Shown here one piece after another: positions 1 through 36,735 of a stretch of 36,735 nt of DNA. Numbering within the stretch: the stretch's first letter is position 1; every line of letters begins with the position of its first letter. Made by a program: the position numbers and the translations under genes. Under the pieces are notes generated by a model. That model was not told the origin of the DNA and made no database searches. It worked only from the letters and a program-made list of their open reading frames with translations. The DNA is from an uncultured Methanobrevibacter sp. (lineage in GTDB: Archaea > Methanobacteriota > Methanobacteria > Methanobacteriales > Methanobacteriaceae), in contig CADAAJ010000008.1 of NCBI GenBank assembly GCA_902785855.1, positions 1 through 36,735 on the forward strand, in the 5' to 3' direction.

Positions 1-1
1 T

Positions 2-286
2 TCAAAAATCAGACTTTCTTCATGTATTGATATGGAAGATAATGGTGTTATTCATGCAATGGATATTTTAAATCATCACAGAATGTATAATTTAACTGAG
101 GATAAATATAGCGAAATCAAATCTTTAATCACGGATTTATCTGATAAATCAGATCAAATTAAAATATCTAAAAAGGATAAGCAGTTAAAAGTAATTTTAA
201 TGTCTAAAAATAATAATGAGTTTACTACTCTTTTTAAAGACTGCGGTAAACTTTTCGATAAAATTGATAATTTAATATCTGATTAA
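2..286 (+). CDS. C-terminal part of an unrecognised gene, cut by the window edge
   Basis: The reading frame is open from base 2 through the ATG at 32 to a stop at 284-286, so the internal ATG is probably not the true start and only the last 94 codons are visible. The visible part is hydrophilic and rich in Lys, Asp and Asn, with no membrane segment and no metal-binding motif. I do not recognise the family. The stop lies 12 bp before the start of the putative zinc-binding gene, which has its own GGGTGAG Shine-Dalgarno, so the two are probably co-transcribed and may work together. That functional link is inference. Confidence 0.6.
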   Translation, partial: SKIRLSSCIDMEDNGVIHAMDILNHHRMYNLTEDKYSEIKSLITDLSDKSDQIKISKKDKQLKVILMSKNNNEFTTLFKDCGKLFDKIDNLISD

Positions 287-298
287 GCGGGTGAGATT

Positions 299-682
299 AT
301 GGCAGATAAAATTGCACTTGCACCATGTAATGGTATGAGTCCTAATGGTCTTATATCTCGTGTTGCAGTTGGGGATTTAAAAAAAGAAAATGGAAATATA
401 ATATCAATTTGTATGGGTTCTACTTCGGCTGATATTGAGGGTAAAAATAATGAAATGCTTAAAAAATATCCTATTGTTGCGGTTAACGGATGTTCAAACA
501 ATTGTGTTAACAAAATATTAAAAAATAAAGGAATTGATGTATGTACAACACTTCCAGTTAGTGAAATTTTAGATGACTTTAATGTATCTGCAAATGATCC
601 TTTCAGATTAGACACACAGGGTGAGGAATGTGTAAAAATAATAGTCGAAAAATTAAGTAAAATCATGTCTGATTTTTTCTGA
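299..682 (+). CDS. DGC-type putative zinc-binding protein
   Basis: Small soluble protein of 127 residues resembling the DGC-domain family of putative zinc-binding proteins. Cysteines fall at about C10, C38, C65, C69, C82 and C113. The N-terminal CNGMSPNG stretch followed by a Gly-Asp motif, and the NGCSNNC motif near residue 63, are what I recognise; conserved cysteines in this family are thought to bind metal, but no reaction is established. The start is the ATG at 299, preceded by GGGTGAG. It follows the partial upstream gene by 12 bp. Its last 20 bp overlap the 3' end of the convergent aldo/keto reductase. Family assignment fairly sure; function unknown. Confidence 0.7.
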   Translation: MADKIALAPCNGMSPNGLISRVAVGDLKKENGNIISICMGSTSADIEGKNNEMLKKYPIVAVNGCSNNCVNKILKNKGIDVCTTLPVSEILDDFNVSANDPFRLDTQGEECVKIIVEKLSKIMSDFF

Positions 683-1703
683 ATTTTTGCCATACCTTGT
701 CACTGTCACCTGCAGTTGTTTTATTATCAGCCATTACACCTACAAGATTATGAGCAGTATATGGTTCTTCAAGATATTTAATATCATCACTGGTTAATTT
801 CAAATCAACTGAATTTACTGCACCATCTATGTGATGCATCTTTGTAGCACCAACTACTGGAGCAGTTACTTTTTCTAAAAGCCATGATAGTGAAACTTCT
901 GTCATTGAAACATTTTTATTTTCTGCAATTTCATGAACTCTTTTTATTATTTCCATATCCTTATTTTCACTTGATTTATATTTTAACTCAGCATAAAAGT
1001 CTTCATTTAATCTTTTACTTTCACTGCCGGAAAGGCGTGAGAGCCTTCCTGATGCAAGTGCACTGTATGGTGTTATTGCAATATTGTCATTTTTACACAT
1101 TGGTATCATTTCACGCTCTTCTTCTCTAAAAATTAAATTATAATGTCCCTGGATTGAAATGAATTTTGCAAAATCATTCATTTCTGCAAGTGCATTTGCT
1201 TTTGCAAGCTGCCATGCAAAACAGTTAGAAATACCAATGTATTTTACTTTTCCCTCTTCAATAACTTCATTTAAACCTTCAATAATATCAAATACTGGAG
1301 TATTATAATCCCACATATGATAGATATATAAATCAATATAATCCATTCCCAGATTGTCAAGACTTTTATCTATCATGTTGTGGATATGTTTTTGACCTGT
1401 AATATTGTTTTTAATATCTTCTTCACTTCTTGGAAGGAATTTTGTTGCAAGAACTACTTCATCTCTTGTGGCATTTTCTCTTAGGGCTTTTCCAACGTAT
1501 TTTTCTGATGTTCCGTTCTGATATCCGATTGCTGTATCATAAAAGTTAATTCCTTTATCAAGTCCCTCGGTAATTATTTCTATTGATTCTGATTCTGGTA
1601 AAGTCCATGTGTGCATTCCGTTTTTAGGATCACCAAATCCCATACAGCCCATACATATTCGACTTACTTTTAAATTTGAATTTCCAAGTTTAGTGTATTT
1701 CAT
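663..1703 (-). CDS. Aldo/keto reductase
   Basis: NAD(P)H-dependent oxidoreductase of the aldo/keto reductase superfamily, 346 residues, a normal length. It begins with the typical MKYTKLGNSNLKVSRICMGC segment. The catalytic tetrad can be assigned as D56 and Y61 (FYDTAIGYQNG), K88 (VLATKF) and H129 (IYHMWD). The GKVKYIGISN motif of the TIM barrel follows, and a C-terminal VGATKMHH segment probably contacts the cofactor phosphate. The substrate cannot be read from sequence. The ATG at 1703 has no clear Shine-Dalgarno. The gene is monocistronic and its 3' end overlaps the DGC gene by 20 bp, so the two transcripts would be complementary at their ends. Confidence 0.93.
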   Translation of the reverse strand: MKYTKLGNSNLKVSRICMGCMGFGDPKNGMHTWTLPESESIEIITEGLDKGINFYDTAIGYQNGTSEKYVGKALRENATRDEVVLATKFLPRSEEDIKNNITGQKHIHNMIDKSLDNLGMDYIDLYIYHMWDYNTPVFDIIEGLNEVIEEGKVKYIGISNCFAWQLAKANALAEMNDFAKFISIQGHYNLIFREEEREMIPMCKNDNIAITPYSALASGRLSRLSGSESKRLNEDFYAELKYKSSENKDMEIIKRVHEIAENKNVSMTEVSLSWLLEKVTAPVVGATKMHHIDGAVNSVDLKLTSDDIKYLEEPYTAHNLVGVMADNKTTAGDSDKVWQKFRKNQT

Positions 1704-1745
1704 ATTATCATATATAATTTTGTAATGAGAGGATTATTTATTTTG

Positions 1746-1885
1746 TGGAAATTGTTTGATTAAATAATTTTTATTCATTTTATTTATTTAATGGAACTTG
1801 TTCGATTTGATGGAATATGTTTTATTTTATAAAACTAATTTAATAATTTCATACAATAATTCATGTTCGATTTGATGGAACATGT
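1746..1885 (+). repeat. Degenerate 20-bp tandem repeats upstream of the ATPase gene
   Basis: Several copies of a unit close to TGGAACATGTTCGATTTGAT are recognisable, starting near 1746, 1792, 1812, 1857 and 1877. Two pairs (1792/1812 and 1857/1877) have exactly 20-bp spacing, and the pairs lie 65 bp apart. The stretch 1862-1884 is also a perfect interrupted dyad, CATGTTC-N9-GAACATG. The array ends about 65 bp before the ATPase start codon. This placement suggests an operator or iteron-like binding site, possibly for the ATPase's own C-terminal winged helix; that role is inference. Confidence 0.6.
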
Positions 1886-1951
1886 CCAATAACAAAAAAC
1901 ATATTAATTAGTAAAAACTAAATAATGTTTAAATAAAAGGAAGTTTTTAAC

Positions 1952-3139
1952 ATGAAAATAATGCCGGTTTCAATGCCAAAAGATATTGATAAATACTTTT
2001 TTAACAGAACTAAAGATATTAACATGATAAACACTCAGTTATCCACAGTAAAATTTGATATTCCGCCACAACTGTTAATAACTGGATATCGTGGTGTTGG
2101 CAAAACATTTTTACTTAGGAAAATCTTAAATGACCAAAGTAGTGATATTCTAACAGTATTTCTTGATATATCCGAAATCATGGGAAGACAAAAAGGAAAT
2201 TTAACAGAAGAAGAAGTATTAAAAGCAATTTTAAATGCTATTGGTGAGACAATGGCACAGCATAAAAAATCTTACAAAAAATGGATGGAAAAAATTGCAT
2301 TAAATATTAAAAAGTTGGAATTGAAGGATTATGATTTCTCGAATAATATTGAAATATTTGATATTCCTATTCCAGTAATCTCAGATAATTATGATAAATT
2401 ATCAAAATTTGTAATGGAATTGCCTCAAAAAATTGTTGACTCTTCTGATGAGTTAAATGGTTTTATAATTGTTATTGATGAATTTCAATTACTTAAAAAT
2501 GTTGAAGATCCAGAAGCATTCTTTTGGTTGATGAGAAGTTTTGCACAAAAACAATTCAATGTCGGATATGTTTTCACAGGTTCGGTATCAAAAACAGCTG
2601 AGATAATAAACATGATTAACGGTCAGGAAGGAGCATTTGGAGGTAGATTAATTCAAATAAATATTGACCCATTTACTTTTGATGAAACAAAAAGGTATAT
2701 TGATGAAAAATCAAACAATTTAAAATTCACTGATGAAGGCTTTAAAAGATTTTATGCATGTACAAGAGGAATACCTTTATATATCAATAGTTTATCATCG
2801 GTATTGCCGAATAATAGTGTATGTGATGAAAATATAATTAAACAAACACTTCAATTGAATATTGATCAAGTAGCAATAATGTGGATTTATATTTGGGGAA
2901 GATTAAGTCCTGGTGAAAAAGACTTTATCATTTATCTGTTGGAACATGATGGAGCAACAAGAGCTACATTAGACCAGCAATTAGGATATTCCAAATCAAG
3001 TGTCACACGTTTTATTGATTCTCTTTTAAATCAGGGAATAATTGAATTTTCAAGAGGAAATAAATTTGTTTTGGCTGATAAAATGTTGCAGTTTTGGTTA
3101 AAAATCAAATTTGAAACAAATGGATGTTATCCTCTTTAA
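1952..3139 (+). CDS. Archaeal-type AAA ATPase with C-terminal winged helix
   Basis: A 395-residue P-loop ATPase of the archaeal ATPase family (PF01637-like, STAND/AAA+ relatives). The Walker A motif GYRGVGKT is at residues 45-52, Walker B IIVIDEF at about 171-177, and a sensor-like FTGSVS at about 209. The C-terminal 90 residues contain a probable winged helix-turn-helix (GATRATLDQQLGYSKSSVTR followed by a recognition segment), as is common in this family. The real task of most members is unknown; many are lineage-expanded in archaea and some are associated with mobile DNA. The ATG at 1952 is preceded by AAGGAAG. It stands alone, and the repeats upstream suggest autoregulation. Confidence 0.85.
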   Translation: MKIMPVSMPKDIDKYFFNRTKDINMINTQLSTVKFDIPPQLLITGYRGVGKTFLLRKILNDQSSDILTVFLDISEIMGRQKGNLTEEEVLKAILNAIGETMAQHKKSYKKWMEKIALNIKKLELKDYDFSNNIEIFDIPIPVISDNYDKLSKFVMELPQKIVDSSDELNGFIIVIDEFQLLKNVEDPEAFFWLMRSFAQKQFNVGYVFTGSVSKTAEIINMINGQEGAFGGRLIQINIDPFTFDETKRYIDEKSNNLKFTDEGFKRFYACTRGIPLYINSLSSVLPNNSVCDENIIKQTLQLNIDQVAIMWIYIWGRLSPGEKDFIIYLLEHDGATRATLDQQLGYSKSSVTRFIDSLLNQGIIEFSRGNKFVLADKMLQFWLKIKFETNGCYPL

Positions 3140-3365
3140 TCAAAGTTCAATAACTGCCAGATTCGCCACACAGATTTCCGGTTCATTTTTGAAATTGCTC
3201 TTTGTGTTGGAATTTCTATAGGTCATTCAATCCTCAAAGGATGTTGATTTAACATAGTGTGAAATAATATTTCCTTTTTTTATTTAAAAACTGTATTTTA
3301 GGTTGAAATCCATCATTTGTGAACTGCTTCTAAAATCCCTTTTTTTTAAACTTATTATTATTTTC
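3140..3365. other. Intergenic region without a convincing gene
   Basis: These 226 bp separate the ATPase from the end of the marker-8 operon. The first 100 bp are less AT-rich than the rest and look like decayed coding sequence, but no frame could be identified. A short hairpin (ATCCT-CAA-AGGAT) lies near 3229-3241. The last 40 bp hold T-runs that could end the ATPase transcript on the plus strand. Confidence 0.4.
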
Positions 3366-4223
3366 TTAAATTAAATTATGGGGAATATCATTTTTATTTC
3401 TTGGATATTTATTATTGGATAATGGTTTTCCTATCTTTTTAAGTCTGTTATCCAGTAGTTTTCGCCCATCTTCACTTGCACAGAATATTGGTACTTTTGT
3501 TCCATAATAATAAGGTTTGTATTTATCACAATATTGTGAAATAGCTTTTGATGAACATGCTGTTACAATATCTGTATTGTCAAATATCATTTTAACATCA
3601 TCAGAACTTGTTTTTGTTGTATGTGCTACGAAAATATAAACATTAATATCATAATATTTTGAATAATTTCTTATTTCTTCAATCATTGCTGATGGAAGTA
3701 TTGTTACTGCAATATTTTTATATCCTTTTTTTATTGCTAATTTCAATCCTTCCAGTTGATTTAATTCAGCAGTTTCAGGGTTTAAAACTGTACTGCCTTT
3801 TTGTTTGAGTTTTTCAATTACTTCTGGAATTGGTGTAGTGCTTATAAGGCCGGATACTCTTGCTCCAACACCCTGTACAACACGTGGATGGGTCATAATA
3901 ACTGTTCCTGCTCCGTCACATGCTCCAACAACACAGTCAATATTTCCCTGCTCCATGTTTGTTTTTAATATTTCAGAAATTCCAACAGTAATTGCATCAT
4001 CCATTTCTATTATTCTCTTTGATGTGCACATTCCAAAGTCTTTAATTCTGAAATTGATGTTTTTTTGTATAAATTCTTCATCCAGTTTTTTTATTCCATG
4101 CATTGCATGAAACATCGGACAGTATTCAACACCTACTTGAGGTCCTATTTCGGTTATTTTACCGTTTTTGATTACTACACGAACTTTTCCAAGTGCTTCT
4201 ATAACATGTTTGTCTTCTACCAT
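3366..4223 (-). CDS. Methanogenesis marker protein 8 (DUF2099)
   Basis: A protein of 285 residues matching what I know of putative methanogenesis marker protein 8, a family nearly confined to methanogens and without a proven reaction. Supporting segments are VEYCPMFHAMHGI near residue 33, FRIKDFGMCTS near 59, VVGACDGAGTVI near 99 and RVVQGVGARVSGL near 116. Several cysteines (YCP, GMC, GAC, TACSS, FCAS) could bind metal or a cofactor. The ATG at 4223 is preferred over the TTG at 4226 because of the AGGTGAT Shine-Dalgarno just upstream. It is the last gene of a three-gene operon after a TIR-like protein and a ThiS-like sulfur carrier, which hints at a sulfur-related or modification pathway. 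That hint is inference. Confidence 0.85.
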   Translation of the reverse strand: MVEDKHVIEALGKVRVVIKNGKITEIGPQVGVEYCPMFHAMHGIKKLDEEFIQKNINFRIKDFGMCTSKRIIEMDDAITVGISEILKTNMEQGNIDCVVGACDGAGTVIMTHPRVVQGVGARVSGLISTTPIPEVIEKLKQKGSTVLNPETAELNQLEGLKLAIKKGYKNIAVTILPSAMIEEIRNYSKYYDINVYIFVAHTTKTSSDDVKMIFDNTDIVTACSSKAISQYCDKYKPYYYGTKVPIFCASEDGRKLLDNRLKKIGKPLSNNKYPRNKNDIPHNLI

Positions 4224-4233
4224 CAAATCACCT

Positions 4234-4650
4234 TTACTGATTTTGTGTGCTGTTGCATGGTTTTATCCAGTCTTTTTTATTTACAAGAGTTTCTATTGCA
4301 TCAATTATGCAGTGAGGATTCCATCCAACTGCAGCATCTGCCTTATCTTCCAGTTCCTTTAAAATATATTCCATACCATAAGAGCGAACCAGAAGTACAG
4401 GAATATTAAATTCATCTGATTTTTCCAGTAAATATTCAAACAATTCCGGATTATAATGATAAAGACCAAATAAAAGTATTATTATGTCGGTGTCATTAAA
4501 TAATTCATCTGTTAGATCGTTTTCTAAAGTGTTGTACTCAATGTATGAAAAATCTTTTTGACTGTCAATTCTTTTTTTGTAAAAGTCGTATTGTTCTATT
4601 GGATCGTTTTTCTCTTTGGTTATAAGTATTTTGTAGACTTTTTCAGACAA
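4234..4650 (-). CDS. Small TIR-like / MTH538-like protein
   Basis: A soluble protein of 138 residues. Its second half, with a hydrophobic strand DIIILLFGLYHYN (about 53-65), a strand IPVLLVRSYG (about 82-91) and ADAAVGWNPHCIIDAI (about 102-117), resembles the DUF1863 family (MTH538; TIR-like, flavodoxin-like fold, the fold also seen in Thoeris ThsB). I do not see a clear NADase glutamate context, and no ThsA-like effector lies nearby, so a defence role is not supported. The start is the TTG at 4650, fixed by AGGTGAT four bases upstream. It sits 10 bp from the marker-8 ATG and 10 bp after the ThiS-like gene, so it belongs to that operon. Family call is moderate. Confidence 0.6.
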   Translation of the reverse strand: MSEKVYKILITKEKNDPIEQYDFYKKRIDSQKDFSYIEYNTLENDLTDELFNDTDIIILLFGLYHYNPELFEYLLEKSDEFNIPVLLVRSYGMEYILKELEDKADAAVGWNPHCIIDAIETLVNKKDWIKPCNSTQNQ

Positions 4651-4660
4651 ATTATCACCT

Positions 4661-4861
4661 TTATCCGCCGTAAATAATCTGTATTAATTGAATTTCATCA
4701 CTTTCATTAATTATACTTTCTTCTTGTGTAAGCTCACCGTTTTGCTTTGCAATGGTAGTTTGTGATGATAATTCAAGTTCATTTAACAAATCTTTTATTG
4801 TATAATTTTCTTTTAGTTTTCTTGTTTCATTAATGTCTCTATATTTTAAATTAAAACTCAA
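4661..4861 (-). CDS. ThiS/MoaD-like sulfur-carrier (ubiquitin-like) protein
   Basis: A tiny protein of 66 residues ending in Gly-Gly (IIYGG), with the beta-grasp pattern of ThiS/MoaD/SAMP proteins: YTIKDLLNELEL near the start of the first helix, then a QEESIINESDEIQLIQIIYGG tail-like region of which only the last 15 residues are diagnostic. In this family the C-terminal Gly is adenylated and carries sulfur as a thiocarboxylate, or is joined to protein lysines. I place the start at the TTG at 4861 because the GTG at 4870 lies inside the GGTGA Shine-Dalgarno; with GTG the protein would be 69 residues. It heads the operon with the TIR-like and marker-8 genes. No E1-like or YcaO gene is in this window. 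Confidence 0.8.
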   Translation of the reverse strand: MSFNLKYRDINETRKLKENYTIKDLLNELELSSQTTIAKQNGELTQEESIINESDEIQLIQIIYGG

Positions 4862-4986
4862 TTTTTTCACCTTTTGTTTAATCTATTTTTATAGGAGCAC
4901 TATAGTATATTAATTAACAATTGTTATATTATTTGAGAGTTAATATAAAACTTTCTATTTTACATTCTAAAAAAAAGAATTTTTAG

Positions 4987-5017
4987 ATAAATCAATGAAA
5001 AAATTGCATTGATTTAT
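4987..5017. terminator. Bidirectional hairpin terminator with 11-bp stem
   Basis: A perfect 11-bp inverted repeat, ATAAATCAATG at 4987-4997 and CATTGATTTAT at 5007-5017, with a 9-nt loop. On the minus strand it is followed by TTCTTTTTTTT, on the plus strand by two T-runs. It overlaps the stop codon of the relic at 5014-5073, so it was probably that gene's terminator. Confidence 0.6.
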
Positions 5018-5073
5018 TTTTTGTATTTTTTAAGAAAAATTACGCCAACAACAGCAGTTAAAATAATTGAAAT
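5014..5073 (-). pseudogene. Relic: C-terminal membrane anchor of a lost surface protein
   Basis: The minus strand encodes ISIILTAVVGVIFLKKYKK followed by TAA, preceded directly by an in-frame TAA, so only 19 codons survive. This is the layout of a C-terminal anchor: one hydrophobic helix and a basic tail. It closely resembles the last residues of the neighbouring repeat protein (ILIVVIAVVGGIAVYRRNK). The stop codon falls in a strong terminator hairpin, as expected for a former gene end. Upstream coding sequence could not be recovered. Reading it as a relic is inference from this short match. Confidence 0.4.
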
Positions 5074-5129
5074 TTAATAAAATATTTATTTTATTTTAAT
5101 TTGTTAATTTTTAATATGTCCAAAAAATC

Positions 5130-5283
5130 AAATTAACTATATTTTTTTAAATCAGGATTTAATATCTGCTATTTTATTCTAATTTTTTATTAAATAACTT
5201 ATTTTTTAATAAAACTCTATATTATTTATTATTTTATTATTTTAATATGCAAGTAAGCACTTGCATTCGAAAACTTTTATATA
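5130..5283 (+). repeat. Promoter cassette, copy 1
   Basis: First copy of a roughly 150-bp unit that recurs at 5880-6031. It begins AAATTAACTATA, has a degenerate terminator-like hairpin near 5153-5170, then TTATTAAATAACTT at 5187, the palindromic operator at 5248-5265 and the BRE/TATA at 5266-5283. From 5187 to 5283 it aligns with 5935-6031 at a constant offset of 748 bp without gaps; by hand I count about 79 of 97 identical positions. Confidence 0.75.
5248..5283 (+). promoter_or_regulatory. Palindromic operator plus BRE/TATA promoter of the repeat-protein gene
   Basis: TGCAAGT-AAGC-ACTTGCA (5248-5265) is a 7+4+7 perfect inverted repeat. It is followed at once by TTCGAAAA (BRE-like, 5266-5273) and TTTATATA (TATA box, 5276-5283). 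Transcription should start near 5306, giving a leader of about 65 nt. A regulator bound here would sit just upstream of TFB and could activate, or repress by blocking TFB. The half-site GTAAGT/GCAAGT resembles sites used by some HxlR, MarR or TetR-type regulators, but the protein is unknown. Confidence 0.7.
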
Positions 5284-5304
5284 GGGTGTATTTCATATAT
5301 TTAC

Positions 5305-5347
5305 TTGTGTGAGTCAAGTTGAATTTTACTGATTAACTTGTACACAA
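5305..5347 (+). promoter_or_regulatory. 5' leader hairpin before the repeat-protein gene
   Basis: TTGTGT (5305-5310) pairs with ACACAA (5342-5347), and CAAGTT (5315-5320) pairs with AACTTG (5335-5340), with a 14-nt loop and a small internal loop. It would form at the very 5' end of the predicted mRNA, 13 nt before the Shine-Dalgarno GAGGTGAT at 5361. It may protect the transcript or be a second DNA operator; neither is shown. Confidence 0.5.
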
Positions 5348-5373
5348 ATTACTGTTATTTGAGGTGATTAATA

Positions 5374-5808
5374 ATGGATCTTTCAAAAAAAATATTTGCT
5401 GTATTAGCAATACTTTGTATTGTTGCATCTGCTGGTGTAGTTTGCGCTAGTGAAGATGGTGATGGTGCATATGCTGGCAGTAATTATGATGATCGTGGCG
5501 GTTGGGCCGGTAGTAATTATGAAGACCATGGCGGATGGGCTGGAAGTAATTATCAAGATAATGGTGGTTGGGCTGGAAGCCAATACAATGAAACAGCTAA
5601 CTCTCAAAACCATACTGCAGCCGGTGCACCTGTTAATAGTACTGGTCATAATGTAACTGCAAATAAAACTGCTAATGTTACTAATACAACCAATAAAACT
5701 AATGCAACTTCCCCTTTCAATATGTTATCAACTGGTAATCCTATATTGATTTTAATTGTTGTAATTGCAGTTGTTGGTGGTATTGCAGTATATAGAAGAA
5801 ATAAATAA
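5374..5808 (+). CDS. Secreted, membrane-anchored protein with 11-residue WAGSNY repeats
   Basis: A surface protein of 144 residues that I cannot name. Residues 1-25 are a signal peptide (KKIFAVLAILCIVASAGVVCA, cleavage after CA). Residues 33-71 hold four tandem 11-residue repeats of the form (W/Y)AGSNYxDxGG, three of them starting with Trp. Residues 72-113 are an Asn/Thr-rich linker with about nine N-X-S/T sequons, so it is probably heavily N-glycosylated. Residues 122-140 are a single membrane helix, followed by the basic tail YRRNK. It would stand on the outer face of the membrane under or in the pseudomurein wall. The start has a strong GAGGTGAT Shine-Dalgarno. It has its own operator-bearing promoter and two terminators, so it is monocistronic. 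Copies of the promoter cassette flank it. Confidence 0.85.
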   Translation: MDLSKKIFAVLAILCIVASAGVVCASEDGDGAYAGSNYDDRGGWAGSNYEDHGGWAGSNYQDNGGWAGSQYNETANSQNHTAAGAPVNSTGHNVTANKTANVTNTTNKTNATSPFNMLSTGNPILILIVVIAVVGGIAVYRRNK

Positions 5809-5827
5809 ATTAAATTAACTATACTTT

Positions 5828-5855
5828 AAGCAGGGTTTTTATATCCTGCTTTTTT
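5828..5855 (+). terminator. Terminator hairpin, copy 1
   Basis: AAGCAGG (5828-5834) pairs perfectly with CCTGCTT (5845-5851), with a 10-nt loop, followed by a run of T to 5855. It lies 20 bp after the stop of the repeat-protein gene. Confidence 0.75.
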
Positions 5856-5896
5856 CTCCCATTTATTATAAAATAAATTAAATTAACCAAATTCAT

Positions 5897-5925
5897 AAGC
5901 GGGATTTTTATATCCTGCTTTTTTC
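5897..5925 (+). terminator. Terminator hairpin, copy 2
   Basis: AAGCGGGA (5897-5904) pairs with TCCTGCTT (5913-5920) through eight pairs including one G-U, followed by T residues. It is the duplicate of the hairpin at 5828 and would give a second chance to stop transcription before the next promoter. Confidence 0.65.
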
Positions 5926-5995
5926 TCCCATTTATTATTAAATAACTTATTTTTTTATAAAAATTCATATTTTCCTTTAGTTTATTATTTTATCC

Positions 5996-6031
5996 TGTAA
6001 GTAATTACTTACATTCGAAAAAGTTTATATA
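5996..6031 (+). promoter_or_regulatory. Palindromic operator plus BRE/TATA promoter of the zinc-ribbon gene
   Basis: TGTAAGTAATTACTTACA (5996-6013) is a perfect 18-bp palindrome, followed directly by TTCGAAAA (6014-6021) and TTTATATA (6024-6031), with the same spacing as at 5248-5283. Compared with that copy, positions 3 and 16 of the operator both changed (C/G to T/A), which keeps the symmetry. Predicted transcription start is near 6054. Confidence 0.75.
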
Positions 6032-6040
6032 CTAATTTTA

Positions 6041-6075
6041 ATAGATTAACACATAGGTGTAAATAGATTAATACA
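6041..6075 (+). repeat. 13-bp direct repeat at the predicted transcription start
   Basis: ATAGATTAACACA at 6041-6053 recurs as ATAGATTAATACA at 6063-6075, 22 bp apart, about two helical turns. It lies at and just downstream of the predicted start of the zinc-ribbon transcript, so it may be a second protein site. That use is inference. Confidence 0.4.
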
Positions 6076-6096
6076 CTGAATTGGTGGTGAGAAATC

Positions 6097-6276
6097 ATGA
6101 AAATGCATAAAATTTGTCCAAGATGTGGATCAAAAAATGTTGACTGGATTATCCCACAAAACTGGTCACAATGTGTCTGCCGGGATTGTGATTACACTGG
6201 TTCAATAATTGAAGGAAATGACGATTTGGCCAGTGAAATTCACAAATCATATATTGAATCTTTAAAAGAAGAATAA
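6097..6276 (+). CDS. Small zinc-ribbon protein (59 residues)
   Basis: Starts MKMHKICPRCGSKNVDWI and carries CPRC at residues 7-10 and CVCRDC at 26-31, a single zinc ribbon with the typical CxxC pairs and a GS-type knuckle. The tail is acidic (SEIHKSYIESLKEE). Such ribbons are common in archaeal transcription and metal-handling proteins; no specific function can be given. The ATG at 6097 is preceded by GGTGGTGAG, and the stop is 24 bp before the next gene, which has a GGAGGAG Shine-Dalgarno, so they form an operon. The operon is driven by the palindrome-bearing promoter at 5996-6031. A zinc, redox or DNA-binding role is possible. Confidence 0.8.
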   Translation: MKMHKICPRCGSKNVDWIIPQNWSQCVCRDCDYTGSIIEGNDDLASEIHKSYIESLKEE

Positions 6277-6300
6277 ACAATATTTGTTGGAGGAGATAAT

Positions 6301-7101
6301 ATGTTAGGATTAAACAATAATCAGTATGATGAAAGTATTAAAAATATTCCAAGTAATGAATCATCCTCCCTGATTTCAGTATTATTTGGAAAAAACAAGT
6401 GTAGAGATGTAAATATCTTATCACTTACAATACTTGATTTAATTAATAAAGATCAAATTAAATGCGATATAGATTTTAATGATTCATATAATGCAGGCAG
6501 GAAATTAACTCACCGGGACATGGAGGTTATGAAAAAAATAACTCTCAGACTGTCTAACAAAGGAGAGTTGAAAACTTCCGAAACACTAGCTATTAACCTG
6601 CTTAAAAACATGAATAAAAATAAAAAATTCAACTTAAAAGCTATGGCAAAACAAAGCAACAACACATCAATTGCCAATAAATTCGGTAATGATTTCAATG
6701 AATTTGTTAAAGCTTTTACTAATGAAAATGAATTTGACGGCAAAAATTATAAGGATATTCTGGAAAATGACAAATTAACAAACAGAGGAAAAGAACTTAA
6801 AAAAGAATGGAGAAATTTCCAGAATTATTTAAAATCAAATGATTTAACTAATCACTATCCTCCCCAATCTTTAGAGGAAAACTCAACACAAATATTGTAT
6901 AGTGCATCCTTTGACATTGAAAAAGATGCATTAAACATTAGACAGAACAATACTCAGTTAACTGATTTCATTGATAAAGACGGATATAAATTATTAAATA
7001 TGATATTTAATAATGCTTTGGATAATGTTACTGAAAAACGTAATGGGGATGGTGTATTTTATGGTGTAAATGAAAAATACACTATTCCTGGAGGAGGATA
7101 A
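6301..7101 (+). CDS. Soluble protein resembling the C-terminal part of DUF2207 proteins
   Basis: A hydrophilic protein of 266 residues without signal peptide or membrane helix. The segment CRDVNILSLTILDLINKDQI (about 34-53) and the later WRNFQNYLKSN-x-YPPQSL-x-YSASF region (about 171-200) resemble the cytoplasmic C-terminal part of DUF2207 membrane proteins, which carry a similar winged-helix-like core. Here the membrane part is missing, so this may be a stand-alone derivative. It ends in TIPGGG. The ATG at 6301 is preceded by GGAGGAG. It is the second gene of the zinc-ribbon operon, and its stop codon lies in a terminator hairpin. Function unknown; the family link is tentative. Confidence 0.7.
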   Translation: MLGLNNNQYDESIKNIPSNESSSLISVLFGKNKCRDVNILSLTILDLINKDQIKCDIDFNDSYNAGRKLTHRDMEVMKKITLRLSNKGELKTSETLAINLLKNMNKNKKFNLKAMAKQSNNTSIANKFGNDFNEFVKAFTNENEFDGKNYKDILENDKLTNRGKELKKEWRNFQNYLKSNDLTNHYPPQSLEENSTQILYSASFDIEKDALNIRQNNTQLTDFIDKDGYKLLNMIFNNALDNVTEKRNGDGVFYGVNEKYTIPGGG

Positions 7102-7118
7102 TCCTCCATTCTTTTTTT
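7093..7118 (+). terminator. Terminator overlapping the stop of the DUF2207-like gene
   Basis: GGAGGA (7093-7098) pairs with TCCTCC (7102-7107) across the TAA stop codon, followed by C and seven T residues (7111-7118). The Gly codons at the end of the protein form the left arm of the stem. Confidence 0.65.
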
Positions 7119-7376
7119 ATAGATTATTTCTTATAACATATAGTTGACTTTAAGACTTTTAGAAAAACATTGTAGATTTCAAAATTGCTTTTTTTAGATT
7201 CTACATTAAAATTTGTTTTCTTGTTTGGTTTTTAAGGTTTATTTTTTTTCTGATTTTTGTATTGTTTGTTAGAGATTTTTTTTTAGATAAATCCTAATAA
7301 ATGTTTAAAACCAAGTTTTAACATATTTGTGGTGGGGGTGTAATGATTAATAATTATGAATTATAAATTTTTTATT
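7108..7376. other. Intergenic region with leader-like mini-ORF
   Basis: AT-rich and T-run-rich sequence with no supported gene. A strong Shine-Dalgarno-like GGTGGGGGTG (7331-7340) is followed by a seven-codon frame (MINNYEL, ATG at 7343), just before the flavodoxin relic. It may be the former start region of that decayed gene. Confidence 0.4.
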
Positions 7377-7433
7377 ATGAATATAGTAGTTTTTAATGCA
7401 AGTCCAAGAAAAAGAATAAACAGTCAAATATGA
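7377..7433 (+). pseudogene. Relic: N-terminus of a flavodoxin-like NAD(P)H-FMN reductase
   Basis: The frame reads MNIVVFNASPRKRINSQI and then TGA. This is the characteristic first strand and phosphate-binding loop (VxFNxSPRKxxN) of NADPH-dependent FMN reductases and iron-sulfur flavoproteins of the flavodoxin-like superfamily, which are normally near 180-200 residues. Only 18 codons remain, and the next gene (DUF389) begins 13 bp later, so the rest was lost, probably by deletion. The TGAGGA at the end serves as part of the next gene's ribosome-binding region. Confidence 0.6.
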
Positions 7434-7446
7434 GGAAAATGATAAT

Positions 7447-8217
7447 ATGGATTTTAAACAACAAAACGAAACTATTAAAGAAAAAGTTAGAAAGGCTTTT
7501 TCATTAACTGAAGATTCAGCACCTCATGAAGAAATTCGTGCACGTTTACTTGATGGTGGACAGGTTACTGGTACTAATCTGTGTGTACTTATATGTGCAA
7601 TGATTATAGCATCAGTTGGTCTTAATATGAGTTCAACTGCAGTGATTATTGGTGCTATGCTTATTTCTCCCATAATGGGAAGTATTCTCGCCTCAGCATA
7701 TGGTAATGTATCTGCAGATTATTCACTTTTTCGTAATTTTATGATTGGTTTTGGAATACAGATTCTAATCAGTGTTACTGCTGCTTCAATTTACTTTTTC
7801 CTATCTCCAGTTAAAGAACCTACAGTGGAACTGCTTGCAAGAACATCTCCAACATTCTACGATGTATTAATCGCATTTTTTGGAGGGCTTGCAGGAATTA
7901 TTGGTCAAACTAGAATTGATAAAGCAAACACCGTTATTCCGGGAGTTGCAATTGCAACTGCTTTGATGCCACCATTATGTACCTGTGGTTATGCTATTGC
8001 AAATGCAAGATTGGACATGCTTTTAGGAGCAGGTTATCTTTTTATAATTAATGCTTATTTCATTTTCCTTGCAGCAAGTATTGGTTTAACTGTTTTAAAT
8101 GTTCCAAAAACTCGTGAATTAAGTGAAAATGAATGGAGAAAGCACCGTTTACGTATGGTTAGAAATACAATCATCATTGCAATACCTAGTATAATTGCAG
8201 TTTATGCAATGATTTAA
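7447..8217 (+). CDS. DUF389 family membrane protein
   Basis: A protein of 256 residues with about six membrane helices. The diagnostic block of the DUF389 (TIGR00341-like) family is seen at residues 38-78: TGTNLCVLICAMIIASVGL, then a second conserved stretch with AVIIGAMLISPIMG. A PGVAIATALMPPLCTCGYA block follows near 166. The first 35 residues are a hydrophilic cytoplasmic leader. No transport activity is established for this family to my knowledge. The ATG at 7447 follows TGAGGAAAATGAT. It is the only intact gene between the flavodoxin relic and the sodium symporter, 39 bp downstream, and may be co-transcribed with the latter. Confidence 0.85.
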   Translation: MDFKQQNETIKEKVRKAFSLTEDSAPHEEIRARLLDGGQVTGTNLCVLICAMIIASVGLNMSSTAVIIGAMLISPIMGSILASAYGNVSADYSLFRNFMIGFGIQILISVTAASIYFFLSPVKEPTVELLARTSPTFYDVLIAFFGGLAGIIGQTRIDKANTVIPGVAIATALMPPLCTCGYAIANARLDMLLGAGYLFIINAYFIFLAASIGLTVLNVPKTRELSENEWRKHRLRMVRNTIIIAIPSIIAVYAMI

Positions 8218-8256
8218 AATAAATAATATTAATAATATAATAATTAGTTGAGAAAT

Positions 8257-9750
8257 ATGACATCAAGTGAAAATGAGTGGGGAAGTAATTTAGCATTTAT
8301 TTTGGCAATGATTGGTTCTGCTGTTGGATTGGGAAATATTTGGAGGTATCCTTATGTAATTTATTCCAATGGTGGTGGAGCATTCTTAATTCCTTATTTA
8401 ATTGCTATTTTGGTTATGGCAATTCCATTTTTAATTTTGGAATATGGTGTTGGTTATAATTATAAATCTTCCTTTACAAAGGCAGTTATAAAACTTAATC
8501 CTAAACTGGAGTTTTATGGTTGGATTTTGCCGGTTGTTGTATTTATACTGACCATTTATTATTCAACAATAATTGGTTGGGATGGAATTTATTTTGTTTT
8601 AAGTTTTGTTAAAGGATGGGGTTCAGATCCAAATACCTTTTTATCAAATACTGTACTTCAGTCTAGTGATTCAATTAATGGTATTTTTAATTTTCTTCCA
8701 GTAGTTGCTATTTCAATGTTTGTAGGATGGTTTTTCATATGGATTGTTTCTCATAAAAAGTTAGATGAAGGTTTAGGTAGGATTTCCAGAATTTTTGTCC
8801 CAATATTATTTATTACAATGGCAATTATTGTTATATTTTCTTTAACATTACCTGGGGCCAGTATTGGGCTGGCTGAATTATTCGCACCTGATTTATCTCT
8901 TTTATGGCATTTTGATATATGGATGGCAGCATTTGGTCAAATATTTTTCTCATTAAGTTTGGGATTAGGTGCAGGATTTACATATGCAAGTTATACTAAA
9001 AAAGACATTGATTTAATTACAAGCGGATTATATGTAATTATTGCAAATTGTGCTTTTGAAAATTTTGCTGCAGTAGGTGTTTTCTCAATTTTAGGTTATA
9101 TGTCTCTTCAGTCAGGAACTCCTGTTGCTGATTTAGTATCTGGAGGTACAACATTAATTTTCGTCGTATATCCTCAGATATTTAATGTTTTAGGTGTTTT
9201 AGCTTTTATTTTAGGACCATTATTCTTTTTCACAGTTTATGTTGCAGGTATTACAAGCATGCTGTCTTCTTTTGAAGTTCTTTCAATATCACTTCAAAAT
9301 AAATTTGATTTATCCCGAAAAAAAGCAACAACAATTCTTTTTATTATTGGTTCTTTAGCTTCAATGATTTATGCTACTTCTTCGGGAGAGTATATACTTG
9401 CCATAGCAGATTCATTTGTAAATAATATTGTTGTTGTATTTTCAGTTATTATTGAATGTATTCTTTTTGCATGGGTATTTAAAGCTGAAAAGTTAGTTAA
9501 ATTCTTAAATGATAGAAGTCATTCTTTAAAATTAGGTAAATGGTGGTTAATTCTTGTTAAATATATAATTCCAATACTTTTATTAGTTATTTGGATAGGT
9601 GGATTAAATGAAATTCTATCTGAAGCTAATTTTGAATTTTTAGCAATATTGGCAATATTATTTGCAATATTATTTATATTGTCATTTATATTCGCTGTCA
9701 TTAAGCCTAAATCTGAAAACTGGTATAAAACTGAAGAAAGAATAAAATAA
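8257..9750 (+). CDS. SNF (neurotransmitter:sodium symporter) family transporter
   Basis: A 497-residue secondary transporter of the LeuT-like SNF/NSS family with about 12 membrane helices. The N-terminal block SENEWGSNLAFILAMIGSAV followed by GLGNIWRYPY (residues 3-34) is the family signature; it forms the unwound helix 1 that binds sodium and substrate. NGGGAFLIPYL and FSLSLGLGAG (about 225, helix 6 region) also fit. Prokaryotic members mostly carry amino acids with Na+, but the substrate cannot be read here. I place the start at ATG 8257, close to the family signature; a TTG at 8248 would add three residues, and neither has a clear Shine-Dalgarno. Its stop lies 2 bp from the stop of the convergent Rpn gene. 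Confidence 0.93.
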   Translation: MTSSENEWGSNLAFILAMIGSAVGLGNIWRYPYVIYSNGGGAFLIPYLIAILVMAIPFLILEYGVGYNYKSSFTKAVIKLNPKLEFYGWILPVVVFILTIYYSTIIGWDGIYFVLSFVKGWGSDPNTFLSNTVLQSSDSINGIFNFLPVVAISMFVGWFFIWIVSHKKLDEGLGRISRIFVPILFITMAIIVIFSLTLPGASIGLAELFAPDLSLLWHFDIWMAAFGQIFFSLSLGLGAGFTYASYTKKDIDLITSGLYVIIANCAFENFAAVGVFSILGYMSLQSGTPVADLVSGGTTLIFVVYPQIFNVLGVLAFILGPLFFFTVYVAGITSMLSSFEVLSISLQNKFDLSRKKATTILFIIGSLASMIYATSSGEYILAIADSFVNNIVVVFSVIIECILFAWVFKAEKLVKFLNDRSHSLKLGKWWLILVKYIIPILLLVIWIGGLNEILSEANFEFLAILAILFAILFILSFIFAVIKPKSENWYKTEERIK

Positions 9751-9752
9751 GT

Positions 9753-10586
9753 TTAGTCGTTTAGTATTTGGTTTAGTTCTTGTGTGGTTTTTCCGGTTTT
9801 TTTAGAGATTTCTTCTAGTGTGGTTCCTGAGTTTAGGAATTTTTGTATTATTTCTTTCATCCCTTCTTTTATTCCTTCATCTTTTCCTTCTTTTTCCCTT
9901 CTATTGCCATATTCATAAATTAAACTCATTCTATCACCTAAAACATCACATAATATATTTCTTTTTTCTTCATCTTCAATAAATTTATCAACTATGAGCC
10001 ATTCGATACCGTATGAAAGATTTTTTAAAGAGTCAGATACATTTTCCACTTGTAATAAATTATATACAACTCTTTTAATATATTTTTCCATATCTTTTCC
10101 TATAATCAAAGGAACTAACGCATAAAAGACCAATTCCCTTGATTCTATTTTTAATTTCTGTTTAATTTTTCTTTCAACTGTATTAATTATTTCTTTACTG
10201 TCCAAATCTTTTAGATTGACAACACGATATGCAAAAACACTATCTTTGTTGAATTTGTATTCTATTGTTTTTGATTCTTCAGCTGTTGTTAAAACAATTA
10301 AAGTCATATCCTTTTCATTTTCTTTGGATTTATTTGCAATTGCTACGTATGCTAATCCTCTTTTTGAAAAATTCAAATCAACTGGGGTACTTTGAAGTTC
10401 TATAATCAGATTTTCAAAATCTAATTCTAGAATTATATCTGGTACATAGTCTTTTGGATCGAGTAATCGTAATTCTTTAGTCCAAATTTTTAATTTAACT
10501 GTTTCAATATCCATTATTTCAAGCAGTATTTTTGCATCTTTCTGACTGATATTTTTAAATAGTTTATCTTCTGCAAAATTCGTCAT
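9753..10586 (-). CDS. Rpn-family PD-(D/E)XK nuclease (recombination-promoting nuclease / putative transposase)
   Basis: A 277-residue protein of the Rpn/PDDEXK_2 type. It starts with a segment naming targets typical of the family (MTNFAEDKLFKNISQKDAK). The nuclease core is YVPDIILELDFENLIIELQS (about residues 44-63), which supplies P-D ... E-x-Q of a PD-(D/E)XK site with Gln in the lysine position. The C-terminus has the usual EGIKEGMKEIIQKFLNSG stretch. Members cut DNA and promote RecA-independent recombination in E. coli, and are expanded in many genomes. ATG 10586 is favoured over GTG 10595 because GGATGTGA, one mismatch from a full Shine-Dalgarno, lies just upstream. It may be a selfish or mobile-associated gene; no terminal repeats are seen. 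Confidence 0.85.
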   Translation of the reverse strand: MTNFAEDKLFKNISQKDAKILLEIMDIETVKLKIWTKELRLLDPKDYVPDIILELDFENLIIELQSTPVDLNFSKRGLAYVAIANKSKENEKDMTLIVLTTAEESKTIEYKFNKDSVFAYRVVNLKDLDSKEIINTVERKIKQKLKIESRELVFYALVPLIIGKDMEKYIKRVVYNLLQVENVSDSLKNLSYGIEWLIVDKFIEDEEKRNILCDVLGDRMSLIYEYGNRREKEGKDEGIKEGMKEIIQKFLNSGTTLEEISKKTGKTTQELNQILND

Positions 10587-10810
10587 AAATTTCACATCCG
10601 AATACTATTTATTATTTTTTAATATAAACTATTTTATATTTGATTTAAATCATATGGACTTATATTAATTGTTTTTTTCAACTCAATTTGTTGAAGTGAG
10701 CTTAATTTTAATTGGTGATACTAATTTTGTGGTGGAAATATATGTTAAGAAATGAATGTAAAATTAACTTAAAAATGTAAAATGTGTGGTGTTAAAAAAA
10801 TAAAATGAAT

Positions 10811-12337
10811 TTAGTTAAATAATAATTTATCAATAATGTCCATATCCAAATGTTTCTCGACAATTTCAGCCAAACGGTTTAGAGAATAATCTTTTTGAGT
10901 TTCATAAGGGTCTTCACCATTTTTAGCTTCAAGGCCTTTTTTAACTCTTAAATAATTTAAAAATTCTCTTCTGAAATTATAATTGTGAAATATTCCGTGG
11001 AAATATGTTGCAAAACTATTTCCGTTGGATGCACCATCAATTTTGCCTTTATCATTGTTTCCCTGGCCTTTTTTTATGTTTAATAAATTGGTTGATTTAA
11101 TTAATTCAGTTGTTCCTTCATGAATTTCATACCCACTTACAACCTCGCCAGTTATATTTTTAAATATTTCGCCTGCAATACCATTTAAATTATTTGGTAT
11201 TGTTGCTGTAGATTGGGTTACTATTTTGTCTTTTCTTGAAAATGTTGATTCAATATCAAGCAATCCCAAACCTTTAATAGTTCCATGTTTGGATTCACGT
11301 TTTTCATCATCATAAATAACATTGCCTAAAATCTGTAAACCTCCACAGATTCCAATAACTGGAATTTCCTTTGATTTTTCTATGATTTTATCCGCCATTC
11401 CACTTTCACGTAAAGCAAACATGTCTTCTGTTGAGTTACGTGTTCCGGGTATTATTATTGCATCAACATCTCCTATTTCATCATTTATTCCAATCATCTT
11501 TAATGCAACATCTTCTTCATATTCAAAAGGATCAATATCTGTAAAATTAGCTATTTTAGGCAGTCTTATAACTCCAATTGTTATGTCTTTGTTTTGTGCA
11601 AATTCATGTGTTGTTAGTGATGCAGAATCTTCTTCTGGTAGTTTAAGTGTTTCATCATATGGAAGAACTCCTAAAACAGGTTCACCGGTAATTTCTTCAA
11701 TTCTATCCAAACCGGGTTTTAAAATATCAAGATTTCCTCTGAATTTATTTATTACAGTTGCTTTTAATCTTGATCTGTCATAGTCATCAAGAAGAACATA
11801 TGTTCCTGCTATTGCTGCAAAAACACCACCCATTTCAATGTCGGCTATTAAAATAACATTTGCATCTGCCATATGTGCAATTTCCATATTTGCAATATCC
11901 TGTTTTCGCATATTTATCTCAGCAGGAGAACCTGCACCTTCAATAATTATAACATCATATTTATCAGATAATATATCAAAACTTTCATGAATAGCTTTAA
12001 GGGCGGTTTTGCGATATTTGTTTTGATATTCGTAAAAATCCATATCTCCAATAGATTTTCCCTGTATAATGACATTTGATGTAAAATCACCTTTCGGTTT
12101 AAGTAAAATAGGATTCATATGTATACTTGGTTCAGTCATTGCAGCTTCTGCCTGTAACATTTGTGCTATTCCAATTTCTCCATTTTCTTTTGTTGTATAT
12201 GAATTTAAAGACATATTCTGTGATTTAAATGGAGCTACTTTATAGCCTCTATTTTTATAAATTCTGCATAAGGCTGCTACAAGCATACTTTTTCCTGCAT
12301 TTGAAGAGGTTCCCTGAACCATTATACATTTTGTCAT
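10811..12337 (-). CDS. cbiP: Cobyric acid synthase (adenosylcobyrate synthase)
   Basis: Glutamine-dependent enzyme that amidates side chains b, d, e and g of adenosylcobyrinic acid a,c-diamide, a step in building corrinoids that methanogens need for methyltransferases. At 508 residues it is full length. The N-terminal ATPase domain starts MTKCIMVQGTSSNAGKSMLV and has VAPFKSQNMSLNSY and the EGAGSPAEIN motif. The C-terminal glutaminase domain has VIGICGGLQ with the nucleophile C331 and YFHGIF with H447. It is transcribed away from lonB. No Shine-Dalgarno is seen; an AT-rich TATA-like stretch lies about 28 bp upstream of the ATG, so the transcript may be leaderless. Often called cobQ as well. 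Confidence 0.95.
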   Translation of the reverse strand: MTKCIMVQGTSSNAGKSMLVAALCRIYKNRGYKVAPFKSQNMSLNSYTTKENGEIGIAQMLQAEAAMTEPSIHMNPILLKPKGDFTSNVIIQGKSIGDMDFYEYQNKYRKTALKAIHESFDILSDKYDVIIIEGAGSPAEINMRKQDIANMEIAHMADANVILIADIEMGGVFAAIAGTYVLLDDYDRSRLKATVINKFRGNLDILKPGLDRIEEITGEPVLGVLPYDETLKLPEEDSASLTTHEFAQNKDITIGVIRLPKIANFTDIDPFEYEEDVALKMIGINDEIGDVDAIIIPGTRNSTEDMFALRESGMADKIIEKSKEIPVIGICGGLQILGNVIYDDEKRESKHGTIKGLGLLDIESTFSRKDKIVTQSTATIPNNLNGIAGEIFKNITGEVVSGYEIHEGTTELIKSTNLLNIKKGQGNNDKGKIDGASNGNSFATYFHGIFHNYNFRREFLNYLRVKKGLEAKNGEDPYETQKDYSLNRLAEIVEKHLDMDIIDKLLFN

Positions 12338-12465
12338 GATATGATATATTATAACTAATATTATAAATAATTTAAAAATGAATTAAAATTAATTTAATTT
12401 GAAAATTAAATAGTTTTTGATTTTTTATTAATTTTATATTTTTCTAACTTTAATTTACTAAAATA

Positions 12466-12482
12466 GAAACCTTTTTATATAG
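12466..12482 (+). promoter_or_regulatory. Promoter of lonB
   Basis: GAAACC followed by TTTTTATATAG forms a good BRE/TATA pair. Predicted start near 12505 gives a leader of about 50 nt that includes the GAGG Shine-Dalgarno near 12542. Confidence 0.55.
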
Positions 12483-12553
12483 TGTATATTTAAATAATAT
12501 ATAGAACTTAATTTTTATTGATAAATTGTTTATATTAAAGTGAGGTTTATTTT

Positions 12554-14533
12554 ATGAAATTTGATGAAAAAGAATCAATTGATGATTCTTCAAAAGATAT
12601 AGTGCTCGAGCCAGAAATAGAAAGTAAAGATGATGGCAATCAAACTAAACCTATGTTAGATTATAATAATATTAAAAGCTCACAGGATATTGAAGTTCCA
12701 CCCTTATTAATTGATCAAGTTATTGGACATGAAGAGTCCATCGAAACAATTAAAAAAGCAGCAAAACAAAGGAGAAATGTTTTACTTATAGGAGATCCTG
12801 GTGTTGGAAAGTCAATGCTTGCTAAAGGTATGGCACAAATCCTTCCTCATGAGTCATTACAGGATATTTTGGTATATCCAAACATGGAAGATAATAACCA
12901 TCCCTTAATTAGAAGTGTTCCTGCAGGTGAAGGTAAAAAAATTGTTAGAGCAACCAAAGGTTCTGTTAAAGGTCATGAAGAACGTAAAACAATTATTACC
13001 ATGTTTGCAATTGGAGGAATTTTAGTAATAGGATTTATGTATGGAAGATTACTGGAATCTATTATTGCAGCTGCATTAATTTTACTTATATCTATTCAAA
13101 TTAAACCAAAAACCAATAATTTATCTCCTAAATTATTAGTTAATAATGAAGAATCCAGATTTGCTCCATTTATGGATGCAACCGGTGCTCATGCTGGAGC
13201 ATTATTGGGAGATGTACGTCACGACCCATACCAATCAGGAGGTTTAGGAACTCCTGCACATGAACGTGTTGAAGCAGGTATGATTCATAAGGCAAACAGA
13301 GGAGTTTTATACATTGATGAAATCGGTACAATGAATATGAAAACTCAACAGGAATTGTTATCTGCAATGCAGGAAAAACAGTATTCAATTACAGGTCAAA
13401 GTGAAAACTCAAGTGGGGCAATGGTCAGATCACAGGCAGTTCCATGTGACTTTGTTCTTGTAGCTTCCGGTAACCTTCAGGTTTTAGAAGGTATGCATAT
13501 TGCAATGAGGTCCAGAATTCGTGGATACGGTTATGAAGTATTCATGAAAGATTATATGGATGATACTACTGAAAACAGGGAAAAATTAGTTCAGTTTGTT
13601 GCACAAGAAGTTGAAAATGATGGTAGGATTCCTCATTTTGCACCTGATGCATTGGATGAAATTATCATGGAAGCAAAAAGAAGATCAGGTAAACAAAACG
13701 CTTTAACACTTAGACTCAGAGATTTAGGTGGTTTAGTCCGTTCTGCAGGAGATGTTGCTATTGAAAATGGTGATGATGTAGTAACTGCTGAACACGTTAC
13801 TGAAGCTAAAAGATTTGCAAGAACCTTAGAACAGCAAATTGCTGATAGGTCCATCACTCAAAGAAAAGATTACAGTATGGTATCTGCTGAAGGTGGAAAA
13901 GTAGGTCTTGTAAATGGTCTTGCAGTAATTGGTGATAGGAGTGGAATTGTTTCTCCAATTGCTGCTGAAGCAGCTCCAACACAATCTAAAAATGGTGGTC
14001 AAATTATTGCAACAGGTAAATTAGGTGAAATTGCTCAGGAATCTGTTCAAAATGTAAGTGCTTTAATTAAAAAATACACCAATAAAGACATTTCAAACTA
14101 TGATATACACGTTCAGTTCATCCAGACTTATGATGGAGTTGAAGGTGATTCAGCTAGTGTAAGTATAGCAACTGCAGTTATTTCAGCTATTGAAGAAATT
14201 CCTATTGACCAGACTGTTGCATTAACTGGTTCACTAAATGTTCGTGGAGATGTAATGCCGATTGGTGGGGCTACAGCTAAAATAGAAGCAGCTGCAGAAG
14301 CAGGAATGAAAAAAGTATTGATTCCTAAATCCAATTTAAAAGATGTTATGATTGAGAAGAAATACGAAGATATGATTGAAATCATTCCGACTGAAACTTT
14401 AAGTGATGTTTTAGAAAATATATTAATCAGTGGTTCCAATAAGGATAAACTCATTGATAAAATGAAAAATATTGGTTCTAAAGTCGCTGATAAAGTTTCA
14501 CAAACAAATGCAAATAATCCAACTACTAATTAG
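12554..14533 (+). CDS. lonB: Archaeal membrane-anchored Lon protease LonB
   Basis: ATP-dependent protease of the cytoplasmic membrane, 659 residues, full length. Walker [11 protein letters not shown] is near residues 79-88. Two membrane helices inserted in the AAA+ domain (about 145-185) are the archaeal LonB hallmark. Walker B VLYIDEIG is near 252-259. The proteolytic domain has the Ser-Lys dyad: S533 in EGDSAS and K576 in [10 protein letters not shown], a spacing of 43 as in characterised archaeal LonB. It degrades misfolded and regulatory proteins, threaded from the cytosol side. The ATG has GTGAGG upstream. The stop codon lies in the loop of a terminator hairpin, so it is not co-transcribed with the MurT-like gene. 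Confidence 0.97.
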
Positions 14534-14550
14534 GTTGGATTTTTCTTTTT
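14516..14550 (+). terminator. Terminator of lonB
   Basis: AATCCAAC (14516-14523) pairs with GTTGGATT (14534-14541) through eight base pairs, with a 10-nt loop that includes the TAG stop, followed by T-rich sequence. Confidence 0.7.
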
Positions 14551-14566
14551 TACTTTTTTTAAAAAT

Positions 14567-14576
14567 TCTTATATAC
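14567..14576 (+). promoter_or_regulatory. Promoter of the MurT-like gene, probably leaderless
   Basis: TTCTTATATA lies 25-33 bp before the ATG at 14600, the archaeal TATA-to-start distance, and there is no Shine-Dalgarno in between. Confidence 0.6.
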
Positions 14577-14599
14577 TATGTTTAAACAATATATTAAAC

Positions 14600-16024
14600 A
14601 TGGTTGGAAAATTAAGATTAAATTTAGCTAAATTTTCAGGAAAACTTGCAAGTCAGGCTTCAAAAGTTGGTTTTGGAGGAGGTAAAAGTATTCCTGGTTT
14701 TGTTTTTTCAAAAGTTGGTACTCAGGAAGCTATTAAAGACATGGCTCATGAATTAAAATATGGTTCTATTGTACTGACTGGAACAAACGGTAAAACTACA
14801 ACTACTACTCTTTTAATCAATTTAATGTCTAAAGATTTGCAAATAAGAAAAAGTTATGAAAACAATACTATCAATTCAATAGCTACAGCATTATTAAATC
14901 AGAAAGGTGATTTGGGTATTTTTGAATATGGTATCAGAAATATGGAATATGGAATTCCGGATACAGTTCAAAGACTCCTTGACCCTATTGGTGTTGTATA
15001 TACTACTATTTCTCAGGAACATACACAGGTTAATGGAATTAAAAATCCATTTGATTCATATTATGAAGCTAAAATCTTATTGTCTAAAGAAATGGAAAGA
15101 GGAGTTATTGTTACTAATTGTGATGATCCAAGAACTGCCCTGATTGGAATTAACAAACAGGATGACGTTAAGATTAATTATTATGGAATAGCTATTGATG
15201 ATATTAAAGATTTTGATGCAAAAGCAATTAAATGCCCTAAATGTGGAGAAATACTTGATTATTCCATTAATTTTTTAAATCACAGAGGAATATACTCCTG
15301 TAAATGTGGATTTAAACGTCCGGAACCTAATGTTAAATTGGTTGGTGCTGAATTTAATTCTGATAAGTGGAAATTAACCATTGAAGGTGATTTATTCAAT
15401 TATCCTAAATCTGAAAATATACAATTTAAATTTGATATCACTGTTCCACCATTCGGATTCCACAATATTTATAATACCTTAGCTTCAATTACTGCTTATG
15501 CAACTTTCACTCCTAAGGTTGAAAATATTGAAAAGAATGTTAAAGATTTATTTAACAATCTGGACATGTCTTTTATTCCACCGGGAAGATTTGAAGTTGT
15601 CAGTGTAGGTAATAAATTCATTGGTCTTGGTCAAGGAGATAACGGTGATGCTTTAAAAATCAATGCTATGTTTATGAAACAGTATATTGATGGTGAATTT
15701 GAATTTATTTATACAACTCCTGATGAAAATGAAGAAGAAATATTCAATGACCATTATGATGTTGTAAAAGGCATGAAACCCGACCATGTTATTGTTGTTC
15801 CCGGAAGAACATCTATTTCAAAGGCTGAGGAATATTATAATATAATTAAAAAAGATTTTCCGGATGCTGAATTTTATCCTTTAAGTTCTGAGGAAATGGG
15901 TAAAAGAATTGATAAATTAACTGATCTTGCAGTTAATTCAGATTATGATTATGTTATAATGACTGGTTGTGGTGAAGAACAGGCAATGTGGGAAGAAATT
16001 AAAAAGAATATGATTAATCGATGA
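14600..16024 (+). CDS. murT: MurT-like Mur ligase (DUF1727 type)
   Basis: Mur-ligase family enzyme of 474 residues. The P-loop LTGTNGKTTTTT spans 59-70. A zinc ribbon is inserted in the middle domain: CPKCG near 212-216 and CKCG about 20 residues later, which is a feature of MurT. The C-terminal DUF1727 part follows from about 330. In bacteria MurT works with the glutaminase GatD to amidate the D-glutamate of lipid II. This organism makes pseudomurein, so the natural substrate is probably a pseudomurein precursor peptide; that is inference. No GatD lies next to it, unlike the usual bacterial pair. The gene appears monocistronic and leaderless, and its last 11 bp overlap the convergent gene. 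Confidence 0.85.
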   Translation: MVGKLRLNLAKFSGKLASQASKVGFGGGKSIPGFVFSKVGTQEAIKDMAHELKYGSIVLTGTNGKTTTTTLLINLMSKDLQIRKSYENNTINSIATALLNQKGDLGIFEYGIRNMEYGIPDTVQRLLDPIGVVYTTISQEHTQVNGIKNPFDSYYEAKILLSKEMERGVIVTNCDDPRTALIGINKQDDVKINYYGIAIDDIKDFDAKAIKCPKCGEILDYSINFLNHRGIYSCKCGFKRPEPNVKLVGAEFNSDKWKLTIEGDLFNYPKSENIQFKFDITVPPFGFHNIYNTLASITAYATFTPKVENIEKNVKDLFNNLDMSFIPPGRFEVVSVGNKFIGLGQGDNGDALKINAMFMKQYIDGEFEFIYTTPDENEEEIFNDHYDVVKGMKPDHVIVVPGRTSISKAEEYYNIIKKDFPDAEFYPLSSEEMGKRIDKLTDLAVNSDYDYVIMTGCGEEQAMWEEIKKNMINR

Positions 16025-16496
16025 TTTTATTATCAATTATTTCTTTTAATTTTTTGTAAAAATCCATTTCACTTTTTTCTATTTCTCTAAATGATGCATC
16101 AGCACTGCATCCACATAAATCACAGCTTCCGATAATATAGTCTTTTGAATCTTTTTTTAACAATATTCCAAAAACTCTTTCTTTTTCTTCACTGTATTTA
16201 TCAAATTCATCTTGTGTTAATTTAAAATTAAAATCATCAGTTGAATATATGTCACATTCATTTATAACAGGTATGAATGTCATCATTCCGAGTGTTAAAA
16301 ATACATGTTCGTTTTCAAGTATTTTTAAAACTTTTTCAGCATAGGTGTCTTCATTTTTGATGTTGTATTTTTCAAATTCATTAATATTGTTTGTACCCAT
16401 GTAGTAATTTTCATGAATAACAATTCCAACCAGTTCGGGGTCTACATAATTATTACATGTAGCTTGTATATTTTTAATAGTTTCACTAATATTCAT
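16014..16496 (-). CDS. Uncharacterised protein translationally coupled to ADP-ribosylglycohydrolase
   Basis: A soluble, acidic protein of 160 residues that I do not recognise. Near the end, CDLCGCSADASF offers three close cysteines that might bind metal. The chosen start is the ATG at 16496, preceded by GAGG; it lies 8 bp inside the end of the ADP-ribosylglycohydrolase gene. A longer frame begins at 16559 but would overlap that gene by 74 bp without a ribosome-binding site. The overlap implies coupled translation, so the product may act with the hydrolase, perhaps as partner or substrate. No other context is available. Confidence 0.75.
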   Translation of the reverse strand: MNISETIKNIQATCNNYVDPELVGIVIHENYYMGTNNINEFEKYNIKNEDTYAEKVLKILENEHVFLTLGMMTFIPVINECDIYSTDDFNFKLTQDEFDKYSEEKERVFGILLKKDSKDYIIGSCDLCGCSADASFREIEKSEMDFYKKLKEIIDNKIID

Positions 16497-17412
16497 CACA
16501 AAACGCCTCGTACTTTTCACATAATGAAATGACCTTATCAATTTTAGGAATTTCTTCAATCCAATCTATAGGAATATCTTCAAAACCATAATATATTCCA
16601 CAAAGTCCTCCGCAAATTGCAGCAATAGTATCGGTATCACCACCTAAATTAACTGCCTTTAACACTGCATCCCTATAATTATCTGTGTTTTTTAAACAGT
16701 AAATTACACTTTCAAGTGTGTCAATAACATATCCGCTGCTTTGAATGTTTTCAGTTAATGTATCATTGAAAATTCTTTTAAAATGAATAAGTTCTTCGCA
16801 ATCTCCATAATATTCAATAATTTTCCTGCATGCCTTTTCTATATGCTCATCAATTTTTAAATCATTAATAATCATTGATTTGGCTATTTCTATATATAAT
16901 ACACATGCAATTTGAGATCTTTTATGTGAATGTGTTAGGCCTGAGACGCATTCGATGCTTTCATAATCAATATCTCTGATAAATGCCAGTGGAAGAATTC
17001 TCATAAGTGACCCGTTACCGTTGTCATGAGTTGAATTTCCACCACATTTTATAGCATCAAAACCGTTAATGTATTTCATAAGACTTTTTGAGGTTGTATT
17101 TCCATAATCAAAAGTTTCATTGTATTGTGTGTATTTTGATTTAAAAAACCATTCACAAAACTCATTCATGATGTCTTCATAATCAATAGCTTTTTTATTT
17201 AAAATACTGTTCATTGTAGCTAGTGTCATTGAAGAGTCATCTGACCAAGTTCCTTTTGGCATGTTATATGTTCCGTATTCTCTCATATTTGTAACAGGGT
17301 TATTTTTAAGTGATTCTCTTGAATTAAATTCAACAGGAACTCCTAGTGCATCTCCAACCACTAATCCTATTATTCCGTCTTTTACTTTCATAGATATTTT
17401 TATGTTTTTCAT
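16486..17412 (-). CDS. ADP-ribosylglycohydrolase family protein
   Basis: A 308-residue hydrolase of the DraG/ARH fold, which removes ADP-ribose from proteins or related molecules using two Mg2+ ions. Metal-binding motifs are visible: GDALGVPVEF near 20-29, TWSDDSSM at 55-62 with the paired aspartates D58 and D59, DNGNGSLMR near 128, and GGDTDTIAAICGGLCG near 255-270. The target cannot be predicted; no DraT is in the window. Met8 (MKVKDG) is an alternative start. It heads a two-gene operon with the overlapping 160-residue gene. It diverges from the GNAT gene with only 35 bp between the start codons, so the promoters must overlap. Confidence 0.92.
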   Translation of the reverse strand: MKNIKISMKVKDGIIGLVVGDALGVPVEFNSRESLKNNPVTNMREYGTYNMPKGTWSDDSSMTLATMNSILNKKAIDYEDIMNEFCEWFFKSKYTQYNETFDYGNTTSKSLMKYINGFDAIKCGGNSTHDNGNGSLMRILPLAFIRDIDYESIECVSGLTHSHKRSQIACVLYIEIAKSMIINDLKIDEHIEKACRKIIEYYGDCEELIHFKRIFNDTLTENIQSSGYVIDTLESVIYCLKNTDNYRDAVLKAVNLGGDTDTIAAICGGLCGIYYGFEDIPIDWIEEIPKIDKVISLCEKYEAFCDEY

Positions 17413-17447
17413 TAAATTTAAAATATTTTAAAAACATATTAAAATCA

Positions 17448-17957
17448 ATGATTTTTGATTTGGACAATATAATTTTAAGGCCATGGACAGATAGTGATGC
17501 TGAATGTTTATATCATTTTGCTAAAAATCCTAATGTAGGTCCAATTGCCGGGTGGCCTCCTCATGAAAGTGTTGAGTATAGTTTAAATATAATTAAAACA
17601 GTTTTTTCAAAAAAAGAAACTTATGCTGTTGTTAAAGATAATATTCCAATTGGATGTGTAGGACTCTTGTTTCATCCGGATACCAATCACTGGTGGGGTG
17701 ATAATTCTGCAGAACTTGGATACTGGATTGCAGAGCAATATTGGGGAAATAATTATGCAACTGAAGCATCAGAGTTTTTAATCAAACGTGCATTTGATAA
17801 ATTAAATGTTAATCAGATATTTGCCACATACAGATGTGAAAATTACCGCTCAAAAAGAGTTCTTGAAAAATTAGGTTTTAAATATTACGGTGAGCTGAAT
17901 AATATTGATTATCTGGGAAATGCCTTTAGAGAAATTGCTGTTGTAATTGAAAAATAA
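17448..17957 (+). CDS. GNAT-family N-acetyltransferase (RimJ/RimL-like)
   Basis: Acetyl-CoA-dependent acetyltransferase of 169 residues. It begins with ILRPWTDSDAECLYHFA, the usual first strand and helix of RimJ/RimL-type GNATs. ELGYWIAEQYWGNNYATEAS near 86-105 contains the acetyl-CoA pyrophosphate-binding loop, and ATYRCENYRSKRVLEKLGF near 127-145 is the typical C-terminal motif. The target may be a protein N-terminus or a small amine; sequence does not tell. There is no Shine-Dalgarno, and TTTAAAATA lies about 27 bp upstream, so the message may be leaderless. The promoter of the next gene begins right at its stop codon. Confidence 0.9.
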   Translation: MIFDLDNIILRPWTDSDAECLYHFAKNPNVGPIAGWPPHESVEYSLNIIKTVFSKKETYAVVKDNIPIGCVGLLFHPDTNHWWGDNSAELGYWIAEQYWGNNYATEASEFLIKRAFDKLNVNQIFATYRCENYRSKRVLEKLGFKYYGELNNIDYLGNAFREIAVVIEK

Positions 17958-17965
17958 TTTATATA
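17958..17965 (+). promoter_or_regulatory. TATA box of the zinc-ribbon membrane gene
   Basis: TTTATATA immediately follows the stop codon of the GNAT gene and is centred about 26 bp before the ATG at 17987, with A-rich BRE-like sequence before it. No Shine-Dalgarno is present, so the transcript is probably leaderless. Confidence 0.6.
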
Positions 17966-17986
17966 ATGAAAATGTTAATTTAATCT

Positions 17987-18352
17987 ATGGTTAGAATATG
18001 CAGTAATTGTGAATTTGTAAATCAGGATGATTATGATTTTTGTGCTAAATGCGGTACTCCTTTAGTTAAAGGTGTTGAGCCTAAAAATTTCATTGTTTTT
18101 AAGCCCGAGTCTAATAAAGTCAATAAAAAAGCACTTATTTTTTCTTATATTGTTACTATAGTTTTATCCTGGAGCGGATTTGTAATTGGTCTTATTTCAA
18201 AAAATTCCACTGTTATTACATTCATATTCTTTGGATTTTTTATTCCATTCTACTTACTTCAATCACCAAGAGCGGAAGTTAAAAAACACGGTTATATTCA
18301 GTTAATTATTTCAGCTATTGGTATTGCATGTTCTTTGTATATGTTTATTTAG
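17987..18352 (+). CDS. Zinc-ribbon membrane protein, unknown function
   Basis: A 121-residue protein. The N-terminus is a zinc ribbon (C5, C8, C19, C22 in CSNCEFVNQDDYDFCAKCG), followed by a short linker and about three membrane helices (roughly 49-70, 75-92 and 101-121). This layout of zinc ribbon plus membrane segments is very common in Methanobacteriales and has no known role. Its 3' end overlaps the convergent gene by 4 bp. Confidence 0.8.
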   Translation: MVRICSNCEFVNQDDYDFCAKCGTPLVKGVEPKNFIVFKPESNKVNKKALIFSYIVTIVLSWSGFVIGLISKNSTVITFIFFGFFIPFYLLQSPRAEVKKHGYIQLIISAIGIACSLYMFI

Positions 18353-18843
18353 ACAAAATAAAACTTGATATTACCCATTAAAATTTGAATCGGAACTGCA
18401 AATATATTAAATCCACCATCATTCATAGCCTGTTGTGAAGCAGGACCTCTGTCATAGCCTTGGCCCCAGTCATAACTTCTAATATTATCAACAACACCTG
18501 AACCAAACATACCGTCTGCTGCATCATTATTAATACTTACAATAAGATGTGGTGTGAAATTATAAGTATAGCTTATAATATCTCTTGCTGCACCATAAGG
18601 ATCTTCCGGTCTGTCAAGATGGATATTATGTAATGTCTGGCCCTGACTGTTAAATGAACTTCCGGGATATATCCATTCAAATCCGCCAATTATACTCCAG
18701 CTTGCAGCCATATCAATACCTGGAGTTGCTTCAGATGTATCTTCGCCAATTATTAAAATAGGGCTTGTTATTGTAAATAATAGTGAGATAACAATAATTA
18801 TAACTATTCCTAATAATATCTTTTTTTTAGCACTCATTACCAT
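18349..18843 (-). CDS. Membrane-anchored extracellular protein, unknown
   Basis: A protein of 164 residues. Residues 7-32 form one hydrophobic helix (ILLGIVIIIVISLLFTITSP) after a basic start, so it is either a signal anchor or a signal peptide. The remainder is soluble and probably outside the cell, with aromatic- and Gly/Asp-rich segments such as SYDWGQGYDRGP. I recognise no domain. Met3 (ATG at 18837) is an alternative start. TATTTATTA about 28 bp upstream suggests a leaderless transcript. It faces the prs gene across an 82-bp divergent region. Confidence 0.7.
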   Translation of the reverse strand: MVMSAKKKILLGIVIIIVISLLFTITSPILIIGEDTSEATPGIDMAASWSIIGGFEWIYPGSSFNSQGQTLHNIHLDRPEDPYGAARDIISYTYNFTPHLIVSINNDAADGMFGSGVVDNIRSYDWGQGYDRGPASQQAMNDGGFNIFAVPIQILMGNIKFYFV

Positions 18844-18925
18844 TTTATTTAAATTCGGCTAATAAATAATTAACCTTTTTAATTATCAAAAATAAATATA
18901 TGATTATTAAAATTTTGGTGATATT

Positions 18926-19840
18926 GTGATAATCGGTGGTTCATCCTCACAAGACTTAGCAGCTCATGTTGCTCGTGAACTCAATGAAGAATTATGTTAT
19001 GTTGAAACTAAAAAATTTCCTGATGGAGAAAGATATTTAAGAATTAACGGTGAAATATCTGATGAAGTAACTGTAATTCAGTCTACTGGATATCCTCAGG
19101 ATGAAAATTTAATGGAATTACTCTTTATTATTTCCAATCTTAAAGATTTGGGAGCAAAAAAAGTTAAAGTTGTTGTTCCATATATGGGATATGCAAGACA
19201 GGAAAAACGTTTTAATCCTGGAGAAACTGTTTCAGCTAAAATTGTATGTGATTTAATTCAAGCAGCAGGTGCTGATGAATTTATAACATTTAATATTCAT
19301 GAAGAATGTGTTTTAAACTTTTTCGATATTCCTGCAAGAAATATATCTGCAATGCCTGCAATTGCAGAGTATTTGGATAAAAAATTCTTTAAAAAAGAAA
19401 CTGCAAAACCATTAATAATAGCTCCGGATAAAGGTGCATACGGATTTGCACAGGAAATATCTGAAATTATCGGATGTGACTGTACTTACTTAACTAAAGT
19501 CAGATTAGGTCCTGATAAAGTTGAAACCAAAATAGTTGATGTTAGATGTGACAGTGAAAGTGAAAACACAGTAAATGTTGATAATGTAAAAGGAATGCAT
19601 GCAATTATTATTGATGATATTATTGCAACCGGAGGAACAATTGTTAATGCAATCAATATTTTAAAACAGTACGGTGCTGAATCAGTTGATGTATGTTGTG
19701 TTCATCCAATTTTAACAAATAATGGTGCTACAAGAATCTATGCAGCAGGAGCAAATAAAATTATTGGAACAAATACTTTATCATCTGATACTTCCCGTGT
19801 ATCAATTGCAAAAGCAATTGCTGATGCACTGAGGGATTAA
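18926..19840 (+). CDS. prs: Ribose-phosphate pyrophosphokinase (PRPP synthase)
   Basis: Transfers pyrophosphate from ATP to ribose 5-phosphate to give PRPP for nucleotide, histidine and tryptophan synthesis, and in methanogens for methanopterin. Length 304 residues, normal for the archaeal form. Visible motifs: KKFPDGERYLRI near 34, YMGYARQEKRF near 90-100, the APDKGAYGFA loop near 170 and the PRPP-binding IIIDDIIATGGTIV near 229-242. The GTG at 18926 is the start, set by GGTGAT at 18917-18922. It is followed 1 bp later by the small unknown gene and then uvrB, an apparent operon. Confidence 0.96.
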   Translation: MIIGGSSSQDLAAHVARELNEELCYVETKKFPDGERYLRINGEISDEVTVIQSTGYPQDENLMELLFIISNLKDLGAKKVKVVVPYMGYARQEKRFNPGETVSAKIVCDLIQAAGADEFITFNIHEECVLNFFDIPARNISAMPAIAEYLDKKFFKKETAKPLIIAPDKGAYGFAQEISEIIGCDCTYLTKVRLGPDKVETKIVDVRCDSESENTVNVDNVKGMHAIIIDDIIATGGTIVNAINILKQYGAESVDVCCVHPILTNNGATRIYAAGANKIIGTNTLSSDTSRVSIAKAIADALRD

Positions 19841-19841
19841 G

Positions 19842-20132
19842 ATGGATAAAGAATCAATTAAAAAAGAACTTGTTGACAAATCAAATAATATTCTTGCAAA
19901 ATACTCAGAACCTGATATTGTTGAAAGTGTTTCTGTAATGAATATGGCTTCCAAAACAGTATTTTTAGGTTCTCTTAGAGTTTATAATGAAAAAATTGCA
20001 GGAGATATTAAAAAAGATTTAAAAAATCAGTTTGATAATTATGGTGAGTTAACAATACGGGATGAAAAGGTTGTTCCGTGTTGTTCTGCCAATTATATTC
20101 ATATTAGCTTTAACATATCAGTAATTAATTAG
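19842..20132 (+). CDS. Small uncharacterised protein between prs and uvrB
   Basis: A soluble protein of 96 residues that I do not recognise. It has a helical first half and a strand-rich second half containing VPCCSAN, a Cys pair. There is no signal peptide and no membrane helix. The ATG at 19842 is 1 bp after the prs stop, with GAGGG upstream inside prs, and its stop is 5 bp before uvrB. It is therefore tightly embedded in the prs-uvrB operon. A role in nucleotide metabolism or repair is only suggested by position. Confidence 0.75.
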
Positions 20133-20137
20133 ATATC

Positions 20138-22099
20138 ATGAAAGAATTCAAATTAAATTCACCTTATAAACCTTTAGGTGATCAGCCAAAAGCCATTAAC
20201 TCATTAGCTGATGGAATAAATGATGGTGTTAAGGAACAAACACTTTTAGGTGTAACTGGTTCCGGTAAGACTTTTACAATGGCAAATGTTATTGAAAAAG
20301 TTCAAAAACCAACTCTTGTTATATCTCACAATAAAACATTAGCTGCACAACTGTATGAAGAATTCAAAGAATTTTTCCCGAATAATGCAGTTGAATATTT
20401 TGTCAGCTATTATGATTACTATCAGCCTGAAGCTTATGTGCCTCGTACAGATACTTTTATTGATAAGGAAGCTTCTATCAATGATGATATTGATATAATG
20501 AGACATTCTGCAACACAATCCTTACTTTCGAGAGATGATGTTATTGTAGTAAGTAGTGTAAGCTGTATTTATGGTATTGGTTCTCCAGAAGACTATGGTG
20601 AATTTGCATTTGGTATAAATGTGGGAGATATTTACGACCGCTCTGAAATAATTGCCCGTCTTGTATTTATGCAGTATGAGAGAAATGATATAGAATTTGA
20701 CAGGGGTCAGTTCAGAGTACGTGGGGATGTTATTGAGATAAACCCGGTTCATGGAACACCACCAATAAGAATTGAACTTTTCGGCGATGAAATTGATGCC
20801 ATCAGCTTAATCGATAAGGTTACAGGTAAAAAACAGGAATCACTTAAAAGATATATGATTTTCCCTGCAAAGCACTTTGTTGTTGGTCAGGATAAAATGG
20901 ACACAGCTATTTCAAAAATAACTCAGGAATTAGATGAAAGACTTTCTGAGTTAAATGCCACAGGAAAACTCCTGGAAGCACAAAGACTTGAGCAGAGAAC
21001 CCGTTTTGATGTTGAAATGCTTAGGGAAATGGGATACTGTCCGGGTGTTGAGAATTATTCAATGCATTTATCAGGACGTAAATGGGGAGAAAAACCATAT
21101 TCACTATTAAAATACTTCCCTGATGATTTTTTAACAATAATTGATGAATCTCATGTAACTGTTCCTCAAATTAGAGGAATGTATAACGGAGACAGAGCAC
21201 GTAAAGAAACATTGGTAGAACATGGTTTCAGATTACCTTCTGCTAAAGAAAACAGACCTTTAAGATTTGATGAATTTGAATCATCAGTTAATCAGGTTAT
21301 TTATGTATCAGCTACTCCAGGTCAATATGAACTTTCAAAATCTAGAAATGTTGTAGAACAGATTATAAGACCGACTGGTCTGGTTGATCCTGAAGTTTTA
21401 ATAAGGCCGGTTACAGGCCAAGTTGAAGATTTACTTAGTGAAGTTCAACTTACAGCTAAAAAAGATGAAAGAGTACTTGTTACTACATTAACCAAAAGAA
21501 TGGCAGAAGATTTAACTGATTACTATGCAAGAATTGGTGTTAAAGTCAGATATATGCACTCTGAAATAGATACACTTGAGAGAATTGAAATTGTTGATGA
21601 TTTAAGAAGAGGTAAATTTGATGTATTGGTTGGTGTAAATTTACTTCGTGAAGGATTGGATTTACCTGAAGTATCTTTAGTAGCTATTTTGGATGCAGAT
21701 AAGGAAGGATTTTTAAGAAATGAAACTTCATTGATACAGACTATCGGAAGGGCCGCTAGAAATGTTAATGGTCGTGTAATAATGTATGTTGATGATATGA
21801 CTGATTCTGTTAAAAATGCATATGATATTACACTTAAAAGACGTAAATTACAAATGAAATACAATGAAGTTCATGGTATCACTCCAAAAACAACTCAAAG
21901 AACATTAAAAGAAAAATCTGAAGTTGAAGAAAAATATGAATCATTAGGTTCTGATATTTCTAAAATACCAAAAGATGAGCTTGCTTTGTTGATTAAGGAT
22001 GTTGAAAATGATATGAAGGATGCTGCTGAAAGACTTGATTTTGAAAGGGCAGCTGAACTTAGAAATAAACTTTATGCTTTAAAAGGAATGGATAAATAG
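20138..22099 (+). CDS. uvrB: Excinuclease ABC subunit B
   Basis: DNA helicase-like damage-verification subunit of UvrABC nucleotide excision repair, 653 residues, full length. Walker A GVTGSGKT is at 38-45. The beta-hairpin that probes the damaged strand is in [20 protein letters not shown] near 90-109. Helicase motifs [21 protein letters not shown] and QTIGRAARN are present. The C-terminal UVR motif ([20 protein letters not shown], about 626-645) binds UvrC. The system is of bacterial origin in archaea. There is no Shine-Dalgarno before the ATG, so it may depend on translation of the preceding gene 5 bp upstream. uvrA follows 74 bp later. Confidence 0.97.
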
Positions 22100-22143
22100 T
22101 TTAATTAATTTTGATAATTTCTTATCATTTACTCTCTAAAGTA

Positions 22144-22151
22144 TTTTATAT
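22144..22151 (+). promoter_or_regulatory. TATA box of uvrA
   Basis: TTTTATAT is centred about 26 bp before the ATG at 22174, with no Shine-Dalgarno in between. uvrA thus probably has its own leaderless transcript, in addition to any read-through from the prs-uvrB operon. Confidence 0.55.
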
Positions 22152-22173
22152 GTTGTAATTCTAATAAATTATT

Positions 22174-25062
22174 ATGACTGAAGATTCTAAAAAGCAAATT
22201 ATTATAAAAGGAGCACGTGAGCATAATCTGCAAGATATTGATGTTACAGTGCCACGTGATGAATTTATTGTTATTACTGGACTTAGTGGGTCTGGTAAGT
22301 CTTCATTAGCTTTTGATACAATTTATGCTGAAGGACAACGTAGATATGTTGAATCTCTTTCAGCTTATGCAAGACAATTTTTAGGACAGATGAAAAAACC
22401 TGAAATGGAGTCTATTGAAGGATTGTCTCCGGCTATTTCCATTGACCAAAAAACAACAAGGGAAAATCCAAGGTCAACTGTTGGTACAATTACTGAAATT
22501 TATGATTATTTAAGATTACTGTTTGCAAGAATTGGTATTCCACATTGTCCTAATTGTGGAAATGAAATTTCACATCAAACCATTGGTCAAATTGGTGATG
22601 CTATCATTGAAGAAGGTGAAGGTATTAAGATTCAAATTTTATCTCCAATTGTTCGTGATAAAAAAGGCCAATTTAAAGATGTTTTAGAAGATTTAAGAAA
22701 CAAAGGTTTTGTAAGAGCAAGAATTGATGGTGAAATTAGGGATTTGGAAGAAGATATTTCTCTTGCAAAGACATACAGGCATAATATTGATGTTGTTGTA
22801 GACAGACTTAAAATCAGACGTGATGTTGAATTTAAAAGAAGACTTGTTGACTCTCTTGAAACAGCATCAGAATTTTCTGAAGGATTAATCACTGTTTTAT
22901 TTGACGGCGATGGTGAGGAATATGAGAAAAAATACTCAGAACACTTTGCATGTGTTGACTGTGGAATTAATTTTGAAGAATTAACTCCAAGGATGTTTTC
23001 ATTTAATGCTCCTCAGGGTGCATGTCCTGAATGTAATGGTATCGGTTCTAAAATGGAAATAGATCCTGATTTAATAGTTCCTGATAAAACATTAACATTA
23101 AATGAAGGTGCAATAGCACCATGGTCAAAATCATCCAAAAAAGAAAATTATTACTATCAGATGCTTGAGGCAGTATCAAATCATTGCGGATTTAGTATGG
23201 ATATTCCATTCAACGAACTGGATGAGGAATACCAAAATACTATTTTATATGGCTGTGATGAAAAGATTGCATTTTCATTTAAAAGAAGAAATAAATCCTA
23301 TATGGTAAACAGAAAATTTGAAGGTGTAATTCCTAGAATGGAGAGATTATATCTTGAAACCAAATCCAATTATTCAAGAAAATATCTTTCCAAATTCATG
23401 TCTGATAGAAAATGTCATGTATGTGATGGTAAAAGATTACGTCCTGAAGTTTTAGCTGTTACTGTAGGTGGAAAATCAATCATTGATGTTTGTGATTTGG
23501 CTATTAGAGATTCACATCAGTTTTTCATGGATTTAAAATTAACTGAAAGAGAAAATTTCATTGCAAAAGAAGTTTTAAAGGAAATTAAAGAACGTTTAAG
23601 CTTTTTAGTAGAAGTTGGGCTTGATTATTTATCAATGTCTAGATCATCAGGTACTCTTTCAGGTGGTGAAGCACAAAGAATTAGGCTGGCTACTCAAATT
23701 GGTTCAGGGCTTGTAGGTGTTTTATATATTCTTGATGAACCAAGTATTGGTCTTCACCAAAGAGATAATGTAAAACTCATTGAGGCTTTAAAAAGACTTA
23801 AAGATTTGGGAAATACTCTTGTTGTTGTTGAGCATGATGAAGAAACAATTTTATCAGCAGATCATGTTGTAGATATCGGTCCTGGTGCAGGTGAACACGG
23901 TGGTAAGGTCGTTGCTCAGGGAACACCAATGGATATAATGAACAATAAGGATTCAATCACAGGTCAATACATTTCAAGAACTAAAAAAATTGACATTCCT
24001 AAAAAAAGACGTAAAGGTAATGGTGAATTTATAGAAATTAAAGGAGCAGCTCAAAATAATTTAAAACACATTGATGTTGAAATCCCATTAGGTAAATTCA
24101 CCTGTGTAACTGGTGTAAGTGGTTCTGGAAAAAGTAGTCTGATTAATGAAATCCTATACAAGGGAGCACAGGGTAAATTATCTAACAAATTCACTTTTGC
24201 AGGTAAATTTGATGAAATTGAAGGATTGGAAAATATTGATAAAGTTATTGCAATAGATCAAAAACCTATTGGAAGAACTCCAAGATCAAATCCAGCAACA
24301 TATACTGGAGTATTTACTGACATTCGTGATTTATTTGCAGATACTCCAGAATCAAAAGCCAGAGGATATAAACCTGGAAGGTTCTCATTTAACGTGAAAG
24401 GTGGAAGGTGTGAAGCCTGCAGCGGTGACGGTATTGTTCAGATTGAAATGCACTTTTTAGCTGATGTTTATGTTCCATGTGAAGTTTGCGGTGGTAAAAG
24501 ATACAATGAAGAAACTCTGGATATAAGATATAAAGGTAAAAATATCTATGAAGTTTTAGAAATGACAGTAGAAGAAGCATTGGAATTTTTTGAAAACATT
24601 CCAAAAATTACCAAAAAACTTCAAACACTTTATGATGTTGGATTAGGTTATATGAAAATTGGTCAGCCTGCAACAACATTGTCCGGTGGTGAAGCTCAAA
24701 GAATTAAACTTGCTAAGGAACTGTCAAGAACAAGCACAGGTAAAACTTTATATATTTTGGATGAACCAACTACAGGTCTTCATTTTGCAGATATAAAACG
24801 TTTGTTAGATGTTCTTGCAAGATTAACTGATGCAGGAAATTCTGTTGTTGTAATTGAACATAATTTGGATGTTATTAAAACTGCAGACCATATTATTGAT
24901 TTAGGTCCTGATGGTGGTGATGGTGGTGGTGAAGTAATAGCTACTGGAACTCCTGAAGAGATTGCCAAATCAGGTACTTATACTGGTGAGTTTTTAGAGC
25001 GTATGCTTGATGAAAATATAACTCCTTATGCAAAAGAACTTGTTGAAGATATTGGAAAATAA
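22174..25062 (+). CDS. uvrA: Excinuclease ABC subunit A
   Basis: Damage-sensing ATPase of nucleotide excision repair, 962 residues, full length. It has two ABC ATPase modules: Walker [10 protein letters not shown] at 36-44 and GVSGSGKSS near 646-654, with signature sequences [12 protein letters not shown] and [12 protein letters not shown]. Zinc modules are visible at CPNC/CVDC/CPEC near 127 and 265-290, at CHVCDGKR near 412, and at CEACSGDG with CEVCGGKR near 745-775. It loads UvrB onto DNA. uvrC is not in this window and would have to be elsewhere in the genome. Confidence 0.97.
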
Positions 25063-25141
25063 TATCTTCTATCTTATTTTTTAGACAAATTATTTAAATT
25101 AACAATTCTATATATATTTATAATAATTTTAGGTGATAATT

Positions 25142-26011
25142 TTGAATTTTAATTTAAAAGAATCTATTTTGATTTTTATTAGAGGTATATTAATGGGTTC
25201 AGCCGATATTGTTCCTGGTGTTTCCGGTGGAACAATTGCATTAATAACAGGAATTTACCCTCATTTGATTGAAGCTATAAGTAAAATTCGTTTTGCTTTT
25301 TTAAAGCCTCTTTTTAAAGGTAATTTTCGTGGTTTTGTAGATGGAGTTCGTGGTGAAATTGATTTTAAGTTTTTAATTCCGCTAATTTTAGGTATTGCTG
25401 TTGCATTTTTTACTTTATCAATAGTTGTATCATATTGTATGGATGTTCATGAAGCTGTTACATTTTCATTCTTTTTAGGTTTAATTTTAGCATCAGCTGT
25501 TATTTTATTTAAAAAACTTGAAAAGGTCAATGTTAAACATGTATTGTTCATGGTTATAGGACTTATTTTATCTTATATTTTTGTTAATTTAAATCCTATT
25601 GCAGCTAATCATTCTTTACCTGTTTTATTCATTTCAGGTTTAATTGCAATTTGTGCTATGATTTTACCAGGTATTTCAGGTTCATTTCTATTGCTTTTAC
25701 TTGGACAATATGAATATATGTTAGATGCTCTTCATGGATTGCATTTTACAGAAATTATCGTATTTATACTCGGTGCGATAATTGGTATTTTAGGATTTTC
25801 AAAATTCTTAAATTACATGCTTAAACATTATGAAGAAGTTACAATGGCATTTTTAATAGGTGTAATGTTAGGTACATTGGATATTCCAATTACATTAATT
25901 TCAAATGGAATAACTTTTGATATATCAGGTATACTTCCTTGTGTTATTGCAGCTGTGGTTGCTTTTGTATTGATTTTTGTTTTAGAAACTAAATTTGATT
26001 ATATTGATTAA
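25142..26011 (+). CDS. DUF368 family membrane protein
   Basis: A 289-residue membrane protein with about eight helices. The diagnostic DUF368 segment is near the N-terminus: FIRGILMGSADIVPGVSGGT (residues 11-30), then IALITGIYPHLIEAI. A second, internally related block ICAMILPGISGSFLLLLLG lies near 178. Members of this family have been linked to translocation of polyprenyl-phosphate carriers across membranes; whether that applies here is inference. I choose the TTG at 25142 because the upstream GTG at 25133 lies within the AGGTGAT Shine-Dalgarno. An AT-rich TATA-like stretch lies near 25110-25125. It is flanked by uvrA and the ASH-Ski2 gene, with no evident functional link. Confidence 0.88.
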   Translation: MNFNLKESILIFIRGILMGSADIVPGVSGGTIALITGIYPHLIEAISKIRFAFLKPLFKGNFRGFVDGVRGEIDFKFLIPLILGIAVAFFTLSIVVSYCMDVHEAVTFSFFLGLILASAVILFKKLEKVNVKHVLFMVIGLILSYIFVNLNPIAANHSLPVLFISGLIAICAMILPGISGSFLLLLLGQYEYMLDALHGLHFTEIIVFILGAIIGILGFSKFLNYMLKHYEEVTMAFLIGVMLGTLDIPITLISNGITFDISGILPCVIAAVVAFVLIFVLETKFDYID

Positions 26012-26064
26012 TCAAATTTTTTTTCTTATAGATTTATTAATTATTAATAATATATTTAAATATA

Positions 26065-28653
26065 ATGCTAGTTTTAAAAAAAGTAAAAAAACAGTGGAGA
26101 TTATATCCTATTGGTTCTCCGAAAGGTGCTTTAAACAATAAAAGACAACCTGATTTTGTGGGAAATATTAAATTTGCCCATGAAGGAGATTCATTGCATA
26201 TTTCACGTTTTGTTGCTGATTATAATTTTAAAGATAACTCTACTTTAAATGAGAAACTGCTTCCGCCTGGTGAAGTTATTAAACTTTTAAGAAGCCAAGC
26301 AGTATTTTTAGCCACACCTGATGAAAAAGTGGAGAGCTTTTTAAAATCATATAATATAAAAGTAAGACGAACTCAGGTCTGTGATTACTGTGCATATGAT
26401 GGAAATATAACTGTAGTAAACTCAGAATTTTCATATAAATATAACAATCAGTTAATTTGTAAAAATTGTGCATTGGATTCAATTAAAAATGAAATTAAAC
26501 TTCAGGGTTTTGATAAAAAAATATTCAGAAACCTTAAAAATACTTTAGATAAAACTGGTAGTTTGGAAAAAACATTATCTGTTCTTGACCCTCATTTTGA
26601 TCCTTTAAAAAACCGTAAATTAACATTATTTGATAAAACCAGAAAATCCAAACATATCATCCCGCCAATTGATATGAAACGTTTAAAAATTAATAAGAAA
26701 TTTAAAAAAATTTTATTAAATTCAGGCAATACCAATTTGCTGCCTGTTCAGTATCTTGCAATTAAAGAAGGACTGTTAAAGGGTGAGGACTTGCTTGTTG
26801 TAAGTGCAACTGGTTCTGGTAAAACATTGGTTGGTGAACTTGCAGGTATTTCACAGGCTTTAAAAGGTAAAAAGTTTGTTTTCTTAACTCCTTTGGTTGC
26901 ACTTGCCAATCAGAAATATCGTGATTTTAAAAAGAAATATTCAAAATTAGGTTTAAATGTAGCTATTAAAGTTGGAAGAAACCGTGTTAAAGCTAAAGGT
27001 GAGTTAAAGTTACCTGATTCTGATGTATCAAAATCAGATATTATTGTTGCAACATATGAAGGGATTGATTATCTTTTAAGAAACGGCAATTCTAAAAGTT
27101 TGTCAAATTTAGGAGTTGTTTTAATAGATGAAATTCATATGATTGATGATGAAGATCGTGGAACACGTTTAAACGGTTTAATTAAAAGAATCAAACATTT
27201 GTATAAAAAAACACAAATCATTGGTTTGTCTGCTACTGTTAAAAATCCTGAATTTTTAGCATCTGAGTTTAATATGAAGCTTGTTAAATATGATGAACGT
27301 CCTGTTCCACTGGAACGCCATCTTGTTTATGTTAGAAATGAATCACAAAAACGTTTTTTCATGTTAAAACTGGTTCAAAGAGAGTTTAACACCAAATCCA
27401 AAAAGGGTTTTAGAGGCCAAACGATTATTTTTACAAATTCAAGACGTAAAACCCATCAGATTGCAAATTATTTATCAAATAAAAGAGTTAAAGCTGCTGC
27501 TTATCATGCAGGTTTGTCATATTATAAAAAGGAAAAAATAGAAAAGGATTTTGACCGGGGTAAGATATCATGTGTTGTAACAACAGCAGCTCTTGCAGCA
27601 GGTGTTGATTTTCCTGCATCGCAGGTAATATTTGATTCTCTTATTATGGGAAATAAGTGGATTAATCCAAATGAATTTTCACAGATGCTTGGACGTGCAG
27701 GAAGGCCTTCTTATCATGACAGGGGTATTGTTTATCTTCTTCCTGAAGTTGGAAATGATTTTCAGGGTGAAAGTGAAGAAGCTATGGCATTGGATTTACT
27801 TGAAAGTAACAGTGATGATGTTTATATTGAATATGATGAAGAATCTTCTTATGAACAAATTTTAGCAGATATTTCTTCAACTTCTCTTAAAAGCTATGAT
27901 GAATTGAATAAATTTTACAGAAAAATTGATGTACCTGTAAGTGTTAAAATAGCTGTTGATGAAATGGATGATTTGGATTTAATTAACAGATTTGGAAATA
28001 ATCTTGAAATTACTAAGTATGGTCGTGCAACATCAGTTTCATTTTTATCAATTGATGATGCTGAATTTATTAAAAATACATTAAATGATAAAAATTACTT
28101 AAAAAGATACGTCGGTTTATCTGCGATGTATAAAAACAAAGATAAATATGATAAGCTTAAAGTTTTAGTTTTGGCTATGGCACTTGATTTGGAAATGTTT
28201 GAAAATGCATATTTATCAAGTGTTATTCACAATCAGATATCTAATGCTTTAAAAATAAAATTTTCAACCAGATTATTTGCTGAATCCACATTGGATATTA
28301 TTTCAAGTGGTGAAGCTATTGAAAAAGTAGATTCTAAATTTCAGGATGCTTTAATTGCTCTTCAGTCTGATTTTATGCAGTGCAGATGTCAGGACAGGCC
28401 ATTTTGCAGTTGTATGCAAAGAGGAATTTCTGAAGTTATTATTCATGAACGTTTAAAAGGAAAAGATCCTCAAGACATTTCAACTAAACTTTTTAGAAAA
28501 TATCAAATTCAGGTTTATCCGGGAGATATTTTTTCCTGGTTGGATAATTTTGTTAAAAATTTGGATGCTATTAAAAGAATTGCCAATGCATATAACAGGC
28601 GAAACATTGTTAAAAAAACTAATTATCTGATAAAACGAATAGAAAATGGATAA
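26065..28653 (+). CDS. Archaea-specific Ski2-like helicase (ASH-Ski2, COG1202 type)
   Basis: Superfamily 2 helicase of 862 residues. The N-terminus carries a C4 zinc finger (C106, C109, C132, C135). Walker A SATGSGKT is near 248, the DEAD/DEAH-type motif II DEIHM near 355, GLSATV follows near 391, and motif VI QMLGRAGRPSYHDRG near 540. The C-terminal region with CRCQDRPFCSCMQRG and VYPGDIFSWLDNFV matches the DUF5814-like tail of the archaeal COG1202 group. ASH-Ski2 enzymes are reported to associate with the 5'-3' exonuclease aRNase J and the exosome in Euryarchaeota, so a role in RNA decay is likely. It stands alone without a Shine-Dalgarno. Confidence 0.88.
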   Translation: MLVLKKVKKQWRLYPIGSPKGALNNKRQPDFVGNIKFAHEGDSLHISRFVADYNFKDNSTLNEKLLPPGEVIKLLRSQAVFLATPDEKVESFLKSYNIKVRRTQVCDYCAYDGNITVVNSEFSYKYNNQLICKNCALDSIKNEIKLQGFDKKIFRNLKNTLDKTGSLEKTLSVLDPHFDPLKNRKLTLFDKTRKSKHIIPPIDMKRLKINKKFKKILLNSGNTNLLPVQYLAIKEGLLKGEDLLVVSATGSGKTLVGELAGISQALKGKKFVFLTPLVALANQKYRDFKKKYSKLGLNVAIKVGRNRVKAKGELKLPDSDVSKSDIIVATYEGIDYLLRNGNSKSLSNLGVVLIDEIHMIDDEDRGTRLNGLIKRIKHLYKKTQIIGLSATVKNPEFLASEFNMKLVKYDERPVPLERHLVYVRNESQKRFFMLKLVQREFNTKSKKGFRGQTIIFTNSRRKTHQIANYLSNKRVKAAAYHAGLSYYKKEKIEKDFDRGKISCVVTTAALAAGVDFPASQVIFDSLIMGNKWINPNEFSQMLGRAGRPSYHDRGIVYLLPEVGNDFQGESEEAMALDLLESNSDDVYIEYDEESSYEQILADISSTSLKSYDELNKFYRKIDVPVSVKIAVDEMDDLDLINRFGNNLEITKYGRATSVSFLSIDDAEFIKNTLNDKNYLKRYVGLSAMYKNKDKYDKLKVLVLAMALDLEMFENAYLSSVIHNQISNALKIKFSTRLFAESTLDIISSGEAIEKVDSKFQDALIALQSDFMQCRCQDRPFCSCMQRGISEVIIHERLKGKDPQDISTKLFRKYQIQVYPGDIFSWLDNFVKNLDAIKRIANAYNRRNIVKKTNYLIKRIENG

Positions 28654-28717
28654 TTTTATTTTATTTTAGATTTTAGTATTTTTTTTATTTGTGTATCTTT
28701 TTTTTAATTTTTATTTT

Positions 28718-28747
28718 TTAGGTATATCCTAACAAATTTTAGGTATA
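28718..28747 (+). promoter_or_regulatory. Repeated TTAGGTATA sites upstream of the large adhesin
   Basis: TTAGGTATATCCTAA (28718-28732) is an interrupted palindrome, and TTAGGTATA occurs again at 28739-28747, 21 bp further on, two helical turns away. They lie about 100 bp before the adhesin start and just upstream of an AACTTTTAAATA promoter-like stretch near 28754-28766. They may be regulator sites; this is inference. Confidence 0.4.
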
Positions 28748-28842
28748 ATTGATAACTTTTAAATATTATTTTATTAAATATATATTATTTGTATTCAATG
28801 ATATTTGAATATAATTTTGTATAATTAATAAAATGTGATTTA

Positions 28843-31800
28843 ATGATAAGGTGGAATAGATTATTTTTAGTTAGTATTTTTTTACTAACCATTTTTTCTA
28901 TTGGAGCTGTTTGTGCAGCTGATAATGTAACTGCAGATGACCTTGCAGTTGACAATAAAGGGGATGAATTAGCTATAGATTCATCTTCAAGTGATAATTT
29001 AAAAACCAATGGTGAGGATATTGCTGTTGGTAATAATGTAAACAGTAGTGGAAATTCAAAACTTTCTTTAAGTGGTAATGAGGTTTTATCAGACCCAGTC
29101 AATCCAAAATATACAATTGATGTTGACCTTCCGGAAGCATCATCTGGAAGATATAATCTTCAATGGGGTCAGTCCATTAAAATTCATGGTCTTTATGAAA
29201 ATGCAACAGGTAATGTAACAGTTACTTTTGCAGATGAAACATATACCTGTTTTTTAGATAAGGGTGCTTTTGATTTAGAAATTACAAAATATAAAAAAAT
29301 TTCAAACGGTCAAAATCTTGTTGTTAAATATAATGGGGACAGTAACTTTAAACCAGCATCAAAAACTTTATATATTAATGTTAAACTTGATGATGTTGTA
29401 GCTAATGATGCTAATTATGGACAAATTGCATTTATTGATGTTAATTTATATAACGCAACAGGTAATGTTACTTTTACATATAATGGTAGAAATTATACTG
29501 GTAAACTTGAAAATGGTAGATTCATTCAGGAATTTACAAATTATACATTAGGTAAAAATAATGTAGAATTTTATTATTCTGGTGATGATAATTACAATCC
29601 TATCTCTAAAAAATTATCATTTACAGTAAATGCAAACATTGATGAACCAACAATATACAATTTACAACCTGCAATAATTAATGCATATTTAGGTGATGCA
29701 ACAGGTAAAGTTAATTTCACATACAATGGTCAAACATATGTTGTTGATATTAAAAATGGTATTGCATCTCATGAATTTACAAATTATGAAATTGGAGAAA
29801 ATACTGTTGAGGTAAAGTACTCAGGGGATTCAAATTTCAATCCGTTTACAAAAGAAATCAAATTTACTGTTTTAGATAAACAGGATTCAGAAATATACGC
29901 TGGTGTTTATCAGAATAATGGTGTAAATGTTGTATCAGTTTATATTCCTTATTCAAATGGAACTGTTAATGTAACTATTAATGGTAAACAGCATGTTTTG
30001 GATTTGGTTGATTGTTTGGCATTATATCCTATAAGTGCTAGTGATGATATTAAAAATATTAAAGTAGTATATGCTGGAAATGAAAGATTAAATGCCGGTA
30101 AAACTTCCACATTTTTAAAATTAAATAATGTGGTAAATGCTGATTCTTGGAAATATTATTTTAATCAAAATAATATGGGTAAATTATTTGATTTCATTCC
30201 TGAAGGAATCACTCTTGATTTCCAGGGAGAAATTATTAATTATAATGATGATCCTAAATTCCAATGTTTTATTGATATTTCAAAACCGGTTAATGTAATT
30301 TCATCTACTAAAGATGCATACATTGATTTAAACACTCTTGCAGGTTCTCTTTTAGGTGAAAATCCGGGAAGTAGATTTATTGTTTCTTATGGAGGGTCCG
30401 GTTCTAATATATCTGGAATTTATTTGCATAATACTCAATTATGGATATCAAATACTTCTCATGTTGTTTTTGATAATATTAGTGTAGTCGTTGAAGATCA
30501 AAGAGTTGGTTCAGGTGTAGGTGCTACCTCTGTTAGAGATAATTCCTCTTATGTATTAATTAAAAACAGTTATTTCTATACAAGAAATAATGGTGGTTCA
30601 ACAACTTTCACATTTTCCTGGGCAAATTACTGTACATTTGACAATAATATTGTTAAAGCTGAAGGTGATGTAGGTAATTTACTTTACTTAAATGTATATA
30701 ATATTGCGGGTATGCCGGTAATTACAGGACCTGTAAATTCATACAATAAATTTACAAATAATATACTTTATGGAAAAGAAGGAAGTGCAATTTCTGTTGG
30801 AATTATGGTAGAAGGTATATATAATATTATTGAAAATAATACATTGAATAAATGTTCTATTGGTAATTCATACGGTTGTGTAAATCCACATGATAACTAT
30901 TATATTGGAAATGTATTAATGGAAGGTTCATCTTTAACAGCACAGCCTAATTCCATATTATACAATAACTTTGTTCCTGGAACTTTTAACACAGGTATTA
31001 ATGCAACTGTTTATAATAATACTGTTTTTAAAGCAATGACAGTTGGTGCTGGAAGTGAAGTTTATAACAATAATGTAGGTGGATTTACATTAAGCGGTGC
31101 TGGAAGCAGTATTCATGACAATACTGTAAATGGTATTACTAAAATTTCTCAGGCTAATATTAATGTATATAACAATAATTTTATTGGAGATAATGCAATT
31201 CAATTTTCACATGCAAATGCTAAAAATGTAACCTTTAAAAATAATAATGTTTTAGGTTATATTGAATTTACAGCAAATGCTAAAAATAATACTATTGCAA
31301 ATAACACTATTGTAACTTCACAGGATTATGCAGTTAATTTAAAAGATAATAAGGATACAAATTGTGATGTTGTAGATAATATTTTATCAAGTAATGGTAA
31401 ATATGGTAATACAGCTGTAAATCATGCTGAAGATGAAACTCTTGTTGTTGATAATTACCAAAATGCAGTTGCAACTATTAGTGTTGATGTAAATGTTAAA
31501 AATGCTAAAGTTGGTGAAACTGTTGTATTTAGTGTAGTTACTAATGAAACTTCAATTTCTTCTGCTACAATTATTGTTGGAACCAAAACCTATAATGTTC
31601 CTCTTTTAAATGGAAAAGGTTCTATTAGTGTAAATGATTTATTGGCTGGTGAGTATGATGTTATTGTCATATCAAATGATAATACATTTTCCGCTAGAAA
31701 TACAACTAAATTGAATGTAACCAAATATGCTGCTCCAAAAATTGTAGTTGAAATACCTAAAATCACTCAGGGGTATGATGCATATATTACTGTAAAAATT

Positions 31801-32811
31801 GGTGATGCATCAGGTAGTGTAACTTTAAATATTGCTGGTGAAGATATCAAAGCTGATCTTTCAAATGGAATTGCTACAATCAAAGTTCCTGCTTTAGATA
31901 TTGGTGATTATAATATTACCATCAAATATTCAGGTGATAATAAATACTTAGCAAATGAAACTAATTCGTCCTTAACTGTTAATAAAAATAAGGATGTTAA
32001 AATTTCATTTTCAAATTTAATATTTTATGGTAATGCTGATAATATTACAATTTCTTTTAAAGACTGGGAAGGTGCTGATATTTATAATGCTGATGTAACT
32101 ATTACAATAGGCAGTGATGTATATGAATTAGTAACTGATATAAATGGTGAAGTAACTATTACTAATTTAAAATTAACTGCTGGTAAATATCCTATTAAAG
32201 CTGTATTTAATGCTGTTGCTGGTGAATATGATGCAAAAACAGTTGAAGAATTTATCATTGTTAAACAAAAATCTGTAATTAGTATTGTTGATATTTCAAA
32301 CAATGCTATTGTTGGTAATTTAAAAGATATTGATGGTAATGCTATTGCTAATGCTCAAATAGTTTATACTATTGATGGAGCTAACAGACAAACAGTGATT
32401 ACAGGTAATGATGGTTCATTTGTTATTGCTGCTAAATCTAATGGTTTATATACATTTGTCTTTGAAGGAAATGAAATTGCTGATTCTTCTTCTGCAAGTG
32501 TTAAATTAAATAATGTTGTTACACCAACCAAGAAATCTACTACTATTAAAGCTTCTAATAAGAAATTTAAAGCTAAAGCTAAAAAGAAAATTGTTTCTGT
32601 AGCTTTACTTTCCGGTAAAACTAAAGTTTCATCCAAAGTTATTTCCCTTAAAATTAATAAGAAAACTTACAAAGCAAAAACTAATAAAAAAGGTATTGCT
32701 AAAATTAAAGTTAAATTATCTAAAAAAGGTAAATATTCTGGTGTAGTTAAATTTGCTGGTGATAGTAGTTACGATGGATCTAGTAAAAAAATTAAATTGA
32801 TTGTTAAATAG
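28843..32811 (+). CDS. Large adhesin-like surface protein, wall-associated type
   Basis: Exported protein of 1322 residues. Residues 1-24 are a signal peptide (MIRWNRLFLVSIFLLTIFSI, cleaved near VCA). After a low-complexity stretch come four Ig-like repeats at about 115-415, each with an (N/D)ATGxVxxTxxxxxY start and a VxYSGDxNxxP end. A right-handed parallel beta-helix follows at about 440-865 (repeated YNN/ENN/DNN turns). Further Ig-like or carrier domains lie at 870-1220. The last 100 residues are a Lys-rich, very basic domain (KKFKAKAKKKI, KYSGVVKFAGDSSYDG). There is no C-terminal membrane helix, so the basic domain probably holds it on the pseudomurein wall. GTGAT precedes the ATG. The stop codon overlaps a terminator. 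Confidence 0.9.
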   Translation: MIRWNRLFLVSIFLLTIFSIGAVCAADNVTADDLAVDNKGDELAIDSSSSDNLKTNGEDIAVGNNVNSSGNSKLSLSGNEVLSDPVNPKYTIDVDLPEASSGRYNLQWGQSIKIHGLYENATGNVTVTFADETYTCFLDKGAFDLEITKYKKISNGQNLVVKYNGDSNFKPASKTLYINVKLDDVVANDANYGQIAFIDVNLYNATGNVTFTYNGRNYTGKLENGRFIQEFTNYTLGKNNVEFYYSGDDNYNPISKKLSFTVNANIDEPTIYNLQPAIINAYLGDATGKVNFTYNGQTYVVDIKNGIASHEFTNYEIGENTVEVKYSGDSNFNPFTKEIKFTVLDKQDSEIYAGVYQNNGVNVVSVYIPYSNGTVNVTINGKQHVLDLVDCLALYPISASDDIKNIKVVYAGNERLNAGKTSTFLKLNNVVNADSWKYYFNQNNMGKLFDFIPEGITLDFQGEIINYNDDPKFQCFIDISKPVNVISSTKDAYIDLNTLAGSLLGENPGSRFIVSYGGSGSNISGIYLHNTQLWISNTSHVVFDNISVVVEDQRVGSGVGATSVRDNSSYVLIKNSYFYTRNNGGSTTFTFSWANYCTFDNNIVKAEGDVGNLLYLNVYNIAGMPVITGPVNSYNKFTNNILYGKEGSAISVGIMVEGIYNIIENNTLNKCSIGNSYGCVNPHDNYYIGNVLMEGSSLTAQPNSILYNNFVPGTFNTGINATVYNNTVFKAMTVGAGSEVYNNNVGGFTLSGAGSSIHDNTVNGITKISQANINVYNNNFIGDNAIQFSHANAKNVTFKNNNVLGYIEFTANAKNNTIANNTIVTSQDYAVNLKDNKDTNCDVVDNILSSNGKYGNTAVNHAEDETLVVDNYQNAVATISVDVNVKNAKVGETVVFSVVTNETSISSATIIVGTKTYNVPLLNGKGSISVNDLLAGEYDVIVISNDNTFSARNTTKLNVTKYAAPKIVVEIPKITQGYDAYITVKIGDASGSVTLNIAGEDIKADLSNGIATIKVPALDIGDYNITIKYSGDNKYLANETNSSLTVNKNKDVKISFSNLIFYGNADNITISFKDWEGADIYNADVTITIGSDVYELVTDINGEVTITNLKLTAGKYPIKAVFNAVAGEYDAKTVEEFIIVKQKSVISIVDISNNAIVGNLKDIDGNAIANAQIVYTIDGANRQTVITGNDGSFVIAAKSNGLYTFVFEGNEIADSSSASVKLNNVVTPTKKSTTIKASNKKFKAKAKKKIVSVALLSGKTKVSSKVISLKINKKTYKAKTNKKGIAKIKVKLSKKGKYSGVVKFAGDSSYDGSSKKIKLIVK

Positions 32812-32845
32812 AAGAGGTTTACTCTTCTTTATTTCTTTTTTTTTA
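32810..32845 (+). terminator. Terminator of the large adhesin gene
   Basis: AGAAGAG (32810-32816) pairs perfectly with CTCTTCT (32822-32828), loop GTTTA, followed by TTATTTC and a long run of T. The stem begins inside the TAG stop codon. Confidence 0.75.
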
Positions 32846-32946
32846 AATTTCATTGATATTTTCCAAAAACTTATAAAGTATTCTTTATATAAATTAAATT
32901 ATCTTTTAATTATTTAAAAGTGTATCAGATATAAGGGGGTGAAAAT

Positions 32947-35091
32947 ATCGGTTGGAATAAAAGATTATATATTATATTTGTAATTACAATATTTTTCTTG
33001 ATGATTTCGTCAATTTCTGCTTCAGATGTTGCAAATAAAACGTTAAATTCACATAAGGATAATAATATTTTATCTGATGATAGTGAAGAAACTCCAGATG
33101 TTCCTGATTTGATTGAAGATGTATCAAATAATGTTACACCAACAAATTTTGGTGTTTATTTTCAAAATGGAGTATTAAACGATAAATACAAGGATGAAAC
33201 CTTATTGTTTAATGGAAATTTTGAAAATTTAAATCAGTTAACCATAAAATCTGATAATGTTAAAATTATTGGAAATGGTGCAATATTTAAAAATACTGTA
33301 TTTAACATTGAATCAAATGGAGTAATCTTAAAAAATTTAAAATTTGATTCAAACAGAAATATCAAAAGTAATGATGGTGCTGTAATACGTATAAGTGGAG
33401 AGAATTGTAATTTAGTTAATTTGACTATAAATTATATTGTTCCTAATGATGTAGAAGCTTATGCAATTTTTGCTGACGGATATAATTCAAATCCTGCAGA
33501 TTGTCTTAAAATTATCAATTCCACAATATATTTTGAAGGACATAATGTTAATGTAAACAGATATAATTGTGCAATTAAATTAACCTGTGTTGATTCATTA
33601 TTAATTGAAAACAATACAGTCACAACTTCACTTCCTTTAAAAAATGTTGATTATGGCCCTCAGGGTGCAACTATCGATTCAGATTATGTTTATACTATAG
33701 GTATAGAAGAATGTGATAATTTCATAATTAATAATAATACAATTGTTTGTGATGTTAACAAAAGACCTGCAGTTTCTTATCCTACTTTGAATTGTGTAAT
33801 GATTAGTAAATCAGATAACGGTTTATTTAGTAATAATTCTATTTTCATGACAGATTTTGTAACATTTCCGGGCATTGAAAATTATTTATATGGTTTGGAT
33901 ATTTATAATTTAAATGATCTTGTTGTTATAAACAATAAAATATCAATTATAACTACTGGTGGTAAATTAGCTTTGGGTACTGCTTATCCGATTCAAATTT
34001 GCGGTCCAATATCTGGTATAAATATTACTTTAAATGATTTATACTCATTTTCCAATGGTCCGAATATTGGAATATATTCCCAAAATTATTATGGTCCGAC
34101 AGATTTGTCAATAACATTTAATAAAATAAATGTTACAGGTCTTGCTGGAGTTCATGAATGGGCACTGGTTACAGGTATTGAATCACAGGACACAAATGCT
34201 GAAATTTTAAATAATTATATTGAAGTTCACAGTGTTGGACCTGTTTCTGTTAATGATAATTTATATGCAATAAGTTATCGCCAATCAACAGCAGGAAGCC
34301 ATACATTCAATATACAGAATAATTTCGCAATGAGTAATGGTTATTATGCTGTATATCTTTTAAGCTCTGATGATTCTACAATATTTAACAACACTTTAAT
34401 TTCATCAAATGGTGATGTTAGCTCCGGTGATAATTCTTATAAGCAGGGTCCTAGAAATCATAACGGAGATTTCAGTCGGGAAAATAGAGTAATTACTATA
34501 TTGGATTATTACAAATCAAAAAATAATATTGATGTAACATCAAATTCAAATTCTTTTGATAATTCAATAATCAGTGGAGGTTCCATTTCCTGGAATAATT
34601 ACAACAATCAACAAAGACCTAATGGAAATCCTTTAGTTCCACATTATTCAAATATTAAAAAAGATTCACCAGCTAATCCTATTGATGGCAGTGATGAAAA
34701 TAATAATTACATTGATGATGGAAGTGTTCAGGGAAGAATTTATGTCTCTGATAAAAAAAGTGATTTAAAACATGAAACTTCATCTGAAAATGATGAATTT
34801 TCTTATGTTGAAGCTACTAGTTATGGAGATGTTGGCAGTGACGGATTTAACCTTAATTCATATTCCAATGGTAGTGATGTTTCTCCATCTTTAAATGGAA
34901 ATGATAATTCATTATCCGGGTCTCAGTCTAGTGATGGTTCTGCTTCTTCTCAAAGTGTGAGTAAAAGTGCATATGAACTTGATGAGACAGTTAAAGATAA
35001 GGAAAAATTTATTCCATCAGTATTTTTAGTTGTATTAATTTTATTATTACTGGTTATTGGTTATAAACGTAAAAATTCTAGTTTTGATTAA
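32947..35091 (+). CDS. Adhesin-like surface protein with membrane anchor; ATG start apparently lost
   Basis: The normal initiators of this frame are TTG 32998 and ATG 33001, which would leave only a stub of the signal peptide. The frame is open further up, and from 32947 it reads IGWNKRLYIIFVITIFFL and on to SISAS, a full signal peptide that lines up with MIRWNRLFLV of the previous adhesin. The Shine-Dalgarno GGGGGTGA (32935-32942) sits right before it, but the start position holds AAT-ATC instead of ATG. The mature part has a beta-helix (about 50-490 of the 697-residue frame), a Ser/Asn/Gly/Asp-rich stalk (about 500-665) and a C-terminal helix VFLVVLILLLLVIGYKRK. It may start weakly at ATC 32947, or be poorly exported. 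The C-terminal anchor differs from that of its neighbour. Confidence 0.82.
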   Translation: MGWNKRLYIIFVITIFFLMISSISASDVANKTLNSHKDNNILSDDSEETPDVPDLIEDVSNNVTPTNFGVYFQNGVLNDKYKDETLLFNGNFENLNQLTIKSDNVKIIGNGAIFKNTVFNIESNGVILKNLKFDSNRNIKSNDGAVIRISGENCNLVNLTINYIVPNDVEAYAIFADGYNSNPADCLKIINSTIYFEGHNVNVNRYNCAIKLTCVDSLLIENNTVTTSLPLKNVDYGPQGATIDSDYVYTIGIEECDNFIINNNTIVCDVNKRPAVSYPTLNCVMISKSDNGLFSNNSIFMTDFVTFPGIENYLYGLDIYNLNDLVVINNKISIITTGGKLALGTAYPIQICGPISGINITLNDLYSFSNGPNIGIYSQNYYGPTDLSITFNKINVTGLAGVHEWALVTGIESQDTNAEILNNYIEVHSVGPVSVNDNLYAISYRQSTAGSHTFNIQNNFAMSNGYYAVYLLSSDDSTIFNNTLISSNGDVSSGDNSYKQGPRNHNGDFSRENRVITILDYYKSKNNIDVTSNSNSFDNSIISGGSISWNNYNNQQRPNGNPLVPHYSNIKKDSPANPIDGSDENNNYIDDGSVQGRIYVSDKKSDLKHETSSENDEFSYVEATSYGDVGSDGFNLNSYSNGSDVSPSLNGNDNSLSGSQSSDGSASSQSVSKSAYELDETVKDKEKFIPSVFLVVLILLLLVIGYKRKNSSFD

Positions 35092-35127
35092 ATAATTAGT
35101 ATTTTTACTAATTATTTCTTTTTTTTT
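35091..35127 (+). terminator. Terminator after the second adhesin gene
   Basis: AATAATTAGT (35091-35100) pairs with ACTAATTATT (35107-35116) through ten base pairs around a 6-nt loop, followed by TCTT and more T residues to 35127. Confidence 0.75.
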
Positions 35128-35213
35128 AGTTAATTATATATGTTAATTTTTTCATAAATTAAAGTATTAATGAAATTTTATAAATTTAAATTTATATTAA
35201 TTGTGGTGTTATA

Positions 35214-35693
35214 TTGAAAATAAATAAAATATATTTTATATTATTTGCATTAATTTTATTGGGGACGTTAGCACCGTGTTTTGCTTCAGATTCTAATCAA
35301 ACTGAAGTATTGAATAATCACAACAATGATTTGTTAATGTCTGATTCTATTTATGTTGATGTAAATAATGGGGATGATATAAACGATGGTAAAACTCAGG
35401 ATACTTCTGTTAAATCTTTTTCAAAAGCAATTGAAATTGCAAAAGACAATGATACAATATATTTATCAGACGGAATTTATGAAGGTTTGGACAATACCAA
35501 AATTACACTTGATAAATCTTTAAATGTCTATGGCAGTCAAAATACAACATTTGATGCTAAATTTTCTTCTTATTTATTCATTGTTCCGGATAATGTATGC
35601 CTATCCTTTAAAAATATCAACTTTATTATTTTAAATATAATCTTGCAAATTATAACAGTTTTTCATCTGAATTTGTTTATGGTGGTGCAATAA
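35214..35693 (+). pseudogene. N-terminal part of a third adhesin-like gene, interrupted by a frameshift
   Basis: The TTG start at 35214, with GGTG upstream, gives a signal peptide (KINKIYFILFALILLGTLAP, cleaved near CFA). Then comes SIYVDVNNGDDINDGKTQD, a typical opening of the parallel beta-helix in these proteins (YVxxNxGdDxndG). The frame stays convincing up to CLSFKNINFI (about residues 131-140), then turns into unlike sequence and stops at 35691-35693 after 159 codons. The other half of the gene continues in the next frame. A one-base deletion near 35620-35635, in a T/A-rich run, explains this. It may be a true mutation, a phase-variable site or a sequencing error. Confidence 0.8.
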
Positions 35694-36735
35694 GTAATCT
35701 GGGTGATTTAACAATTTTAAATACAATTTTTGATGGAAATGCAGTTGGAGCTAATGGAAATATTCTAGCATATGGTGGCGCAGTTTATAACAGAGCAAAA
35801 CTCATAATCAACAATTCAAAGTTTATTGATTCTTCAGGTTATACTAGATGTTACGGTGGAGCTATTTACAATGATGGTGAGATGATTATGGATAGAAGTA
35901 TTATTCAAAAATCAATTTTAGGTGAAGAGACTAAAGGATCTGCAATTTATAATACTGGAAACTTCACTCTTTTAAATTCTTTAATTGAAAATAATTCCAT
36001 TGAAAGCAGTGATTCCTATTATATTTATGGTGCTATTTTTAATTCAGGTAAATTTAAAGCAAAAAGCAATATTTTTAAAAATAACACTGGAATTTATAAA
36101 CCTCCATTTACAGAGTATATTGGTTCTCCAACAATATATAATGTCGGGGATTTGGATTTAATTTATAATGCATTTGTTGACAATGTCGGATTTAATGGAA
36201 TATCCAGTGATATTTATTTAACTGGTGGTGGAGATATTAAAATAGATGATAACTGGTGGAAAACAAATGAAAACCCAATATTATTAAATAAATTAAATTT
36301 AGATGTCTTAAATTCATGGATTACATCAAAATTAACACCAAAATACTCCTCAATTAAGATTAATGATAATGTAAATATTTCTCATGTTTGGATGTCAACT
36401 AAAGGCAATATAATTTCAAATAATTTAGTTCCTGCATTTAAGGTAGAAATCTCCTGTTTTGCGGGAGGTAAACTAATCAGCAAATCTTTCATGACAAATG
36501 AATCACAGTCATTTAATTTCAATAATACATCTTTGAAATCTTCATATATTATTACAGGTATTGTTGATTCAGTAGAAAGTGAAGCTATTGTTGATGTTGG
36601 TAAAATTAACACATATATTGAATTTATTATTAATAATAATACATTTTTTGTCAATGATGAAATCAGAATTAATGTTTCTCTAAGGGATGAAAATGGAAAT
36701 CCAATCTCAGCAAGACTAAATATTGCATTAAATGG
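35612..36735 (+). pseudogene. Remaining part of the third adhesin-like gene, in the shifted frame, running off the window
   Basis: From 35612 the alternate frame is open without a stop to the end of the window. It reads NYNSFSSEFVYGGAISNLGD, then repeated YGGAVYN/YGGAIYN/GSAIYNTG turns typical of the beta-helix of adhesin-like proteins, up to about 36250 (DDNWWKTNENP). After that come Ig-like segments (ISHVWMSTKGNIISN, and INVSLRDENGNPISA at the window end). It joins the part at 35214-35693 if one base is restored near 35620-35635. It has no start codon of its own with a ribosome-binding site. The C-terminus and anchor type lie outside the window. Confidence 0.8.

Follow-up and report, generated by a model that had tools for sequence, protein, structure and literature searches.

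Two direct repeats flank a small surface-protein gene in the DNA analysed here, a 36,735-nucleotide stretch from an uncultured Methanobrevibacter sp. (the window). We consider it probable that both repeats derive from one regulon promoter module and have since diverged, that a TetR-family protein most likely binds the operator in this module and switches surface genes, and that the gene behind the first copy came to its place by duplication of a whole unit. This reading was drawn from sequence comparison, both within the window and across related genomes.

Results

Two copies of one cassette flank a surface-protein gene

The region around the two cassette copies contains the following features.

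5014–5073, minus strand: probable remnant of an anchored surface-protein gene, namely its 3' end (ISIILTAVVGVIFLKKYKK*), judged from the translation
5130–5186, plus strand: decayed terminator element (T0) upstream of copy 1, a member of repeat family D3 with 67% identity to the reference copy and no stable hairpin
5187–5247, plus strand: AT-rich spacer of copy 1, held in common with copy 2 (z 9.4) and its best match among 203 upstream 80-mers
5248–5283, plus strand: copy 1 operator palindrome TGCAAGTAAGCACTTGCA, BRE TTCGAAAA, CT and TATA TTTATATA, with 0 mismatches to the genus-wide pattern
5374–5808, plus strand: open reading frame of a 144-aa surface protein with a signal peptide, GGWAGSNY-type repeats and a C-terminal STGNP plus transmembrane anchor (features recognised by eye)
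5828–5860, plus strand: terminator-like hairpin with a T tract and CTCCC behind it (T1; −12.3 kcal/mol, z −4.5)
5897–5929, plus strand: second terminator-like hairpin with T tract and CTCCC (T2; −12.2 kcal/mol, z −4.3), a tandem copy of T1
5935–5995, plus strand: AT-rich spacer of copy 2, placed by alignment with the copy 1 spacer
5996–6031, plus strand: copy 2 operator palindrome TGTAAGTAATTACTTACA, BRE TTCGAAAA, AG and TATA TTTATATA, with 0 mismatches to the genus-wide pattern
6097–6276, plus strand: 59-aa zinc-ribbon-like protein, whose gene opens the downstream operon (weak zinc-ribbon matches below the Pfam cut-offs)
6301–7101, plus strand: 266-aa protein with a DUF2207_C domain (PF20990, E 3e-14)

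The original prediction held that 5187–5283 and 5935–6031 align without gaps at an offset of 748 bp, with about 79 of 97 positions identical. This count was exact, and the pair ranked first among all ungapped 97-mer pairs in the whole window at offsets of at least 100 bp; the runner-up (70/97) lies inside repeats at 29421. Dinucleotide shuffles (n = 5,000) reached at most 54 identical positions. Extending the alignment with gaps back to 5130 and 5880 gave 120 identical positions among 150 aligned, 6 gap positions and a score of 192, compared to a mean of 80, an SD of 8.5 and a maximum of 118 in 2,000 shuffles. The repeat is real, with an identity well above that of the shuffles. Their longest perfect run in common measures 21 bp.

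A palindrome and a BRE/TATA pair at equal spacing, likewise claimed for both copies, were also found. The 18-bp palindrome occupies 5248–5265 in copy 1 and 5996–6013 in copy 2; it is followed by the BRE TTCGAAAA at 5266–5273 and 6014–6021 and by the TATA box TTTATATA at 5276–5283 and 6024–6031, so that both copies end with TGYAAGTNNNNACTTRCA-TTCGAAAA-NN-TTTATAT.

Two promoters of the same regulon could in principle come to resemble each other through common requirements of operator and core together with chance similarity of AT-rich DNA. In line with this, the same genome holds promoters that have operator, BRE and TATA and unmatched upstream parts, as seen when one window copy (C8a) is compared to the sites C60, C105 and C24. 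The likeness of the window pair (C8a and C8b), however, extends through some 60 bp of the spacer (z 9.4 relative to shuffles) and also runs back into the terminator-derived stretch. Moreover, among the 203 upstream 80-mers the two copies are each other's best match with a score of 99, compared to next-best scores of 89 for copy 1 and 78 for copy 2. Convergence is therefore highly improbable, and we read the pair as copies of one ancestral cassette. Within the pair, sharing is limited to the cassette and does not reach the leaders (57.5%) or the genes. An upstream spacer common to the genome's sites in general was ruled out, as only C8a–C8b and C60–C91 (z 6.9) match clearly; C8b–C36 gave a z of 3.4.

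The cassette core recurs across the genus with fixed spacing

In the window's own genome, the 31-base core was found at 8 sites with at most 3 mismatches and at none with the reversed control. The BRE–TATA part TTCGAAAANNTTTATAT occurs three times as an exact match, always behind the palindrome (once with one mismatch); when one mismatch was allowed, it gave 13 matches, most of them without a palindrome, and 2 control matches. A loose palindrome pattern with 3 mismatches performed no better than its control (326 vs 398 per strand), and tighter patterns were therefore used. A search of other Methanobrevibacter genomes for the cassette, as the prediction had proposed, located the core at up to 2 mismatches in 45 of 60 genus genomes, own genome included, and none in the reversed control. 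The exact palindrome alone was present in 42 of the 60, with a single control match, in G037. When one genome per species was scanned for the exact module (84,980 species), 109 stretches were obtained; among the matches listed (80 of the 109), 79 carried a Methanobrevibacter or Methanosphaera title, and the remaining one was called 'uncultured bacterium'. The exact module had no match in IMG/VR, which leaves a viral origin without support.

The spacing was determined on loci fetched via proteins alone (TetR, surface protein, DUF2207_C), which avoids choosing sites by their TATA box. In 28 of the 32 distinct exact palindromes in this set, a TATA-like box follows at exactly 10 bp; the other four comprise two sequence variants at the same 10-bp spacing and two genuine departures from it, among which is the TetR promoter of G017. 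The palindrome thus stands directly upstream of the BRE at a fixed distance. A second count on 80 exact palindromes, covering part of the rows and not used for the spacing claim, gave 65 at 10 bp and one each at 9 and 8 bp. Three of these 80 were without a TATA match, and for ten no BRE was matched on the strand displayed; inspection by eye showed that four of the ten keep the spacing with a variant BRE and that five have the promoter on the other strand. The predicted reading of the repeats as promoter–operator cassettes is supported. The cassette is not private to the gene in the window and is apparently a regulon promoter module of Methanobrevibacter and Methanosphaera.

Secreted proteins are enriched behind the module

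The gene between the repeats, predicted to encode a surface protein, is indeed a 144-aa reading frame with signal peptide and anchor. A scan of contigs with short peptides yielded no relatives of this protein; a whole-genome search at E 0.001 did and placed homologues in 28 of 60 genomes, counting the window's own. A site with at most 6 mismatches lies upstream in 20 of the 26 homologue loci parsed out of 30, own locus included, a count that covers matches with loci and not all matches of the 144-aa protein.

More generally, 81 of 90 genes directly downstream of a site appeared signal-peptide-like, compared to 71 of 501 background ORFs in the same loci, the latter being mechanical ORFs rather than curated genes. 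At an equal floor of 150 aa the ratio was 51/55 against 71/501. Within the final 45 residues, 33 of the 90 downstream genes and 2 of the 501 other ORFs had a TGNP-type motif. Some large secreted proteins sit behind the promoter, and many targets are small (about 130–160 aa) with a TGNP-type C-terminal anchor. In total, 195 distinct sites were gathered, 63 of which (56 + 7) have no clear ORF of at least 90 aa nearby; these class counts were made with regular expressions and are only approximate, and copy 1 of the window was put in the zinc-ribbon class because the zinc-ribbon gene lies within 1.5 kb.

Individual sites showed further peculiarities. Downstream of site G015:C23 (L104, minus strand, site at 6214) we observed a series of tiny repeated genes, each preceded by a ribosome-binding site, for the 17-aa peptide MSCLEETIKVLKEFESF. 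The sites C60 (L092, ~4300–4562) and C91 (L030, ~1463–1650) of the window's own genome, which lack a clear gene and are the second pair alike upstream, have a leader of about 100 nt in common (GAAAGATGAATTGTGTAAT...GATAAATCTTAT...AGGAGGCATT).

Copy 2 precedes an operon that carries the module in other species, and copy 1 is probably the arrival

The prediction had staked itself on copies of the cassette at comparable loci in related genomes. Such copies exist: the cassette precedes the orthologous DUF2207_C operon at up to 4 mismatches in 13 of 20 loci, own included. Of the remaining seven, six have no site and one a degenerate site. In the relatives, the surface gene that lies between the two cassettes was not found upstream of this operon in the ORF listing, which covers the loci in stored orientation only. 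Since the relatives' operon thus has the site of copy 2 and that gene was not seen there, copy 1 with its surface gene looks like the arrival beside copy 2.

The window resembles a worn tandem array

Each copy had been predicted to hold a hairpin. This holds for copy 2, which is preceded by two strongly folded stretches, 5822–5862 (−12.3 kcal/mol, z −4.5) and 5890–5932 (−12.2 kcal/mol, z −4.3), but not for copy 1, where the stretch 5140–5186 has no stable hairpin (−3.8 kcal/mol, z −1.2, little better than shuffles). T1 and T2 form a tandem repeat with 93% identity over the 54-nt reference copy. A T run followed by CTCCC occurred within 90 bp of the stop codon in 11 of 90 regulon genes and in 0 of 490 other ORFs. 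Besides T1 and T2, the 3' element of hairpin, T tract and CTCCC was noted at L105, L110, L125, L141, L145, L149 and L169. Its CTCCC tail resembles the anti-Shine–Dalgarno sequence. Upstream of T0, the probable gene tail at 5014–5073 on the reverse strand contains no ORF of at least 60 aa. The worn T0, the doubled T1/T2 and this gene tail fit a worn array.

That such units are amplified in the course of evolution, as the prediction had envisaged, is supported by relatives. G028 carries three tandem units of cassette, gene and terminator, with gene parts that are 96.6% (units 1 and 2), 82.3% and 81.5% identical; the gene parts of duplicated units in G007 are 83.4% identical, and units without an ORF are duplicated in G039, G042 and G015. 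Surface genes with a cassette on both sides numbered five in the loci examined: the one in the window, three in G028 and one in G007. A double-flanked surface gene is therefore not unique to the window. What stands in the window therefore resembles the worn remains of a tandem [cassette–gene–terminator] array.

An additional unit in G007 (site G007:C36; L105, minus strand, site at 3400) contains the apparent start and end of a surface gene with most of the middle gone. Lying gutted beside two intact units, it looks like a decayed array member.

The repeats might instead have been kept as a substrate for recombination, serving deletion or amplification of the 748-bp unit as a device to vary one surface protein. 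Direct repeats do stand on both sides of the gene, the four double-flanked genes of the relatives repeat this arrangement, the near-identity of the gene parts of units 1 and 2 in G028 is in keeping with it, and the worn and doubled terminators suggest past turnover of units. However, the two copies in the window are merely 81% identical with a longest perfect run of only 21 bp, which makes frequent recombination between them doubtful. In addition, no second cassette was found within 700 bp downstream in the 25 relatives' loci parsed for homologues of the 144-aa protein, and most homologues are thus not repeat-flanked. Taken together, a repeat pair maintained for this purpose appears quite unlikely, and we favour a worn array whose units were once copied in tandem.

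Some sites appear to drive units without an ORF

At 20 of the 195 sites, a T-rich CTCCC end follows within 330 bp with no ORF of 60 aa in between. Units of this kind, about 115–140 nt in length, were seen at L093:363–539 (C117 of the own genome), L102, L108, L134, L148 and L315. They have three predicted hairpins, an SD-like GTGGTGGTGAG and the CTCCC end. An RNA model (R1), built from nine close sequences and giving rough E-values, matched 12 places in 5 of 60 genomes, C117 of the own genome included, and by eye the module lies upstream of 10 of the 12. In the terminator helix, 7 of 9 pairs change on both sides among 13 distinct rows, compared to at most 2 of 18 in slid controls; the alignment was fitted to R1, so that this result leans towards the model. 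The other two helices of R1 had no two-sided pair changes. Rfam returned nothing for 4800–7500 of the window and nothing at the gathering score in six site loci. As at least one of the 20, the unit at L105 in G007, resembles a gutted surface gene, units without an ORF can arise by decay.

Tracts of about 10–11 C were observed in some units (L093 near 500, C117 of the own genome; L103), one of them inside the terminator loop; these are possible slippage sites.

A TetR-family protein is the candidate regulator

The candidate reader of the palindrome has an N-terminal TetR DNA-binding domain (PF00440, E 4e-10, 39.8 bits against a cut-off of 24). In the window's own genome its gene lies on contig C60, about 1.2 kb from a cassette site. 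With all matches counted, TetR was found in 35 of 45 site-bearing and 4 of 15 site-less genomes (Fisher 0.001). Leaving out five weak or partial matches, a choice made after seeing them, changed this to 34/45 and 0/15 (Fisher 1.5e-7); both counts ignore shared ancestry. Of 33 TetR loci, 8 had the exact palindrome no more than about 1.5 kb away, where 0.16 palindromes were expected from density, and 14 had it when one mismatch was allowed. None occurred in 19 control loci, whose DNA amounts to roughly half that of the TetR loci. Conversely, 173 loci selected for their sites (1.17 Mb, partly overlapping) contained 13 distinct TetR sequences, compared to 0 in 33 control loci (0.1 Mb).

Full-length, more distant TetR proteins (39–42% identical) are encoded in G010, G017 and G033, which are genomes without module sites. 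There, the palindrome lies between a TATA-like box and the TetR ATG, with one mismatch in G010 and G033, which is a repressor-like position. In 29 loci parsed of 30, own genome included, no palindrome was found within 110 bp upstream of TetR. The TetR promoters of G010 and G033 (L288, L289) also display overlapping half-sites TGTAAGTAAGYACTTACTTACA immediately ahead of the ATG, an arrangement that might accommodate two dimers.

It is also conceivable that another DNA-binding protein reads the palindrome and that the TetR gene, instead of being the master, is one of its targets or merely adjacent to sites. A TetR match at 1e-10 is absent in 10 of the 45 site-bearing genomes. For five site-bearing genomes even a profile search found none: G006 (99% complete, 9 sites), G035, G043, G045 and G052. 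In G019, G022, G025, G027, G030 and G040 it gave weak matches only. The four Methanosphaera genomes with sites fall in line with this, as two have no TetR match, one has a 31-residue match at a contig end and one a weak match. On the other hand, TetR was the sole DNA-binding family that inspection by eye picked out of the recurrent protein clusters around sites (12 loci), and in the three distant full-length loci examined the palindrome sits in TetR's own promoter. A different reader is for these reasons unlikely, and TetR remains our preferred candidate. The best solved-structure match of its profile was 3whb, named a fatty acid metabolism regulator; with the FadR equivalog model NF053878 it scored 38.7 bits, below the cut-off of 200.

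Discussion

Our findings suggest a mechanism in which the TetR-family protein, encoded on C60 in the window's own genome, would bind the 18-bp operator abutting BRE and TATA, a ligand would release or engage it, and a set of secreted and cell-wall proteins would be switched together. In the window, the surface gene and the zinc-ribbon operon would respond together, each from its own cassette copy. Copy 2 would drive the zinc-ribbon/DUF2207_C operon, where the module is found in other species too. The surface gene probably reached the side of copy 2 by tandem duplication of a [cassette–gene–terminator] unit, and a later loss of units would explain why T0 is worn, why T1/T2 is doubled and why a gene remnant lies at 5014–5073. 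Visible in the sequence are the module with its spacing and targets, the linkage to TetR and, in three genomes, a palindrome at the promoter of TetR itself.

The regulator could activate by assisting TBP/TFB or repress by keeping TFB off the promoter, and we judge the two to be about equally likely. The fixed spacing favours contact with TBP/TFB and hence activation. Repression by blocking TFB is favoured by the strong-looking BRE and TATA and by the habits of TetR proteins.

Two known archaeal proteins, GvpE and TFB-RF1, offer a comparison; the GvpE site is also palindromic, and to our knowledge neither protein belongs to the TetR family. According to the sections of the sources covered here, most archaeal activators have their sites upstream of BRE/TATA, and a regulator that binds inside the promoter acts as a repressor (PMC5937170). 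GvpE of haloarchaea depends on a 20-nt element located upstream of BRE and TATA (PMC8241225), and the site of TFB-RF1 in Pyrococcus is a palindrome with a short centre, at targets with weak BREs (PMC5937170). The cassette palindrome resembles these sites in standing directly upstream of BRE and TATA. In contrast to the TFB-RF1 targets as described there, BRE and TATA look strong here, and repression is thus plausible as well.

FadR of Sulfolobus acidocaldarius is an archaeal TetR protein with a 16-bp semi-palindromic operator and four sites that represses one fatty-acid gene cluster; its autoregulatory site lies just downstream of its own start site and the other sites at least 130 bp upstream (PMC6449355, sections covered). 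As far as that description goes, our system is similar in combining TetR with an operator of similar length (18 bp) and, in G010, G017 and G033, with a site in the regulator's own promoter. It differs in having many dispersed sites, with a single fixed position next to the BRE, and in targeting surface proteins.

These findings bear on how gut methanogens control the proteins they present to hosts and to partner microbes. The adhesin-like proteins of Methanobrevibacter are described as large secreted, wall-anchored families, six members of which were upregulated in co-culture (PMC2812497, main text). Some large secreted proteins behind the cassette promoter are like these, whereas many of its targets are, unlike them, small and carry the TGNP-type anchor. 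The words 'promoter' and 'transcriptional regulator' are absent from that main text, and control of surface genes of this kind is not named in the sections covered of PMC2812497 and PMC13135261, both on these organisms. In the open full-text literature, outside of which most subscription journals lie, no such Methanobrevibacter motif was among the matches listed, and exact motif strings returned none. Operators beside a BRE and TetR regulons are already known kinds. The operator found here, a surface-protein regulon and its members without an ORF are without precedent among the open-literature matches listed.

The analysis yields a defined operator, a short list of targets per genome and a named candidate regulator. 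More tentatively, and with considerable doubt, one TetR-type switch might set the coat of rumen and gut methanogens, with the ORF-less RNAs acting as translation decoys and tandem units diversifying the coat. If true, the regulon would consist of secreted proteins, the zinc-ribbon/DUF2207_C operon and ORF-less RNAs with a common promoter, an SD-like leader and a hairpin–CUCCC end. The findings further suggest that surface-gene families grow as promoter–gene–terminator units copied in tandem.
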